A stretch of 61,804 bases of DNA from Planctomycetia bacterium (GTDB taxonomy: Bacteria; Planctomycetota; UBA8108; UBA1146). Position numbers and translations under genes: made by a program. Of this stretch, positions 1 to 61,804 are shown piece after piece. Within the stretch, counting starts at the first letter, position 1. The number at the start of each line of letters is the position of its first letter. Location: assembly GCA_009937185.1 (NCBI GenBank), contig JAACCY010000210.1, positions 1 to 61,804 of the forward strand, given 5' to 3'. Under the pieces are notes generated by a model that searched no databases, had not been told where the DNA came from, and saw nothing but the letters and a program-made list of their open reading frames with translations.

Positions 1-125
1 ACACGAACTCAGAGTACAGAAATCATCAGGAAACTCCATAACGACCGTAAAACTTGTTCTCATGCCCCTGATTGAGCAGAATAGAGCCAGAAGCACCATT
101 CATGAGGTATGCCCCTGATCGGAAT

Positions 126-164
126 GGGATCACGATATGGGGTCACGATATGGGGTCACGATGA
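126..164. repeat. Three tandem 13-bp repeats upstream of the DUF502 gene
   Basis: Three back-to-back 13-nt units share the core GGTCACGATAT (units at 126-138, 139-151 and 152-164; the first has one substitution and the last degenerates at its end). The period is not a multiple of three, so this is unlikely to be coding. That agrees with placing the DUF502 start further downstream, at TTG 229. Confidence 0.7.
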
Positions 165-228
165 AATGATCGCCTCCCTCATGGGACTTTCGCAGGTTAG
201 AGTGGCTTCAGGATTTGAGGAGATCGCC

Positions 229-1074
229 TTGGCAAAACAAAAAAACAAAGTACGAGGAGGATTCACGCGCGCCTTTCTTACAGGGCTTGCGACTCTGCTT
301 CCTACTGTATTGACCATTATCATCATTACGATCGCTTACAATTTCCTCGACGAAAAAATCGCTCAGCCCATCACCCAAATGATCCGCAAAGGTTTTTCAT
401 CCCAGATTGCTCAAGAGTATTTCTGGAAAGGTGCATTAAACCTACAGGACTGGCAGCTCGATGAAGAGATCGACAGCAGTGGTTTGCCCGAGCGAGCAAA
501 CGATGTTCCGCTCTCGATAAGAGTAGAAGAGATCAGTCCCACTTGGATTGGTTTTGTTCTGGCAATAGTTCTAGTTCTTGCTGTAGGAATTATCTTCCGA
601 GGAGTTCTTGGACGTCAACTACTCAGACTGATCGAAGGCCTCATCCGGAGAATCCCTTTCATAAAGGTGATTTATCCTTATGCCAAACAAGTCACAGAAT
701 TTTTCTTCGAGGAAAAAAACAAGATTGAATACGATACGGCTGTTGCATTGGAATATCCCCGCAAAGGGATTTGGTCACTTGGATTTGTCACCAGTGGTGG
801 ATTCAGTTCGATCCAAAATTTGACGAAGACCCCCATGGTCTCCATATTCATCCCCTCCAGCCCGACTCCCATCACCGGATACACCATCATGATCCCTCAA
901 GATGAGACGATCCCTCTGGACTTGAGTGTCGACGAAGTGCTCAGATTCACCATTTCAGGGGGGGTCATCGTCCCTCCGGGAGAAATTCCCAAGACTGCCA
1001 TCTCTGAGGCAGTGAAAGGGCTTGAAGACGATTCAACCCCAACGAATTCAGATGATAATGCTCCGAAGGCTTGA
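229..1074 (+). CDS. DUF502 family membrane protein
   Basis: This is a DUF502-type integral membrane protein of 281 residues; the function of the family is not established. A hydrophobic helix lies near residues 15-35 ([20 protein letters not shown]), followed by a polar loop and a second membrane segment near residues 105-125 ([18 protein letters not shown]). Next comes the family's conserved block with [17 protein letters not shown], and a soluble C-terminal domain in which [17 protein letters not shown] is recognisable. I chose TTG 229 because GAGGAG sits six bases before it and the protein then begins [11 protein letters not shown]. An in-frame ATG at 109 would add about 40 residues translated from a 13-bp tandem repeat and looks spurious. 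ATG 181 is another possibility. The acidic Ser/Thr-rich tail is ordinary for the family. Confidence 0.85.
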
Positions 1075-1129
1075 CGAGAGAAACTTCCCGACTAGCATCG
1101 GGAATCTAACCAAAAGTTTGATTGTAAGT

Positions 1130-1206
1130 CGGGCCGTAGCACAGTTTGGTAGTGCGCCACGCTGGGGGTGTGGAGGTCGGAGGTTCGAATCCTCTCGGCC
1201 CGACCA
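1130..1206 (+). tRNA. tRNA-Pro (anticodon GGG)
   Basis: A complete cloverleaf folds here. The 7-bp acceptor stem is CGGGCCG with CGGCCCG, the D stem is GCAC/GTGC, and the anticodon stem is CCACG/TGTGG around the loop CTGGGGG, giving anticodon GGG. A five-base variable loop follows. The T arm is GGAGG-TTCGAAT-CCTCT, and the CCA end is encoded in the DNA. The kinase-like gene begins 34 bases downstream, so the two could share a transcript. Confidence 0.96.
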
Positions 1207-1239
1207 TTCATTTCATTTATCTTGGTGGAGCGTCAACAC

Positions 1240-2136
1240 GTGAACGCAAATCCCACCCCTGAAAATTTTCAATCTAAACATCCCAAACCTGAAAATTTTC
1301 AATCCGAAAATAACTCTTCTGACATTCCAAACCAAGATACCGGGGTGTCCCCTAGGCCACTCCGTCAAACTCGTCATGGACAACGTCTTGTGATGTATTA
1401 TCCGGAGTCAGAAACTTTGGTCATTGAAACAGGGTTTCAAGACGGTCACCCAAAAGTTCGCCAGCATTCAAGTCTTCCTGGACGAACAGATCATCCTGTT
1501 TACGAGATGGGTCCAAACCTAAAAGTGATGTGGAAATCATGTTTGAGAGGTGGTTGGCTTTCTCTCTTTAACCGTCGCACATATTTTGGAACAAAAAGAT
1601 TTCGACGAGAAATTGAATCTTCAGATCTTCTTCGACGACATCAGATTCCAACTTCTCATATCCACGCCATCTCATTGACTCCTGGATTCCTGGGATACCG
1701 AGTCGAAATGCTCATTCAAATAGGGCCGGGTGTCTGCTCTGTTCAGGAACTTCTGGAGGATTCCTCCGGGGATCATATGGAATCGGATCGCGTCACTGCC
1801 ATCGCTCGACAGATTCATGCATTCCATGAACTCGGTTTCCTTCACGGGGATCTGAATTTAATGAACATCCTGGTGAATAAATCAGCATATTCTCCTACGA
1901 AGGTACTACTTGTCGACCTCGACCCAGGAGGTTTGAGTCCAGGAGTGGATCGTATTTCTAATCTCGCTCGCCTATGTCGCTCCTATGCCAAAGTTCTCTC
2001 TAAAGGAGGAACAGCTCTCGCCAGTGGAGATCGTTTTAGATTCCTCTACCACGCCACAGGTGGAAACAAATCCTTACTCAGGAAAGCGATAGTTAAGTGC
2101 ATGTCGAAGGTTCCTGAGAAAGAGCGCTGCAGATGA
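1240..2136 (+). CDS. Kdo/lipopolysaccharide kinase-like protein (KdkA/WaaP type)
   Basis: A 298-residue protein-kinase-fold enzyme resembling the small kinases that phosphorylate Kdo or heptose in the inner core of lipopolysaccharide. The catalytic loop HGDLNLMNILV is visible (H202, D204 and N209 expected), followed by LVDLDPGG, in which D226 and D228 stand for the metal-binding DFD/DFG-like motif. The first 40 residues are low in complexity and contain PENFQS twice, which reflects a local duplication of about 26 bp. I place the start at GTG 1240, behind GGTGGAG. The open frame runs further upstream, but an earlier start would lie inside the tRNA. Its stop overlaps the mqnA start (ATGA), and the two glycosyltransferases downstream support a role in core lipopolysaccharide synthesis. 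The exact sugar acceptor cannot be read from the sequence. Confidence 0.75.
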   Translation: MNANPTPENFQSKHPKPENFQSENNSSDIPNQDTGVSPRPLRQTRHGQRLVMYYPESETLVIETGFQDGHPKVRQHSSLPGRTDHPVYEMGPNLKVMWKSCLRGGWLSLFNRRTYFGTKRFRREIESSDLLRRHQIPTSHIHAISLTPGFLGYRVEMLIQIGPGVCSVQELLEDSSGDHMESDRVTAIARQIHAFHELGFLHGDLNLMNILVNKSAYSPTKVLLVDLDPGGLSPGVDRISNLARLCRSYAKVLSKGGTALASGDRFRFLYHATGGNKSLLRKAIVKCMSKVPEKERCR

Positions 2137-2948
2137 TTCCAAAAATCGGCTCTATTAACTTTCTCAACGCTGACCCCCTTTGCAAAGAACTCGGGGCGGT
2201 CGAGAACCGCTGGGAAATCATTGAATCACTACCGAGCGAACTCGCTTCTTCATTACGCAAGGGAGACCTGGACATCGCACTTGTCCCGCAAGTTGAAGCT
2301 TGTCTAAAACCTTCATACAGAATCATTCCCGGATATTGCATCTCGTGCGATGGCGCCGTCGGTTCTATTTTGCTTTTCGGCGATCAACCTTGGGAAAAGG
2401 TTCGCCGGGTCGCAGTAGACAGAGCGAGCAATTCTTCTCTGGCACTGCTATCAGTTCTTAGGCACCTCGATGGACTCCCACCCCTAGAGATTGAGGAAGG
2501 TCCCTCAGATCTTTCAAAATTGAAGGGGCCAAAACCCGCAGATGCCGTTCTTCTCATCGGCGATGCCGCTCTGATGTATGCGAAAAATGATATCCAGCAA
2601 TATGACCTCGGTTCGATGTGGAAGAGTCGAACAGGCCTTCCTTTTGTCTTCGCTGTATGGCTGGCAAATTCCGATCTTCCCGAATGGGTGATCAGTTCGA
2701 TCAAGAATTCTGCACTCAGAGGTCTTTCTCGACGTCGTGAATGGGCCGAACACTTTTGTCGCCAACATTCTGGAGTCCTCGACGTGGAGCAAGCTCTTCA
2801 TTACCTTGAATACAACATTCGCTATGAACTCGGCGACGCCCAACTGGAGGCACTGGTTTATTTCCACAAACTTCGCTGTCAGCTAGATTCCTCACTGAAC
2901 ACATCATGGGTTCCCAAGTTTTTCGAGTTGAAGGGGCAGTCATCATGA
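2133..2948 (+). CDS. mqnA: Chorismate dehydratase MqnA (futalosine menaquinone pathway)
   Basis: A 271-residue periplasmic-binding-protein-fold enzyme of the MqnA family, which removes water from chorismate to give 3-enolpyruvylbenzoate, the first committed step of the futalosine route to menaquinone. The N-terminus KIGSINFLNADPL matches the family signature (KIG-x-x-NYLN-x-x-PL). Later blocks such as GDLDIALVPQVE, RRVAVDRASNSSLALL and LIGDAALMY are typical, and FVFAVWLAN corresponds to the conserved PFVFAxW motif. Length is normal. The start ATG overlaps the previous stop by four bases, and the gene overlaps the GT2 gene in the same way. No other menaquinone gene is in the window. MqnD is related, but the SINFLN opening and VPQVE block favour MqnA. 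Confidence 0.85.
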   Translation: MIPKIGSINFLNADPLCKELGAVENRWEIIESLPSELASSLRKGDLDIALVPQVEACLKPSYRIIPGYCISCDGAVGSILLFGDQPWEKVRRVAVDRASNSSLALLSVLRHLDGLPPLEIEEGPSDLSKLKGPKPADAVLLIGDAALMYAKNDIQQYDLGSMWKSRTGLPFVFAVWLANSDLPEWVISSIKNSALRGLSRRREWAEHFCRQHSGVLDVEQALHYLEYNIRYELGDAQLEALVYFHKLRCQLDSSLNTSWVPKFFELKGQSS

Positions 2949-3808
2949 TCGATATCACAGCGACGATTATCACCTTCAATGAAGAAAATAACATTCGTGC
3001 CTGCCTAGAATCCTTAAAGTGGGTTCCCAACATCGTTGTCCTAGATTCCGGATCGACCGACAAAACTGTAGAGATCGCAAAAGAATATACGGACCGCGTC
3101 TTTGTAACGGACTGGCCTGGCCATGTAGAACAAAAGAACAGAGCCATAGATTTTGCACCCACTGAATGGATCATTTCATTAGATGCAGACGAACGAGTCA
3201 CCGATGAATTGAGAAAACAACTTCTGGAGCAACTCGCTCAAACTCCAAAAGTTTCTGGGTTCTCGATGCCACGCCTGACCTGGCATCTCGGTCGCTGGAT
3301 TCGACACGGGGGCTGGTACCCCGACAGAAAGATTAGAGTTTTTGATCGAAGATTAGCTCGTTGGGCTGGTGTGAATCCACATGACAGAATTGAGATCAAA
3401 GGTCCAACCATTGCTCTGAGTGGAGATCTCCTCCATTACTCCTTCCGAAATCTGCACCATCATCTCGAAGGCATGGATTTCTTCACTGGAATTTCTGGGC
3501 GGGAGATGGAACTTCGAAATGAGAGAAGCCCCCTTGTCGGCATGCTGATCAGAGCACCCTGGATGTTCTTCAGGATGTACATATTGAGACAAGGTTTCCG
3601 AGATGGATTTGCCGGGTTCGTATTAGCCGGAATAGGAATGCTTTATGTTTTCCTAAAGTACGCCTGTTATTGGGAACGACGACAAATGAGATCGAGAGGG
3701 ATCGATCCCGACGAACTTCCTCGTCATCACAGAGGTCCTGAGTGGCGTCCCCCTAGAAAAGCCCCAGAGGTTGAAATGGGTAGCGACGAAGGAGGAGACA
3801 AGATTTGA
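2945..3808 (+). CDS. Family 2 glycosyltransferase, lipopolysaccharide core type (WaaE-like)
   Basis: A 287-residue GT-A glycosyltransferase. The N-terminal nucleotide-sugar domain shows ATIITFNEENNIRACLESL, VVLDSGSTDKTVEIA and the metal-binding ISLDADERV. The C-terminal half follows the pattern of WaaE/KdtX glucosyltransferases of the lipopolysaccharide core: HYSFRN, then a helix ending near the membrane and the segment DGFAGFVLAGIGMLYVFLKYACYWE. I start it at ATG 2945, which overlaps the mqnA stop (ATGA) and has GAAGGGG upstream. An in-frame codon at 2906 would lengthen it inside mqnA for no gain. It acts on the cytoplasmic face of the inner membrane; donor and acceptor are unknown. Confidence 0.85.
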   Translation: MIDITATIITFNEENNIRACLESLKWVPNIVVLDSGSTDKTVEIAKEYTDRVFVTDWPGHVEQKNRAIDFAPTEWIISLDADERVTDELRKQLLEQLAQTPKVSGFSMPRLTWHLGRWIRHGGWYPDRKIRVFDRRLARWAGVNPHDRIEIKGPTIALSGDLLHYSFRNLHHHLEGMDFFTGISGREMELRNERSPLVGMLIRAPWMFFRMYILRQGFRDGFAGFVLAGIGMLYVFLKYACYWERRQMRSRGIDPDELPRHHRGPEWRPPRKAPEVEMGSDEGGDKI

Positions 3809-4902
3809 AAATCTTCCATCTCTTCGCAAATCATAAGTTCACCGGTCCTGCAGACCCTGCCCTTCTCCTTGCTGCTGCTCAAAAAGATGCCGGTCACGAT
3901 GTCACTTTCATTCCCAGCACGATTTCGGATGGCGATACCAATGCTGTTCTCAATATAGCCATCGAGAGAGGACTCGATACTCGACAAGGCCTTAGACTCT
4001 CGAAGCATTTCCACTGGAAAAATACACTTCGAGACATTGGAAAACTGAGATCATGGCTAAAAGAAGATTCTCCCCATGTGATTCACTGTCATTTAAAAGG
4101 TGATCATCTCGTAGCGAGTATCGCCAAAGGATCAAGGCCAGGAGTACTCGTAAAAAGTCAGTACGATCTGGATCCTCCCAATGATTTCCGCGGCAGACTC
4201 TGTCAGCGAAATACAGATCTCTGGATCGCCCCCACCTCCAAATCTAGAGACCGATTGATCGAATGGAAGGTCGCGGCAGAGCAAACCATGGAAATGCCGC
4301 CTCCTACGGACATCGATCGATTCAGACCTTCCGACTCTGAAAAAGATCCGTTGCCGGAAACAGATGTGATAAAGGTGGGCGTCGTCGCTCGAATGCAAAG
4401 ACATCGAAGATTCCCCGAATTGATCGATGCATTCTCCAAGGCTGCCAAAACCGATCCACGCTTGGTTCTCGAAATCTTAGGCCGAGGTACTCATAAGGAA
4501 GAGGTGGCAGAAAAGCCCGCAGCAGCGAGTGGCTTAGGCGAGCGTATTCGATTCCCTGGTTACATAGATCCTTCCAGCTACCCGGAGAGATTACGCCAAT
4601 TTGATATGCTCGTGTTTCTGGTTCCCGGTTCGGATGGAACCTGCCGGGCAGCGAGAGAAGCATTAGCCTCTGGAGTTCCAGTCATCACTAGTAAAAGAGG
4701 ACTCCTTCCTGAACTGATCCCCTCAGACGCAGGACTTCACCTCCCGACAGAATCCTCTGAAGATCTGAGCTCTGCGATCCTCCGATTGTCGAATGATCCC
4801 CAAAGGCGAAGAATAATGGCCAAAAATGCACGAAAATTCGCAACCCAACATCTGGACGTGAATCGTCATATCAACACTCTAAATGACCATTTAGAGCAAT
4901 AG
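3805..4902 (+). CDS. Family 4 (GT-B) glycosyltransferase
   Basis: A 365-residue GT-B retaining glycosyltransferase. The N-terminal acceptor domain begins MKIFHLFANHKFTGPAD and contains VIHCHLKGDH. The C-terminal Rossmann domain shows KVGVVARMQRHRRFPELIDAF, LEILGRG and VPGSDGTCRAAREALASGVPVI, which matches the GT4 E-x7-E region (family knowledge). The start is TTG 3805, overlapping the preceding TGA by four bases (TTGA) behind GGAGGAGA, so translational coupling is likely. It is the last gene of the lipopolysaccharide-type operon. The sugar transferred cannot be assigned. Confidence 0.85.
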   Translation: MKIFHLFANHKFTGPADPALLLAAAQKDAGHDVTFIPSTISDGDTNAVLNIAIERGLDTRQGLRLSKHFHWKNTLRDIGKLRSWLKEDSPHVIHCHLKGDHLVASIAKGSRPGVLVKSQYDLDPPNDFRGRLCQRNTDLWIAPTSKSRDRLIEWKVAAEQTMEMPPPTDIDRFRPSDSEKDPLPETDVIKVGVVARMQRHRRFPELIDAFSKAAKTDPRLVLEILGRGTHKEEVAEKPAAASGLGERIRFPGYIDPSSYPERLRQFDMLVFLVPGSDGTCRAAREALASGVPVITSKRGLLPELIPSDAGLHLPTESSEDLSSAILRLSNDPQRRRIMAKNARKFATQHLDVNRHINTLNDHLEQ

Positions 4903-5060
4903 AGTTCTCTTTCCAGAGACCTCGTTTTTAAGAATTTGAAAATTAAAACTTCAGTCTCCCCCCGTTCTTTGCCGACAAACTCATTGGGCACGGATGGACC
5001 GTCCCCGTGGGCCAAGGCCCGTACGAAGGGCCCGTGGGCCACCAACCGAAAGGGATTGAG
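4903..5060. other. Intergenic leader with GC-rich repeats
   Basis: No gene was seen. An AT-rich first part is followed at about 5000-5042 by a GC-rich block in which CCCGTGGGCCA occurs twice and GGGCC/GGCCC segments can pair in several ways. It probably forms the structured 5' leader of the small membrane protein gene. Confidence 0.4.
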
Positions 5061-5633
5061 ATGAACAACATTGCTAATGGTCAGAATGTGACCACAAACG
5101 TGAATAGTGTGATTTTTCCGACGGCACGCGTCGTCAGTGGTCTTTTAGGCTTTTATGCCTTGTGCACAATTGCTACGAACTACTCCATTACAACCAACTT
5201 CGACGTCAACGTCTTCGCAGGTATGGTTGCCACAGCTTTAGTCACCTGCTTCGCAGTGTGCACTGCCAGTATGTGGAAAAATGGATTCCAGGTCTTTTCA
5301 GGAAACGTAGACAACATCTCCGAAGCAGGAACCTTTTGGTCAAATCTTGCAACCGGTTTTGTGATCTCATGTGTCGTGTTTACCGCGGGGGCCTTCTTTA
5401 CCAGTGCCGGTAGCACCAACATTGTGAACGCCCTTGCTCCGGCTTTCTTCCCCCTCTTCATCGGTCTCTGTGCTTACTACAGTTGCAAAACTGTATCTTC
5501 AGCTTGCGCCACAACTGCTGTTGCTTGGGTCAATGCGAATGCCATCAGAAATAACGTAAGTGGGATTGCTACCTCAGTCGTAAATGACATGAATGTCACA
5601 AACGACTCGAAAGCCGCTTCATACACTTCCTGA
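5061..5633 (+). CDS. Hypothetical four-helix membrane protein
   Basis: A 190-residue protein I do not recognise. It has four predicted membrane segments, near residues 22-42, 50-72, 93-118 and 122-146, with a polar N-terminus rich in Asn, Thr and Val and a C-terminal tail of similar composition (NDMNVTNDSK). Several Cys residues lie in or near the membrane segments. ATG 5061 follows AAAGGGATTGAG; an upstream in-frame codon at 5007 lies in the GC-rich leader repeats and is rejected. The gene stands alone, closed by a strong terminator. No function is proposed. Confidence 0.7.
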   Translation: MNNIANGQNVTTNVNSVIFPTARVVSGLLGFYALCTIATNYSITTNFDVNVFAGMVATALVTCFAVCTASMWKNGFQVFSGNVDNISEAGTFWSNLATGFVISCVVFTAGAFFTSAGSTNIVNALAPAFFPLFIGLCAYYSCKTVSSACATTAVAWVNANAIRNNVSGIATSVVNDMNVTNDSKAASYTS

Positions 5634-5647
5634 ATTCGGTAATAATT

Positions 5648-5659
5648 ACTTACGTAAGT
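5648..5659. promoter_or_regulatory. 12-bp perfect palindrome (possible operator)
   Basis: ACTTACGTAAGT is a perfect palindrome located between the stop of the small membrane protein gene and its terminator. It could be a protein binding site or chance; nothing else supports a role. Confidence 0.25.
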
Positions 5660-5663
5660 ATTA

Positions 5664-5704
5664 AGCCCGTGCACCTTTATCTGGTGCACGGGCTTGTTTT
5701 TTTT
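5664..5704 (+). terminator. Rho-independent terminator
   Basis: A 13-bp perfect stem (AAGCCCGTGCACC with GGTGCACGGGCTT) around a 7-base loop is followed by TGTTTTTTTT. It ends the transcript of the small membrane protein gene. Confidence 0.95.
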
Positions 5705-5825
5705 ACCCCTATGAATACCAAGTGTCCCTATTCAGCGAACAATATTGATTGTGATTATTGAGTTTACAACGCTTGTACCCGGCTGTTTGTAATCATATTG
5801 TTGTGAAGTATTCAGTTTATTTACC

Positions 5826-5894
5826 CACCATCCGTTTTGGTGGTCATGTTTTTGATTATGCCTTTGGGAGGTGTGCCCCCCGCACTGAAAGTGC
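5826..5894 (+). promoter_or_regulatory. Two small hairpins in the leader of the giant secreted protein
   Basis: Hairpins CCACC-ATCCGTTTT-GGTGG (near 5826-5844) and CGCACT-GAA-AGTGCG (near 5880-5894) lie 50-120 bases before the start codon at 5948. They probably form part of the 5' untranslated leader. No convincing sigma-70 promoter was identified in the AT-rich stretch 5705-5825. Confidence 0.35.
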
Positions 5895-5947
5895 GAGTGG
5901 ATTCTTCCTTGGGTCCATTGACTCTCTTATTCCAACCAGGAGAAAGT

Positions 5948-8900
5948 ATGTATCAATATTTAAGCCATCGTCCACTGACGATTCTCCTCGCGGTCGCGAC
6001 CCTATGTATAGGACTCGCCCTGCCAACCATCTCCATAGCTGGAGATGCTGTATTCATCGATTCTGCCCAGATCAAAGTCTCTGGAAATCGCAGTGACGCT
6101 AATCTTGGTAAATCAACATCAGGAGCAGGTGACGTCAATAATGACGGATACAAAGATGCGATCCTGGGTGCTCCCGATACAAAAAATGAATCGGATGGCC
6201 GAAGAGGTCACGCTTACATCATTTTGGGATCACAAAACATGGACACTGAGATTGATCTCAAAACTCCGACACCGGGGACCACGATCAAGATCAGAGGTCT
6301 TCATGCAGGAGACCAACTCGGATTTTCAGTTTCCGATGCGGGTGACGTCAATAATGACGGATTCGACGACTTCCTAGTGGGTTCTCCGGATGCCCACGGC
6401 AGTGGTGGAATGGACGAAAGCAGCAACGGACGTGCGTATCTGATCTATGGTTCCCCAAACCTTCCAGATACGATTTCCGTAGATTCTCTTGGATCCATGG
6501 GTGTCACCATCATTGGTGGCCAAGAAGATGGAAGACTGGGTTACTCAGTCAGTGGTGCTGGTGACTTCGACGGAGATGGTTATCCTGACATCCTCATTGG
6601 TGCACCTGAAGAAGATCATGGTGATTCCTCGAGTGGAGCGGCTTATCTCATCCGTGGTGGATCTCTTCCGTCTGTCATCGATCTTAAGATGAGTCATGCA
6701 AGCGTCACACGTTTCAAAACCGGAGGAAACAATCACAATGTAGGTCACTCTGTTGCCGATATTGAAGATTTCGATGGTGACGGGCATGCAGACATTGCCA
6801 TCACTTCCATACGTCATGGAGACGATGGTGGACTTCATGCAGGCCGTGCCTGGGTTGTTTACGGAGGAGTTGTTCCTCCAGCTGAAGCAAACCTGAATTC
6901 ACTTTCCAGTTATGGACTCAGCGGAACAAAGATCAGAATTCCAGATGGTGATCATGAACTTGGACAGGCTGTAGCAGGTGCCGGAGATGCCGACAATGAT
7001 GGCGACTCCGAATTGCTTCTCAGTCGTTCGCTCCATGATCAGGATCCCACAACGTTACAAACGGTGGCTTACCTTGTACGTGGATCCAGTGACAGAGCCG
7101 AATTCATCAATCTTGCACAGGGTGGCCCAGGTATTACAGCCTACAAAACTCTCTTCGATAATGATGAAGACGGCCAAACTGTTCACGGCGTTTACGATCA
7201 CTCTGGAGACGGTTTGGACGACCACATTATTGGTATTCCAAGAACAGTGATCCTCGAACAGGAAAAAGGAAGTGCTCACAGAATTGATGGTAATCAAGAC
7301 CTTGGTTCTAGCGAAGTCCTTGATCTTCATCAGCAAGAAGGTCGCGCATACCTAGGCTCCAAAGACGATCAGTCCGTTGGACGCTCCGTCGGTGGTGCTG
7401 GTGACCTTAATAATGACCGTGCCAATGATTTGATGATCGGAGCCCCCGGAGATAGCCCCTACGGACGTCTTCATGCTGGAGTCGTGTACATCTACCTCGG
7501 TAATGAGCTGCGCTCACCGAACCAAGTACAAACCAGTGCCGTCGGTCAAACTGTAGACATCACTTGGAATAACAGAGCCATTTATGACGTCATAGAGTTA
7601 TTCAAGGATGATATTCTGATTGATACGCTTGGTGGAGAAGATACTTCCTACACTGACGAGAATGTTCAATACGGAGATCACACTTACGAAGTTCGTGGAA
7701 TTCGTAGAGATATCACAACCAAAAAGCGCGGAAGTTCTATCCGTGTTCTGAATCCCATCTCGAACTTTATGTGTAGGTCTTTAGGCCGAAATGTCACCCT
7801 GTCATGGGACAATAATGACGCCTTTTACACAGCAACCGATGTTTATCGTGACGGACTTTTGATTGCCAGTGTTCCAGGTGAAGCGGTGTCCTACTCAGAT
7901 ATCGACGTCGACTACATGGGACACACTTACCAATTGGTTTCACGCGGAGATCGCACAGAAACATTGCCTGTATCTTGCATGATTACAGTGCTGCAAAATC
8001 CGATTAATCCCAGCTGCTCAGCCGAACCAAATCCCATAACTAATAATGTTGAGGCCACCATAACTTGGAGTAATGGGCCTGACACATTATACGAGAGCAT
8101 CAAAATTTACCGTGATGGAAATGAAGTGGCCAGCCTTGAAGGATGGCAAACGAGTTTCACAGAGGTTCTGTTGGAACCCGGCACTTACATGTATTCCGTC
8201 GAAGGTCGGGCTGACAACGACCGAGCCATTTCGGTCCGCGCTTATTGCGAGGTCACTGACCCAGTAGCACCTAAATTGCTGACGTGTAGCGCTGAAGGTA
8301 ACACTGTATTTTTCAACTGGATCAATACGGATGCCTACGACTTTATCGAAATTGAGTTTGGACCTACAAACGGTAGTTATCCCGTTGCTGTCTTAGCACA
8401 ACTTCCAGGAAACACACAATCTTACCAAACGGACTCGCTTGGCCCCGACAACTACACAGTGTCTATCAGAGGTCGCAAGTTCAACGGTAAGAGTGGCAGG
8501 ATCGACTGCACCCTCTCCGTACCCGTTCCTCTCAGTAATCTGATGGCCTCCGCGATGGGACAGACCGTCCAACTTTCCTGGATTAATGGCGGGTTATACG
8601 ACTTTATTGATATCTACAGAGACAATCTCTTCCTAGAGACCATCTCTGGAACTTTGAGCAACTACACAGATGACGAAGTTCCCTTCGGAGAACGCAACTA
8701 CATGTTGAAAGCTCGACTTCGCCTTGGAACGACTGATCCTCTCATGAGAGGCATCACTGTTCTCCGCAGACCCGAAGAATTGACATGTGTGGGTGAAGCA
8801 GATCAAGTCAGACTGAGTTGGACAAATCCACTTCCAAGTTACTCCGATATCGATATTTATCGTGGAGCTAACTATCTAGCGACAGTATCTGGAGATGACA

Positions 8901-11900
8901 TGGAGTATGTCGATATGGGTCTCAGCCCTGCGACATACGATTACTCTCTCAAAGCAAGACTCGACACGAGTACGAGCGATGCGACTGAGTGTGAAACTGT
9001 GATCCCAGAACCGATCAATACGATCAGTACGGGACTACTCGATGGCTCAAACGCTATCATTAGTTGGTCACCCCCAGTCCCAGAAGCCACTTCCATCAGA
9101 TTGTTCAGAGACGGCGAAGAGATTGCATCATTGCCGCCAACAACTATCTCATACATTGACCCGGATCTTTTTCCCGGAGTTTACAGTTATTGCGTGAGGG
9201 CCGAGATCGATGCGAATTACAGCACTAACAATTGTAAAAACGCTATCGTCCCCGAGCCACCCACAGAGATCATTTGCTCTGTAGATGCCGCACAAACGAC
9301 CATCACATGGACGAATAACGGTGTTTATGATGAAATCATCGTGACACGTGACGGCGGAACCATTGAAGACAATATCCCAGGAACAAGCAGTTCTTACTTT
9401 GATCCGAATCCGGGGCCTGGTCCTCACCTTTATCAGGTCTATGGAAAGATTGCGAATTTCGTCTCTAAAAGTCTCGATTGCACAGTCACTGTTCCATATC
9501 CGCCCGCCCAATTGGCTTGCAGCCTGAGTGGTGGTACGGACTCGGTACTGACATGGGAAAATACTGAACCCTCGACCAGCATCGTTGTCTACAGAGACGG
9601 CAGCCTGATCGCGACTCTCGCTCCTGATTCAGGTGGATACACCGATGCAGGTGTGGCTCCCGGAACTTATGAGTACTGCGTGGTCAACGTCTTCGATCAC
9701 TCCGACGGTTCAAAAACGAGTGCTTCGACATGCTGTACTCTGATCGTGCCGTTCCCGCCGACCAATCTTTCATGCGTATCCATTTCTGGAGATGTTGCTC
9801 TTTCATGGACCAATAACGACAGTTACGAGACCGTGGAACTTCGTCGTGACGGGAATGTGATTGCAGAACTCGGTGGAACTGAGACCAGTTACATCGATTC
9901 TGCAGTGACCCCAGGAAACAGAACTTACACCGTCTCGGGCGCCATTCTTGGAAATGATTCCACCGCGGATTCCTGCACCGAGGATGTCCCTGCGGCTATT
10001 ACCAATCTAAGCTTGACGGCCCTCGCAGGCACTGTCAGCCTTTCTTGGGATCACAGCGGTCCGGGTAGTGAAGTAGATATCACTCGCAATGATACTCTTA
10101 TTGCGACCCTCGACAGCGGCACGACGAGTTATCAAGACCCGGGTAATGGCATGGGTGATTATGAGTACTGCCTGACGATGCGCATCGGAGAAGGAACCAG
10201 TCCAACAGTCTGCTCTTCCATTCATGTGCTGGGAGATCCAAGTGCCCTCGCATGCAGCTCTGCTGCGGGATACGTCAACTTATCCTGGGAAAACAATGAC
10301 ACCTACGCCACGCTCACCTTGAACAGAGACGGCGATTTGTTGACGATTCTTGATGGAGACAGCACCTCCTACACTGATGACTCCGCTACTGTGGGCAGCC
10401 ACACTTACACGCTGACGGCGTTGAATGGTCCCAGTACTAGCGCAACCATCGATTGCACTGTCGATCACTTCTTAACCGCTCCACAAGGGCTTGCATGCTC
10501 TGTCACAGGTGGCGAAGTTGATCTGAGTTGGGCCAATGGTGATACATATGAATCTATCACCGTCAGTCGCGATGGAACCCTGCTGGCTATCCTTCCGGGT
10601 GACATCACCAGTTACCACGATGCTTCAGCCACACACGGTGCCAGAAGTTACTCCTTGGTCGCTTCCGGTGGATCCATCGACAGTGATCCGACCTCATGTA
10701 ATGTGGATGTCCCGGCAACACCCATGGACATGGCTTCTTCTACACTGGACAACACAGTGACCCTGACCTGGACCCTTGCGGCACCAGGGAGTGAACAACT
10801 TGTGACACGTGATGGCAATCCGATTGCAACCATCTCTGGAGCTGCAACCAGCTACTCTGACACCGGCGTGCCACCTGGAAACTACACCTACTGCGTGACA
10901 AACACGATTGGTGCCAGTACCAGTGCGACAACCTGTACATCAGCACGAGTCCTTGCGAATCCGAGCGGATTCTCTTGCGGCTCAGCAGCAGGTCTCGTCA
11001 GTCTGTCTTGGAACAACAATGACACCTACGAATCAATCCTTCTCGAAAGAGATGGCGTGAAGTTGGCACTTCTCAATGGAGGCACCAACACCTTTGTCGA
11101 TGATTCGGCAGCGACGGGTAACCATACCTACTCAATTACTGCGAGTGTAGAAACTGACTCAACAACTAGTGGAACATTTGATTGTTCAGTTCTTCATGAA
11201 CTGGCTCCAACCACTGGCCTAGCATGCTCCGTCACTGCAGGTGAGGTAGATCTCTCCTGGAGTAACAATGACACCTACGCGTCGATCTCCCTCAGTCGCG
11301 ATGGCAACTTCTTGGCACTGCTCCCGGGTGATGCCACTTCCTACCATGACAGTGATTCCCAGGCCCATGGTGCACATACTTACACCTTGGTCGCTGCTGC
11401 TGGATCCATTGAAAGTGATCCCACCAGCTGTACTGTCGATGTGCCCTCCACTCCGGAGAATCTCTCTTGCACGCTCTCGAATGGAGCTCAAGTCCAGATG
11501 AGCTGGGATCTCCCGGCTGCTGGTATTGCGGTGGATATCTATCGTGATGGAAACCTGATCGACTCTCTGGGTGGATCCTCGACCAGTTACACCGATACTC
11601 CCGGATCGGGAACTTATGAGTATTCAGTGGTCAACAGGAGTGCCGACGGCACCTCACCTGCCACTTCTTGCTCTATTGTTGTTCCGGTTCCACTTTCGGG
11701 CTTCAGTTGCTCCACCATTGGTGACGGCAACAACCTGAGTTGGACGAATGGCGAAACCTATGATGCGATTGCTGTCTACAGAAATGGTGACAAGATCGGC
11801 TCTGCCAATGGTGGCACCGAGTTCTTCACAGACTTCCCTCTGGACGCCGGCACTTACAACTACGAGATCGTCGCAAGAATCGGTACTTCGGAGACAGCCG

Positions 11901-12445
11901 GACTCACATGTTCGGTCACCATCTTGCCTCCACCGATCAACTTGGCGTGCACTTTCTATGGTGCTCCGGTCAATCTGAGTTGGGAAAACCAAGCCAGCTA
12001 CACCACGATTCATATCGAACGCAACGGTGTACTGCATGCCTCGATTTCAGGGAACGCCACAAGCTACCAGGACATCGTCCCGGTGGAGGGTGACTACTCC
12101 TACGTGATTTACGGTGATCATGCTGACGGGGTAACCACCTCGACAACTTGTGCCGGACATGTGGAGCGATTCCTCCGAGGTGATGCCAACGGTGATACCA
12201 ACTGTGACATCGCAGACGGTATCTGGGTCTTGAACTGGCTCTTCATCGGCGGACAGGAGCCGACTTGCTTCGACTCTGCAGACTTCGATGACAACGGTTT
12301 GGTCACCATTGGCGACGCCATGCTGATGATCTTCTACTACCTGCATGCCGAAGGAATGCCCAGCATGCCGCCGGCGAATAACTACCCGGATGCAGGACTC
12401 GATCCGACCGACGATACTCTGGATTGCATCGCATCCCCCTACTAG
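5948..12445 (+). CDS. Giant secreted protein: seven FG-GAP blades, 19 Fn3-like modules, dockerin-like tail
   Basis: A 2165-residue exported protein. A signal peptide (hydrophobic core TILLAVATLCIGLAL, probable cut after SIAG) is followed by seven FG-GAP repeats up to about residue 510, such as GAGDVNNDGYKDAILGAP and GAGDFDGDGYPDILIGAP, with calcium-type DxDxDG loops. This suggests an integrin-alpha-like seven-bladed propeller. Then come 19 modules of about 82 residues with the pattern C-x-x-x-x-x-V-x-LSW-N, IxxxRDGxxIA, G-x-TSYxD and a C-terminal Cys, resembling Fn3 domains. The C-terminus is a dockerin-like pair of EF-hand loops (RGDANGDTNCDIADG and DFDDNGLVTIGDAM) with a DPT-D-LDC tail. ATG 5948 follows AGGAGAAAGT; upstream codons would place the leader hairpins in the protein. 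The likely role is a cell-surface scaffold or adhesin. No catalytic domain was seen. Confidence 0.9.
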   Translation: MYQYLSHRPLTILLAVATLCIGLALPTISIAGDAVFIDSAQIKVSGNRSDANLGKSTSGAGDVNNDGYKDAILGAPDTKNESDGRRGHAYIILGSQNMDTEIDLKTPTPGTTIKIRGLHAGDQLGFSVSDAGDVNNDGFDDFLVGSPDAHGSGGMDESSNGRAYLIYGSPNLPDTISVDSLGSMGVTIIGGQEDGRLGYSVSGAGDFDGDGYPDILIGAPEEDHGDSSSGAAYLIRGGSLPSVIDLKMSHASVTRFKTGGNNHNVGHSVADIEDFDGDGHADIAITSIRHGDDGGLHAGRAWVVYGGVVPPAEANLNSLSSYGLSGTKIRIPDGDHELGQAVAGAGDADNDGDSELLLSRSLHDQDPTTLQTVAYLVRGSSDRAEFINLAQGGPGITAYKTLFDNDEDGQTVHGVYDHSGDGLDDHIIGIPRTVILEQEKGSAHRIDGNQDLGSSEVLDLHQQEGRAYLGSKDDQSVGRSVGGAGDLNNDRANDLMIGAPGDSPYGRLHAGVVYIYLGNELRSPNQVQTSAVGQTVDITWNNRAIYDVIELFKDDILIDTLGGEDTSYTDENVQYGDHTYEVRGIRRDITTKKRGSSIRVLNPISNFMCRSLGRNVTLSWDNNDAFYTATDVYRDGLLIASVPGEAVSYSDIDVDYMGHTYQLVSRGDRTETLPVSCMITVLQNPINPSCSAEPNPITNNVEATITWSNGPDTLYESIKIYRDGNEVASLEGWQTSFTEVLLEPGTYMYSVEGRADNDRAISVRAYCEVTDPVAPKLLTCSAEGNTVFFNWINTDAYDFIEIEFGPTNGSYPVAVLAQLPGNTQSYQTDSLGPDNYTVSIRGRKFNGKSGRIDCTLSVPVPLSNLMASAMGQTVQLSWINGGLYDFIDIYRDNLFLETISGTLSNYTDDEVPFGERNYMLKARLRLGTTDPLMRGITVLRRPEELTCVGEADQVRLSWTNPLPSYSDIDIYRGANYLATVSGDDMEYVDMGLSPATYDYSLKARLDTSTSDATECETVIPEPINTISTGLLDGSNAIISWSPPVPEATSIRLFRDGEEIASLPPTTISYIDPDLFPGVYSYCVRAEIDANYSTNNCKNAIVPEPPTEIICSVDAAQTTITWTNNGVYDEIIVTRDGGTIEDNIPGTSSSYFDPNPGPGPHLYQVYGKIANFVSKSLDCTVTVPYPPAQLACSLSGGTDSVLTWENTEPSTSIVVYRDGSLIATLAPDSGGYTDAGVAPGTYEYCVVNVFDHSDGSKTSASTCCTLIVPFPPTNLSCVSISGDVALSWTNNDSYETVELRRDGNVIAELGGTETSYIDSAVTPGNRTYTVSGAILGNDSTADSCTEDVPAAITNLSLTALAGTVSLSWDHSGPGSEVDITRNDTLIATLDSGTTSYQDPGNGMGDYEYCLTMRIGEGTSPTVCSSIHVLGDPSALACSSAAGYVNLSWENNDTYATLTLNRDGDLLTILDGDSTSYTDDSATVGSHTYTLTALNGPSTSATIDCTVDHFLTAPQGLACSVTGGEVDLSWANGDTYESITVSRDGTLLAILPGDITSYHDASATHGARSYSLVASGGSIDSDPTSCNVDVPATPMDMASSTLDNTVTLTWTLAAPGSEQLVTRDGNPIATISGAATSYSDTGVPPGNYTYCVTNTIGASTSATTCTSARVLANPSGFSCGSAAGLVSLSWNNNDTYESILLERDGVKLALLNGGTNTFVDDSAATGNHTYSITASVETDSTTSGTFDCSVLHELAPTTGLACSVTAGEVDLSWSNNDTYASISLSRDGNFLALLPGDATSYHDSDSQAHGAHTYTLVAAAGSIESDPTSCTVDVPSTPENLSCTLSNGAQVQMSWDLPAAGIAVDIYRDGNLIDSLGGSSTSYTDTPGSGTYEYSVVNRSADGTSPATSCSIVVPVPLSGFSCSTIGDGNNLSWTNGETYDAIAVYRNGDKIGSANGGTEFFTDFPLDAGTYNYEIVARIGTSETAGLTCSVTILPPPINLACTFYGAPVNLSWENQASYTTIHIERNGVLHASISGNATSYQDIVPVEGDYSYVIYGDHADGVTTSTTCAGHVERFLRGDANGDTNCDIADGIWVLNWLFIGGQEPTCFDSADFDDNGLVTIGDAMLMIFYYLHAEGMPSMPPANNYPDAGLDPTDDTLDCIASPY
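9994..11456 (+). repeat. Higher-order duplication of a three-module block
   Basis: Within the giant gene, modules 11-13 (about 9994-10722) and modules 14-16 (about 10723-11456) correspond one to one. Module 11 resembles 14 (both GPGSE/APGSE and DYEYCLT/NYTYCVT), 12 resembles 15 (SAAG-x-V-x-LSW-NNDTY), and 13 resembles 16 (LACSVT-GEVDLSW, then GSI-SDPTSC-VDVP). This points to duplication of a block of about 730 bp rather than of single modules. Confidence 0.8.
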
Positions 12446-12477
12446 GGCTGACGCTTTCCGAAAGTTCGAAAGATACA

Positions 12478-12516
12478 ACCCCCGCCGGCAATGCCGGCGG
12501 GGGGTGTCCTCTTTTC
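12478..12516 (+). terminator. Probable terminator hairpin after the giant gene
   Basis: An 11-bp GC stem (CCCCCGCCGGC with GCCGGCGGGGG, loop AAT) starts 33 bases after the stop codon and is followed by GTGTCCTCTTTT. The T tract is weak, but the stem is very stable. Confidence 0.65.
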
Positions 12517-12675
12517 AGACGGCCTTGACCCCACCACCGTCCATCTGCAAACCACCGTCAATCTGGGGGTGTCGATCTCGCCAGTTCGGGGTATGCTTCC
12601 TTACGAGTGGAATAGAAAATAGGCCCCCGAGCCTGATTCCACTCTACAGGTCACGAAACGGACGGTTTGAAAGAA

Positions 12676-13092
12676 ATGTCGATCACGGGTGCAGGATTAC
12701 CTCCTGGTATCACAGGAAACGAGAGTTTGACCCCCGGGGCCTACGGTCCCGTCTGTTCTCGCTGCCCGATCTTCTCCCAGTGCCTCAAAGTCTGTGATCT
12801 GATTGAAAATGTGATTCCGAGTATGGAAAAAGGTCGGGTAGACGCCGAAGACCTCCCCAGACTCTATATGGGAATACGAACTGTGAACGTTCTGCTGGAC
12901 AATATTCACCTTCTGACCCCCCGCCAGCAGCAAGTGGTTCAGTTGTATTATCGTGAATCACTCCAACAACAGGAGATTGCGGATCGATTAAAGGTGACCC
13001 AGCAGGCGGTGGCAGATGCCCTTGTCCGAGCTCGAAGAGCCGTCGGCAAGCACTTCGAAAACCGGGAGTTCTCTCGCAACTCAGGTGGATAA
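12676..13092 (+). CDS. Sigma region 4-like HTH regulator with N-terminal Cys4 cluster
   Basis: A 138-residue cytoplasmic protein. The C-terminal half is a sigma-70 region 4-type helix-turn-helix: LTPRQQQVVQLYYRESL, then QQEIADRLKVTQQAVADAL, then VRARRAV (residues 80-123). The N-terminal part has four cysteines at residues 27, 30, 36 and 40 (C-x2-C-x5-C-x3-C), which could bind zinc or an iron-sulfur cluster. There is no region 2, so it is unlikely to act as a complete sigma factor by itself. TTG 12667, nine bases upstream, is an alternative start. It lies between two genes for dockerin-tailed secreted proteins and could control them; that is inference from position only. Confidence 0.75.
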   Translation: MSITGAGLPPGITGNESLTPGAYGPVCSRCPIFSQCLKVCDLIENVIPSMEKGRVDAEDLPRLYMGIRTVNVLLDNIHLLTPRQQQVVQLYYRESLQQQEIADRLKVTQQAVADALVRARRAVGKHFENREFSRNSGG

Positions 13093-13153
13093 CCCTCATC
13101 CGGTAACTATTCCCCAGCAATTGCCCAGATAATCCTTCTCAAGGCTGTGTTGA

Positions 13154-13181
13154 TTGACATGAGGCCTTCCCCGGCTAGAAT
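13154..13181 (+). promoter_or_regulatory. Sigma-70-type promoter
   Basis: TTGACA (13154-13159) and TAGAAT (13176-13181) are separated by 16 bases, close to the consensus housekeeping promoter. It would give a leader of about 240 nt before the secreted protein gene at 13430. Confidence 0.6.
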
Positions 13182-13207
13182 TCATGTAGGTAGTTCATTT
13201 GTGATCC

Positions 13208-13253
13208 CCTCAATTCGGGGTTTCAGAGACTGGGTTACGCCCCTTCATTGAGG
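13208..13253 (+). promoter_or_regulatory. Structured leader stem-loop
   Basis: CCTCAAT (13208-13214) pairs with ATTGAGG (13247-13253), and the inner GGGG (13217-13220) can pair with CCCC (13240-13243), enclosing a loop of about 19 bases. It lies about 30 bases after the promoter and 180 before the start codon. It matches no riboswitch class that I recognise. Confidence 0.45.
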
Positions 13254-13429
13254 CGATATAACTCCTAATTCCGATCTGTTTCTTTGATGAACCTACCCCC
13301 TGAATTTTGTTGGTGTGAGTGTTATCGGACCCTATGGTCGCTGAAGATATGAACCACCACCCATTTCCGCTTCGGACACTGTCCGCATGCGGGGCCTTTT
13401 GCGAGGTCAGCTCGAGGAAAGAATGTCAG

Positions 13430-15589
13430 ATGAAGTCATTCAATGATTCGATTATTGGTTCTCAAGCTACTGGAGCGCGCCCTGCTCTTTGGTTAGCGCT
13501 GATCACATGCTTCGTGCTCTTGGGTTCTCTTCCAGGGAAGGTTGAGGGACAAATATTTTGTAACCCCGCAGCCCCCACATACGGAACCTGCATTCTTCAA
13601 TCAGGAACCTTTCCTGGCGACCTTCCCTTTGCGACGACGATCAATGTCGGCACAGGAGATCTTTTTGTCGCAGATTACCTCAGTGGCGTTTTCTATCGCT
13701 TCTCAGGACAGGATATTACCATCATACCTATCGCTCAGGCCGCTCCAAAAGGACCCGCAACATACCTGGGTCTTGCTTGGTCGGGGATCGACAATAATCT
13801 CTACTGGATTATCAATGATCAAGGCAACGACTTGTTGGTGGTTTCGAGTTTAGGTGGAAGTCTGATTTCTGAAACTCCGCTGAACCTTCCAGCCGGCGTA
13901 ACAAGTCTGACAGGACTCGCCTGGTTCCCCAGCACCAATAGTTTCTGGACCAATGATTTTGAGAACGACACCTACCATGAACTTCAGCCTGACGGGACGT
14001 TCACGGGACAAACTTTCGGAAACCCCGAACAAGATGGCTCAGCAGCTGGCGCATTTGGTCTCGGCCTCACAGTCGTTCAGGATTTGAATACTCTAGAATT
14101 CTTCTTAGATCTCCCTGTCGGATCCCCTGCAGCCAATCGCACCAATAAGGTCGAGCGCGTCTCTGTAACTGGCGAAGTACAAGGACTCTCCTTTCCGTTG
14201 GCCAGCCTCAATAACATGAGTGGCTGGGTCACGGGTATTGCTTGGACTCCCTTCGGGTCCTACGGAGGTCCGAGTAACTATCTCCTCGATCTCACCAATG
14301 GAACAGTGGTCGAAGTCCCGGTTCCCACTCCTTTAGCACCCTCGATTACAGACATTGCCTGCTCTGCTGACAACAATAATGATGTCACCCTGAGCTGGAC
14401 GAATCCCATCACATACGACACTATCCGCGTTCTCCGAGGTGGTACTGAAATCGCCGTCCTCGGTGCAGGAGTAGACTCCTATGTGGATATGGATGTCGAC
14501 CCCGGAACATACGCCTACGAAGTGATACCGACCCCTGCTGGATCCCCTGACGGACTTCCAGCTGCAACCTGTGAAGTGGTCGCAGGCTTCGGTAGATTCC
14601 TCGGTGCAGTGGCTCACTCTGGCTCAACGCCCGGTGGCGTAGCAGTCGTGGAATCAACCGATCAGTTGCTGGTCGCTGACAGCTCCGGCCTCAGCGCTTG
14701 GTCCTACCAAAAAGATCTCACCCCCACTGGAGTTGCTATTCCTGGACCCTTCTCCAGTAGCCAAACTCTCTCGGGCATCGCTTGGAATTCAGATACGGAT
14801 CAGTTGGCATGGCTCACCGAGAACGCAGATTTCCGGATCACAGATCTCGCTGGAGCAGAAGTCTCCGCTTCGTCGTTGAACGTTGCCCCAGGACAACTTC
14901 TCAGCGGTCTAACATATTCACCGACTCTGGGTAAATACCTGACGGTGAACCTGTCCACACAACAGATTTTGACCATTTCCACAGACGGTATCGTGGAGGT
15001 TCATCCCGCAGAGATACCCACGCGAACCAGTCCTACTGTTTTCTTTGGCGGAATAGCAATACGAGGTGGCAGCACACTCGTGTTTGACCTTGCCTATGGA
15101 TCTCTCTCTTCAGGTGGAGTCACTCGCCTAGAACGTTTGGTGGGCGGAGCCGCCGTCGGTCTTGGTTTTGATCTAACACCCTCTGTTAATTCTGGAGACA
15201 TTCACGGACTCGACGGCACCGAATCGGGACCATTTGGCTTCCCGGTTAGTTATGTCATTGGACGTGACTCGGGTGTGATCACGATGCTTTCCGCAGATCT
15301 CAGCGGAACTGGATCCGATTTCATACGGGGCGATGTCGTTCCTGATGGGGACATCAACATCGTGGATGTGAGTCAGCACCTCATCTTGCAATTCGCACCT
15401 GGTCAAGAACCCAGTCTTTGCCTCGACGCTCTCGATGCCAATGACGATGGATCTGTAGACATTTCAGACGCCATTTACATGCTCTCCTTCCTGTTTGAAG
15501 GAGGACCTCAAATGCCTGCTCCCACGGGCACTTGCGGAACAGATGACACCGTCGACAACTTGATCTGCCAGGAATTCGAAGGCTGCTAA
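13430..15589 (+). CDS. Secreted propeller-like protein with one Fn3-like module and dockerin-like tail
   Basis: A 719-residue exported protein with signal peptide hydrophobic core LWLALITCFVLLGSLPG and probable cut after KVEG. The region to about residue 300 and a second region after the Fn3-like module have spaced motifs such as GLAW, GIAW and LFVADYLSG/LLVADSSGL, suggestive of beta-propeller blades. In the middle, at about residues 306-384, is a single module of the type repeated in the giant protein at 5948 (IACSADNNNDVTLSW, then GTYAYEV, then TCEV). The tail is dockerin-like: RGDVVPDGDINIVDVSQ and DANDDGSVDISDAIYML. ATG 13430 follows GAGGAAAG; the open frame begins 111 bases earlier but without a signal-peptide context. 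Function is unknown; it is probably a surface or scaffold-associated protein. Confidence 0.85.
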   Translation: MKSFNDSIIGSQATGARPALWLALITCFVLLGSLPGKVEGQIFCNPAAPTYGTCILQSGTFPGDLPFATTINVGTGDLFVADYLSGVFYRFSGQDITIIPIAQAAPKGPATYLGLAWSGIDNNLYWIINDQGNDLLVVSSLGGSLISETPLNLPAGVTSLTGLAWFPSTNSFWTNDFENDTYHELQPDGTFTGQTFGNPEQDGSAAGAFGLGLTVVQDLNTLEFFLDLPVGSPAANRTNKVERVSVTGEVQGLSFPLASLNNMSGWVTGIAWTPFGSYGGPSNYLLDLTNGTVVEVPVPTPLAPSITDIACSADNNNDVTLSWTNPITYDTIRVLRGGTEIAVLGAGVDSYVDMDVDPGTYAYEVIPTPAGSPDGLPAATCEVVAGFGRFLGAVAHSGSTPGGVAVVESTDQLLVADSSGLSAWSYQKDLTPTGVAIPGPFSSSQTLSGIAWNSDTDQLAWLTENADFRITDLAGAEVSASSLNVAPGQLLSGLTYSPTLGKYLTVNLSTQQILTISTDGIVEVHPAEIPTRTSPTVFFGGIAIRGGSTLVFDLAYGSLSSGGVTRLERLVGGAAVGLGFDLTPSVNSGDIHGLDGTESGPFGFPVSYVIGRDSGVITMLSADLSGTGSDFIRGDVVPDGDINIVDVSQHLILQFAPGQEPSLCLDALDANDDGSVDISDAIYMLSFLFEGGPQMPAPTGTCGTDDTVDNLICQEFEGC

Positions 15590-15616
15590 TCAGGTCACAC
15601 GACAACGAAAAAATGA

Positions 15617-15656
15617 AAAGAGCCCCTGCCGGTTACCGACAGGGGCTCTTTTTTTT
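15617..15656 (+). terminator. Rho-independent terminator
   Basis: A perfect AAAAGAGCCCCTG / CAGGGGCTCTTTT stem with an 11-base loop is followed by more T residues. It closes the secreted protein gene at 13430 and lies just before the end of the convergent esterase gene. Confidence 0.95.
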
Positions 15657-15684
15657 CGATTACATTTCTGCTGACGCTATCGCA

Positions 15685-16701
15685 TTAGGATAGTGTGTCC
15701 GCGAGTAATGGGAGAGAAACATCATAACGATATTGAATCGACGAGTGATCGTCATCGAACTCTTCATATCGATGAGGAACACCGAGGTCCTCGAATCGCT
15801 GAGCTAAGATTCGAGCTCCATGATGTAAGCGATACTGATCCCTAGAACCACAATCGAAAAAGAGGCATTTTAACTTTTTCAAATTATCGACGTGTTCTTC
15901 TGCCATTTTTATGGGGTCCCAACGAAGCCATTGCTGCCAACGCTCATCGATTAATTCCCCCGTCCGAGCATCAAAGGGTAACTGAATACGATCAGGGTTT
16001 TCGAGGTCAGGGTCGTAAAAGGCAGCGAGTGCGAGAATCATGAGCGTCATGATATCGCTTCCTCGTAGTTTGATTTTCGTTCTCATTTTTTTAAGGAAGG
16101 CTGCCGGGTTTCCTTCAAATCTTCTTAGAGTATCGATCGCCATAGGAAAATCGGGAAGGCATGCATAAGGGAAGTACATGTCACCGCTATGGCATGCAAT
16201 CCCTCCCCAAACATCGGGATGAAGCATCCCATGAACAAGTGCACCGTATCCCCCAGAAGAATATCCAAAGACACCCCGGTGCTCACAAGCATCCAGAGTC
16301 CTCCAATTTTTATCGACAAAAGGTACCAGTTCTTTGGTGAGGTAACTCGCCCATGGCCCCACAGCCGGAGAATCGATGTACTGATTCCCCCCCAAAGAGG
16401 TAAAACCATCTGGCATCACCACGATTGTGGGAGCCATCTTTCCACTGCCAACGAGCCGATCGAGTCGCTCCACAATATTTTCGCTGAACCCATCCCAGTT
16501 GAGAGCCTTCAGCCCACTCGAGGTAAAACTGGCGAGATAATAGATCGTCGGATATCGACTCTCACCATTCCCCTCATATCCTGGGGGTGTCCATACAGCG
16601 ACCCTACGAACAGGAGGATCACCGAGAGCATTATTGGCGAGCAATTCCGAGGTGTGATCTACAATCTGCACACGACCCCGTACTCCTTCATATTTGAGCA
16701 C
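15685..16701 (-). CDS. Putative esterase, alpha/beta hydrolase (esterase D type)
   Basis: A 338-residue cytoplasmic alpha/beta hydrolase of the putative-esterase (esterase D/enterochelin esterase-like) group. It shows VAVWTPPGYEG, then the oxyanion region YPTIYYLASFTSSG, then VVMPDGFTSLGGNQYIDS and the nucleophile elbow GVFGYSSGGYGALVHG, with the first Ser after GY as nucleophile. The late residues DDDHSSIQYRY probably supply the catalytic His, and the Asp lies in FDCGSRDQYRLH. The start is GTG 16701 behind AGGGGAGAG. It is transcribed toward the terminator at 15617. Its substrate is unknown; no signal peptide is seen. Confidence 0.8.
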   Translation of the reverse strand: MLKYEGVRGRVQIVDHTSELLANNALGDPPVRRVAVWTPPGYEGNGESRYPTIYYLASFTSSGLKALNWDGFSENIVERLDRLVGSGKMAPTIVVMPDGFTSLGGNQYIDSPAVGPWASYLTKELVPFVDKNWRTLDACEHRGVFGYSSGGYGALVHGMLHPDVWGGIACHSGDMYFPYACLPDFPMAIDTLRRFEGNPAAFLKKMRTKIKLRGSDIMTLMILALAAFYDPDLENPDRIQLPFDARTGELIDERWQQWLRWDPIKMAEEHVDNLKKLKCLFFDCGSRDQYRLHHGARILAQRFEDLGVPHRYEEFDDDHSSIQYRYDVSLPLLADTLS

Positions 16702-16761
16702 GTTACTCTCCCCTTTCCTCAGGTGTCATTGGTCTCCACGTAACCAGAGGTTAGAATCTCT

Positions 16762-16803
16762 CTTCCGGTTCCCATGGGCAACCGGCCGTTTTGTAACCGG
16801 AAG
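16762..16803 (+). promoter_or_regulatory. Competing hairpins in the leader of the M3 peptidase gene
   Basis: CCGGTT at 16764-16769 can pair with AACCGG at 16780-16785 or with a second AACCGG at 16795-16800. The longer pairing CTTCCGGTT/AACCGGAAG would sequester the GGAAGGGA ribosome-binding region just before ATG 16816. The arrangement resembles a translational switch, but this is inference. Confidence 0.4.
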
Positions 16804-16815
16804 GGAAATCAGACC

Positions 16816-18537
16816 ATGAGTGATTCAACATACCCAAGACAATTTCTGCCAGCGGATTTCACCGCCAGCAGCTTCGAGGCTATTGAAAAGATCTACAAAG
16901 GCCTTCTCGAAAGAGACCTCTCGACAAAAGATCTTCTTGAACAGTGGTGCCGAGACTGGAGTGAAGTTGATTCCGTCATCGCAGAGGAAAGCTCTAGGCG
17001 GTACGTCAAGAATACTTGCTTCACTGAAGATCCGGATGTCAAAGCTCGATTCATGGAGTGGCTCAAAGATATCGCACCGGGCTTGAAAAAGATCAGCTTT
17101 GATATGGATCGAAAGTTCATCGATTCCCCAGCCCTCAGTGAACTCGATACCGCTGAGTTTGGCATGTGGATTCAGTCCGTTCGCAATAGCGTCGAGCTCT
17201 TCCGTGAGGAAAACATTCCTCTACAAACTGAAGAGAAAGAATTAGACGCAAAATACGACGAAGTCATTGGCGCAATGACTGTTGAATTCGATGGCGAGAC
17301 AAGAACGCTTCCCTACATGGGACGAATTTTAGAAGAAACTGACAGAGACCGACGTGAACAAGCATTCCGTGCTGTGAACGATCGTATTCTTCAAGATCAA
17401 GATCAGATTCAAACCATCTTCGATCGTCAACTTGATCTTCGACAGCAAATGGCTGTCAACTGCGGGTTAGACAATTATCGATCTCTTCGTTTTCGTCAGT
17501 TGGAACGCTTTGACTACGGACCGGAAGAATGTCTCCAGTTCCATGAGTCCATCGAAAAAGTGGTCATGCCACTGATCAAGGATCGCTTGGAAAGACGCAG
17601 AGAACAGATGGGTCTCGAAAAACTGAGGCCTTGGGATACGGCTGTAGATCCCATGGGTAGGTCTCCACTTAGACCCCTCGAAAAGGGCACCCCATTGATT
17701 GATGGTTGCCGCCAGATTTTCGGCAAGGTTCACCCAGATCTGGAAGACATGTTTAATATCCTGATCGATGGAGATTTGCTGGATCTCGATTCACGTAAAG
17801 GAAAAGCACCTGGTGGTTACCAGGCCACATACCACGAGATACGCAAACCTTTCATTTTCATGAATGCTGCCGGCAAGCAGGGAGATGTTGAAACTCTTCT
17901 CCACGAGGGTGGGCATGCTTTCCATTCGATTGAGGCTCGTGATCACACTTTGATTGCCAATCGACACGCTCCGATTGAATATTGCGAAGTGGCATCGATG
18001 GCGATGGAACTTCTCGGCGCACCTCACCTCGACGTTTTCTACGGTGAGGGTGAAGAAGTGACAAGGGCTCGTATCGATCACTTGGAAGGTATCATCAGCC
18101 TGTTCCCTTGGGTGGCCATGATCGATTCATTCCAGCACTGGCTCTACACGAATCCGGGGCACTCCCGCGATGAACGTCGCCAAACCTGGCTAGGTATCAT
18201 GGACCGCTTTGGAACGGGTCAAATGGACTGGACAGGTATTGAAGAAATCAGAGCACACCGCTGGATGAGACAATCTCACCTCTTTGGCGTCCCCTTCTAC
18301 TACGTGGAATACGCCATTGCGCAATTAGGTGCTTTACAAGTTTGGAGAAATCATCGGAACGATCCTGACGAAGCAATACGTTTGTATCGTAACGGGCTAT
18401 CTAAGGGCAACACCGTGACCCTGCCACAGCTCTACAAGGAAACGGGTACCCGCTTCGATTTCTCTTATGATAATCTCTCCGAACTGATCGAAATGGTCAG
18501 GGAAGAAATTGAAACTCTTGAAAGTGCCATCGTTTGA
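16816..18537 (+). CDS. M3 family oligoendopeptidase (PepF-like)
   Basis: A 573-residue zinc metallopeptidase of family M3 (oligoendopeptidase F group), which cleaves short peptides in the cytoplasm. The zinc motif LLHEGGHAFHS has H363, E364 and H367, and the third ligand Glu lies in the downstream EYCEVASMAMELL segment. The preceding block APGGYQATYHEIRKPFIFMN and the late MRQSHLFGVPFYYVEYAIAQLGALQVW are typical of the family. No signal peptide is present. ATG 16816 is preferred; the open frame runs upstream to 16774 through the hairpin leader. The next gene starts about 55 bases downstream, so an operon with the cyclophilins is possible. Confidence 0.9.
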   Translation: MSDSTYPRQFLPADFTASSFEAIEKIYKGLLERDLSTKDLLEQWCRDWSEVDSVIAEESSRRYVKNTCFTEDPDVKARFMEWLKDIAPGLKKISFDMDRKFIDSPALSELDTAEFGMWIQSVRNSVELFREENIPLQTEEKELDAKYDEVIGAMTVEFDGETRTLPYMGRILEETDRDRREQAFRAVNDRILQDQDQIQTIFDRQLDLRQQMAVNCGLDNYRSLRFRQLERFDYGPEECLQFHESIEKVVMPLIKDRLERRREQMGLEKLRPWDTAVDPMGRSPLRPLEKGTPLIDGCRQIFGKVHPDLEDMFNILIDGDLLDLDSRKGKAPGGYQATYHEIRKPFIFMNAAGKQGDVETLLHEGGHAFHSIEARDHTLIANRHAPIEYCEVASMAMELLGAPHLDVFYGEGEEVTRARIDHLEGIISLFPWVAMIDSFQHWLYTNPGHSRDERRQTWLGIMDRFGTGQMDWTGIEEIRAHRWMRQSHLFGVPFYYVEYAIAQLGALQVWRNHRNDPDEAIRLYRNGLSKGNTVTLPQLYKETGTRFDFSYDNLSELIEMVREEIETLESAIV

Positions 18538-18593
18538 AGGCCTTTTACGAATTTGGTAACGATAAATTTTCACAAAGGAAAGCGAGAATACTG

Positions 18594-19364
18594 ATGAGCA
18601 AAACTCAGGAAATCTCCCGGTTGTGCTGTTCATTCCTCATTTTGATTTTGGCATACCTCACGCCACTCTCCACCTTTGCTCAAGACGAAGGTGGTCAGGA
18701 AAAAGAGAAAGTAAAGAAAGCCAAAGTCGTCCCGGCCCCCGCTATCGCCAGCGTTCAGGCCTTCATCAATAAGAATGTCGCAGACAAAAAAATTAATAAG
18801 GAAGTGGCAGGCTGGAAAAGTCGCCTCCCTAAATTCCCAACGACGAAGTTCACAGACGGAACAACGTACATTTGGAACCTTGCCACCAATAAAGGCGATA
18901 TCAAAGTCCAGTTCCTGCCCTCTGTCGCTCCAAATCATGTCGCAAACTTTATTTACCTCACTGAATTAGGTTTTTTCGACGACCTGAAATTCCACAGAGT
19001 CATTACAGGTTTCATGGCTCAGGGCGGTTGTCCACAAGGCAGTGGCCGTGGTAACCCGGGTTACCGATTCGACGGGGAATACGCCGCTGATGTAAAGCAC
19101 ACAACAAATGGACTCTTGTCGATGGCCAATTCAGGTCCAGGAACTGACGGAAGTCAATTCTTCCTTACCTTTGTTCCAACTCCATGGCTCGACGGAAAAC
19201 ATACCATTTTCGGTAAGATGATCTCTGGCGAGAGCACTCTCAAAGCTCTTGAGGCTTCTGGCAGTCGGGGTGGTCGCCCTTCCGAAGAATTGAAAATTAA
19301 CAAAGCCACCATCACTGTCGTGGCTGCAAAAAAAACAACAAAGGTCCCGAAAGAAGGTCAATAA
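18594..19364 (+). CDS. Exported cyclophilin-type peptidyl-prolyl isomerase
   Basis: A 256-residue cyclophilin that catalyses cis-trans isomerisation of prolyl bonds. A signal peptide (FLILILAYLTPLSTFAQ, cut probably after TFA) and a Lys-rich linker precede the domain. The core motifs are FHRVITGFMAQGGCP, GYRFDGE, LLSMANSGPGTDGSQFFLTF and WLDGKHTIFGKM; the Arg of FHRV and the QFF segment are the usual active-site residues. ATG 18594 follows AAAGGAAAG. It overlaps the next cyclophilin gene by one base (TAATG). Export suggests a role in folding in the periplasm, complementary to its partner. Confidence 0.92.
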   Translation: MSKTQEISRLCCSFLILILAYLTPLSTFAQDEGGQEKEKVKKAKVVPAPAIASVQAFINKNVADKKINKEVAGWKSRLPKFPTTKFTDGTTYIWNLATNKGDIKVQFLPSVAPNHVANFIYLTELGFFDDLKFHRVITGFMAQGGCPQGSGRGNPGYRFDGEYAADVKHTTNGLLSMANSGPGTDGSQFFLTFVPTPWLDGKHTIFGKMISGESTLKALEASGSRGGRPSEELKINKATITVVAAKKTTKVPKEGQ

Positions 19365-19960
19365 TGAGTACCTCTGAAAAATCAATCCACTCCATGCGTG
19401 AGGCCGTAGAAGCTCTGAAAAGTTCAGGTGAAATTAACACCGAGGTCGATGGCTGGAGAACCTCCCTTCCCATGTTCCCACAAACAGAACTTGAGGAAGG
19501 TGCAGAACTTTTTTGGGTTTTAGAAACCAATCATGGCACCATCAAAATTCAACTGATGCCTGACGTGGCCCCCAACCATGTGAGAAACACCATGTATCTC
19601 ACAGAACTGGGTTTCTACGACGAACTGAGTTTTCACCGCGTGATCACAGGCTTCATGGCTCAAGGTGGCTGTCCTGAAGGAACTGGCATGGGAGGTCCCG
19701 GGTATCGATTTGCTGGAGAGTTCTCTCCGAATGCACGGCATGACCGTCGTGGCGTACTTTCAATGGCAAATGCTGGACCGAATACGGATGGAAGCCAGTT
19801 CTTCCTCACGTTCACCCCTACTCCACATTTGAACGACAATCACACCGTCTACGGAGTCGTTGTTGCTGGAGATCCTACACTGGAAGCTCTGGAATCTCGT
19901 GGATCAGGACAGGGTGCAACCAGTGAACCACTCGTCCTCGTCAAGGCCAGCATCGAGTAA
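19364..19960 (+). CDS. Cytoplasmic cyclophilin-type peptidyl-prolyl isomerase
   Basis: A 198-residue paralogue of the gene just upstream, without a signal peptide. The two share the N-terminal extension (EVDGWRTSLPMFP against EVAGWKSRLPKFP), the TELGF segment, FHRVITGFMAQGGCP and SMANAGPNTDGSQFFLTF. Tandem duplication followed by loss or gain of the export signal is the simplest explanation. The start codon shares one base with the previous stop, so translation is coupled. A strong hairpin closes the pair. Confidence 0.92.
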   Translation: MSTSEKSIHSMREAVEALKSSGEINTEVDGWRTSLPMFPQTELEEGAELFWVLETNHGTIKIQLMPDVAPNHVRNTMYLTELGFYDELSFHRVITGFMAQGGCPEGTGMGGPGYRFAGEFSPNARHDRRGVLSMANAGPNTDGSQFFLTFTPTPHLNDNHTVYGVVVAGDPTLEALESRGSGQGATSEPLVLVKASIE

Positions 19961-19996
19961 GTTTACGGTTTCGACATTGTCGACAGATAAACAACT

Positions 19997-20031
19997 GCGG
20001 GGCACCTTTCCATTCAGGAAAGGTGCCCCGC
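19997..20031. terminator. Strong hairpin between convergent genes, probable bidirectional terminator
   Basis: A 15-bp perfect stem (GCGGGGCACCTTTCC with GGAAAGGTGCCCCGC) has a 5-base loop, ATTCA. The T tract is poor on both strands, but its position between the convergent cyclophilin and YqgE genes fits termination. Confidence 0.75.
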
Positions 20032-20072
20032 TTCATTAGCCGAATACGGTTTTTAAGTCCCTAGAGACACGC

Positions 20073-20726
20073 TTAGTTATGTTCCGGATAATGAGGGAGC
20101 ATCGACCATAACTGAAAGACAGGATCCGGGAGACAGCGAAGGCTATTTCGCCAAACATCCTTCACCTCCCACTGCATACAGCGGTGTGCCAGTCCTGAAA
20201 TCAAAATCCACGCACCATGTTCTAATTCTGATTCCAGCTGGTTTTTTTCCCATCCTGATGCGCCACAAAAATACCTCACCTGATCGTCAGATATCAAACC
20301 CTCTTCTTGGGATTTAAAAACTTCATCCGGATGGGATCGGTAAACTCCTGGGGAGACTTGAAGAAACGAAGACGGGAGAGTTTCAACTGCATCAAATTCA
20401 TCATTGACCGTAATCAGGGAGTAGCCAACAACTTGCTCAACAGGCCCCCCCACAACAACAGGCGCTTCTATATTCAGGAAGGTGTGAGCATCAGGGAAGA
20501 TTTCTTGAAACGACTGCCTTGCAGGACGATTCAGAATCAAGCCCATCGCTCCTTCGAGTGGATCGTGATCAGTAATGAGAACGACCGACCTAGCAAACAT
20601 AGGGTCGTCCTTTATTTTCAGGAAGGGTGTTGCGATCAGACAACACCCTGGCGCGATACGATCAGTCAACTCTAAAAGCATTTCATCCAACTCACTTCGA
20701 TGGGGAGTCTCCTTGTTCGTTCTCAT
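20073..20726 (-). CDS. YqgE/AlgH family protein (UPF0301)
   Basis: A 217-residue protein of the YqgE/AlgH (UPF0301) family, whose biochemical role is unsettled. The diagnostic blocks are present: GCCLIATPFLKIKDDPMFARSVVLITDHD, then GAMGLILNRP, then VVVGGPVEQ and RYFCGASGWEKNQLESELEHGAWI, which matches the family's YxGYAGWxxGQLExEL motif. Its start overlaps the stop of the exonuclease gene upstream by four bases, so it belongs to the minus-strand operon starting with the MrfA-like helicase. Confidence 0.92.
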   Translation of the reverse strand: MRTNKETPHRSELDEMLLELTDRIAPGCCLIATPFLKIKDDPMFARSVVLITDHDPLEGAMGLILNRPARQSFQEIFPDAHTFLNIEAPVVVGGPVEQVVGYSLITVNDEFDAVETLPSSFLQVSPGVYRSHPDEVFKSQEEGLISDDQVRYFCGASGWEKNQLESELEHGAWILISGLAHRCMQWEVKDVWRNSLRCLPDPVFQLWSMLPHYPEHN

Positions 20727-21415
20727 TCCCCCATGAGTATCGGAGCCACTAATCGATGATGCAATGACACGAGGGAGATCAGATCTCTACGATTGTGGAT
20801 ATAAATCGGAGTAATCACTTCGAGCGGAGACCCCTCTCGAAGATCCTGAAATCTTAAAGGAGCTTCCGATCCTGGAACATCGTCTGCGGAGCGAGGTATT
20901 CCCAACAACCTCTCTTCTGCGGTCACCAACCGGCAATTGGGCCACTTTTTTTTATAGTGCCGACGAATGATAGGCAAGAGATCGATAGATTGTGGCTCAT
21001 TCTCGGTTTCCAAACCATGCCACTGTGCACGGTGTCTCAAAAAGGGCAGATCAAATCCGTCCCCGTTGTAAGTCACCACCGTTTGAAAAGATGCCAGCAA
21101 CTTATAAAGTCGAGCGAGTTGTTTTCTTTCTGTAGAGACGTCACCTGAATACCATTGCCGGAGTCTCAAAGTGTCGTTTCTTCGATAAAGAATTCCGATC
21201 ATCGCTGTCAGTGACCGATGTGCCATCAAGCCTGTGGTTTCAAGGTCTAGGAAAAGGGTGCCCTCTGATGTCGCGGACAATACCTCCTCCGGAATTTCTC
21301 CTTTGATCTGTTCATCGACTTCCGGAGGGATTGTCGGACAACGACGCGTCTTCGGCCTTCGACTTTCTGACTTGCGAATCATGCGGCGTACTCGTTCAGA
21401 AGCAGATCGCTTCAT
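20723..21415 (-). CDS. mrfB: MrfB/YprB-like RNase H-fold exonuclease
   Basis: A 230-residue DnaQ/RNase H-like 3'-5' exonuclease. Motif I FLDLETTGL carries the metal-binding Asp and Glu, motif II is TVVTYNGDGFDLPFLRHRA, and a late NRRDLISLVSLHHRL supplies the final Asp. In Bacillus subtilis the YprB protein (MrfB) is the nuclease partner of helicase YprA (MrfA) in repair of mitomycin damage (established knowledge). Here too the gene directly follows the helicase, with an ATGA overlap. It lacks the long TPR tail of the Bacillus protein and is essentially the nuclease domain with a short basic N-terminus. Confidence 0.82.
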   Translation of the reverse strand: MKRSASERVRRMIRKSESRRPKTRRCPTIPPEVDEQIKGEIPEEVLSATSEGTLFLDLETTGLMAHRSLTAMIGILYRRNDTLRLRQWYSGDVSTERKQLARLYKLLASFQTVVTYNGDGFDLPFLRHRAQWHGLETENEPQSIDLLPIIRRHYKKKWPNCRLVTAEERLLGIPRSADDVPGSEAPLRFQDLREGSPLEVITPIYIHNRRDLISLVSLHHRLVAPILMGE

Positions 21416-23955
21416 CGCTGCCTCCCCCGACGAGATGTGAGACGGGCCACTTTTCGTATTTTTCTTTCCACCCGTTCATCCAGCAAAGGGGGCACAGGAA
21501 TCATGGGGTTCTCGCAAGGGGCCGGGATCCCTTCCAGATGGGGCTCGTATGACTCCTTCCCTAATAATCGATGCAACAACCACCGTGTTGCTTCCTTAGG
21601 AAAAGGATACTCAAGGACTTCCGCTTCAAGAGCCGATTCAATCCGTGACGCTCCTGGAAGAACACATGCTGGACAACCTGCGGCACAAGGGCACTCTGTC
21701 ACTGCTTCAAGAACATCCGACATAATCGAGAGATGCAACTCATGACCTAACTCTGAGTATCCGATACCTCCCGGGTAAAGGTCGAAAATATGAATCAAAT
21801 TATCATCGACATGATGATCGATGTCGCCCGGATCACACATAGCCCGCATCGCGAGTAAATCACGGAATAGTCGAGCCACTCCATGCATACCAGATCGCAA
21901 AAAGGCTGTCCCAAATCGTTCAGATTGAAGAACCGTGTCTCGATTGAGAGAAATCTCATGGCTGACGGTATCCAATTCCAATGGAGGAAGATGAACTTCG
22001 CCATACCCTATATTTTCAGTCGAATGAAAACGCACTTTTTTATATCCCGTGAGTCGCGTTCGAACTTCAACTTCAGCAAGTCGAGATCCTGCACCTGGAA
22101 CTTCTCGGTGTGACCATTCTTCCGTCACCGTCACTTTTTTCTGTGTCAAAACCTGAGTGTAGTACCCTGTTTTTGTCCTACGAATTTTGACCAGGCAATT
22201 GACGTGGTCCATCTCCTCGACAATAAACGTTTCTGCTCTGTGGATATAAATCGCACCTTCATACAAACTGAGCATAGCGGCGACATAATCCAGTTCACCG
22301 ATGACGTTTTCCGGCCCCAACTCTAGAATCGTGAAATTTTCTTCACTTGCAGTACGTAACTTGACTTGAGTCGCTGGGTACTCCTCTCTCGCCAAATACC
22401 AGGCTCCACCTTCTTCGCGCAGTCTTTTTTCTTCCTGAAGAACAGTACACATCGCTGTCAGATCATCGCCCAACAAATCACTATCTTCTCCACTCAATGG
22501 CAATTCATAGGCTGCACAGATCAGATGCCGGGCAACGATATAAGGGTTGTCGGTCTCGATGACCGCATTCTCGGGAGAACTCTCATGTAAGCTTTCTGGA
22601 TGACGAACAAACCACTGATCGATGGGATCCTGACCTGCGATGAGAAAGACCAAGGATTCTCCCTGTCGCCGTCCTGCTCGCCCAGCTTGCTGCATGAATG
22701 AACAGACGCTTCCAGGCCACCCCACAATGATGCAACCATCCAAACCTCCCACATCGATTCCGACTTCCAATGCACTGGTGGAAACGCCCCCCCCCAATTG
22801 CCCATCAAAGAGAGACGCTTCAGTCTGTCGACGTTCTGACGGGAGGTATCCAGAACGATAGGGTTCGATACGATCCGCAACCTCCTCTCTGTCTCTAGCC
22901 CCCTTCGCACGTTCCCGGATATACCTCAGGATCAACTCCACGCTGTTTCGAGTTCTGGCAAAACAGATGGTTCTCAATCCACGTCGAACCAATTCTGGTA
23001 GAAGTTTGACGGCGACAGAAGTCGGTCCTCTTCGGGCCAAAGTCCCGTCCGGCTTTTCTATGACGGGAGGATTCCACAAAACCACTTCCTTATGGCCCCT
23101 GGGAGAGCCGTCGTCCTCGATCACTTCGACATCTCTACCAATCAATCGTGAAACATGCTCTCCTGGATTCTGGATCGTTGCACTCGCAGCAATAAAAGTG
23201 GGGTCAGATCCATGATGCTGGCAAATCCTTCGAAGTCTTCTCAGTACACTGGCGACATGAGATCCAAAGATACCTCTCAATGTGTGAACTTCATCGATGA
23301 CGACATATCTCAAGTTCGCAAAAAATGCTCCCCAGCCACCATGATTTGGAAGAACTGATGCGTGGAGCATGTCTGGGTTCGTCAGAATGATTCTTCCCGA
23401 CCTCCGTAAACGTCTTCTCAAAGTCGGCTCCGTGTCGCCATCATAAATACCAGTCTCAAGGGAGAGACCGATACCATCGATCAAACCTCTGAGATGTCGA
23501 TGTTGATCCTGTGATAAGGCCTTCGTCGGGTACAGTAGCAAAGCATGTGCACCCGGTTCTTTGACCATGGCATCGATCACAGGAAGAGTGCAACAGAGGG
23601 TCTTTCCACTTGCAGTAGAAGACGCAATCACCACATCGTTTCCTGATAAACTCTTGGTCAATGAACGCGCTTGGTGTCGATAGAGAGGCCAAGTCCCCGA
23701 AGCCTTGAGGTGATCGATGATCTGAGGATCCAGGTCCGGGATCGTCTGAGCAAACTCTGCATCCCGAGCAGGAATTGCGTATCTCGAGACTAATTCTTCC
23801 GCGGATCCCATCCGCGCTTCTACACCGTGAAGAACCTCCAGAGGAGTCGGAGCTGAGCCGTTTCTTGGCACACTGTTGACCGTAAAGCCAGAAGTAGAAG
23901 AGATCGCTTCATCAGCGTCATATATGGAAGCATCCGAGCTGGGGTTTTGATTCAT
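21412..23955 (-). CDS. mrfA: MrfA/YprA-like DEAD/DEAH-box repair helicase
   Basis: An 847-residue superfamily 2 helicase. Motif I is ASSTASGKT (residues 111-119), motif Ia is LLYPTKALSQDQ, motif II is DEVH (221-224), SATI is motif III, and QQAGRAGRR is motif VI. The C-terminal domain contains CPCAAGCPACVLPG, matching the four-cysteine metal site of the DUF1998-type domain in MrfA. The mid-region IHRAETFIVEEMD is also family-typical. The gene heads an overlapping operon with the MrfB-like nuclease and YqgE. ATG 23955 has GGAGA five to six bases upstream. The likely role is unwinding damaged DNA during nucleotide excision of crosslinks or adducts, by analogy with B. subtilis. Confidence 0.88.
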   Translation of the reverse strand: MNQNPSSDASIYDADEAISSTSGFTVNSVPRNGSAPTPLEVLHGVEARMGSAEELVSRYAIPARDAEFAQTIPDLDPQIIDHLKASGTWPLYRHQARSLTKSLSGNDVVIASSTASGKTLCCTLPVIDAMVKEPGAHALLLYPTKALSQDQHRHLRGLIDGIGLSLETGIYDGDTEPTLRRRLRRSGRIILTNPDMLHASVLPNHGGWGAFFANLRYVVIDEVHTLRGIFGSHVASVLRRLRRICQHHGSDPTFIAASATIQNPGEHVSRLIGRDVEVIEDDGSPRGHKEVVLWNPPVIEKPDGTLARRGPTSVAVKLLPELVRRGLRTICFARTRNSVELILRYIRERAKGARDREEVADRIEPYRSGYLPSERRQTEASLFDGQLGGGVSTSALEVGIDVGGLDGCIIVGWPGSVCSFMQQAGRAGRRQGESLVFLIAGQDPIDQWFVRHPESLHESSPENAVIETDNPYIVARHLICAAYELPLSGEDSDLLGDDLTAMCTVLQEEKRLREEGGAWYLAREEYPATQVKLRTASEENFTILELGPENVIGELDYVAAMLSLYEGAIYIHRAETFIVEEMDHVNCLVKIRRTKTGYYTQVLTQKKVTVTEEWSHREVPGAGSRLAEVEVRTRLTGYKKVRFHSTENIGYGEVHLPPLELDTVSHEISLNRDTVLQSERFGTAFLRSGMHGVARLFRDLLAMRAMCDPGDIDHHVDDNLIHIFDLYPGGIGYSELGHELHLSIMSDVLEAVTECPCAAGCPACVLPGASRIESALEAEVLEYPFPKEATRWLLHRLLGKESYEPHLEGIPAPCENPMIPVPPLLDERVERKIRKVARLTSRRGRQR

Positions 23956-24246
23956 AGAGGTCTCCTGTTCTCAAAATGGATCTGGGCTTCAGAACCTAAC
24001 ATATACCTAACATTCTTTCCAGCAACAGCCCTTCGAAGCAGTGCCGCCCCCGAATTAATGATCTATTTGGCAATTTGACGCTGTTCCGGTATGGTGCGGA
24101 GGCACTCGCCTCAATGGGGAAGACACGGTGATTTTTTGGCCGACAACAGCACACTGAAGTTCTTTATTGGTCACTCCACCCGTGATCTCGAAATTGCTTC
24201 CAACCTTGCTCCCCAGAAATTATCCGCCATTTATAAGCAGTATCCT

Positions 24247-25401
24247 GTGGGCGGGTATAGAACGCTCATTCTGCTCATTCTTCCATTCTTAGTGAGTGGT
24301 TGTGGCGGTGGCCCCGATCCACGACTCGCCGCCCCGGTGACAGTCCCCTTCGAAAATATCGAACAGTTGATCGACTCACGAAGAATAGCCCAGGCTCGTC
24401 GTCAGCTAGAACCCTATGCCAGTCCGGAGCAACCCAATTCCATCCGCGGACAAGCCCGCCTAGGTTTGGGTCGTTGCGCACTGGCCGAGAAAAATTTCGA
24501 TGAAGCTTATCGACATCTCGATAAAGCTCGAAAGCTTCTTCCCGAAGGTAAAATCCGAGCACGTGCACAACTTTATCTCGGTGAAGTTCTACTGAGAAAA
24601 AAATCCGTCAACAGCGCACTCAACCAATTAGAAAGTGCCTTTGACAGGCTGACTCGACGAGACCTTCGAGCCCGGGCAGCATTTATGATTGTTAGAACCC
24701 TGGATGAATTGGGTGATAAGGTTCCAACTCTTTACAGGGAAGCCATGGGTGCTGCTAACTTTCCGGAGTACTCCGGAATTTGGTCGATCCCTCGCCCAAC
24801 CATCGAAAAATCTTCTGGACCTCCGCTCCCCGAAAAAACGACGATCATTTCCACATCAAAGAAACTGACTCCGCCCAGAAGCCGAATCCGGTTGTACAAA
24901 CGAAATCAATGGTCAGCAAAGCCTGTTCGTAAATCATCAGTGAATCCGATGACTCGTCCTTTCCGTCTCACAGTGCATCACACTGCGGATCAATCTAATC
25001 TTGAATCTCTCGGCGAGAGTAATCCCCGTGAGTACCTGCAGAGATTGCAGGGATACTGCCAAAACAATCTCGATTGGGGAGACATCGGCTATCACTACCT
25101 CATCAGCAAAGACGGACGAATCTGGGAGGGCCGCCCGATGAACTATCAGGGAGCCCATGCGGGAAATCACTCTCTCAATCGCGGTAATATTGGCGTGGCC
25201 CTAATCGGAAATTTTGACAAAATTCGACCGAGTACTGCTCAAGTCCGAAGCCTTCAGCAACTGATAGAAGACCTTCGAACCCTCTACAAAATCCCTCCTA
25301 GTAAAATTTTTGGTCATGGGGATCTGAAAGAGACGGGTTGCCCAGGCACCTATCTCAAAGCTGTACTTGGGGAATTGGTCCGCCGAATGGACGATAAGTA
25401 A
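24247..25401 (+). CDS. Lipoprotein N-acetylmuramoyl-L-alanine amidase with TPR-like N-terminal part
   Basis: A probable outer-membrane or periplasmic lipoprotein of about 384 residues. After a hydrophobic stretch, the lipobox LVSGC predicts lipidation. Residues 40-170 form helical repeats resembling TPRs (QARLGLGRCALAEKNFDEAYRHL, AQLYLGEVLLRKKSVNSALNQL). The C-terminal domain is amidase_2/PGRP: LTVHHTADQSN carries a zinc His, then DIGYHYLISKDGRIWEGRP, NIGVALIGNFD, and GHGDLKETGCPG with the last His and Cys ligands. It should cleave the amide between MurNAc and L-Ala in peptidoglycan. GTG 24247 is chosen because it gives a normal lipoprotein signal. The open frame extends to ATG 24091, which would put 70 residues before the lipidated Cys; the start remains uncertain. 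Confidence 0.8.
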   Translation: MGGYRTLILLILPFLVSGCGGGPDPRLAAPVTVPFENIEQLIDSRRIAQARRQLEPYASPEQPNSIRGQARLGLGRCALAEKNFDEAYRHLDKARKLLPEGKIRARAQLYLGEVLLRKKSVNSALNQLESAFDRLTRRDLRARAAFMIVRTLDELGDKVPTLYREAMGAANFPEYSGIWSIPRPTIEKSSGPPLPEKTTIISTSKKLTPPRSRIRLYKRNQWSAKPVRKSSVNPMTRPFRLTVHHTADQSNLESLGESNPREYLQRLQGYCQNNLDWGDIGYHYLISKDGRIWEGRPMNYQGAHAGNHSLNRGNIGVALIGNFDKIRPSTAQVRSLQQLIEDLRTLYKIPPSKIFGHGDLKETGCPGTYLKAVLGELVRRMDDK

Positions 25402-25594
25402 TCGACTCAGGAGTGGTCATTTCCGCAATCCTGTAGTCTTTTCCGTCAGTTCACCGACCGTTGGAATCAATCGGTTGTTTACTGTTCTCCCCAAGATGGT
25501 TATTTTGATTCACAGATGAATTTTGATCTCGAAGTCCCCTGCCGTTTCAGGAGTTCGAGATCGAGCCTAAAATCCTTCGAGGATAGGAGTCGCT
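25402..25594. other. Intergenic region without recognised gene
   Basis: A 193-bp gap between the amidase and the coiled-coil protein. No terminator or strong promoter was found. GAGTTCGAGATCGAG-type partial repeats are present near 25540-25565. Confidence 0.3.
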
Positions 25595-25858
25595 ATGATC
25601 TTCGGTTTCTTTGGTAAGAAGAAGCGGGAAGAAGAGCGTCGTAAGAATGAACGGGTACGCAAAGAATTAACGACCGAGCGAGAAGCCTTGGAGACCGAAC
25701 TTGAACTTCTCGAAAAGAAGTTAAACGTCGAACTAGGCTCATCCGAGAGTGACCGAACCACGACCCTGAGTCGTTATCCTCGTCGCATTGTCGAATTGCG
25801 GATCCAGATTGATGCCATCAATCGAAAACTTAAACAGATCCCCGACCCCGCTGAATGA
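25595..25858 (+). CDS. Small coiled-coil protein, hypothetical
   Basis: An 87-residue highly charged protein of unknown function. It opens with a short hydrophobic patch (MIFGFFGKKKR), then a long heptad-like helix rich in Glu, Arg and Leu (residues 10-47), a polar break (SSESDRTTTLSRYPRR) and a second helix (residues 63-82). ATG 25595 follows GGATAGGAG at good spacing, which supports that it is translated. The N-terminal FGFFGKKK might attach to the membrane. No family is recognised. Confidence 0.65.
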   Translation: MIFGFFGKKKREEERRKNERVRKELTTEREALETELELLEKKLNVELGSSESDRTTTLSRYPRRIVELRIQIDAINRKLKQIPDPAE

Positions 25859-25959
25859 TGGATATGAGTTCGTATTTTTCTCCATGCGGGCTTGTCACAT
25901 AAACTTCGACTCGTGAACACATTCCCATCGATGGCATTAGACATGCATTTCAGTACGAT

Positions 25960-26247
25960 TTATTCATCCGCCTTGGAATCACTCTTCGTATCCTCGCCTC
26001 TGTAGGCACTACGACGACGAGAATACTCACCCGCACTCATTCCAAATGTGCTCTCCACATCCCCGTTTTCACCCGTAATGTTTTCGTGGATTCTTTCAAG
26101 AAACGGGACACACCAACCACACCCTGTTCCGGCACCGAAGCATTGGGATAACTGCGACGGTTTCACGGGTTTAGTTTGGCGTGTGAAATTGACCAGTTTT
26201 CTCATGGAAACATGAAAGCAGTAGCAGACCTTATCGTCGAGTTTCAC
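25960..26247 (-). CDS. BFD-like [2Fe-2S]-binding protein
   Basis: A 95-residue protein with a BFD-type (bacterioferritin-associated ferredoxin-like) [2Fe-2S] domain. The cysteines are arranged as VCYCFHVS followed by CFGAGTGCGWC, that is C-x-C and, about 30 residues later, the C-x2-C pair; the extra Cys in SQCFG is common in this family. The C-terminal 40 residues are polar, with SRRRSAYRGED, and look disordered. It is a single gene, divergent from the aldolase gene. Its partner in iron storage or electron transfer is not visible here. Confidence 0.82.
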   Translation of the reverse strand: MKLDDKVCYCFHVSMRKLVNFTRQTKPVKPSQLSQCFGAGTGCGWCVPFLERIHENITGENGDVESTFGMSAGEYSRRRSAYRGEDTKSDSKADE

Positions 26248-26374
26248 AGATAGCTCTCTTTCATAACCAGAGTCGTCTTGCTGGAATTTTCTGCGGAAAG
26301 GCGGATGATATCCGCATCCCCGGTATCATGCACGGACGAGGTGCACAGGGAAACCGCCCTCGAATTGGAGACCT

Positions 26375-27412
26375 ATGGATTCGATAGACCTACGTCCAGA
26401 CACGGTAACACACCCCACGGAAGCCATGCTCGATGCCATGAGATCCGCCCCGCTCGGAGATGACGTCATGGGTGAAGACCCCACCGTCAATCAACTGGAG
26501 AAGGAAAGTGCTCTTCGTCTCGGTAAAGAAGACGCCATTTTTGTCCCCTCAGGGACGATGGCAAACAGCATCGCTATCGGCGCGCAAACCCGACCTGGCG
26601 ATGAGATGCTTCTTCTGGAAGATAGTCATATCTATCTTTACGAAGCGGGTGGTTCTGCGCGTCTCTGGGGTGTTCACCCCAGACCGCTCACCTCAGTGAA
26701 CGGGTGCATCGATGTCGCTGATATTCATGCACGCATCAGGCCAGATGATCCGCATCAACCGGTGACCTCTTTGGTATGTTTGGAAAACACCCACAATATG
26801 TGTGGTGGACTGGTCCTGACTCCAACGCAAGTCGCTCCCATCGTAGAAGCAACCCGAAAATACAACCTCAAACTCCATCTGGATGGGGCCCGGCTTTTTC
26901 ATGCCGAAGTCGCTCTCAATACACCTGTCAAAGAAATCGTGAAAGATTTCGATTCTGTTTCCTTTTGTCTTTCCAAAGGATTGTCCTGCCCCGTCGGGTC
27001 GATGCTGTGTGCCGACAAAAATACGATCGCAGAGGCTCGTCGATTAAGGAAATTGCTGGGCGGAGGAATGAGACAGGCTGGAGTTCTCGCCGCGGCAGGG
27101 CTGCTCGCTCTGAAGGAAGGCACCGCACGCCTCGCAGAAGACCACCAACGATGCCAGAGACTTGCCGAGGGACTCGCGGCACTTCCGGGAATTACAGTGA
27201 ATCCTGCTCCGATCCAATCGAACATTCTGTTCATGTGTCGGGAAGGAGCCAGCCCGGAAGACTATCAAAACCATGCGTCCTCCCTGGCAGAAAAAGGAGT
27301 CAAACTCTTCGATATCGGCGAAAGAGGCCTCAGAGCCGTCGTTCATCGTCAAATTGACGATTCTGCTATTGAACGAGCTCTGGAGATATTTAGCGCTGAA
27401 TTTAGTTCCTGA
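26375..27412 (+). CDS. ltaE: Low-specificity L-threonine aldolase
   Basis: A 345-residue PLP-dependent enzyme (fold type I) that splits L-threonine or L-allo-threonine to glycine and acetaldehyde. It opens with IDLRPDTVTHPTEAMLDAM and GDDVMGEDPTVNQLE, which is the family signature. FVPSGTMANSIAI, LEDSHIYLYEAGG and LENTHNMCGG follow, then LHLDGARLFHAEVAL and the PLP lysine in SFCLSKGLSCPVGSMLC. A usual-length protein. ATG 26375 has GGAG nearby. It appears monocistronic. Confidence 0.93.
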   Translation: MDSIDLRPDTVTHPTEAMLDAMRSAPLGDDVMGEDPTVNQLEKESALRLGKEDAIFVPSGTMANSIAIGAQTRPGDEMLLLEDSHIYLYEAGGSARLWGVHPRPLTSVNGCIDVADIHARIRPDDPHQPVTSLVCLENTHNMCGGLVLTPTQVAPIVEATRKYNLKLHLDGARLFHAEVALNTPVKEIVKDFDSVSFCLSKGLSCPVGSMLCADKNTIAEARRLRKLLGGGMRQAGVLAAAGLLALKEGTARLAEDHQRCQRLAEGLAALPGITVNPAPIQSNILFMCREGASPEDYQNHASSLAEKGVKLFDIGERGLRAVVHRQIDDSAIERALEIFSAEFSS

Positions 27413-27667
27413 TATCCTTCCGAACTCTGATCTCGGAACGGTACTGATGGGGTGGAGATGGAGAGTCTCCGAGAAACCCCTCCCAGCACCCTCATCCGGG
27501 CCTGAGAGGCCATTGACGTCCACAGGTGTGGTCACAGAGAAGAGGAGCAAACCGGTCGAATCCGGTCAGCGTGTTATACTCCTCACGAGGGTCTTCTGGC
27601 CCGATCTTGACCGAGAGTCCCGAGCTGATGGAGGGTGCATGCCTCCATTGGACGTGTTGGAGAAGCC
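27413..27667. other. Leader region before the ECF sigma operon
   Basis: A 255-bp gap before the sigma factor gene. GGAAC at 27435-27439 resembles the -35 element of ECF promoters, and TTATACT near 27570 resembles a -10 element, but neither has a clear partner at the right spacing. Small hairpins such as GGAGATGGAGAGTCTCC and CCGGTCGAATCCGG are present. This is where an autoregulated promoter would be expected. Confidence 0.3.
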
Positions 27668-28288
27668 ATGTGTTCTGCCGAGAATAAACCTGATCGAGAT
27701 GCCACTGCCGGTGAGAGCGAAGAAATCGCTCTCGTCCGCCAGGCGATGGCAGGTGATGTATCAGCGTTTACCGAATTGGCAGAACGAATTGCTCCACTAG
27801 TCCTAGGAATGGCTCGAAGAAAAGTCGGTCGAGAAGATGCCGAAGATCTCGCACAAGAAGCGATGCTTCATCTGTGGAAGTCCTTACCCAAGATCAGAGA
27901 ACCGCAGGCGTTCTTTGGCTGGCTTACCCGGCTGGTACGTAACCGTGCCCATCGCTGGATCGAACGCCGCCAACGAAAAACTGTTGTTCTTGAGGAAGCC
28001 CGTCACGAGTTGTTACTCAGGGCTCAAACAAGATCTGAGGCGGATGACTTCACCGAGGCTGGAGAATCTGAGTCACGAGAATGGCTCGAAAGTCTCCCCG
28101 ACGAAATGCGGTTGGCCCTCACCTGGAAATATGTTGATGGTCACGATTACGAGACCATTGGCGAAAGACTCTCCCTCTCCTTTCATCAGGTCGACTACCT
28201 GATGCGACGAGCCCGAAAGGCTCTGAAATCCAGACTTGATGCCAAAAAGACATCGAGTTCAGACCGATCGAATGGAGGACGAGGATGA
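27668..28288 (+). CDS. ECF-type RNA polymerase sigma factor
   Basis: A 206-residue extracytoplasmic-function sigma factor. Region 2 includes DVSAFTELAERIAPLVLGMARRKVG, then DAEDLAQEAMLHLWKSLPKIREPQAFFGWLTRLVRNRAHRW, which is the core-binding and -10 recognition helix. Region 4 is SLPDEMRLALTWKYVDGHDYETIGERLSLSFHQVDYLMRRARKALK. ATG 27668 follows GGAGAAG. The stop overlaps the start of the anti-sigma gene (ATGA), and the two UshA-like cytochrome genes follow closely. This suggests that the sigma factor controls that operon; the link is inferred from gene order. Confidence 0.92.
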   Translation: MCSAENKPDRDATAGESEEIALVRQAMAGDVSAFTELAERIAPLVLGMARRKVGREDAEDLAQEAMLHLWKSLPKIREPQAFFGWLTRLVRNRAHRWIERRQRKTVVLEEARHELLLRAQTRSEADDFTEAGESESREWLESLPDEMRLALTWKYVDGHDYETIGERLSLSFHQVDYLMRRARKALKSRLDAKKTSSSDRSNGGRG

Positions 28289-28962
28289 GCGCAGATTCAC
28301 TCTTTTCACTACAAAGTTGCCCCACCATCGTTGAAGCTTTGCCACGCTTCCTCGACGGAGAATGTGGCCCCGTGGAAGAATCACGTGTCGCCCAGCATTT
28401 GGAGTTGTGCAGTCGATGCCGCCTTGAGCACAATCGACTCGCTCAAGACTGGCTTCAAACCATATCTGCTGTCAACGGGGTTCAATCCTCTGACGCACAA
28501 CGATTGGTCATGGCCCTCGGTGACCAACTGCCTCCCCAAAACCCCAACCCAGCCAGCGATCCATCTCCATTTGAAACCCCAACAAGTACAAGTTCTGGCC
28601 GTTGGTGGAGTATCGCCGCCTCATTCATGTTGGCGGCACTTCTGTTTTCAGGTTTGGAGAACTCTACGACACCCTCCGACCCGAAACCCGCAATGATGGC
28701 CATGACCCTCATACGAGGGGACATCGATGCCAGTGGACACTTGGACTGGGGTGATCTTCAGGGTTTGATCGATTTCCTCCAGGAAGATGGTCCCGCTCCC
28801 CGTTGCCTCGCAGCAGGTGATTTCGATGACGATGGAGTCATCACCATCGATGATTCTGTTCTTGCTCTGGCCCACCTCACTGAAGGTGCAGGACTCGACT
28901 CCACCATTCTCTACAATCAAGGGAATCAAAACGCTCTCCCCTGTTACGAACTTTGTCCCTGA
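28285..28962 (+). CDS. Transmembrane anti-sigma factor with outside dockerin-like domain
   Basis: A 225-residue single-pass membrane protein. The cytoplasmic N-terminus has a zinc-finger anti-sigma signature, HLELCSRC, with H38, C42 and C45 (H-x3-C-x2-C, the ZAS motif). One membrane helix spans about residues 108-124 (WSIAASFMLAALLFSG). The outside part is a dockerin-like domain at residues 143-201 with two EF-hand-type loops, DIDASGHLDWGD and DFDDDGVITIDD. Near the C-terminus are two Cys (ALPCYELC). It overlaps the ECF sigma gene by four bases and should hold that sigma factor at the membrane. A dockerin fold as the sensory part is unusual; it may sense calcium, a protein partner or a surface complex, which is inference. 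Confidence 0.85.
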   Translation: MSADSLFSLQSCPTIVEALPRFLDGECGPVEESRVAQHLELCSRCRLEHNRLAQDWLQTISAVNGVQSSDAQRLVMALGDQLPPQNPNPASDPSPFETPTSTSSGRWWSIAASFMLAALLFSGLENSTTPSDPKPAMMAMTLIRGDIDASGHLDWGDLQGLIDFLQEDGPAPRCLAAGDFDDDGVITIDDSVLALAHLTEGAGLDSTILYNQGNQNALPCYELCP

Positions 28963-28984
28963 GATTTAAGAAGGACTCCATCGA

Positions 28985-30457
28985 ATGATGCCGAAACTCA
29001 GTTTTCTGATCATGATCGTGTTGCCACTATGGTGGCTTCAGGCGATGCCTGTGGAAAATCGAACAGATGATCCGGCTTCTTCTCGGGTTGTTGAGGCGGA
29101 TGAAAAAGAAGAGAAACCTTTCGTTCTTTTGGCAACAGTTCACAACTATGGTTATGTCGAACCGTGTGGCTGACCAAAGCGAAAAATCAAGCTCGGCAGT
29201 TTGTCGAGACGCCTGACCTACTTGAACTCACTGAAATCTGAAGGCATTCAGCCCTTCATCGTAGATGGCGGAGATTGGCTCTTCCATCTGAACAAGTTGC
29301 ATTCGAATCCGCTGGTCCAAAAGCAGATGGATGAAAAGGCACAGTTATTGATCGATGCGTACAATCGATTTGGTACAGCAGCCGCTTGTCTAGGAGAGCA
29401 TGACATGGCTCTGGGTCTCGATCGCTTGATCGAACTCAATGGAAAAATGAAGTTCCCTCTCCTCTGTGCCAATCTTTCACTAGAAGATGGAACAAAGCCT
29501 TTTTCCGGTAGCACTCTTCTGGAAAGCCAGGGACGTAAGGTCTTAATGGTGGGCGCGATCCAAATTCCCAATGACCGATTCATTGGCAAATACTGCCCAA
29601 AAGCATCCTTTACCGACCCTGTCGAAGCCATCAAATCAGAGATTGCCCGACAAACAGAAAAGTACGATCTCTGTATCGTCTTAGGACATATCGACAGAAC
29701 AGATGTCGACAGACTCGCGGCCGAGGTTCCTGAAATAGACGTGATAGTAGAACCCAATTCTATGTCACGAACGGAAACGACCTGGGTAAATGACGACATT
29801 AAAGCGACCGTCAATGAGGGTTGCGTCATGCTTAAGCCCAGTGGTCAAGGTTCAGAGATGGCACGTGCTGACCTATGGCTCAGAACTGATCGCCAACCTT
29901 GGTTTGATATCTGGAATGAAGAAGCTCCACCAGGAAGCAATATTGCAGATCTCTCGATCGCTGCACTTGCTCCTCACATTGGTCGACATCCTGGCATGGA
30001 AAAAATTGTTCAGGGTTTCGTGAGGTCTACTCGCTTTAAAGACCCTGGAGACATCGACCTTTCATTCAAACCTGTTACGAACTTTCTGGGAGCAACGACT
30101 TGCTCAGGGTGTCACCCTCAACAGGCAGACTTTTGGAAGAACACGGGACACGCAGATGCGTATCAGACACTCGTCGATACGGGCGACGAATTTCGCTACG
30201 ACTGCATGCCCTGTCATGTCACCGGTTATGGAGAAACCTTTGTCGATGCCCATGAACCGGGTCGCTGGAAAGACGTTCAGTGTGAAAGTTGCCATGGAAA
30301 CAATCCCCGTCATCCCATTCAGCCCAAGGCCTTTCCGTGGCCAAAGCTGGACGTGAACAAATGCTGGGCTTGCCATAATCCGAATGAGACAAGGGTCGCT
30401 TTTGATCCAGCAGAAGCCTTACCAAAGGTTTCCTGCCCGCCCATGAAAAGAAATTAA
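28985..30457 (+). CDS. Predicted selenoprotein: UshA-like domain plus tetraheme cytochrome (TGA at 29171 = Sec)
   Basis: Annotated as one 490-residue exported protein read through TGA 29171-29173 as selenocysteine 63. The signal peptide is residues 1-20 (SFLIMIVLPLWWLQA). The motif is EPCG-Sec-PKRK. The next gene, a paralogue, has DVCGC-KRKK at the same place, and both continue GSL-RR. A 7-bp hairpin at 29192-29208 fits a bacterial SECIS. Residues 50-330 resemble the UshA/5'-nucleotidase metallophosphoesterase fold (VDGGDWLF, GEHDMALGLD, VLGHIDRTD), but several metal ligands are absent. The C-terminal part is cytochrome c554-like with four CxxCH haem sites starting at residues 373, 407, 433 and 460. 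The reading frame stays open for 427 codons after the TGA. The alternative is a nonsense mutation or sequencing error. ATG 28985 is preceded by AAGAAGGA, 22 bases after the anti-sigma gene. Confidence 0.82.
29171..29173 (+). other. Recoded TGA codon, predicted selenocysteine insertion site
   Basis: The only in-frame stop inside an otherwise open frame. It aligns exactly with the TGC codon at 30738-30740 of the neighbouring paralogue, giving CG-Sec against CGC. A Cys-x-Sec pair is a common redox arrangement in selenoproteins. Confidence 0.82.
29192..29208 (+). promoter_or_regulatory. Candidate bacterial SECIS hairpin
   Basis: CTCGGCA (29192-29198) pairs with TGTCGAG (29202-29208), six Watson-Crick pairs and one G-T, around the loop GTT. 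The first loop base is G, as expected for SelB binding, and the loop begins 26 bases after the TGA. As I recall the published consensus, the apical loop lies 16-37 bases downstream with a stem of at least four pairs, so this fits. The hairpin is short; no energy calculation was run. Confidence 0.65.
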
Positions 30458-30482
30458 AGACTCGAGATTGGAAATTGAAACG

Positions 30483-32036
30483 ATGAAAACCTCGATGCTG
30501 AGATCCGCACCCAAGTTGTTGACCATCTTCGTTCTGACAGCTTTGGTACTGCCCGCACTCATTGAAGATAGTCCCTCTGCTGAAGCAAAATTAGGGACTT
30601 CAGCAGAAATCAAAAGCCGTCCCCTCATGGGTGACGACGATGCTCCTGCAGTCCCAGCTTCAACGCCATCCGCCGAAAGTCAGAACCTGTTTCTGGTCTA
30701 TTCGGTAAACAATGTGGGTTACATCGATGTCTGCGGCTGCAAACGTAAAAAAGTACGCCAAGGATCGCTCACTCGTAGGGCGTCTTACCTGAAACAGGCA
30801 AAATTTCATCATGATAATATTTGCCTACTCGATGGAGGAAATACTCTGTTTGGCCCCGACGATGGCAAGGCCAAAGACTTTGAGAAGAAGCAGTTGAAGG
30901 AAAAAGCCAAGTTAATTGTCGAGTCCTACAATCGTATGGGCTACCAATCGATGCTGGTCGGCCATCACGACATCACACTCGGCCTCGAAATTTTGCAAGA
31001 GTGTGAAAAGATGGCAAAGTTCCCCTTCCTCTCTGCAAATATGCGTTACACAGATGATAACAGTAGAGTCTTTGCCCCCACTACCGTGGTCGAATGCAAA
31101 GGTCTCAAAGTGGGTGTTTTAGGACTCACGATCGATACCATTCCGGAATACTATCTTGAGCGAGCAAATCCTGACCGCCCTCTCATGCTGACAAAAGCGA
31201 TCGATGAAGCAAAAAGCCTTGTTCCCGAGTTACGATCTCAGTGTGACATTCTGGTTCTCCTCTCCGCCAATTCTGCAGAAACCAATCGAGAGATTGCGGC
31301 TGCCGTACCAGGCATCGACGTCATCGTTGATCCCTTGATCGAACTCGGAAATCACAAAGTCTGGGTTGACGAAGAACTCAGCATGGAACAACTGGGTGAA
31401 ACCTTGATGGTACGCACAGATGCTCAAGGTGCTCGGCTCGGTACTCTCGATATCGACTGGATAGACGGAGGCAGACCGATGGTCTCCCTGTCTTTCGATA
31501 GTGCTCCACCTGCTGGACGCTCTACATACTGGTACGAGAGAGCCTCTATGGAACCGCACTTACTGGAAGACCCAGACATCATGGGTTTGGTGGAGGCCTT
31601 CAGAAAAGGATCCGCCTTTGTCAATATCGATGCTCTTCCAGAACTCCCCCACAAGGACAAGTATTTGACGGCGAGCACCTGCTCGATGTGCCATGTGGAG
31701 CAAACCGATTTCTGGAAAGGTACAACCCACGCTGATGCTTTTGCAAGTTTGGTGGAAACAGGTGATCAGTGGCGTCAGGACTGCATCGCCTGCCATGTTC
31801 TGGGTTACGGACAAGCCTTTATCGCTCCAGAAGAAGCGGAACCCTACAAGAATGTGCAGTGTGAAAACTGTCATGGACTGAATCCTGGGCACCCTCAAGA
31901 CCCCGTAAATCACCCATGGGGTGCCGTCAAGGAGACTTCGTGCCTGACATGCCACAATAAAAATCAGACTCGTATCGACTTCGTCTTTAGCCGTGAACGT
32001 CGCAAAGTGGCGTGTCCTCCGCTGAAAAGAAACTGA
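30483..32036 (+). CDS. UshA-like tetraheme cytochrome, Cys paralogue of the selenoprotein
   Basis: A 517-residue exported paralogue of the preceding gene. The signal peptide is LLTIFVLTALVLPALIEDSPSAEA. C84-G85-C86 replaces Cys-Gly-Sec. The UshA-like part shows ICLLDGGNTLFG, VGHHDITLGLEIL, VGVLGLTID and VPGIDVIVDP, again lacking some phosphoesterase ligands. Four haem motifs follow, CSMCH, CIACH, CENCH and CLTCH, with a distal His in GTTHADAF. Both paralogues end CPP-x-KRN. ATG 30483 is chosen; an in-frame TTG at 30468 is an alternative. It lies 25 bases behind the selenoprotein gene and ends at a strong terminator, so the operon runs from the sigma factor to here. Electron transfer or detoxification outside the cytoplasm is likely; the substrate is unknown. 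Confidence 0.85.
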   Translation: MKTSMLRSAPKLLTIFVLTALVLPALIEDSPSAEAKLGTSAEIKSRPLMGDDDAPAVPASTPSAESQNLFLVYSVNNVGYIDVCGCKRKKVRQGSLTRRASYLKQAKFHHDNICLLDGGNTLFGPDDGKAKDFEKKQLKEKAKLIVESYNRMGYQSMLVGHHDITLGLEILQECEKMAKFPFLSANMRYTDDNSRVFAPTTVVECKGLKVGVLGLTIDTIPEYYLERANPDRPLMLTKAIDEAKSLVPELRSQCDILVLLSANSAETNREIAAAVPGIDVIVDPLIELGNHKVWVDEELSMEQLGETLMVRTDAQGARLGTLDIDWIDGGRPMVSLSFDSAPPAGRSTYWYERASMEPHLLEDPDIMGLVEAFRKGSAFVNIDALPELPHKDKYLTASTCSMCHVEQTDFWKGTTHADAFASLVETGDQWRQDCIACHVLGYGQAFIAPEEAEPYKNVQCENCHGLNPGHPQDPVNHPWGAVKETSCLTCHNKNQTRIDFVFSRERRKVACPPLKRN

Positions 32037-32065
32037 TCCCTCACTCAGACTCACACCTCGCAAAG

Positions 32066-32097
32066 AGGCCTGCCCAACCGGGCAGGCCTTTTTTTTT
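32066..32097 (+). terminator. Rho-independent terminator of the sigma/cytochrome operon
   Basis: A 10-bp stem AGGCCTGCCC / GGGCAGGCCT with loop AACC is followed by nine T residues. It starts 30 bases after the stop of the second cytochrome. Confidence 0.96.
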
Positions 32098-32134
32098 GTA
32101 ATTTACCCAAAATCAGGTGAATATTCCTCCTGTG

Positions 32135-32144
32135 ATAACGTTAT
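32135..32144. promoter_or_regulatory. ATAACGTTAT palindrome upstream of the TraT-like gene
   Basis: A perfect 10-bp palindrome lies about 65 bases before the TraT-like start codon. It is a possible operator; no other evidence. Confidence 0.25.
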
Positions 32145-32209
32145 TCCTGTGCCAGGGGCTTACAAGCAACCCAAGGCAGACGTGGCGCCTTCGAAAGAGA
32201 GAATGAACG

Positions 32210-33055
32210 ATGACGAAGAATTCAAATGTCCGAAAATTCACCACTCGAGGAGCAGGGCTTCTCTTGGTACTGCTCTTCCTCGTTGGAGGATGTGTCAGTG
32301 CGTCTGGTGGAAGTGAACGCTACAAGGAGCTGGTCGTAGAAGCCGAATGGGTCGACGGTGTCCCCGAATTTGTAGGGGATCGGCCCGGTGGCGACGAACG
32401 TGTGATCAGTATTCAAGTCCGCAATCCATCCGGCATCGATCTGGATACACGCAAATTAAGAGCCCTTCTCGCAGCTCGCGTTGAAGAAGACGGCTGGACA
32501 GTCACTCGTGACCCCGGAGAAGCCCTCTACGATCTCACTGCTGTCGTCAAGTTTTGGGGACGTAATGAAAACCTTCCCGACGATTCCAGTAAAATGGGAC
32601 AACTCTTCGGAACCGTAGCAGGCGCAGCCATCGCTAAAAATCAAGTTCGTGGCAAAGGTGACTCTACTCGTGAAAATAGTGTCATTGCTGGAGCAATCGT
32701 CGGCTCTGTTCTCGGTGAAATGCTGGACCGTAAGACTCGTAGCGAAGCATTTTCAATGATCATCGAAACCAGAATAGATGAAACTGTTGGCGGAACTGTC
32801 AGCAAAGAGCTCAAAGATAACTCACGAAAAGCTGGAGGAAGTGGAACGGCTGGGTTGCACGGAGATAACACAATTACCGCAGGCTCTGACGTCAATAAAA
32901 CCCGTATTCAGCAATCCTATGAAACATTGAGTAGTACGGTTCGGATCAAAAACACTCTCATGATCACTGCGCGCCAACGAGCCCTTACTGAAGAGATCGC
33001 ATTACCCGCGGTCGAACAACGCTTGGAACGCATTATCCCCGAAATTCTGCCATAG
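32210..33055 (+). CDS. TraT-like outer-membrane lipoprotein
   Basis: A 281-residue lipoprotein resembling TraT, the plasmid surface-exclusion and serum-resistance lipoprotein of enterobacteria. The lipobox is LVGGC. The family pattern is clear. VISIQVRNPSGIDLDTRKLRALLAARVEEDGW matches the FLQIKNTSDKDM region, ALYDLTAVVKFWG matches the AYYWIQANVL region. The Gly/Ala-rich stretches GTVAGAAIA and VIAGAIVGSVLGEMLDR match the hydrophobic middle, and FSMIIETRIDE, STVRIKNTLMITA and AVEQRLERIIPEIL match the end. It lies alone between two terminators. A chromosomal TraT homologue need not act in conjugation; a structural envelope role is more likely. Confidence 0.8.
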   Translation: MTKNSNVRKFTTRGAGLLLVLLFLVGGCVSASGGSERYKELVVEAEWVDGVPEFVGDRPGGDERVISIQVRNPSGIDLDTRKLRALLAARVEEDGWTVTRDPGEALYDLTAVVKFWGRNENLPDDSSKMGQLFGTVAGAAIAKNQVRGKGDSTRENSVIAGAIVGSVLGEMLDRKTRSEAFSMIIETRIDETVGGTVSKELKDNSRKAGGSGTAGLHGDNTITAGSDVNKTRIQQSYETLSSTVRIKNTLMITARQRALTEEIALPAVEQRLERIIPEILP

Positions 33056-33092
33056 ATCCGCTCTACAATTTGTAGATAGGATTCATTAACTA

Positions 33093-33136
33093 ATCAACTC
33101 GTCCGAGATTCGTCATCTCGGACGAGTTGATTTTTT
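33093..33136 (+). terminator. Rho-independent terminator
   Basis: A 14-bp stem TCAACTCGTCCGAG / CTCGGACGAGTTGA is followed by TTTTTT. It closes the TraT-like gene. Confidence 0.95.
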
Positions 33137-33287
33137 AGAGTGAACTCGTTGTTGATCCTTGAAACTCGTACTATTCATGATCGGACGACTCGATCAGGGA
33201 AGAAAAATCCCATCATCCGTAGATTCTGATCTTTCACAGACCACTCCAGTCTTGCCAGCGATATCCTCTTCAGCGGAAAACACTTCT

Positions 33288-34130
33288 CTAATCGACTGAG
33301 ACCGTCAATCGCTGTAACTCTTCCATAAAATTGTCGAACTCACGATCAGTTCCTGACCATAAGAAGGCCTGAAGCCAGCCTTCTGAATTCGGAGGTATCC
33401 ATAATTTTTCTGTATCGACGCAATCTGACTCAGCAAAGCGAAAAGTAAATGCAGGCGGGCCCCCTGTTACCTCCCCTCCTGCAGAGAGAACAAGGTCTTT
33501 TGCTTCCGCATATCGCCGATCAATACGATCTCTAAACTGTTGGACGTCAAATCCTTCAAGTTTATCGGCGAGAGAAAATAGCCCACGAATCGGTGGAGTA
33601 CAGGGAGTCTCCGCGATCTGTTCAAATTTACGGTAACGATTCAGATCCAAATAGCCTTGAAGCGGTTGAACTCGATGCCAGAAGTCTTTGCGAACGAATG
33701 CCATCGACCAGACAGTGTCGCCTCCGAACTGTTTAGAGCTGACCGTGACAACCACCTGGGCTGATTCTGGAAATTGAAAGTAGGGCAATGCAGAAACCGC
33801 ATCGACGATATGACACCCGCTCACGTTGCAGAATCTGGAATCATTCGTTTCATGAAGAACGCCAAAGGCCAGGTCTGAGTCTTCCGAATGATGGACTTCA
33901 GCAACACGGTGACTGAACCCCCCCTCCGTACACACACGTACAGAGCCTCCGAAGGTTCGAATCACACTTTCTATGGCAAGAGAGCCGCTGAGTGGCAATA
34001 AAAGAATGTCCCAATCCATGGAACGAAGATGAAAGATGGAGAGAAGAGAAGATTGGACTTGCCGATATGCAGCGCGGAATTCTGCGCTTCTATGATGAGT
34101 ATTCTCATTTGGATTGGGCCAAAATCCCAT
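33288..34130 (-). CDS. Compact class V aminotransferase-like protein
   Basis: A 280-residue PLP-enzyme-like protein (fold type I, class V pattern). Near the N-terminus HHRSAEFRAAYRQV matches the HRS-x-EF motif of class V enzymes such as serine-pyruvate and 2-aminoethylphosphonate aminotransferases. LLPLSGSLAIESVI matches the cofactor-binding TGSGT-AxE region. IVDAVSALPYF carries the Asp that contacts the pyridine nitrogen, and VSSKQFGG holds the likely PLP lysine. At 280 residues it is about 80 shorter than typical members, mainly in the second half. ATG 34130 follows GGAG five bases upstream. Reaction and substrate are unknown, and the short length leaves doubt about activity. Confidence 0.65.
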   Translation of the reverse strand: MGFWPNPNENTHHRSAEFRAAYRQVQSSLLSIFHLRSMDWDILLLPLSGSLAIESVIRTFGGSVRVCTEGGFSHRVAEVHHSEDSDLAFGVLHETNDSRFCNVSGCHIVDAVSALPYFQFPESAQVVVTVSSKQFGGDTVWSMAFVRKDFWHRVQPLQGYLDLNRYRKFEQIAETPCTPPIRGLFSLADKLEGFDVQQFRDRIDRRYAEAKDLVLSAGGEVTGGPPAFTFRFAESDCVDTEKLWIPPNSEGWLQAFLWSGTDREFDNFMEELQRLTVSVD

Positions 34131-34540
34131 TTGAACTCCATTCCAAGAGCACTCTCATATCTAAGACGATCCCCATGCCTATGACACGCCCCTCAAGTGT
34201 GTAAAGTTTAACTGTATAAAGACTTGTTGGCTAGCACGCGGACATGCGGCCAAACAGTGGATCGTGGCTCGGACAAGTTCAACAGGGATAGACCTTGTAA
34301 CAGTCGACCATAAGTTCAATAAATAAACTTGTTTAAGAAATTCCGAATACCATCGCATTATACAGTGACCGCAAAAAGATATCACGAAGAGAGTCCATAT
34401 AGAATTACATACAAAATCATTAAAGAAATCACTATACTTAACGATCATTAGATTGCTCTTGTGGGAGGGCTAATCCATTGGGATGCATTGATGTAATAAT
34501 AAGTTGCGACAGGTTGTTCTTGGATTTCATTCCTAAGAGT
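34131..34540. other. AT-rich intergenic region at the left edge of a low-GC island
   Basis: About 410 bp without a convincing gene between divergent genes. Base composition drops here, with runs such as AATAAATAAACTTG. A weak promoter-like CTATACTTAACG lies near 34430. No integrase, inverted terminal repeat or tRNA edge was found. Confidence 0.4.
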
Positions 34541-36337
34541 ATGTCCGACTTTTTTTCACGAGTACTCAAAATCGCCGCTATGGCTTCAATATCGCTGACT
34601 TTTATTCCAGCTTGTAGTTCCGACAACAAACAAAAGCCGATATCTAATTCTAAACTTGAAATAAACACGCCATTAGAAAATGAATCCCTAACCCAGAACG
34701 ATGCTGATAATAAAAACCCCCCATCAAAAACAGCACTCAATCCTTGGCTCGTAGACGTAACACAGCAAAGTGGAATTGATTTCACATACAAAATTCATTC
34801 CGAAACAGCAGGCCCCCTGATTGCCGCAGTGGGATCAGGAATAGCAATTTTCGATGCCGACGGTGATTCCGATCTAGATGTCTATTTGGCCCAAGCGAGC
34901 GATACCCTTCCAAAGGGAACTCCGAGTAAAGCGGGAATGAATAGATTTTTCGAACAGATCGCTCCGATGAAATTCATCGACTCTACCGAAGGCAGTGGTC
35001 TCGCAGACGAAGGCTTTACGATGGGAGTGGCGTCTGGTGACTATAATAATGATGGACTTCCTGACATTTACGTGTGCAACAATGGCCAAGATCATCTTTA
35101 TAAAAACCTCGGAGGAGGACAATTCACTAATGTCACCACTGAAGCGGGCATAGATATTCAAGGAACTTCTGTCTCCGCAGGATGGTTAGACTATGACCTC
35201 GATGGAGACCTTGATTTATACGTCACTCAATACGTTGAGTATGACATTAAAACTCAGTGCACTGACGCTGCTGGAAGAAAAGAATTTTGTGGGCCAAAAG
35301 CGTTTCCGCCATCTAAGGATGTCCTACTACAGAACACCGGAGACGGTAAGTTCATTGACGTATCAACAGAATCCGGAATTAATAAAATTGCAGCGGCTAG
35401 TCTTGGCGTTGTTTTTCTCGATCAGAACGCTGATGGTTTGATGGACATCTATGTTGCCAATGACGCATACGCGAACAACCTCTATGTAAACCAAGGTGAC
35501 GGAAAGTTCGTTGATTTGGCTCCGATATTAGGGGCCGCTTTAAATATGAACGGACAAAAAGAGGCCGGAATGGGAGTCATTGCTGCAGATTTTGACAATG
35601 ATTCATTGCTGGATCTATTTGTGACGCACCTCGTCATGGAAAGTAATACCATTTATAAGAATCTTGGATCCAATATTGGATTCAATGACACCACCGGGCA
35701 ATCGGGATTGGCAACAAGCAGCATGGCATTTACAGGCTTCGGCGTGAGTGCCATGGACCTAGAACTGGATGGGGATCTCGATCTTTTCATTGCAAATGGC
35801 AAAGTCACTCGAGGAGACTCGATATTCAAATGTAATACACCACCACCCTTCACTGAATATTCGGAACCCAATCACATATACTTGAATGACGGATCCGGGA
35901 AATTCAACATAGACAAAAATCCACTCTGTGAGTTCTCAAAAGACGTCAGAACCAGCAGAAGTATTGTTCATGCGGATCTGGATCGGGATGGAGATCTTGA
36001 TCTCATCGTATCTAATTGTCAGGAACCCACACAAATCTTTCGGAATGACGCGCCGAGATCAGGTCAATGGCTGGTCGTCGACTTGCTAGGAATAAAAGGT
36101 GGGCCCGTCACAGAGGGTGCCACTGTTATGGCCCAAGACGGCGAGGAAATACTGACGAGAACATTCACGACCTGTAAAGGTTACGCATCAGCTTTCCCTG
36201 CTGAAGTTCACTTCGGAGCAGTAAATCCAGGAAACAACATTGAAGTGATCTGGCCTGGCGGAATACGTGAAAATTTTAATATTGAGAAATGGAACCAAAG
36301 AGTTCAGTTGACCTATGGAGAAGGAGAAACAAAGTGA
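34541..36337 (+). CDS. ASPIC/UnbV-type FG-GAP lipoprotein (CRTAC1-like)
   Basis: A 598-residue secreted protein of the FG-GAP plus ASPIC/UnbV (CRTAC1-like) class. The signal ends in a possible lipobox, FIPAC. The body holds VCBS/FG-GAP repeats with calcium-type loops: IFDADGDSDLDVYLA, GDYNNDGLPDIYVCNNG, DYDLDGDLDLYVTQYV, DQNADGLMDIYVAND, ADFDNDSLLDLFVTH, DLELDGDLDLFIANG and DLDRDGDLDLIVSN. The C-terminus matches ASPIC/UnbV: GQWLVVDLLGIKGGPVTEGATV, then EVHFGAVNPGNNIEVIWPGG. Family function is unproven. ATG 34541 is preferred over an in-frame ATG at 34478. It overlaps the first TPR gene by four bases (GTGA), a pairing common in planctomycetes. Confidence 0.88.
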   Translation: MSDFFSRVLKIAAMASISLTFIPACSSDNKQKPISNSKLEINTPLENESLTQNDADNKNPPSKTALNPWLVDVTQQSGIDFTYKIHSETAGPLIAAVGSGIAIFDADGDSDLDVYLAQASDTLPKGTPSKAGMNRFFEQIAPMKFIDSTEGSGLADEGFTMGVASGDYNNDGLPDIYVCNNGQDHLYKNLGGGQFTNVTTEAGIDIQGTSVSAGWLDYDLDGDLDLYVTQYVEYDIKTQCTDAAGRKEFCGPKAFPPSKDVLLQNTGDGKFIDVSTESGINKIAAASLGVVFLDQNADGLMDIYVANDAYANNLYVNQGDGKFVDLAPILGAALNMNGQKEAGMGVIAADFDNDSLLDLFVTHLVMESNTIYKNLGSNIGFNDTTGQSGLATSSMAFTGFGVSAMDLELDGDLDLFIANGKVTRGDSIFKCNTPPPFTEYSEPNHIYLNDGSGKFNIDKNPLCEFSKDVRTSRSIVHADLDRDGDLDLIVSNCQEPTQIFRNDAPRSGQWLVVDLLGIKGGPVTEGATVMAQDGEEILTRTFTTCKGYASAFPAEVHFGAVNPGNNIEVIWPGGIRENFNIEKWNQRVQLTYGEGETK

Positions 36338-37464
36338 CCCATCAAATAAATTCTTTTCTACAATTGAAGACTTTAATTTTATTAGTCATTTTTTCTTCTA
36401 TTTTCAGTACTACTAAATCATTTTCTCAAGTCACCCACGAAGATATTCAAACTATCATCTCTGGAGAAATCGCTCTGCCTGTTAAAAATGCGATTTTAGG
36501 TAGTTATTCATTTGCGAAGGACGCGCCCGCAGACTTCAAAGCGCAACTTCAACTCGCCAAAGTTTTGGCCAGTCACGATTTTCACAAATGGGCCCAAGTT
36601 CAATACATGGAGGCTATCAAACTCAATCCAGATAACATGGAAGCTCACTACTTAAGCGGAATCAGCCTCGAGCTTTTGGGCGAATCGGAATCTTCTCTTG
36701 CCCAATATCAAAAGTGCGCTGAGCTCGACCCTGACTACGCCCCTCTATCTTTCAGGATCGGAGAGTTGTTAGGCCGAGCAGGACAGCTTGAAGCTTCTGT
36801 AGAGCACTTGAAGAAATATACTCAGAAACGGCCTGATTGCGCAGCGGGACAGCGACGACTTGCACAAAGTCTCATCTCTGCCGAAAGGTACACTGAAGCC
36901 GAGAAATACTTATCGAAGGTTCTCTTGGTTCATCCGAATGAAAAAACTAGCCTCAACTCTATGGCAACAGTTCAATTACGATTAGGTAATATGGAAGCGC
37001 TTACTGAGTACCAAAAATTACTTGTAAAAGACGATGTAGAAAATATCGCTTTTCCGATCACAGATATAATTAACTTCACTGTGGAATTACTAAATAAAAG
37101 CCCTAATTTTTGGGTGGAAAAATCTGAAGTTTTCGACAAAGCCAATCAATTATGTAGCTCAATTGTATGTCTAGAAATCGCGCATGAAGGACGCCCTAGT
37201 GATCCGGTGATCATAGACCGCATTGGTAGAAATTATCTTCGCTTGGGGAAATATCGAAAAGCGGTGCGATACTTTAATAGCAGTCTCAATATCGACGGCT
37301 CACGAACTATCACGCTTCACAATCGAGCCTTGGCTTTCATCGAAATAGGAATGATTCAAAGCGCAATCAAAGACGTCGATTTAATCTACGTCTTAGAACC
37401 TGATAACAAGAGGTCTTCCGGACTTAAGGAAAAGTTAGACACCGTGAATCGAGGTCGTCAATGA
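36334..37464 (+). CDS. Exported TPR-repeat protein
   Basis: A 376-residue protein with signal peptide core LILLVIFSSIFSTTKSFSQ followed by tetratricopeptide repeats, for example AQVQYMEAIKLNPDNMEAHYLSGISLELLG, APLSFRIGELLGRAGQLEASVEHL and YLRLGKYRKAVRYFNSSLNIDG. GTG 36334 shares bases with the preceding stop and follows AGGAGA at good spacing; an ATG at 36289 would lack a signal peptide start. TPRs mediate protein contacts, so it probably partners the ASPIC/UnbV protein upstream. The low GC content matches its operon neighbours. Confidence 0.85.
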   Translation: MTHQINSFLQLKTLILLVIFSSIFSTTKSFSQVTHEDIQTIISGEIALPVKNAILGSYSFAKDAPADFKAQLQLAKVLASHDFHKWAQVQYMEAIKLNPDNMEAHYLSGISLELLGESESSLAQYQKCAELDPDYAPLSFRIGELLGRAGQLEASVEHLKKYTQKRPDCAAGQRRLAQSLISAERYTEAEKYLSKVLLVHPNEKTSLNSMATVQLRLGNMEALTEYQKLLVKDDVENIAFPITDIINFTVELLNKSPNFWVEKSEVFDKANQLCSSIVCLEIAHEGRPSDPVIIDRIGRNYLRLGKYRKAVRYFNSSLNIDGSRTITLHNRALAFIEIGMIQSAIKDVDLIYVLEPDNKRSSGLKEKLDTVNRGRQ

Positions 37465-38462
37465 TCTTTAGTCCCAAATTCCATTTACCCATCATTATTC
37501 TCTTCATGATTCAATTGCTACTGACAGGCTGCTCACCCAATGAGCCGCTTCCCCCAGTGTCAAAACTGCGCCCAGAGACGATTATCGATTCTCTACAAAA
37601 AGAGATGATTTCTAAATTTGAATCTCTGGCTTTAAGATCTCCAGATAATGCCATTTCACGTGGGAAGTATGCATTTGCTTTGTTCGAGAATGGAGCATTT
37701 CAAGAATCTTCAGATGAGTTCAAAGCAGCAGCTCTTCTTGATAAGAATAATCCACTATGGGATTACCGCGCGGCACGATCTATCGCTATGTTGGGAAACA
37801 TTGAAAGCGCGAACGAAAAACTAGTTAAACTTTGTAATAATTTCCCGGATTACCTTCCAGCACGTCACTACTTAGCAACAAGTCTTCTTGATTCTGGAAA
37901 CATTGAAAAAGCTCGCGAACAAATAAATCAATGCTTGGCACTCTCTCCTTCTTCATTCCCGCTAAAAACAACTCTTGCAGAAATTTCACTCGAAAGCGGT
38001 CAACCTGAAATAGCCCTAGAAATCCTTACTGAGATTACGAATTCTGACAGACAAAACCCCTACCCTTTTTATCTTCTAGGAAAAACTTATCTAATTTTAC
38101 AAATTGTAGCCACGAGTGATATTGAGAATATTTTAAGAAACTCTTTAGATTCCGAGAGAGTTATTCTTAAAGACAAAACAGAACGCTCCATGAAAGGCTT
38201 GAAAACAGGCCTTCAAGTAGAGGTCAATAATTGTTTATTTAGTCTGCAACGAAAGAATTGGAACCAAGCGACCGTTGCGATTCAAAAGGCATACAAGCGG
38301 TTCCCGAATGATTTTCAGGTTCTAGGACTATTCGCTCAATGCCTTCACATCAATGGACGCACGAATGAAGCGTTCACATTGATTCAGAAGATTCCACTGA
38401 CGTTCCGAAATAACCAAATCAATCTGTTACTCGATAACATCCGTAAGAAACTAAACGGATAG
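37461..38462 (+). CDS. TPR-repeat lipoprotein
   Basis: A 333-residue lipoprotein (lipobox LLLTGC at residue 24) with tetratricopeptide-like repeats, such as NAISRGKYAFALFENGAFQESSDEF, LPARHYLATSLLDSGNIEKAREQI and LKTTLAEISLESGQPEIALEIL. Its ATG overlaps the stop of the previous TPR gene (ATGA), so the three genes form a coupled operon. Together they look like one envelope-associated assembly of unknown purpose. Confidence 0.85.
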   Translation: MIFSPKFHLPIIILFMIQLLLTGCSPNEPLPPVSKLRPETIIDSLQKEMISKFESLALRSPDNAISRGKYAFALFENGAFQESSDEFKAAALLDKNNPLWDYRAARSIAMLGNIESANEKLVKLCNNFPDYLPARHYLATSLLDSGNIEKAREQINQCLALSPSSFPLKTTLAEISLESGQPEIALEILTEITNSDRQNPYPFYLLGKTYLILQIVATSDIENILRNSLDSERVILKDKTERSMKGLKTGLQVEVNNCLFSLQRKNWNQATVAIQKAYKRFPNDFQVLGLFAQCLHINGRTNEAFTLIQKIPLTFRNNQINLLLDNIRKKLNG

Positions 38463-38520
38463 TTCGTGTCACCCCACTAAGAGCGCGATATTCATGGGTT
38501 TGCACTCAGTGTGCCTATCA

Positions 38521-38994
38521 TCAGTCGCGACGATGCTCTTTTCTCAGTTCTGCTCTCTTTGCGGCTTCCTGGAATCTTCTTTTCTCTTCTTCTGAGAAAG
38601 GAATAAGTTCAGGGACTTCAACAGGATTCTTTAGATCATCGAGAGCGACAAAGGAAAGATATGCACTCGACGTATGGGTAATATCGCCAGTTCGAGGGTC
38701 TTCACCTTCAACTCTGACACCAATTTCCATCGAACTTCTTCCGGTATAGTTGACCATCGCCTTCAAGATCATAGAGTGCCCCCCAGGAATGGGCGCCAAG
38801 AACTCTACATTATCCATCGCAGCTGTCACCACTGGTCTTCTACAGTGACGCATCGCTACCATTGCGCAGGCAAGATCCATCAAATGAAGAACTTTTCCGC
38901 CCAATACATTTCCATGGCTATTGGTATCGTTCGGTAAGACAAGCTCTCTCATCTCTACGGAACTCTCCTTTGATTTTTTCTGACTTCGGCTCAT
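38521..38994 (-). CDS. Hotdog-fold acyl-CoA thioesterase (YciA/BACH type)
   Basis: A 157-residue cytoplasmic hotdog thioesterase. The family pattern is intact: LVLPNDTNSHGNVLGGKVLHLMDLACAMVAMRH matches the active-site helix with Asn and Asp, followed by VTAAMDNVEFLAPIPGG, VNYTGRSSMEIGVRVEGED and HTSSAYLSFVALDD. It hydrolyses acyl-CoA to free acid and CoA; chain preference is not readable. It lies 25 bases downstream of polX on the same strand. The charged C-terminus (KRRFQEAAKRAELRKEHRRD) is longer than usual. Confidence 0.9.
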   Translation of the reverse strand: MSRSQKKSKESSVEMRELVLPNDTNSHGNVLGGKVLHLMDLACAMVAMRHCRRPVVTAAMDNVEFLAPIPGGHSMILKAMVNYTGRSSMEIGVRVEGEDPRTGDITHTSSAYLSFVALDDLKNPVEVPELIPFSEEEKRRFQEAAKRAELRKEHRRD

Positions 38995-39019
38995 CGCAGG
39001 ATCCCTTTCCAGAGATGGT

Positions 39020-40777
39020 TTATGAATGATGGCATCGCTTTATTCGCTCGAGGTATTCGTCTCGTTCCATGCAATTGGTGATCTGAGTCGAAGATAAACC
39101 CATTTTCCTCGCTGCCATCACACCGTATTGAACATCTTTTAATCCATGGGTGGAATGGGCATCCGGATGTATTCCAACATCTAATCCGAGCTCTTGTATT
39201 CTTCTTCCCCAACGCCAATCCACATCCAGCCGTCTGGGATGTGCATTCAACTCAACAATAACACCCTCTTCGGCAGCCACTTTAAGGAGATGATCCATAT
39301 CAATCTCGTAGCCATCTCTTTGCAGGAGCAATCGTCCAGTAGGATGTCCCCAAACAGTCGTACATGGATGCCGAAGTGCTTTTTCTATTCTGGCAGTCTG
39401 ATCTTTACGAGGCATACTGAAAGAAGAATGCACGCTCGCCACCACATAGTCGAGTCTCTCCAAAACTTCATCTGGATAATCCAGAGATCCATCTTGAAGA
39501 ATGTCACTCTCTATTCCTTGAAGAATCGTCATCTGAGGGAACTCTTTCCGAAGTTCCTGGATCTCAAGAAGTTGTTCCGCTAGCTGCTCAATGCTTAATC
39601 CGCCGGCATAGGCCGCCGTGCGTGAGTGATCTGCTGTTCCATAATAACTCCAGCCCATATCAGACGCGGCCTGCACCATCTCCTGCAATGTCGCCTTACC
39701 GTCCGACCATGTCGAGTGGCAATGAAGTACTCCTTGAATTTGATCTGCCGTAACAAGTTCATTCCATGATTTTTTCTCAGCAAAGAGTTTTTCTGCCCAT
39801 TCGATTTCTCCATTGTCCTCCCGGAGTTCAGGAGGGATCCACGCAAGATCCAATAGGCTAAAAATATCTTTCTCTTCGGGAGTTGAAAGTGCCTCACCCG
39901 CTTCATTCCAGAGACCATATTCGTTCAACTTCCAACCTCTATCTCTGGCTCGCTGCCGAAGACGAGTATTGTGCTCTTTACTCCCGGTAAAATAATGCAG
40001 TGCTGGGGCAAAGGATTTCGGCTCAACAACCCTCAGGTCAACGCCCATACCTTCTTCTGAAATCACGCGAGATTTTGTCTCGCCCTCTGCGAGTACCTCT
40101 TTGATACCCTCCGTCGACAGAAAAGCTTGGCGGACAGCTTCCGGCTCTAGACTGGCAACCAGAACATCAATATCACCGATCGTTTCTCTGTTACGTCGCA
40201 TAGAGCCCGCGATTTCAGCCTTCGTGACTCCTTGTGCATCTTTAACAGAAGCCAAAAATCTTTCAGCAACAGACTGGGCATTTGGGATCAATGAGCGCCC
40301 AGAGAATCGCCGAAGATTATTGATACCTTTGAGAATGGAATTTTCTGAGGTCTTCCCGAGACCTGGCAAAGACTGAATCAGTTCTTCCTTGCACGCTTTC
40401 TCTAGATCATCGATGGTCTCAATTTCGAGCTTCTCGTAGATCGCTCGAACTTTCTTGGGCCCCAAGCCCGCAATTCTTAAAATTTGCAGAAGTGACTCTG
40501 GGATGAGGGCGCGTATCTCGGTTTCGGCTTCACTCTGACCATCCTGTACAAGATCCTCAATAATGGAGGCGAGACCTTTTCCAATGCCTTGTATAGAAGA
40601 GACGTTCCCATCTTCTACCAACTGAAAGAGATCTCCCTGCCAATTTTCTAATGCTCTTGAACCATTGACGAAGGCGCGCACTTTAAAAGGACTGGATCCC
40701 GCAATCTCAAGAATGTGACCTAATTGCTCAAGAGTACGCGTGATCTCTGCTTTCCCAATACTGGATTTTTCAGACAT
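39020..40777 (-). CDS. polX: Family X DNA polymerase with PHP domain (PolX)
   Basis: A 585-residue bacterial PolX. The N-terminal helix-hairpin-helix region includes IQGIGKGLASIIEDLVQDG, LRIAGLGPKKVRAIYEKL and LPGLGKTSENSILKG. The palm carries AGSMRRNRETIGDIDVLVAS, where D-x-D binds metal, and HYFTGSKEHNTRLRQRARDRGWKLNEYGL is the thumb motif. The C-terminal PHP domain shows LHCHSTWSDGKATL, YYGTADHS, ASVHSSF, WGHPTGRLL, ELNAHPRRLDVDW and IHPDAHS, consistent with 3'-5' exonuclease activity and gap-filling repair. ATG 40777 overlaps the ATP-grasp gene's stop by eight bases. Confidence 0.94.
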   Translation of the reverse strand: MSEKSSIGKAEITRTLEQLGHILEIAGSSPFKVRAFVNGSRALENWQGDLFQLVEDGNVSSIQGIGKGLASIIEDLVQDGQSEAETEIRALIPESLLQILRIAGLGPKKVRAIYEKLEIETIDDLEKACKEELIQSLPGLGKTSENSILKGINNLRRFSGRSLIPNAQSVAERFLASVKDAQGVTKAEIAGSMRRNRETIGDIDVLVASLEPEAVRQAFLSTEGIKEVLAEGETKSRVISEEGMGVDLRVVEPKSFAPALHYFTGSKEHNTRLRQRARDRGWKLNEYGLWNEAGEALSTPEEKDIFSLLDLAWIPPELREDNGEIEWAEKLFAEKKSWNELVTADQIQGVLHCHSTWSDGKATLQEMVQAASDMGWSYYGTADHSRTAAYAGGLSIEQLAEQLLEIQELRKEFPQMTILQGIESDILQDGSLDYPDEVLERLDYVVASVHSSFSMPRKDQTARIEKALRHPCTTVWGHPTGRLLLQRDGYEIDMDHLLKVAAEEGVIVELNAHPRRLDVDWRWGRRIQELGLDVGIHPDAHSTHGLKDVQYGVMAARKMGLSSTQITNCMERDEYLERIKRCHHS

Positions 40778-41672
40778 GATCCCAACTTTTCTTCTTATCT
40801 TTTTGCTCCTCAATTCTTGATTCCAAAGCTGAAATCCATAAGGAGGCCACATCTACACCTGTTGCTTGCTCTATTCCCGATAGTCCAGGCGAACCATTCA
40901 CCTCTAGAATGACGAGTCCCTCTTGGCCTTCAACGATGTCCACTCCAGCACAATTCAGTCCCAATTCTTGAGTAGCTCTCAGTGCGAGTTCTGACATTCC
41001 CTCTGAAACTTCAACTGCACGAGAGGTCCCACCCCTTGCTAGATTTGATCTAAAATCACCCGGAGGAGCTTCCCTTTGCATTGCTGCCACGACTTGACCA
41101 TCTACGACCATCACGCGTGTGTCGATCCCCTGACAAGGAATGTATTTTTGTAAAACAAACTCCCGTGACTGAAAAAGAACACTTTGCATCATCGAGACCG
41201 CAGCCATTTCACTTTCCGCCAAGATAGCGCCTTGCCCTTGAGATCCATGCAGTGGTTTGATCACGACAGGGAGCGGGCTCAGTCTTTGAAGAGAAGCTGC
41301 TAACTGATCGAGATCTCTCACCAACTCTGTTTCCGGAACTGGGAGACCTGATTTGGATAGGATTTGAAGCGTTTCAAATTTATCTCGAGCAGTTTCCAGA
41401 GCAACGACGTTATCCAGTAACGGAACACTCATGGACTGTAACGTTTTTCCAATGGCGATCGCCAACCCTTGGAACTGAGTACCTAGCCGGAGAATTCCAC
41501 AACTCACATGGGGCAAAGGCTCACCCCTGTATCGTAAAAATGGTTCCGAGGTGTGAATTGAAAATCTCAGTACATCGAGGAGCAAGACTTCATGCCCTAA
41601 GGAATCACCCGCCTTGAGAATTCTCTGGCAGGTATGAAGTTCTGAATTGATGGTAATCACAGCGATGCGCAC
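40770..41672 (-). CDS. RimK-family ATP-grasp ligase
   Basis: A 300-residue ATP-grasp enzyme of the RimK group, which joins amino acids or peptides by an acyl-phosphate route. It shows ALETARDKFETLQILSKSGLPVPET, then PVVIKPLHGSQGQGAIL for ATP binding, FVLQKYIPCQGIDTRVMVVDG, SNLARGGTSRAVEVSE, and the metal-binding CAGVDIVEGQEGLVILEVNGSPG. Typical length. The substrate could be ribosomal protein S6, a cofactor or another small molecule; gene context with cysteine dioxygenase and PolX does not decide. It starts at ATG 41672. Confidence 0.87.
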   Translation of the reverse strand: MRIAVITINSELHTCQRILKAGDSLGHEVLLLDVLRFSIHTSEPFLRYRGEPLPHVSCGILRLGTQFQGLAIAIGKTLQSMSVPLLDNVVALETARDKFETLQILSKSGLPVPETELVRDLDQLAASLQRLSPLPVVIKPLHGSQGQGAILAESEMAAVSMMQSVLFQSREFVLQKYIPCQGIDTRVMVVDGQVVAAMQREAPPGDFRSNLARGGTSRAVEVSEGMSELALRATQELGLNCAGVDIVEGQEGLVILEVNGSPGLSGIEQATGVDVASLWISALESRIEEQKDKKKSWDHV

Positions 41673-41777
41673 CGTTATCCCTCTTTCTTATGAAGACAGA
41701 GGTGATGACAGCCTTTGAAGTGGGTTGACGCAAGGGCGCATTATGAATGAATCGCAGAATTCATAGCCATTTCTGGC

Positions 41778-42560
41778 TTATGGCATGGCTCCCTCAAGAA
41801 TCGTATCGAATGTACTGGTCGCCTCACGCTTCTCTGCAGTTTCTGGGCTGTAAATGTGAAATTCTTTCACGAGAAGCCCATATGCATGAAGTGTGACAGC
41901 AACCTCATCCTCGGAGCAATTGTCCATACGATGAAGATCCATGGCCGGAGGGTAAACGGTCCCCACAGAGCCTGCGGTACCTATGAACGTCTCGACGGGA
42001 ATCAGGCAACGCTGTCCATCGACTTCATCGGGAGCGTAGTTCGTAAACCTCATGCGACCGCGTAGCACTCCGAGAACACCCCAAGACGGGTGATCATGAA
42101 TGGGAGTACCTTGCCCCGGCTTCCATACCAAGGCCAACAGAGAGAATCTGTCTTCAGCATCGGCGTGAAGAAGATGACGGGTGTACTTTTGAGATCCCGT
42201 TTCAAATTGATTCAAAAACTCATCGGAAACACCGGTACAATATCTCTCCACGACGTTCACGAGAGAATTGATACGTCGACGTTCCTGTTGCTCGCTGCTA
42301 ATCGTATCTTCAAAAGCCTGAATCAATTCTGGCAACTGGCTAATGGGCTCCACGGGCCTCCCCTTTTCAATGACCGAAAGCAGTGCTCCGGTAGATCGTC
42401 CCAAATTAGGCTGAAACCCGAGTTTATCGACTGGACGGGTGCCCGGCAATGCACTCGAATGGGTACACAGATTGTTTCTTGAGGTAATTATGCCCGGAGC
42501 AGTGAATTCAAGTGCTTTAGGGTACTTTTGGACTGAGAGAGGAGCGTTGGGAGATGGCAT
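41778..42560 (-). CDS. Cysteine dioxygenase-like cupin protein
   Basis: A cysteine dioxygenase type I family protein (mononuclear iron cupin), which would oxidise cysteine to cysteine sulfinate. The cupin motif GTPIHDHPSWGVLGVLRGRMRFTNY carries two iron His ligands, and HRMDNCSEDEVAVTLHAYG supplies the third. The helix LPELIQAFEDT at the start of the domain is usual. The open frame begins at ATG 42560, but about 50 N-terminal residues look unlike protein sequence and overlap the start of the divergent thioesterase gene. TTG 42404 is a plausible real start. Neighbouring genes on this strand are the ATP-grasp and PolX genes. Confidence 0.8.
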   Translation of the reverse strand: MPSPNAPLSVQKYPKALEFTAPGIITSRNNLCTHSSALPGTRPVDKLGFQPNLGRSTGALLSVIEKGRPVEPISQLPELIQAFEDTISSEQQERRRINSLVNVVERYCTGVSDEFLNQFETGSQKYTRHLLHADAEDRFSLLALVWKPGQGTPIHDHPSWGVLGVLRGRMRFTNYAPDEVDGQRCLIPVETFIGTAGSVGTVYPPAMDLHRMDNCSEDEVAVTLHAYGLLVKEFHIYSPETAEKREATSTFDTILEGAMP

Positions 42561-42976
42561 TCGAAATCGATCTTCCCGTAAGATTTGATGATGTCGATGC
42601 TGCAGGTGTCGTCTATTACCCGAGACTTTTAGATATGTGCCACCTGGCCTTCGAGGAATTATTCTCGGCTCGTGGCCCTGTTCCCTACCATGAATTGTTC
42701 ATCGACCAGAAAGTCGGCTTTCCAACGCGAAGCGTTGAAGCGGAATTTCATTCCCCTGTCGAGTATCAAGGCCACATCACAATTCGGCTCTCGACTTACG
42801 AAATCGGGCTCAGATCGATTCGATTCCTCTTTGAGGGATCCCAAAATGGGGTGAACTGTTTCTCCGCTAAAATCGGGAAAGTCTGCTGTACGCGTGGGCC
42901 GGGAAATAAATTCGAAGTGATCGAAATCCCAGAGCCCGTCCGCAAAATGCTCGTGTCTCTGAAATCTACAGCATGA
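42554..42976 (+). CDS. YbgC-type acyl-CoA thioesterase
   Basis: A 140-residue hotdog thioesterase of the 4-hydroxybenzoyl-CoA thioesterase/YbgC group. VRFDDVDAAGVVYYPRLLDMCHLAFEELF is the active-site segment with its catalytic Asp, followed by SVEAEFHSPVEYQGHITIRLSTYEIGLRSIRFLFEG. ATG 42554 has GGAG close upstream. Its stop overlaps queE by four bases (ATGA), so it heads a queuosine/glucosamine operon. Its own substrate is unknown. Confidence 0.9.
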   Translation: MAFEIDLPVRFDDVDAAGVVYYPRLLDMCHLAFEELFSARGPVPYHELFIDQKVGFPTRSVEAEFHSPVEYQGHITIRLSTYEIGLRSIRFLFEGSQNGVNCFSAKIGKVCCTRGPGNKFEVIEIPEPVRKMLVSLKSTA

Positions 42977-43602
42977 GAGTCGTCGAGATCTACCCCTCTA
43001 TCCAAGGAGAAAGCACCAAGGCAGTAGTCCCCTGCGTCTTTGTCAGACTCGCAGGCTGTCCTTTGAGATGCCGCTGGTGCGATACCGTCTACTCCTTCAA
43101 AGGCGGAGAAGCGATGACCCTCGACGAAATTTGTGTGAGCGCTACAGAGCACGGATTGGGGATGGTCGAATTGACTGGAGGGGAACCTCTAGCGCACGAA
43201 GAAGCTTGGCCCTTACTTCAGATGCTATGTGATCGATTCGACGAAGTCCTGCTGGAGACTTCCGGTTCTTACCCTATAGAAAATATCGATCCCCGAGTTT
43301 CGGTGATCATGGATCTCAAAGCCCCCGGGTCCGGAGAAGAAGACCGGAATCTGATGGAAAACCTAACCGTCCTCAAACCCGGCGATGAAGTCAAAATTGT
43401 ATTGGCTGACCGCAACGATTACGAGTGGGCCTGCCAGACGATTCAAAATCATGAAATTAAGGTTCCTGTACTCTTCTCCCCCGTTCATGGAGAATTAGAT
43501 CCCGCAATTTTAGCAGAATGGATCATTCAGGATCGAATCCCTGTCCGCCTTCACCTGCAACAACATAAATACATCTGGGATCCGGCTGAGCGTGGGAGAT
43601 AA
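42973..43602 (+). CDS. queE: 7-carboxy-7-deazaguanine synthase QueE (radical SAM)
   Basis: A 209-residue radical SAM enzyme that converts 6-carboxytetrahydropterin to 7-carboxy-7-deazaguanine in queuosine synthesis. EIYPSIQGEST and FVRLAGCPLRCRWCDTVYSF give the Cx3Cx2C iron-sulfur motif. VELTGGEPLAHEEAW is the SAM-binding GGEP motif, and ETSGSYPIENIDPRVSVIMDLKAPGSGE is family-typical. It starts inside the thioesterase stop (ATGA), and queD follows at 43644. Confidence 0.95.
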   Translation: MRVVEIYPSIQGESTKAVVPCVFVRLAGCPLRCRWCDTVYSFKGGEAMTLDEICVSATEHGLGMVELTGGEPLAHEEAWPLLQMLCDRFDEVLLETSGSYPIENIDPRVSVIMDLKAPGSGEEDRNLMENLTVLKPGDEVKIVLADRNDYEWACQTIQNHEIKVPVLFSPVHGELDPAILAEWIIQDRIPVRLHLQQHKYIWDPAERGR

Positions 43603-43643
43603 TCTGCGCCATTACCCATCTCTTGGAAAGGGCTGTTCCACCC

Positions 43644-44015
43644 ATGAGCCAAGAGGTTGAACTTCTTCGACGATTCTCATTTGATTCGGCACACTCGTTA
43701 CCCAATGTTCCCGAGGATCACAAATGCCATCGACTTCATGGACATACGTTCCAAGTCGAGATCAAGGTCACTGGTCCAATTGGTGAAACAACAGGTTGGG
43801 TGATGGATTTCGCAGACCTTAAGAAAGCGACCCAACCCCTCATCGAAGCTCTCGACCATCGATACCTCAATGAAATCGAGGGCATGGAAAATCCAACGTC
43901 AGAGCACATATCCATCTGGATGTGGGATCGCCTTAAACCCCAGATCAAGGAACTGAGCGCCGTGACTGTACATGAGACCTGTAATACAGGCTGCACCTAC
44001 CGAGGAGATCACTAG
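43644..44015 (+). CDS. queD: 6-carboxytetrahydropterin synthase QueD
   Basis: A 123-residue enzyme of the 6-pyruvoyl-tetrahydropterin synthase fold, acting one step before QueE. FSFDSAHSLPNVPEDHKCHRLHGHTFQVEI provides the zinc histidines and the catalytic Cys in HKCHRLHGH. MDFADLK, LDHRYLNEI, PTSEHISIWMWDRL and VHETCNTGCTYRG follow the family pattern. ATG 43644 is used; an in-frame TTG at 43623 adds seven unlikely residues. Gene order queE-queD-glmS suggests one transcript. Confidence 0.95.
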   Translation: MSQEVELLRRFSFDSAHSLPNVPEDHKCHRLHGHTFQVEIKVTGPIGETTGWVMDFADLKKATQPLIEALDHRYLNEIEGMENPTSEHISIWMWDRLKPQIKELSAVTVHETCNTGCTYRGDH

Positions 44016-44030
44016 AAGGCGAGACTATCT

Positions 44031-45854
44031 ATGTGCGGTATTTTTGGAATCTCATCTGTGACCGACATCTCTAAAACCCTCGTCGAGGCTTTGGAAAAAC
44101 TCGAGTACCGAGGCTATGACTCTTGTGGTCTCTCGATCAGCCAACCCACAGGGGACTTCGAAGTCCGCAAGGGAGCCGGACCTGTTCAAAGAGTCTCGGT
44201 GGAAGAACGATTCCATGAGCTTGAGGGAAATTCAGGACTCGGACACGTCCGCTGGGCCACTCATGGTCGAGTGAGTCGTATCAATGCCCATCCTCTCTTG
44301 GATTCGTATGGAGAAATCTCCATCGTTCACAACGGAATACTCCAATCCTATGAAAAAATCCGGGAAGACCTGACTCAAAAAGGTCATACCTTTCTTTCCG
44401 AAACTGATTCTGAAGTGATTGCTCATCTGATCGAAAGAGGTCTCAAAGAGGGTCTCTCAGTTCAGGAATCGATTCTTCATACTGCAAATCCACTCGAAGG
44501 CACGTATGCCATTGGAGTGATGACCCGCAAGGAACCAGGGGTCCTCTATGCACTTCGCCAAGAAAGTCCGCTCATCATTGGTATCAGCGATGACTTCACC
44601 TGCTTTTCTTCTGATCCTCTCGCACTCGGAGGACTGACAGATCAGGTGATATGGTTACAAGATGGAGAAATGGCCCGCATCGACCATGGCAGCTGCTCTC
44701 TCTTTAAAATTAATGATTCTCAAATTTTCCAGAGATCTCCAGAAACCATATCTATCGAAGCCAGAGCGGTAGATCTCGGTGGCCATCCTGATTTCATGAC
44801 GAAAGAAATCTCAGAGAATGGAGCCGTCGTCAGAGCTACTCTCGATATCGACGACTCCAAGATCGACGCCGTTGTAGATGTCATCATGAACTCAGAACGT
44901 ACGATCCTCACTGGAGTCGGAACGAGTTATTACGTGGCGCTCATGGGTCAATACATGATCAGCGATTTGGCAGGCGAGTTCACTCCGGCCATGTCCTCAG
45001 ATGAGATGCCGCATATGGTCCCCCTTCGAAAAGGAGACCACGTTCTTGCCATCAGTCAATCGGGAGAAACATACGACACCCTACGAGCACTCCGACTCGC
45101 AAAAGAAAACGGAGTGAATCTCTCTGCAATTCTCAATGTCGATTCTTCTTCTATGGCCCGAGAAGTCGATCAAGTCATCCACCAGAATGCCGGCCCCGAA
45201 ATCTGTGTACTCTCTACGAAGTCCACAATATCTCAACTCGCCTTGGTACTGAGACTTGCCATTCGATTGGCGGAACGCAAAGAAACAAAGTCCGCCGCTG
45301 AAATCACTCAGCTTCGACAAGATCTCTCGGAACTTCCTTCGAAACTAGACTCGATAGCAACTGGCGATCACGATTCCATTCGTGATTTAGCGAGACATCA
45401 CAGCGTGATGCGAAATTGGTTCTTTCTTGGCCGTGGCATTCAACACGGCCTCGCTCTTGAATCGGCATTGAAGTTCAAGGAAGTCACCTATTGCCATGCA
45501 GAAGGAATGTCTTCTGGAGCACTCAAGCATGGAACCATTTCCCTCATCGACGATGCCATGCATACCGTAATTTTCCTACCTGGAGAAGACGTTCACGAAC
45601 TGCGACAACACGCCATGGGTGCGATAGCAGAGATCTCCACAAGGGGCGGCAAGGTGATCTGTTTTCAGCCTGAAGGATCACCAGCCCCAGAACCCTGCCC
45701 AGAGTCCATCGTTGAGAGCCCCGCTTCAGGACAATGGACTTTGCCACTCTTGCAATTGATGCAAGCACAGCTGTTTGCCTATTATACGGCAAGAGCTCTG
45801 GGGCGAGATGTTGACAAACCGAGAGCACTTGCGAAGTCTGTCACAGTTTCTTAA
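44031..45854 (+). CDS. glmS: Glutamine-fructose-6-phosphate aminotransferase GlmS
   Basis: A 607-residue enzyme making glucosamine-6-phosphate from fructose-6-phosphate and glutamine, the entry to peptidoglycan and lipopolysaccharide precursors. The N-terminal glutaminase starts MCGIFG with Cys as nucleophile, followed by LEYRGYDSCGLS, GHVRWATHG and HNGIL. The two isomerase (SIS) domains include TILTGVGTSYYVALMG, AISQSGETYDTLRAL, FFLGRGIQHGLALESALKFKEVTY and HAEGMSSGALKHGTISL, and the C-terminus DVDKPRALAKSVTVS is typical. No glmS ribozyme is expected or seen in the 15-base gap upstream. Confidence 0.96.
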   Translation: MCGIFGISSVTDISKTLVEALEKLEYRGYDSCGLSISQPTGDFEVRKGAGPVQRVSVEERFHELEGNSGLGHVRWATHGRVSRINAHPLLDSYGEISIVHNGILQSYEKIREDLTQKGHTFLSETDSEVIAHLIERGLKEGLSVQESILHTANPLEGTYAIGVMTRKEPGVLYALRQESPLIIGISDDFTCFSSDPLALGGLTDQVIWLQDGEMARIDHGSCSLFKINDSQIFQRSPETISIEARAVDLGGHPDFMTKEISENGAVVRATLDIDDSKIDAVVDVIMNSERTILTGVGTSYYVALMGQYMISDLAGEFTPAMSSDEMPHMVPLRKGDHVLAISQSGETYDTLRALRLAKENGVNLSAILNVDSSSMAREVDQVIHQNAGPEICVLSTKSTISQLALVLRLAIRLAERKETKSAAEITQLRQDLSELPSKLDSIATGDHDSIRDLARHHSVMRNWFFLGRGIQHGLALESALKFKEVTYCHAEGMSSGALKHGTISLIDDAMHTVIFLPGEDVHELRQHAMGAIAEISTRGGKVICFQPEGSPAPEPCPESIVESPASGQWTLPLLQLMQAQLFAYYTARALGRDVDKPRALAKSVTVS

Positions 45855-45895
45855 TCAGAACCCAATCATCATCGAAGGGGATAAAGGGTGTTTTC

Positions 45896-46741
45896 ATGAC
45901 TACGGAGTCCATGTTTCGATTTGATCAAATCGATGTTTTTTCGAAGACCCCTCTGCTTGGAAATGCATTAGCAGTGGTTCACTCCGCTGATTCTCTCTCG
46001 ACTTCACAAATGGAACACTTCGCCCGCTGGACACAACTTTCTGAAACGACGTTCCTTCTGGCTCCTGAAACTCCTGAAGCGGACTACAAAGTTCGAATCT
46101 TCACACCCGAAGGTGAACTACCATTTGCCGGCCATCCCACACTGGGGAGCGCACACGCCTGGCTCAACGCCGGGGGTAGCCCTGCTGATCCTCAACGTAT
46201 CATCCAGGAGTGTGGCGTCGGACTCATCCCTATACGTAAAGACGCAGAAATGCTCGCTTTCCGAGCACCGGATTTACTGAAAACAGGTCCCGTGGATGAA
46301 GAGACATTGCAAGTCATCTGTCACGGATTGGGCATCGAAAGAAGTGAGATTCTTCTTCATCAATGGGTCGACAATGGTCCGGGTTGGGCCGCCGTCACAT
46401 TAGGTTCCGCAAAGAGAGTTCTCTCCATCAACCCAAACTTCTCACTTTTGACATCTGTCAACTTTGGAATCATAGGCCCCCACGACTCGCACCAGGATGC
46501 CGACTATGAAGTTCGAGCATTCGTGAATTCTCTCGATATTCCTGAAGACCCGGTAACAGGAAGCCTTGCCGCGGGAATCGCTCAATGGTTTTCTCGTGAA
46601 GGCCTCACCGAAAAATCTTATACCATTGCACAAGGACAAAAATTACAGCGTCAGGGCCGTATTCACATCTCCGAAGAAAATGGAGAGATATGGGTAGGCG
46701 GTGTCAGCACTCGCTGCATCAGTGGGACACTGCAACTATAG
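45896..46741 (+). CDS. PhzF family isomerase-like protein
   Basis: A 281-residue protein of the PhzF (phenazine biosynthesis/diaminopimelate epimerase-like) fold. It shows IDVFSKTPLLGNALAVV, SETTFLLAPE, DYKVRIFTPEGELPFAGHPTLGSAHAWL and EDPVTGSLAAGIAQWF, with the catalytic Glu in the SET segment (family knowledge). Most members outside phenazine clusters have unknown substrates, and nothing here suggests phenazines. ATG 45896 lies 42 bases after glmS. Confidence 0.9.
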   Translation: MTTESMFRFDQIDVFSKTPLLGNALAVVHSADSLSTSQMEHFARWTQLSETTFLLAPETPEADYKVRIFTPEGELPFAGHPTLGSAHAWLNAGGSPADPQRIIQECGVGLIPIRKDAEMLAFRAPDLLKTGPVDEETLQVICHGLGIERSEILLHQWVDNGPGWAAVTLGSAKRVLSINPNFSLLTSVNFGIIGPHDSHQDADYEVRAFVNSLDIPEDPVTGSLAAGIAQWFSREGLTEKSYTIAQGQKLQRQGRIHISEENGEIWVGGVSTRCISGTLQL

Positions 46742-46794
46742 AAGACACTGCCGCTTTAGAAAACACTGCCGCAATAGAAAACACTGCCGCTATC
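46741..46794. repeat. Three tandem 18-bp repeats
   Basis: Units at 46741-46758, 46759-46776 and 46777-46794 share GAAAACACTGCCGC with four variable end bases. The array begins at the last base of the phzF-like stop codon and fills the gap to the convergent nucleotidase gene. Possibly a VNTR; no dyad symmetry that would suggest a terminator. Confidence 0.85.
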
Positions 46795-46817
46795 TTTATG
46801 CACAAACCTTTAATCGA

Positions 46818-48314
46818 TTACATAGATTCCAACTCATGAGGTAAGTAATCCATCGTTGAGCGAAAGTAGTGCCCAGAAGGATAGAAGAGCAAATTAGATG
46901 CTCTACTGGTATATGCACATGCATAGTCTTCCAGTTGCCTTCCAAAATGAGTCAACTCGCTCCCTGCCCTGAAGAGACTGCCCCAATATTCATTGGTCGC
47001 CGTACTTAACTTGGAACGTAATTCTTCTCTTTGGCGAATGAAATCCTTCAATGTATCTGAAGCATCTTTACGAGCGACGTGACACTCTTGTCTCAACTTT
47101 TTCACGCCCTCACGTTCCTCAGTTATCACTCCTTCGATGCTTTGAAGACATGCCTCCACTGCTTTCCAATGCATCACTTCACGCTCGGTAGAAATACGTC
47201 GCTCGTCGACTTCCCGGAGTTGACTGACGAGTCCTGGCATTCCCGATTGAATCACCATTTCTTCTTCAAGTTCAGGTACCACAAGCATTGTTCGCCAATA
47301 GACATTTCTTTTTGAAGAAATCAAATCAGCATAGATGTGATCACCGACGTAGAGAATCTCAGGGCCGGCACACCCCAATCGGTCCTCAATCTCTGTCAGG
47401 TTTCCACCGATCAAAACTTTGTCAGTGACTCCTGGAGTCGCATTTTCCCCACGACCGGGATCGAAATAAGAAGGCTTATTGCCTTGAGCCACGACAACAT
47501 CGAAGAGATCCAACCATTCAGTGCCCCTACTTTCATCTCTTCCAAGAACTGTATTCATCATGGCATGAGTGTATTCCCACTCACTATTGGTCAGTAGGAA
47601 GACCTTTTTGCCACAATCTCTAAGATGGATGAGCAGCGCTTCAGTTCTGGGATCTGGATAGATGTAATCACTCGGATTCGCAGTGATCACACTCTTAAGA
47701 GAGCCATCTCTATGAATCAGATCTGTATGCTTCCGTATTTTTTCCCACAAAGCTCTTCTTTGCCCTGCTTCGGTGTAGTCCACCAACGCAGTCCACAACA
47801 ATATCTCGGGACGGCTGAAAGCATGATCTACCTGAATAAAACGATCTCCGTCTGTGACATGGGGAATGATATCCCGATCTCCATACAAAGTTCGTTTCTC
47901 ACTCACCGTCAGTTTCTTTTTGCCACGGAAGGCTCGCAAAACATGGCCGTAGCGATCCGTTTTCAGAATGACACCCTCGTCCAGATCCAGAATCAATGCC
48001 TTCCGGGCAAAGGATGGATCTGGCACTCCCTGAAGCCATTCCCTAGGTATTCCTTCATGCTCCACTAGACGGTCGGCAACTAATTTTTCTGCCAAAGCAT
48101 CCAATGCCTCACAATTATAAACGGCCAAGGTGTGGTCGAAGTCGAACCCTACCGCATCGATCTGTCCAAATCTCATGGTGCGATTGGTATATACCGCACG
48201 GTGCTGGTCAAAAACTGGGGTACGTATCGCCATGGCTATCATGTCTAACCAGTTCTTACTATTTGAACCGGATCGACTTGAGTTACTGTTCTGACGAGGA
48301 GATTTGTCGTTCAA
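46818..48314 (-). CDS. HAD-IG family 5'-nucleotidase
   Basis: A protein of about 498 residues in the HAD-IG 5'-nucleotidase family (related to cytosolic purine nucleotidase). GFDFDHTLAVYNCEALDAL is HAD motif I with the nucleophile Asp. LILDLDEGVILKTDRYG, KVFLLTNSEWEYTHAMM (motif II) and ILYVGDHIYADLISSKR (motif IV) follow. The last 120 residues are helical. TTG 48314 has GGAGG six bases upstream; ATG 48320 abuts that site, and ATGs further in are possible, so the exact start is uncertain. It is the third gene of a minus-strand operon after cca and the TIM-barrel gene. Confidence 0.87.
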   Translation of the reverse strand: MNDKSPRQNSNSSRSGSNSKNWLDMIAMAIRTPVFDQHRAVYTNRTMRFGQIDAVGFDFDHTLAVYNCEALDALAEKLVADRLVEHEGIPREWLQGVPDPSFARKALILDLDEGVILKTDRYGHVLRAFRGKKKLTVSEKRTLYGDRDIIPHVTDGDRFIQVDHAFSRPEILLWTALVDYTEAGQRRALWEKIRKHTDLIHRDGSLKSVITANPSDYIYPDPRTEALLIHLRDCGKKVFLLTNSEWEYTHAMMNTVLGRDESRGTEWLDLFDVVVAQGNKPSYFDPGRGENATPGVTDKVLIGGNLTEIEDRLGCAGPEILYVGDHIYADLISSKRNVYWRTMLVVPELEEEMVIQSGMPGLVSQLREVDERRISTEREVMHWKAVEACLQSIEGVITEEREGVKKLRQECHVARKDASDTLKDFIRQREELRSKLSTATNEYWGSLFRAGSELTHFGRQLEDYACAYTSRASNLLFYPSGHYFRSTMDYLPHELESM

Positions 48315-48345
48315 GAACATCCTCCGTAATCTAGAGTTATATCTT

Positions 48346-49200
48346 TCAAGAGGTGGATCCAGGGGATTCCTTGGACCGGGCACCTTCAAGAAAACGTATT
48401 GAGGACTGAACAAGTTCCGGAGCCCTGTGTGAATCACGTGACAATTCAACCAGAACTTGCCCGGAATAATCGCCCCGCGTCAAAACACCCAGAAGCGAAG
48501 AGAAGTCCAACTCTCCCTCTCCCAAGGGAAGATGCTCATGCACTCCTCCCTTGCAATCATCAATGTGTACATGAGTAATTTCGGAGACGACCGATTCGAG
48601 TGCTCCAGAAGGATCACTCGCTTCCGTCACTCCCAAATGCCCCAAGTCCACCGTCAAACCCAGTGCTGGATGCAGCAACTGAGCCTTCAATCGAATCCAA
48701 TCGGAGAGACTCTCGATAAACATGCCAGGCTCGGGTTCAAATCCGATCATGACACCCTTCTCCAATGCATGCTGAAGAACCGGCTCCAATGCACTGATCA
48801 TTCCTTCAAGAGTTGAGACAGAATCGCTTCCTGATTCCAGTCGACCACTCCAGAGGCTGACCACCTCTGCGCCGATGGCAGCCGCAATATCTATCGCCCT
48901 GATGTAAGATTGCTGTCGAATGTTTCGATGCTTTTCTTCAGGACTGACCAATGAAGGCCAATGCTTTCTCTTGTGATCAAGAAGATAGCGACCTCCTGTC
49001 TCGATCGCTGGTTTCAAGCCTGAATCTTTTAGACGTTGCTGTAGCGATTCGAGCTCACTCGGTTTCACTTGCTCTGGATCGAGATGGGTCGGACCTAAAG
49101 TTATTCCGATCGAGGAATATCCGGATTCTTCCAAAAGCAAGATGGCTTGCTCCAAAGTATGATCCCCAAGGCCATTCGTGATGTAACCCGGAATCCACAT
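48346..49200 (-). CDS. Sugar phosphate isomerase/epimerase-like TIM barrel
   Basis: A 284-residue protein of the xylose isomerase-like (AP_endonuc_2) TIM-barrel class. Visible strands include SSIGITLGPTHLDP, KPAIETGGRYLLD, GAEVVSLWSGRLES, GVMIGFEPEPGMFIES with the metal-binding Glu, ALGLTVDLGHLGV with Asp and His, ITHVHIDDCKGGVHEHLPLGEGELD and GQVLVELSRDSH. The metal-site pattern is complete, suggesting an active isomerase or epimerase; the substrate is unknown. It starts one base after the cca stop, and GGAGGG lies upstream within cca. Confidence 0.85.
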   Translation of the reverse strand: MWIPGYITNGLGDHTLEQAILLLEESGYSSIGITLGPTHLDPEQVKPSELESLQQRLKDSGLKPAIETGGRYLLDHKRKHWPSLVSPEEKHRNIRQQSYIRAIDIAAAIGAEVVSLWSGRLESGSDSVSTLEGMISALEPVLQHALEKGVMIGFEPEPGMFIESLSDWIRLKAQLLHPALGLTVDLGHLGVTEASDPSGALESVVSEITHVHIDDCKGGVHEHLPLGEGELDFSSLLGVLTRGDYSGQVLVELSRDSHRAPELVQSSIRFLEGARSKESPGSTS

Positions 49201-49201
49201 C

Positions 49202-52738
<3,537 letters not shown>

Positions 52739-52828
52739 ACTCGTGCCTTCCCCTCCTGAGAGAGGCATCGTGAGCGAAACTTCTCGCGAGAGACATAGAG
52801 AGACGAAATCGAGAAAGGGCAAAACACT

Positions 52829-54232
52829 ATGAGTGATACAGAAGTTTCCTCCGAAAACAGAGGCCAATGGAGCAGTCGCTGGGGATTCATCCTCGCTGCA
52901 GCGGGCGGAGCTGTAGGACTGGGCAACATCTGGAAGTTCCCTTACATCACCGGAGAGAATGGCGGGGGTTACTTCGTCTTGATGTACCTCGTCTTCATCT
53001 TGCTGATCGGCCTTCCCATCATGGTCGCGGAAGTCCTCGTGGGACGCACGACCCAGAAAAGTCCGGCCGGAGCTTTTCGTTCCATGTCCAAAGCAGGCAG
53101 CCCATGGATTCTCGCCGGCTGGCTCGGCGTTCTGACCGGCTTCATCATTCTCAGTTACTACTCAGTGGTCGCCGGTTGGGCGCTCCACTACACCTGGTTC
53201 TCCTTCACCCAAGGATTCACAGGGATGGATGCAGACGCCATCGGTAGTGCTTTCGGTACCCTATATGCTGACACCTCGACGAATGTCTTCTGGCATCTGA
53301 TCTTCATGCTTCTCACCATCGGTGTCATACTCGGAGGAATTCAAAGAGGCGTCGAACGGGCGGCACGAATCTTAATGCCTGTCCTGTTACTGATGTTGCT
53401 GGTCCTCCTCGGTCTCGCCATCTTCTCCGACGGTTTTGGCAGAGCCCTAGACTTTGTCTTCAAGCCCGACTTCAGCAAGGTCACCAGCGCCGGGGTCCTC
53501 GAAGCACTGGGGCACTCCTTCTTCACCTTGTCTCTGGGAATGGGTGCGATGATCACCTACGGATCCTACCTCAAGAAGAAGGAGGATCTGGTCGCGGCTT
53601 CAGGCATGATCACCATCCTAGACACCGTGATTGCTCTCATTGCCTGCATGGTGCTTTTCCCTATCACCTTCAGTTTTGGCCTAGAGCCGGAAGGTGGACC
53701 CGGTCTCGTCTTCGTCAATCTACCGATCGCATTCTCCCAGCTCGCGGGAGGAGTCTTCTGGAGTACCCTTTTCTTTGCCCTACTGGTGTTGGCTGCACTC
53801 ACCAGCGCCATCAGTCTCCTCGAAGTCGTGGTCTCAACCGTCATCGATGAATTCAAGTGGTCGCGACCGATGGCGACTCTCTTTTGCGGAGGTGCCATCA
53901 CACTCTTCGGTCTGCCCTCTGCCCTTTCAGGATCGGAAGACTCCTTCTTTGGTAATGGCTTCAAGGATCATTCCGCTTTTCTCTTTGATGGAGAGACGGG
54001 CAAGAATTGGTTTGATACCTTTGATCATCTGGCTTCCAACTGGTTACTGCCCATCGGAGGCTTACTGATCGCCCTCTTCGTTTCTTGGCGAGTCAGTGAC
54101 AATGCCCGTGAGGAAGCTTTCAAAAGTGGGTCGCGATTCGCTCGCTGGTATTGGAACTGGCTCTTCTTATTACGATTCATCGTGCCCATCGGAATACTGA
54201 GTGTCATCCTTCACAAGATTGGCCTTATTTGA
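52829..54232 (+). CDS. Sodium-dependent transporter, NSS/SNF family
   Basis: A 467-residue neurotransmitter:sodium symporter family protein (LeuT fold) with about 11-12 membrane helices. The opening WGFILAAAGGAVGLGNIWKFPYITGENGGGYFVL carries the sodium- and substrate-binding unwound part of helix 1. Later GLPIMVAEVLVGR, SFFTLSLGMGAMITYGSYL and ALTSAISLLEVVVSTVIDEF match helices 2, 6 and 8. It probably imports an amino acid with sodium. Its stop overlaps the MOSC gene start (TGATG). Confidence 0.95.
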   Translation: MSDTEVSSENRGQWSSRWGFILAAAGGAVGLGNIWKFPYITGENGGGYFVLMYLVFILLIGLPIMVAEVLVGRTTQKSPAGAFRSMSKAGSPWILAGWLGVLTGFIILSYYSVVAGWALHYTWFSFTQGFTGMDADAIGSAFGTLYADTSTNVFWHLIFMLLTIGVILGGIQRGVERAARILMPVLLLMLLVLLGLAIFSDGFGRALDFVFKPDFSKVTSAGVLEALGHSFFTLSLGMGAMITYGSYLKKKEDLVAASGMITILDTVIALIACMVLFPITFSFGLEPEGGPGLVFVNLPIAFSQLAGGVFWSTLFFALLVLAALTSAISLLEVVVSTVIDEFKWSRPMATLFCGGAITLFGLPSALSGSEDSFFGNGFKDHSAFLFDGETGKNWFDTFDHLASNWLLPIGGLLIALFVSWRVSDNAREEAFKSGSRFARWYWNWLFLLRFIVPIGILSVILHKIGLI

Positions 54233-54666
54233 TGCGGGTGACGGATCTCGCGGTCAGACCCACCAAAGGTGCAACTCCGGAAAGAGTCATGGAAATTTCC
54301 TGTGACCCCGAATCAGGGGTCATCGGTGATCATGGCACTTCACGACGACGCCAGATCACTTTGCTCTCTGCTGAACAGTGGCAAACCGCCTGTACTGAGG
54401 TGGGCTGCGATGTGGCGTGGACGACACGTCGTGCCAACCTTTTTATCTCAGGGGGAGAATTCACAGAGAAACACAGCGGTAAGAGATTTCGAATCGGCGA
54501 AGTTTTGATTCATATCCATGGAGAATTAGTCCCCTGCCAGCAAATGGAAGATCAACAGCTCGGCTTGCTTTCAGCCTTACAACCCGATTGGCGAGGAGGA
54601 CTGCACGGTGAAATCATAGAATCCGGTACCATTCGCCCAGGGGACACCGTCGAACTGATCGGCTAG
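54232..54666 (+). CDS. MOSC domain protein
   Basis: A 144-residue stand-alone MOSC domain, related to molybdenum cofactor sulfurase C-termini. It shows GVIGDHGTSRRRQITLL and RRANLFISGGEF. IGEVLIHIHGELVPCQQME carries the family's conserved Cys, and WRGGLHGEIIESGTIRPGDTVEL closes the fold. Such proteins are linked to molybdenum cofactor or sulfur/nitrogen chemistry; no molybdopterin gene is nearby. It is translationally coupled to the transporter. Its stop overlaps the convergent HD-GYP-like gene by four bases. Confidence 0.87.
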   Translation: MRVTDLAVRPTKGATPERVMEISCDPESGVIGDHGTSRRRQITLLSAEQWQTACTEVGCDVAWTTRRANLFISGGEFTEKHSGKRFRIGEVLIHIHGELVPCQQMEDQQLGLLSALQPDWRGGLHGEIIESGTIRPGDTVELIG

Positions 54667-55439
54667 CGCTCCAGAATTCGAATAAATCCAGCGACCAATC
54701 GAGGATCGAATTCTCCATGCCGGTCAACGATAAATGAACGCAGAACATCGAAACTGCACCCGCGCTCTTCGCCACTCTGGTTCATCGTGGCTTCCTCAAA
54801 AGCCACCACTAAACAGGCGATTCGAACGGGTAATCTTTGCTGTTCCCGATTCCATCCAAGAGGTCCACAGCCATCAAATCGTTCTTTATAACCTCGAAGA
54901 ACTTCTCCGACAGAATCCCCAGCTTTGAGATCTTGAGGAATCTCCAATCCTTCCAGACATGCACCGAGCAACAGAACTCCTCGGGTAAGTTCATCCAGAA
55001 GCGCGCCGCCATCGATACCCACATCCTGAGCCAAATGTCCGGCATAGTAGGCGCGACGATAAGCCGCCTCCAACGACTCTGGTGTTCGACTGAATCGGGA
55101 TTCCAAATAAGACCGGGCCTGAATCAACTTCGGTCCCGAAGTGCACAGGGCATGAACAGATCTTTTCAAATAATCCAGATATCGGGGTCGGTGTGTCTCT
55201 GGCATCCAAAGTGCATCCTTGCCGGCCTCGAGGAGTTGACGCCTCACTTCTACAGAGAGTGCTTCTCCACCTTCGCGACAAAGAACAAGGCTCCGGTCGT
55301 GTTCCAGATATATATCCACAGGAACAGCAGCGTCCGCTTCTAATGTGGCTAAAGGTAAGGGCGCCAGATTTTTACGAAGTATGGAACTCCGTAATGTTTT
55401 CGAATGATTCAGACTGTATGGGGCGGGTCTCATTTTCAC
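54663..55439 (-). CDS. Degenerate HD-GYP-like protein
   Basis: A 258-residue protein whose second half follows the HD-GYP phosphodiesterase fold without the catalytic residues. LLLGACLEGLEIP (residues 157-169) occupies the place of LLHDIGK-x-x-IP, so the HD pair is missing. GYKERFDGCGPLGW (183-196) replaces HHE-x-x-DGSGYPxG; LPVRIACLVVAFEEAT and GEFDPRLVAGF still match the downstream family blocks. The N-terminal 100 residues (VDIYLEHDRSLVLCREGG, KDALWMPETHRPRYLDYL) resemble the small domain often found before HD-GYP. It probably binds or scaffolds rather than cleaves c-di-GMP; that is inference. Confidence 0.7.
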   Translation of the reverse strand: MKMRPAPYSLNHSKTLRSSILRKNLAPLPLATLEADAAVPVDIYLEHDRSLVLCREGGEALSVEVRRQLLEAGKDALWMPETHRPRYLDYLKRSVHALCTSGPKLIQARSYLESRFSRTPESLEAAYRRAYYAGHLAQDVGIDGGALLDELTRGVLLLGACLEGLEIPQDLKAGDSVGEVLRGYKERFDGCGPLGWNREQQRLPVRIACLVVAFEEATMNQSGEERGCSFDVLRSFIVDRHGEFDPRLVAGFIRILER

Positions 55440-55525
55440 TCCTCATGATCCGGCCAGTGATTCCGCCGGAAACGTGGGAGTGTCCTCAAACAAACTCCCT
55501 GAGAAGGATACCATCGTCTTCGAAA

Positions 55526-56413
55526 TCAGGCGGTAAGAGCGCTCTCTAGTTGTAATCGGGTCTCCCGGGCTGCTTTCTGCACAGCTTCTTGCCAGGGTAA
55601 CTCCGTATTTTTCTCAAATGCCTGAACGACACCCCGACTGGAATTCACCACGGCACCCAATCCACGAGCATCAAATGCGGGGCCTAAATCTTCAACACTT
55701 CCACCCTGAGCTCCGACACCCGGGATCAAAAGATTTGCTGAAGGGGCGCATTCACGCACCCTTGAGATTTCTTCTGGATGTGTCGCCCCGACAACGAGAC
55801 CCACTCCATGAAATCCACAATCCCCCATAGACCCCTGTCCCCACTTTTCAGATGCGCGTGCGACTTGTAAGAAGACCGGCTCAGGATCTCCCGGTCGACT
55901 CTGAAATTCGGCCCCTCCGGGGTTTGATGTTCTGGCCAATACGAAGAGGCCTCTACCGCCTTCATTCGTTCTCTGAATAAAGGGCTCCAAAGAATCGCTC
56001 CCAAGATAAGGATTGATGGTGAGCGCATCGACAAAAGGCCCAGGGGGTCCAGCTTCTTCTCCAAGAAGAGCTTCGGCATATGCAGCTGCTGTTGAACCGA
56101 TGTCTCCTCTCTTTGCATCGAGGATCACCAATAATTCCTGTTCACTAGCAGATTTACAGACCGCCTCGAGAGCACGCCAGCCCTTCCAGCCCCAACGTTC
56201 AAAAAAAGCAATCTGAGGTTTGATGGCGGCCGCTTCAGCGGCGACGGCTTCAATGACTCCACAGCCCAATCGCGTGAGAGCCTCTTCGGGATCAAGCGAA
56301 GCCAGTTCAGCAGGAAGACGGTCCAGGCGAGGATCAATGCCGACAACGAGACGGCTTTCTTTACGGTCAATACTGCTCGCCAGACGATCGGAAAATGGGA
56401 TATCAAATTTCAT
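55526..56413 (-). CDS. pyrF: Orotidine 5'-phosphate decarboxylase PyrF, type 2
   Basis: A 295-residue decarboxylase of the longer type 2 PyrF group, forming UMP from orotidine monophosphate. FSDRLASSIDRKESRLVVGIDPRLDRLP, AIKPQIAFFERWGWKGWRAL and the active-site LVILDAKRGDIGSTAAAYA (D-K-R-D set) are present, followed by NPYLGSDSLEPFI, VVGATHPEE and LIPGVGAQGG. It is the third gene of a minus-strand operon behind pabA and a gene of unknown function, with an ATGA overlap upstream. Confidence 0.94.
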   Translation of the reverse strand: MKFDIPFSDRLASSIDRKESRLVVGIDPRLDRLPAELASLDPEEALTRLGCGVIEAVAAEAAAIKPQIAFFERWGWKGWRALEAVCKSASEQELLVILDAKRGDIGSTAAAYAEALLGEEAGPPGPFVDALTINPYLGSDSLEPFIQRTNEGGRGLFVLARTSNPGGAEFQSRPGDPEPVFLQVARASEKWGQGSMGDCGFHGVGLVVGATHPEEISRVRECAPSANLLIPGVGAQGGSVEDLGPAFDARGLGAVVNSSRGVVQAFEKNTELPWQEAVQKAARETRLQLESALTA

Positions 56414-57240
56414 CTGTCCTCGTTTTCTTCAGCCAGTCTCTGTTCACGTTTTTCTTCGACCATTGTTAAGAGACTCTTAAACTCTTCCAATAGGTCCTCG
56501 TTTTTTGTGGCTTCCGATTTCGCCCGCCCTAGCTCGAAAGCGGTCACTGCCATTTCGAGAAATCCGGACTGAAAAAAGGAATGTCCCACAACGTGATATC
56601 CAATGAGGTAATCTTCCGGACCGTACATCAACTTGTAAAACTGATCGAGCCCATCTGGATAGGCCTGCTCAACGAAGCCCTCTCTTTGCAAGAACAGAGA
56701 CCGGATCAATACCACGTCGGAATTCCACCGGTGCAGCAATGCCTCTAGGGCAACAGAACCCGTTTCGAACAAATGCGCGATCCGGTGAACTTTAGAGGGG
56801 AACATATCGTGAACTTCATCGAGGATCGCCTGCTGCTCCTCATGCAAGTCTCGGTCTGGTCCCAAAACCAAAGAAGTTTCGTCAGTCGCATATGTCAAAA
56901 CGTTGTAATGCTCTTCTTTGAGAATGCTCAGCTCATGAAAAATATCATTGACCAAACGATCGAGAAAATCGGTGCTATCTTCAGTTCTGAATAGTCTGTG
57001 ACACGCTTCTTTCAAAGGAGTGAGGTAGTTATCGCGCAACACTTCGAGATCCTGAGTCGATAGTAGTTCAAACAGATCTCGAGGATCCAATCGGATCTTG
57101 TCTCTGGGGGTTCCCAGTTTTTCCACATAGTCTTGCACGATCTGTTCATACCGATCATGCATCGACTGAAAGTTGGTCCATGACCTATAGAACCTTTCGA
57201 CCACTCTCCATGCGAGGGAATCCGCGGTATCGGTGATCAA
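56410..57240 (-). CDS. Hypothetical helical protein between pabA and pyrF
   Basis: A 276-residue protein I do not recognise. It is acidic and probably almost all alpha-helical, with amphipathic stretches such as DPRDLFELLSTQDLEVLRDNYLTPLKEACHRLF, FLDRLVNDIFHELSILKEEHYNVLTY and the long C-terminal helix EDLLEEFKSLLTMVEEKREQRLAEE. No signal peptide or Cys pattern. TTG 57240 overlaps the pabA stop (TTGA), with GAGGAG six bases upstream; the frame continues to 57390 inside pabA. Tight coupling on both sides suggests a cytoplasmic role expressed with pyrimidine and folate genes, but none is assigned. Confidence 0.75.
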   Translation of the reverse strand: MITDTADSLAWRVVERFYRSWTNFQSMHDRYEQIVQDYVEKLGTPRDKIRLDPRDLFELLSTQDLEVLRDNYLTPLKEACHRLFRTEDSTDFLDRLVNDIFHELSILKEEHYNVLTYATDETSLVLGPDRDLHEEQQAILDEVHDMFPSKVHRIAHLFETGSVALEALLHRWNSDVVLIRSLFLQREGFVEQAYPDGLDQFYKLMYGPEDYLIGYHVVGHSFFQSGFLEMAVTAFELGRAKSEATKNEDLLEEFKSLLTMVEEKREQRLAEENEDR

Positions 57241-57965
57241 GGCAACTCCTCTTCTTTGACGCTCTCTAAAAACTCGGAAAATGCAGTTCGATCCACATCC
57301 TCGGGGCAAGAAACCCCTTCGACAAACGACTCCAGAATGAGATCCCCCTCCGGTGTCAGAAAGGACTCTGGGTGAAACTGTAACCCCCAAGTCGCCTCTC
57401 CGGGAACAGCCAACCCCATGACTTCTCCCTCTTCAGTCCAGGCCACCACCGCGAGTGGAGGTGTCAGACTCGCCGGAAGTACTTTCAAGGAGTGGTAACG
57501 AGCGGCAAGGAATGGCTGGGACACCCCTGAGAAAATTCCCACCCCCTCATGTAATACTGGATGAGCTTTCCCATGGACCGGGTTCCCACTCTGGACGACC
57601 TCTCCCCCGAATGATTCAGCAAGAACCTGATGGCCGAGGCAAACTCCAAGAATAGGAATCTTCCCCCTGTAATGCCGAACAGCCCAAGCTGACAGAGAAG
57701 CGGTCGCGGGTGCTCCGGGACCCGGAGAAAGAAGGATTCTATCGGGGTGAAGATCTTCAATTCCTTCAGGCGTCCCTCGATCTGCCTGACGCACCGAAAT
57801 TTGGGCTCCAGTGCGAGAGAGGGATTGGACCAAATTGTATGTGAAGGAATCATGGTGATCGATCACCACCACATGGGGACCGTCGCCAGGAACACTCCAT
57901 TCGTCACAATGATCCACTCTTGAAGCGGAATTTGACCGATTGGGATCCAAGCTCAAATTGCACAC
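57237..57965 (-). CDS. pabA: Anthranilate/aminodeoxychorismate synthase glutamine amidotransferase subunit
   Basis: A 242-residue class I glutamine amidotransferase. VVVIDHHDSFTYNLVQSL, DRILLSPGPGAP, ILGVCLGHQVLAESFGG with the nucleophile Cys, AARYHSLKV and WGLQFHPESFLTPEG with the catalytic His-x-Glu are all present. It supplies ammonia either to TrpE or to PabB; the partner is not in the window, so pabA or trpG cannot be told apart and the symbol is provisional. The first 30 residues are atypical, so the true start may lie after GTG 57965, near VPGDGPHVVV. Confidence 0.88.
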   Translation of the reverse strand: MCNLSLDPNRSNSASRVDHCDEWSVPGDGPHVVVIDHHDSFTYNLVQSLSRTGAQISVRQADRGTPEGIEDLHPDRILLSPGPGAPATASLSAWAVRHYRGKIPILGVCLGHQVLAESFGGEVVQSGNPVHGKAHPVLHEGVGIFSGVSQPFLAARYHSLKVLPASLTPPLAVVAWTEEGEVMGLAVPGEATWGLQFHPESFLTPEGDLILESFVEGVSCPEDVDRTAFSEFLESVKEEELP

Positions 57966-58153
57966 TCCCTGTACACCCGGGTTCCTCTCCGGGACCTATC
58001 TTTGATTTATAACGATCATACGCACCGCTGAAGAGCACGGAAAGACCACCTGTAAAACGTTGCTCTGGTGTATCTTACGGTTCCCAGCAACACGTGAACG
58101 AAAGCAGGCCCACGGCTTGCAACTGTCAAGCTGGATTGGATTGGAGAATGATC
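57966..58153. other. Divergent intergenic region
   Basis: 188 bp between the pabA-like gene and the dockerin lipoprotein, so it should contain promoters for both strands. AT-rich segments (GATTTATAACGATCATACG) are candidate -10 regions for the minus strand. No firm call. Confidence 0.3.
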
Positions 58154-60700
58154 ATGTTCAGAAATTTTCTCCCCTGCCTGATTCTTATCGGGATTGTCGG
58201 CTGTGCGCCGATCAAAACGGAGATCGATTTTGTCAGTCCCGCGCCAGGTTCAACAGCGGAACTGATCAATTTCAGTATCGAGGTAGGTTTCGATCATAAA
58301 ATGGATCTTGCCACCTTTACCAATGAAACATTTATTGTTTCGGGTTCTACCAGTGGTGCGATCGAGGGTATTTTCTCCACTGTGGGAAATAGTCGGCAGG
58401 TTACTTTTTCTCCTGCCGCGACTCCTGTGGGTGGCGAGACGATCACAGTCGTCCTCACCGACGGCCTTTCGTCCCAATCAGGTAAGGCTCTAAACCCATA
58501 CCAGTGGCAATTCGTAATTGAACAAGGAACATTGCCACCTCCGACGGACTTTATCGTGACCGGAATGACTCCCGGCATCGAGGCGTACAACAGCTCGACT
58601 GAAACCACGCTGAACCCGATTCTGTCGGCACCCTACGATCCCTTTTCTATCGGATCTTCCCTCCTACGTGTCGAAGGCTCCAGAAGTGGTCAAAGAGTGA
58701 CCACTCTTCAGAATGTATTCACAGGGGTCAACACTCTACAGATCGCTCCAGACAGAGATTTCCTTGCCGGAGAGCGCATCACTCTTTCACTCGTCGACGA
58801 AGTCTTCGGACTCGACGGATCGGAATTGCCTCAGACCATATTGGCCACTCAGGTTGCCAACTTAGGATTCGACTGGCCTGGCAATCCCGTGACCTCCGTA
58901 TCAGGAACAGTGGGAGTGAACCTGGTTTTCTTTGACTACGACGCGGACGGATTAGACGAATGGGCAGAAGTTCGCTCCGACGGCACTGTCATTGTTCAGG
59001 ATTCAACACCTGCAGGCCTCGGTGGAACCACCTCTTGGATACTTCCCGAGGCCATCGTCGATGCCACCGCAGGAGACTTCGACGGAGACGGGAGAATCGA
59101 TCTCGCTTGCCTCGGAAGCTCAGGCAACTCTATCTACCTGCTCAAAGGTTCATTCAGCATCGCTATCGTGCTTGAAGATCCTGTCACCCTGGGTCTGAAG
59201 ACCGACACCACCCACATCGTCGCGGCACATGCCGACTCAGACGGAATCATCGACCTGGTCAGAAGTGGTCCGGGTGGACTGGGTGTTTCATGGGGAGATT
59301 CTTCGTCTCCCTTGTCCGTGGGAACCACAGTAGATGTGACTCCGATCATCAATGCTCCCATCGCCACCGATCTCAATGGAGATGACTTCATCGATCTGGC
59401 AGGCGTTCTCGGAGACGGGAGCATTTCTCTCTTCTCCGGATCCACCGCGAGACAATTCGCCAGTGAGGGCTCGATCCTCGGCTACAATTTGACGACGGGT
59501 ATTCATGCCGTCAACCTCGACGGTGACGCCTTGAGAGATCTTCTCCTCATCCCCGTCAGTGGAGGAACACCATCTGCACTCCTCTCCGACGGAGACTTCA
59601 ACTTCTCCTTGCGAGTCCTCTTCGATGACGTGGCATTCCCGGGGGTTGAACTTCTTGATTGGGACGGCGATGGCCATCTGGATTGCCTCACTCCCCGCCC
59701 AGGAACCACAGGATTATGGCTTTCACTCGGGGTCGGCGACGGAAACTTCACCACACCCGAACTGCTCAACTACGCCTCTCAGGTTTCCAGTATTTCATTC
59801 GGAGATACGGATGGAGACGGATCGCTAGAGTTGGCCTTGGCTGAAAACGATGGCAGTTATGAGCTTCTTCGCTCTGAGCCCGTCGTGCTTTCGCCTGCGA
59901 ACAGAATCCGTGTGGAAGACATCAATGCAAATGCAGGAGACTCTTCAGTCACCTATGAAGTTCTCATCGATTGCGTTGAGGATTTGCAAGGCTGGACTCT
60001 CGCCTTGGAATTCAACTCCACCATCATGGGGTTGAATAACATCACTATCGACGGCACTGACGCTGCTGGACTTGTGGAGTTCGAGTTACCCAACATCGAC
60101 AACTCCAATGGCACTGTTATCTATGCCAACATCCTCGACCTTGCCCCACCGTTTGATAATCAGGTTCTCTCCCCCGGGAGTGGATATGTCGTTGCCACTG
60201 GTGAAGCTTTCATCAGCGCTAGTGCTCCTTCCGGAAGTTACGCCTTCGGTCCTGCGAATGGTGGGGTGGCATCCACCTCTCCACCCACGAACAATACTTT
60301 CGTCGTGTCTGGAAGTTCGGTGGACCCTGAATTGATCAGCGGAACTGTCACTATCGGAGGTACGAGCGGCAGTACTCTTCCTGAAGACAATTCAGAGAAC
60401 AACGACGACTCCAGTGACAGTCATGTCGACCATTTCATCCGTGGTGACGTCAACGGCGATGGCGTCATCGACTTGACCGACGGAACACAGTTACAACTTC
60501 TCATAGGAACTGGCCTGCCTCTCTCTTGTCAGGATGCAGCAGATGCCAATGACGACGGAATCATCAACGATGACGACCCCGTCTTCATCTTCGAGTTTCT
60601 TTACCAAGGATCCAATCCACCCCCTGCACCGTTTCCTTCTGCCGGTCCTGATCCGACCGCAGATGGACTGGATTGCCAGTCCGGCGGCGCAGCCACTTAA
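58154..60700 (+). CDS. Lipoprotein with Ig-like, FG-GAP, cohesin-like and dockerin-like domains
   Basis: An 848-residue lipoprotein (lipobox GIVGC at about residue 16). An Ig-like Big_5-type domain comes first (IDFVSPAPGSTAELINFSIEVGFDHKMD, ITVVLTDGLSS), then a second similar domain (LNPILSAPYDPFSIGSSLLRVEG). About six FG-GAP/VCBS blades follow, for example FFDYDADGLDEWAEV, GDFDGDGRIDLACLG, DWDGDGHLDCLTP and GDTDGDGSLELALA. Residues at about 580-700 resemble a cohesin-like beta-sandwich (VTYEVLIDCVEDLQGWTLALEF, DNSNGTVIYANI). The C-terminus is dockerin-like: RGDVNGDGVIDLTDG, DANDDGIINDDDPVFIF and a DPTADGLDC tail. ATG 58154 is seven bases after GGAG; ATG 58148 is too close to it. No enzyme domain was seen; it is likely a surface scaffold component. 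Confidence 0.85.
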   Translation: MFRNFLPCLILIGIVGCAPIKTEIDFVSPAPGSTAELINFSIEVGFDHKMDLATFTNETFIVSGSTSGAIEGIFSTVGNSRQVTFSPAATPVGGETITVVLTDGLSSQSGKALNPYQWQFVIEQGTLPPPTDFIVTGMTPGIEAYNSSTETTLNPILSAPYDPFSIGSSLLRVEGSRSGQRVTTLQNVFTGVNTLQIAPDRDFLAGERITLSLVDEVFGLDGSELPQTILATQVANLGFDWPGNPVTSVSGTVGVNLVFFDYDADGLDEWAEVRSDGTVIVQDSTPAGLGGTTSWILPEAIVDATAGDFDGDGRIDLACLGSSGNSIYLLKGSFSIAIVLEDPVTLGLKTDTTHIVAAHADSDGIIDLVRSGPGGLGVSWGDSSSPLSVGTTVDVTPIINAPIATDLNGDDFIDLAGVLGDGSISLFSGSTARQFASEGSILGYNLTTGIHAVNLDGDALRDLLLIPVSGGTPSALLSDGDFNFSLRVLFDDVAFPGVELLDWDGDGHLDCLTPRPGTTGLWLSLGVGDGNFTTPELLNYASQVSSISFGDTDGDGSLELALAENDGSYELLRSEPVVLSPANRIRVEDINANAGDSSVTYEVLIDCVEDLQGWTLALEFNSTIMGLNNITIDGTDAAGLVEFELPNIDNSNGTVIYANILDLAPPFDNQVLSPGSGYVVATGEAFISASAPSGSYAFGPANGGVASTSPPTNNTFVVSGSSVDPELISGTVTIGGTSGSTLPEDNSENNDDSSDSHVDHFIRGDVNGDGVIDLTDGTQLQLLIGTGLPLSCQDAADANDDGIINDDDPVFIFEFLYQGSNPPPAPFPSAGPDPTADGLDCQSGGAAT

Positions 60701-61804
60701 CCCTTCCCCCCGGCCAGACTCCACCTCTCCCCCCGCGCGGAGAACTTCCCCCTTAGACTTCCCCTCCGGATTCTGGCCGGGCCCCCTTTCACTCGAAAAA
60801 GTCGCCTAGAGACTCCGGCAGCCCCCTTCTCGGGATTAATTTTCCAAGGTTCTCCACCCCCAATTACACGTCCTCACCTCCGCGGAATGCACCGCTGAGA
60901 TCGAGGATTTTTTTTTGTCTCGAAAACCACTCTCAGACGGCTCAGGGAACCCTTTCAGGCCAGATCTAAAAACGCCTCTCAGGTACCATATTGATGCCCG
61001 GCCAATGGCTAGATATTGTGCGGCCCTCGCCTAAAAAATACTGCGGAATGCGGTTTAGGTGAGAAATCGATACGGGGGGCCATCCTGAAGAAATCCAACC
61101 GGGTTTGCGGGATTTGACTTCACTTTTCGATGCCATGGCAGTGGTTCTCAGGGCTTTCCCGAGATTCCACATGGGGGAGATTTTCCGCCTGCCTCAAAGC
61201 TCGAAATTGGGTGAAGAAGAACCACAGGACTCCCCCTGTGTGAGTTGAAAGTGTAAGTCCGAGGTTCACCTCGAAGACGTGACGTCAGAATCGAAGTCTC
61301 CGACACACCGCAGTGTCCTCTCTTCGCTTCAGTCCGCCTCTTCTCGGCGCCAATGGACTCTCACCCTTCGCTCACAAGGCGGGTAGAGATAAAAACCCGC
61401 CTGGAAGCAGGAGAAACCCGCTTCCAGTTGAGATTTTGCGGAGAAATCAGGCCGAAATGCCTTTTCTCCAGTTTTGGTCAACCGGCGAGAATACGTCACG
61501 AACTCTTGTCGACGACAAGAGAGGTGACTTCGGGCTCCAGAGGTCGATGGTGACCGCCCTGAGTTCTCCCTGTTGAGAGTAGAGTGAGGTCAGTTCGCCC
61601 TGATGTCGCTGCGATTACCCACCCACGTCTAACAGCTCATGCTGTTGTCTTTCGGGGGTACTTGCGGCCCAGGTAACAGACAGCATTCGGCGGGACACGA
61701 CTGGCTTTGATCAGGGGATTAAAACACCTTGTTCATGACATTCGCAGCCCGTTTTTGTGGGACATGAGTTGAGAAGGCTCGGTAAGGTCTTTCTCTTCTC
61801 GGGA
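60701..61804. other. 1.1-kb non-coding region with several hairpins
   Basis: No convincing gene was found on either strand, only short frames with poor composition. A T9 run lies at 60909-60917 downstream of a weak stem and could terminate the lipoprotein transcript. Perfect or near-perfect hairpins occur at 61378-61401 (GGCGGGT/ACCCGCC), 61401-61427 (CTGGAAGC/GCTTCCAG), 61503-61521 (CTCTTGTC/GACAAGAG, loop GAC) and 61631-61646 (AACAGC/GCTGTT). I checked by eye for RNase P RNA, tmRNA and SRP RNA signatures and saw none. It may be a long leader for a gene beyond the window or a non-coding RNA. Confidence 0.45.

Follow-up and report, generated by a model that had tools for sequence, protein, structure and literature searches.

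A predicted UshA-like tetrahaem selenoprotein and its cysteine-containing twin in a conserved planctomycete gene cluster

Gene layout of the locus

The window analysed here comprises 61,804 nucleotides of a planctomycete contig (JAACCY010000210.1), which belongs to a metagenome-assembled genome (MAG) of 2.77 Mb and 87% completeness, called G000 below. The following genes and features lie on the forward strand of the window:

27635-28288 (+): ECF-type sigma factor gene, first in a conserved cluster (PF04542, PF08281 and synteny; homology search from 27671)
28285-28962 (+): zinc-finger anti-sigma-like gene of the zf-HC2 kind (PF13490, 37.1 bits, and synteny), sharing 4 bases with the sigma gene
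28985-30457 (+): gene for the predicted UshA-like tetrahaem selenoprotein (Sec copy), 490 residues with the TGA read through, kept in 23 aligned homologous copies
29096-29882 (+): UshA-like metallophosphoesterase-fold domain, extent approximate (NF041198 positions 16-238; UshA, CD73 and SoxB matches in the PDB by profile and by fold)
29171-29173 (+): in-frame TGA, predicted Sec 63 of Cys-Gly-Sec (aligned with a Cys of the paralogue; TGA in 23/23 homologous copies)
29192-29208 (+): predicted bacterial SECIS hairpin of 7 bp, 25 nt downstream of the TGA, with loop GUU at 29199-29201 (Cys copies as control)
30098-30388 (+): four CxxCH haem motifs (C373, C407, C433, C460), cytochrome c554-like (PF13435; NF041198 positions 401-512)
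30468-32036 (+): Cys paralogue (CGC) with four CxxCH motifs (NF041198, 302.8 bits), neighbour of the Sec copy across genomes

An AAGGA-like ribosome site was found upstream of the ATG of the 28985-30457 gene, and the frame that follows is interrupted solely by the TGA at 29171-29173. When this codon is read as Sec, the protein has 490 residues with the TGA at residue 63, and a hydrophobic, signal-like N-terminus is followed by the UshA-like domain and then by the four CxxCH motifs. The single TGA that, according to the initial annotation, divides an otherwise open frame was thus confirmed, and so was the expected consequence: translation with table 11 produced a 62-codon stub and a TTG-started ORF of 418 aa at 29201-30457. 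Automatic annotation would split the gene in this way, which is corrected here. The Sec copy would be exported, and its CxxCH motifs would be loaded with haem.

The downstream paralogue, whose probable true start is the ATG at 30483, showed the same layout as the Sec copy at 35% identity. In the alignment of the two, Cys-Gly-TGA faces Cys-Gly-Cys, as had been noticed from the sequence at the outset. In the tree a single branch (99/95) separated all Sec copies from Cys copies, so that the duplication is apparently as old as the class sampled; judged from these sequences, the Sec/Cys tandem pair appears to be ancient.

Where the contig reached far enough, almost every genome of the order retained the arrangement ECF sigma factor, zf-HC2 anti-sigma factor, Sec copy and Cys copy, and several further families of the class still have a sigma gene upstream of the pair. 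This cluster is apparently new to the literature, and the sigma/anti-sigma pair may regulate the Sec/Cys pair. Zinc anti-sigma factors of the zf-HC2 kind act as thiol-redox sensors in some bacteria, for example RsrA in Streptomyces, and a sensor of this sort would fit well with a redox module.

Some further features were seen around the cluster. By eye, the C-terminal half of the anti-sigma-like protein (28285-28962) resembles a dockerin or EF-hand-like repeat pair (DIDASGHLDWGDLQGLIDFL, GDFDDDGVITIDDSVLALAHL); Pfam returned zf-HC2 only. Directly 3' of the pair, at 32210-33055 of the window, lies a gene for a TraT-like lipoprotein (PF05818, 76 bits), which was kept in most genomes of family f1 with a contig reaching that far and was not detected in genome G003. 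The stretch 34478-38462 encodes a UnbV/ASPIC FG-GAP protein and, after it, two TPR proteins, and is partly conserved beside the cluster within the genus.

Decoding of the in-frame TGA

The upstream (Sec) copy was present in 16 of the 17 genomes of the order, with TGA in all 16, and 7 further loci, located in other families within the class, have TGA at the corresponding codon. At residue 63, the position at which homologues were to be compared, TGA was thus found in 23/23 Sec copies and Cys in the paralogues. A scan of genome contigs with a single protein revealed only two close relatives, JADHSM010000002.1 and NHDG01000069.1, both Planctomycetota MAGs.

When G000 was compared with the more distant genomes, synonymous sites were saturated and nonsynonymous differences were lower in the UshA and haem parts, which indicates that translation continues in frame beyond the TGA and that selection acts there on the encoded protein. 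Against the near-twin genome G012, omega was 0.087 for the UshA domain downstream of the TGA, revealing strong constraint. The 41 codons compared upstream of the motif were more weakly constrained, as expected for a leader and linker.

The predicted hairpin, with its GUU loop, 7 bp and 25 nt spacing, agrees in every criterion with the bacterial SECIS model (PMC13188914, Fig. 2). Its folding energy was -9.0 to -11.7 kcal/mol, varying with the stretch that was folded. The loop reads GU(U/C) across the Sec copies, and the register of the hairpin was unchanged in most relatives; in G001, G003 and G004 the fold was slightly shifted, with a 6-nt loop and a spacing of 24 nt from the TGA, and the best-scoring fold of G011 and G015 was a different one. 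Across 20 distinct Sec sequences, standard pairs occupied 92.1% of the pair cells, and sliding the partner strand by 1 to 3 columns lowered this value to 28-47%. In the Cys copies (15 distinct sequences) 48.6% of the cells were paired and the hairpin was absent.

One stem pair was C-G in 10 and G-C in the other 10 of the 20 distinct Sec sequences, with both sides at synonymous positions (Leu codons and, for most, Ser codons); covariation on both sides is limited to this pair and may reflect one or few evolutionary events. Furthermore, the codon of Ser72, which supplies the loop G, was AGT in 20/20 distinct Sec rows and TCN or AGC in the Cys copies. Taken alone, the single window sequence was no more stable than its shuffles (z -0.27), and an Rfam search of the window returned tRNA only. 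Across the aligned copies, the hairpin provides RNA-level evidence for TGA decoding throughout a planctomycete class.

Components of the Sec pathway were recovered broadly, tRNA-Sec in 25 of the 28 genomes searched and selA in 46 of 59. In G000, contig C70 holds the tRNA-Sec gene (anticodon TCA) beside selA and selD; selB is located on contig C201. Just 3' of the tRNA-Sec gene, at positions 4228-4345 of locus L017 on C70, there is a short tandem repeat of TCTCTGAACTCAGTT-like units.

The presence of the sel genes, on which the initial annotation had made its proposal depend, was borne out for the lineage and only partly upheld in this MAG. selB, selD and tRNA-Sec were intact, and selD has an in-frame TGA of its own near the start (Cys-Ala-Gly-Sec). 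selA was found (C70:13854-15215; locus L017, 1474-2880), but it contains a TAA at codon 164 and a TGA at codon 382. Both stop codons are TTA in the 97% identical selA of G012, and the remaining changed selA codons between the two genomes amount to 36 synonymous and 5 nonsynonymous ones. In about 58 real-looking ORFs compared between G000 and G012 no other clear mid-gene stop was seen; the others were near or before plausible starts.

The lineage might thus encode a selenoprotein while this strain has just lost the Sec pathway through a broken selA, the TGA now acting as a stop and only the stub being made. Such a loss is suggested by the two in-frame stops in the one selA recovered and by the lack of mid-gene stops in the other real-looking genes compared. 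Against it, the excess of synonymous over nonsynonymous changes in selA indicates constraint until very recently, selB, selD (with its Sec TGA) and tRNA-Sec are all in place, the UshA domain 3' of the TGA is still constrained at the omega given above, and consensus errors are possible in a MAG. We consider loss in this strain quite improbable. Either the selA stops are a local artefact of assembly or consensus calling, or this strain lost the pathway very recently; both cases leave the lineage-level conclusion untouched: Sec decoding is near-certain in the lineage and likely in this very strain.

We dismiss the views that the TGA reflects an error of sequencing, marks a pseudogene or specifies some other amino acid in a variant code. 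Nothing beyond the bare in-frame stop speaks for them; against them, the TGA is kept in 23/23 copies with a matching hairpin, tRNA-Sec, selB and selD are present, and TGA terminates the neighbouring genes, so that neither a genome-wide reassignment nor a code change has taken place.

Family membership and state of the UshA-like fold

Searched with the NCBIfam profile NF041198 (UshA_like_PCGU, curated cut-off 275), the Sec copy scored 230.6 bits and the Cys copy 302.8 bits; the Sec copy of G021, a genome of the same class, reached 277.1. The Sec copy is a member of the wider CxU family that falls under the threshold of the named equivalog model. In 145 of 392 sampled Planctomycetota genomes the profile was matched at an E-value of 1e-30 or better, and 33 exceeded the cut-off.

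The profile has 519 positions, and positions 401-512 match the haem tail at 30071-30388; the haem fusion is consequently a trait of the known family. PF13435 (cytochrome c554 family) also matched the tail, with 51 bits against a gathering cut-off of 20.8, and several of the distant Planctomycetota family members inspected combine EPCGC with four haems. The combination of UshA-like domain and tetrahaem tail in a selenoprotein was therefore borne out by the profile matches and the four CxxCH motifs, but the fusion is not peculiar to the window gene. A further distant family member (G017:C11:61239-62000, locus L121; G019:C144:15615-16376, locus L124) has one in-frame TGA within a frame of about 710 residues.

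The UshA-like CxU selenoprotein (COG0737) was reported in 2008 with 76 Sec sequences from Global Ocean Sampling data (Zhang and Gladyshev, PMC2398784). A review of 2026 (PMC13188914) includes it together with NF041198, and the UshA-like (seleno)protein family appears also in PMC9312934. The suggestion in the initial annotation that such a family may already be annotated was correct, and the window gene is a new, somewhat divergent member of a family catalogued since 2008. We found no discussion of the haem tail or of the gene cluster in the papers on this family that were consulted, and literature searches for Sec in combination with multihaem cytochromes, or for planctomycete UshA-like selenoproteins, yielded no relevant publication. 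Altogether, we are highly confident that the gene encodes a Sec-decoded, haem-bearing UshA-like protein.

Both profile and structure matches in the PDB assign the domain to the UshA/CD73/SoxB fold. Only the fold can be taken from the AlphaFold model, in which the CGU loop (residues 61-70) and the haem part are mostly below 50 pLDDT. Cys-Gly-Sec is placed just after the stretch that holds the first metal-ligand motif in UshA. With the motifs placed by eye, this first motif, DxH, has become (H/N)N and GHxH is absent. The bridging Asp, likewise placed by eye, is represented in the Cys copies by Asn, Ser or Gly (GGD to GGN/S), and GNH(D/E) has changed to GEH or GPx. With most of the di-metal site lost in this way, di-metal hydrolysis is unlikely, and as far as can be read from the sequences the UshA-fold domain is most likely not a hydrolase. 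As a default assignment, 5'-nucleotidase function was rejected because the di-metal ligands DxH and GHxH are gone.

Other positions were strictly kept. The motif CG[U/C] was invariant in 43 copies (CGU at 61-63 of the window protein). N54, G56, D94, N127, N163, the haem motifs and the C-terminal Cys484 were invariant as well. Position 161 is a Cys in 23/23 Sec copies, and most Cys copies have Ser there.

Proposed function and relation to known systems

We propose that SelB reads UGA 63 as Sec, aided by the hairpin downstream, and that the product would belong to the known UshA-like 'PCGU' selenoproteins, as an exported protein with four c-type haems. Its Cys-Gly-Sec motif would probably perform selenol/thiol redox chemistry via a selenenylsulfide cycle, perhaps with the Cys161 that is specific to Sec copies, and electrons may pass between it and the haems of the protein, either direction of flow being conceivable. 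A redox role for Sec beside haem is reasonable, and we regard thiol/selenol chemistry as a fairly probable function. Direct electron exchange between Cys-Gly-Sec and the haems is a more tentative suggestion, which we hold to be slightly less likely than not. Rather than a nucleotidase, the protein probably represents a haem-wired selenol/thiol redox protein of the periplasm.

In its widest form the proposal would describe a selenol that occupies the vacated metal site of a phosphoesterase fold, wired directly to haems within one polypeptide, accompanied by a Cys twin and placed under a thiol-sensing zinc anti-sigma factor, altogether a periplasmic module for redox defence or for sulfur or metalloid redox reactions. 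We offer this complete picture as a speculation that is rather unlikely to hold in all its parts. If true, a selenol-haem redox module with a Cys twin would so far have no biochemically characterised counterpart.

A special case of the selenol/thiol redox explanation, with a named substrate class, would be a sulfur-chemistry enzyme with SoxB-like action on bound persulfide, thiosulfonate or polysulfide, in which Cys-Gly-Sec forms the nucleophile pair and the haems accept electrons. The SoxB profile indeed matched 27 of 28 family members (best 2.7e-23), and SoxB 2wdc was among the fold matches, but UshA and CD73 matched equally well or better among solved structures. Moreover, SoxB hydrolysis needs a di-metal site, the ligands of which are lost in the window family, and no sox genes were seen beside the pair. 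Such an enzyme thus seems improbable, and we favour the selenol/thiol redox protein with the substrate class left unnamed.

The conserved cluster of ECF sigma factor, zinc anti-sigma factor, Sec copy and Cys copy offers a handle on the function of a selenoprotein family that has been listed since 2008, and the natural side-by-side Sec/Cys pair is a good system for studying what Sec adds over Cys near haem.

Several known systems share parts of this architecture. The UshA and CD73 5'-nucleotidases have the fold in common with the window domain, but they carry a second domain where the window protein has its haem tail, and their metal ligands DxH and GHxH are lost in the window family, with the bridging Asp variable. 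The thiosulfohydrolase SoxB has a homologous domain, the metal site of which is not kept here, and no sox genes were seen beside the window family. The tetrahaem tail matches the cytochrome c554 family (PF13435) above its cut-off, but is fused to a UshA-like domain. The multihaem selenoprotein ExtKL (NF040886) provides an earlier example of a multihaem c-type cytochrome with Sec, and one member of the window family matches it weakly, presumably via the haem part. Closest is the NF041198 family, which like the window gene has CGU or CGC after a conserved GY, the UshA-like fold, the four-haem tail, Sec/Cys alternation and a marine origin. Unlike that family as modelled, the window Sec copy scores under the cut-off and stands in a tandem Sec/Cys pair within an ECF sigma/anti-sigma cluster.
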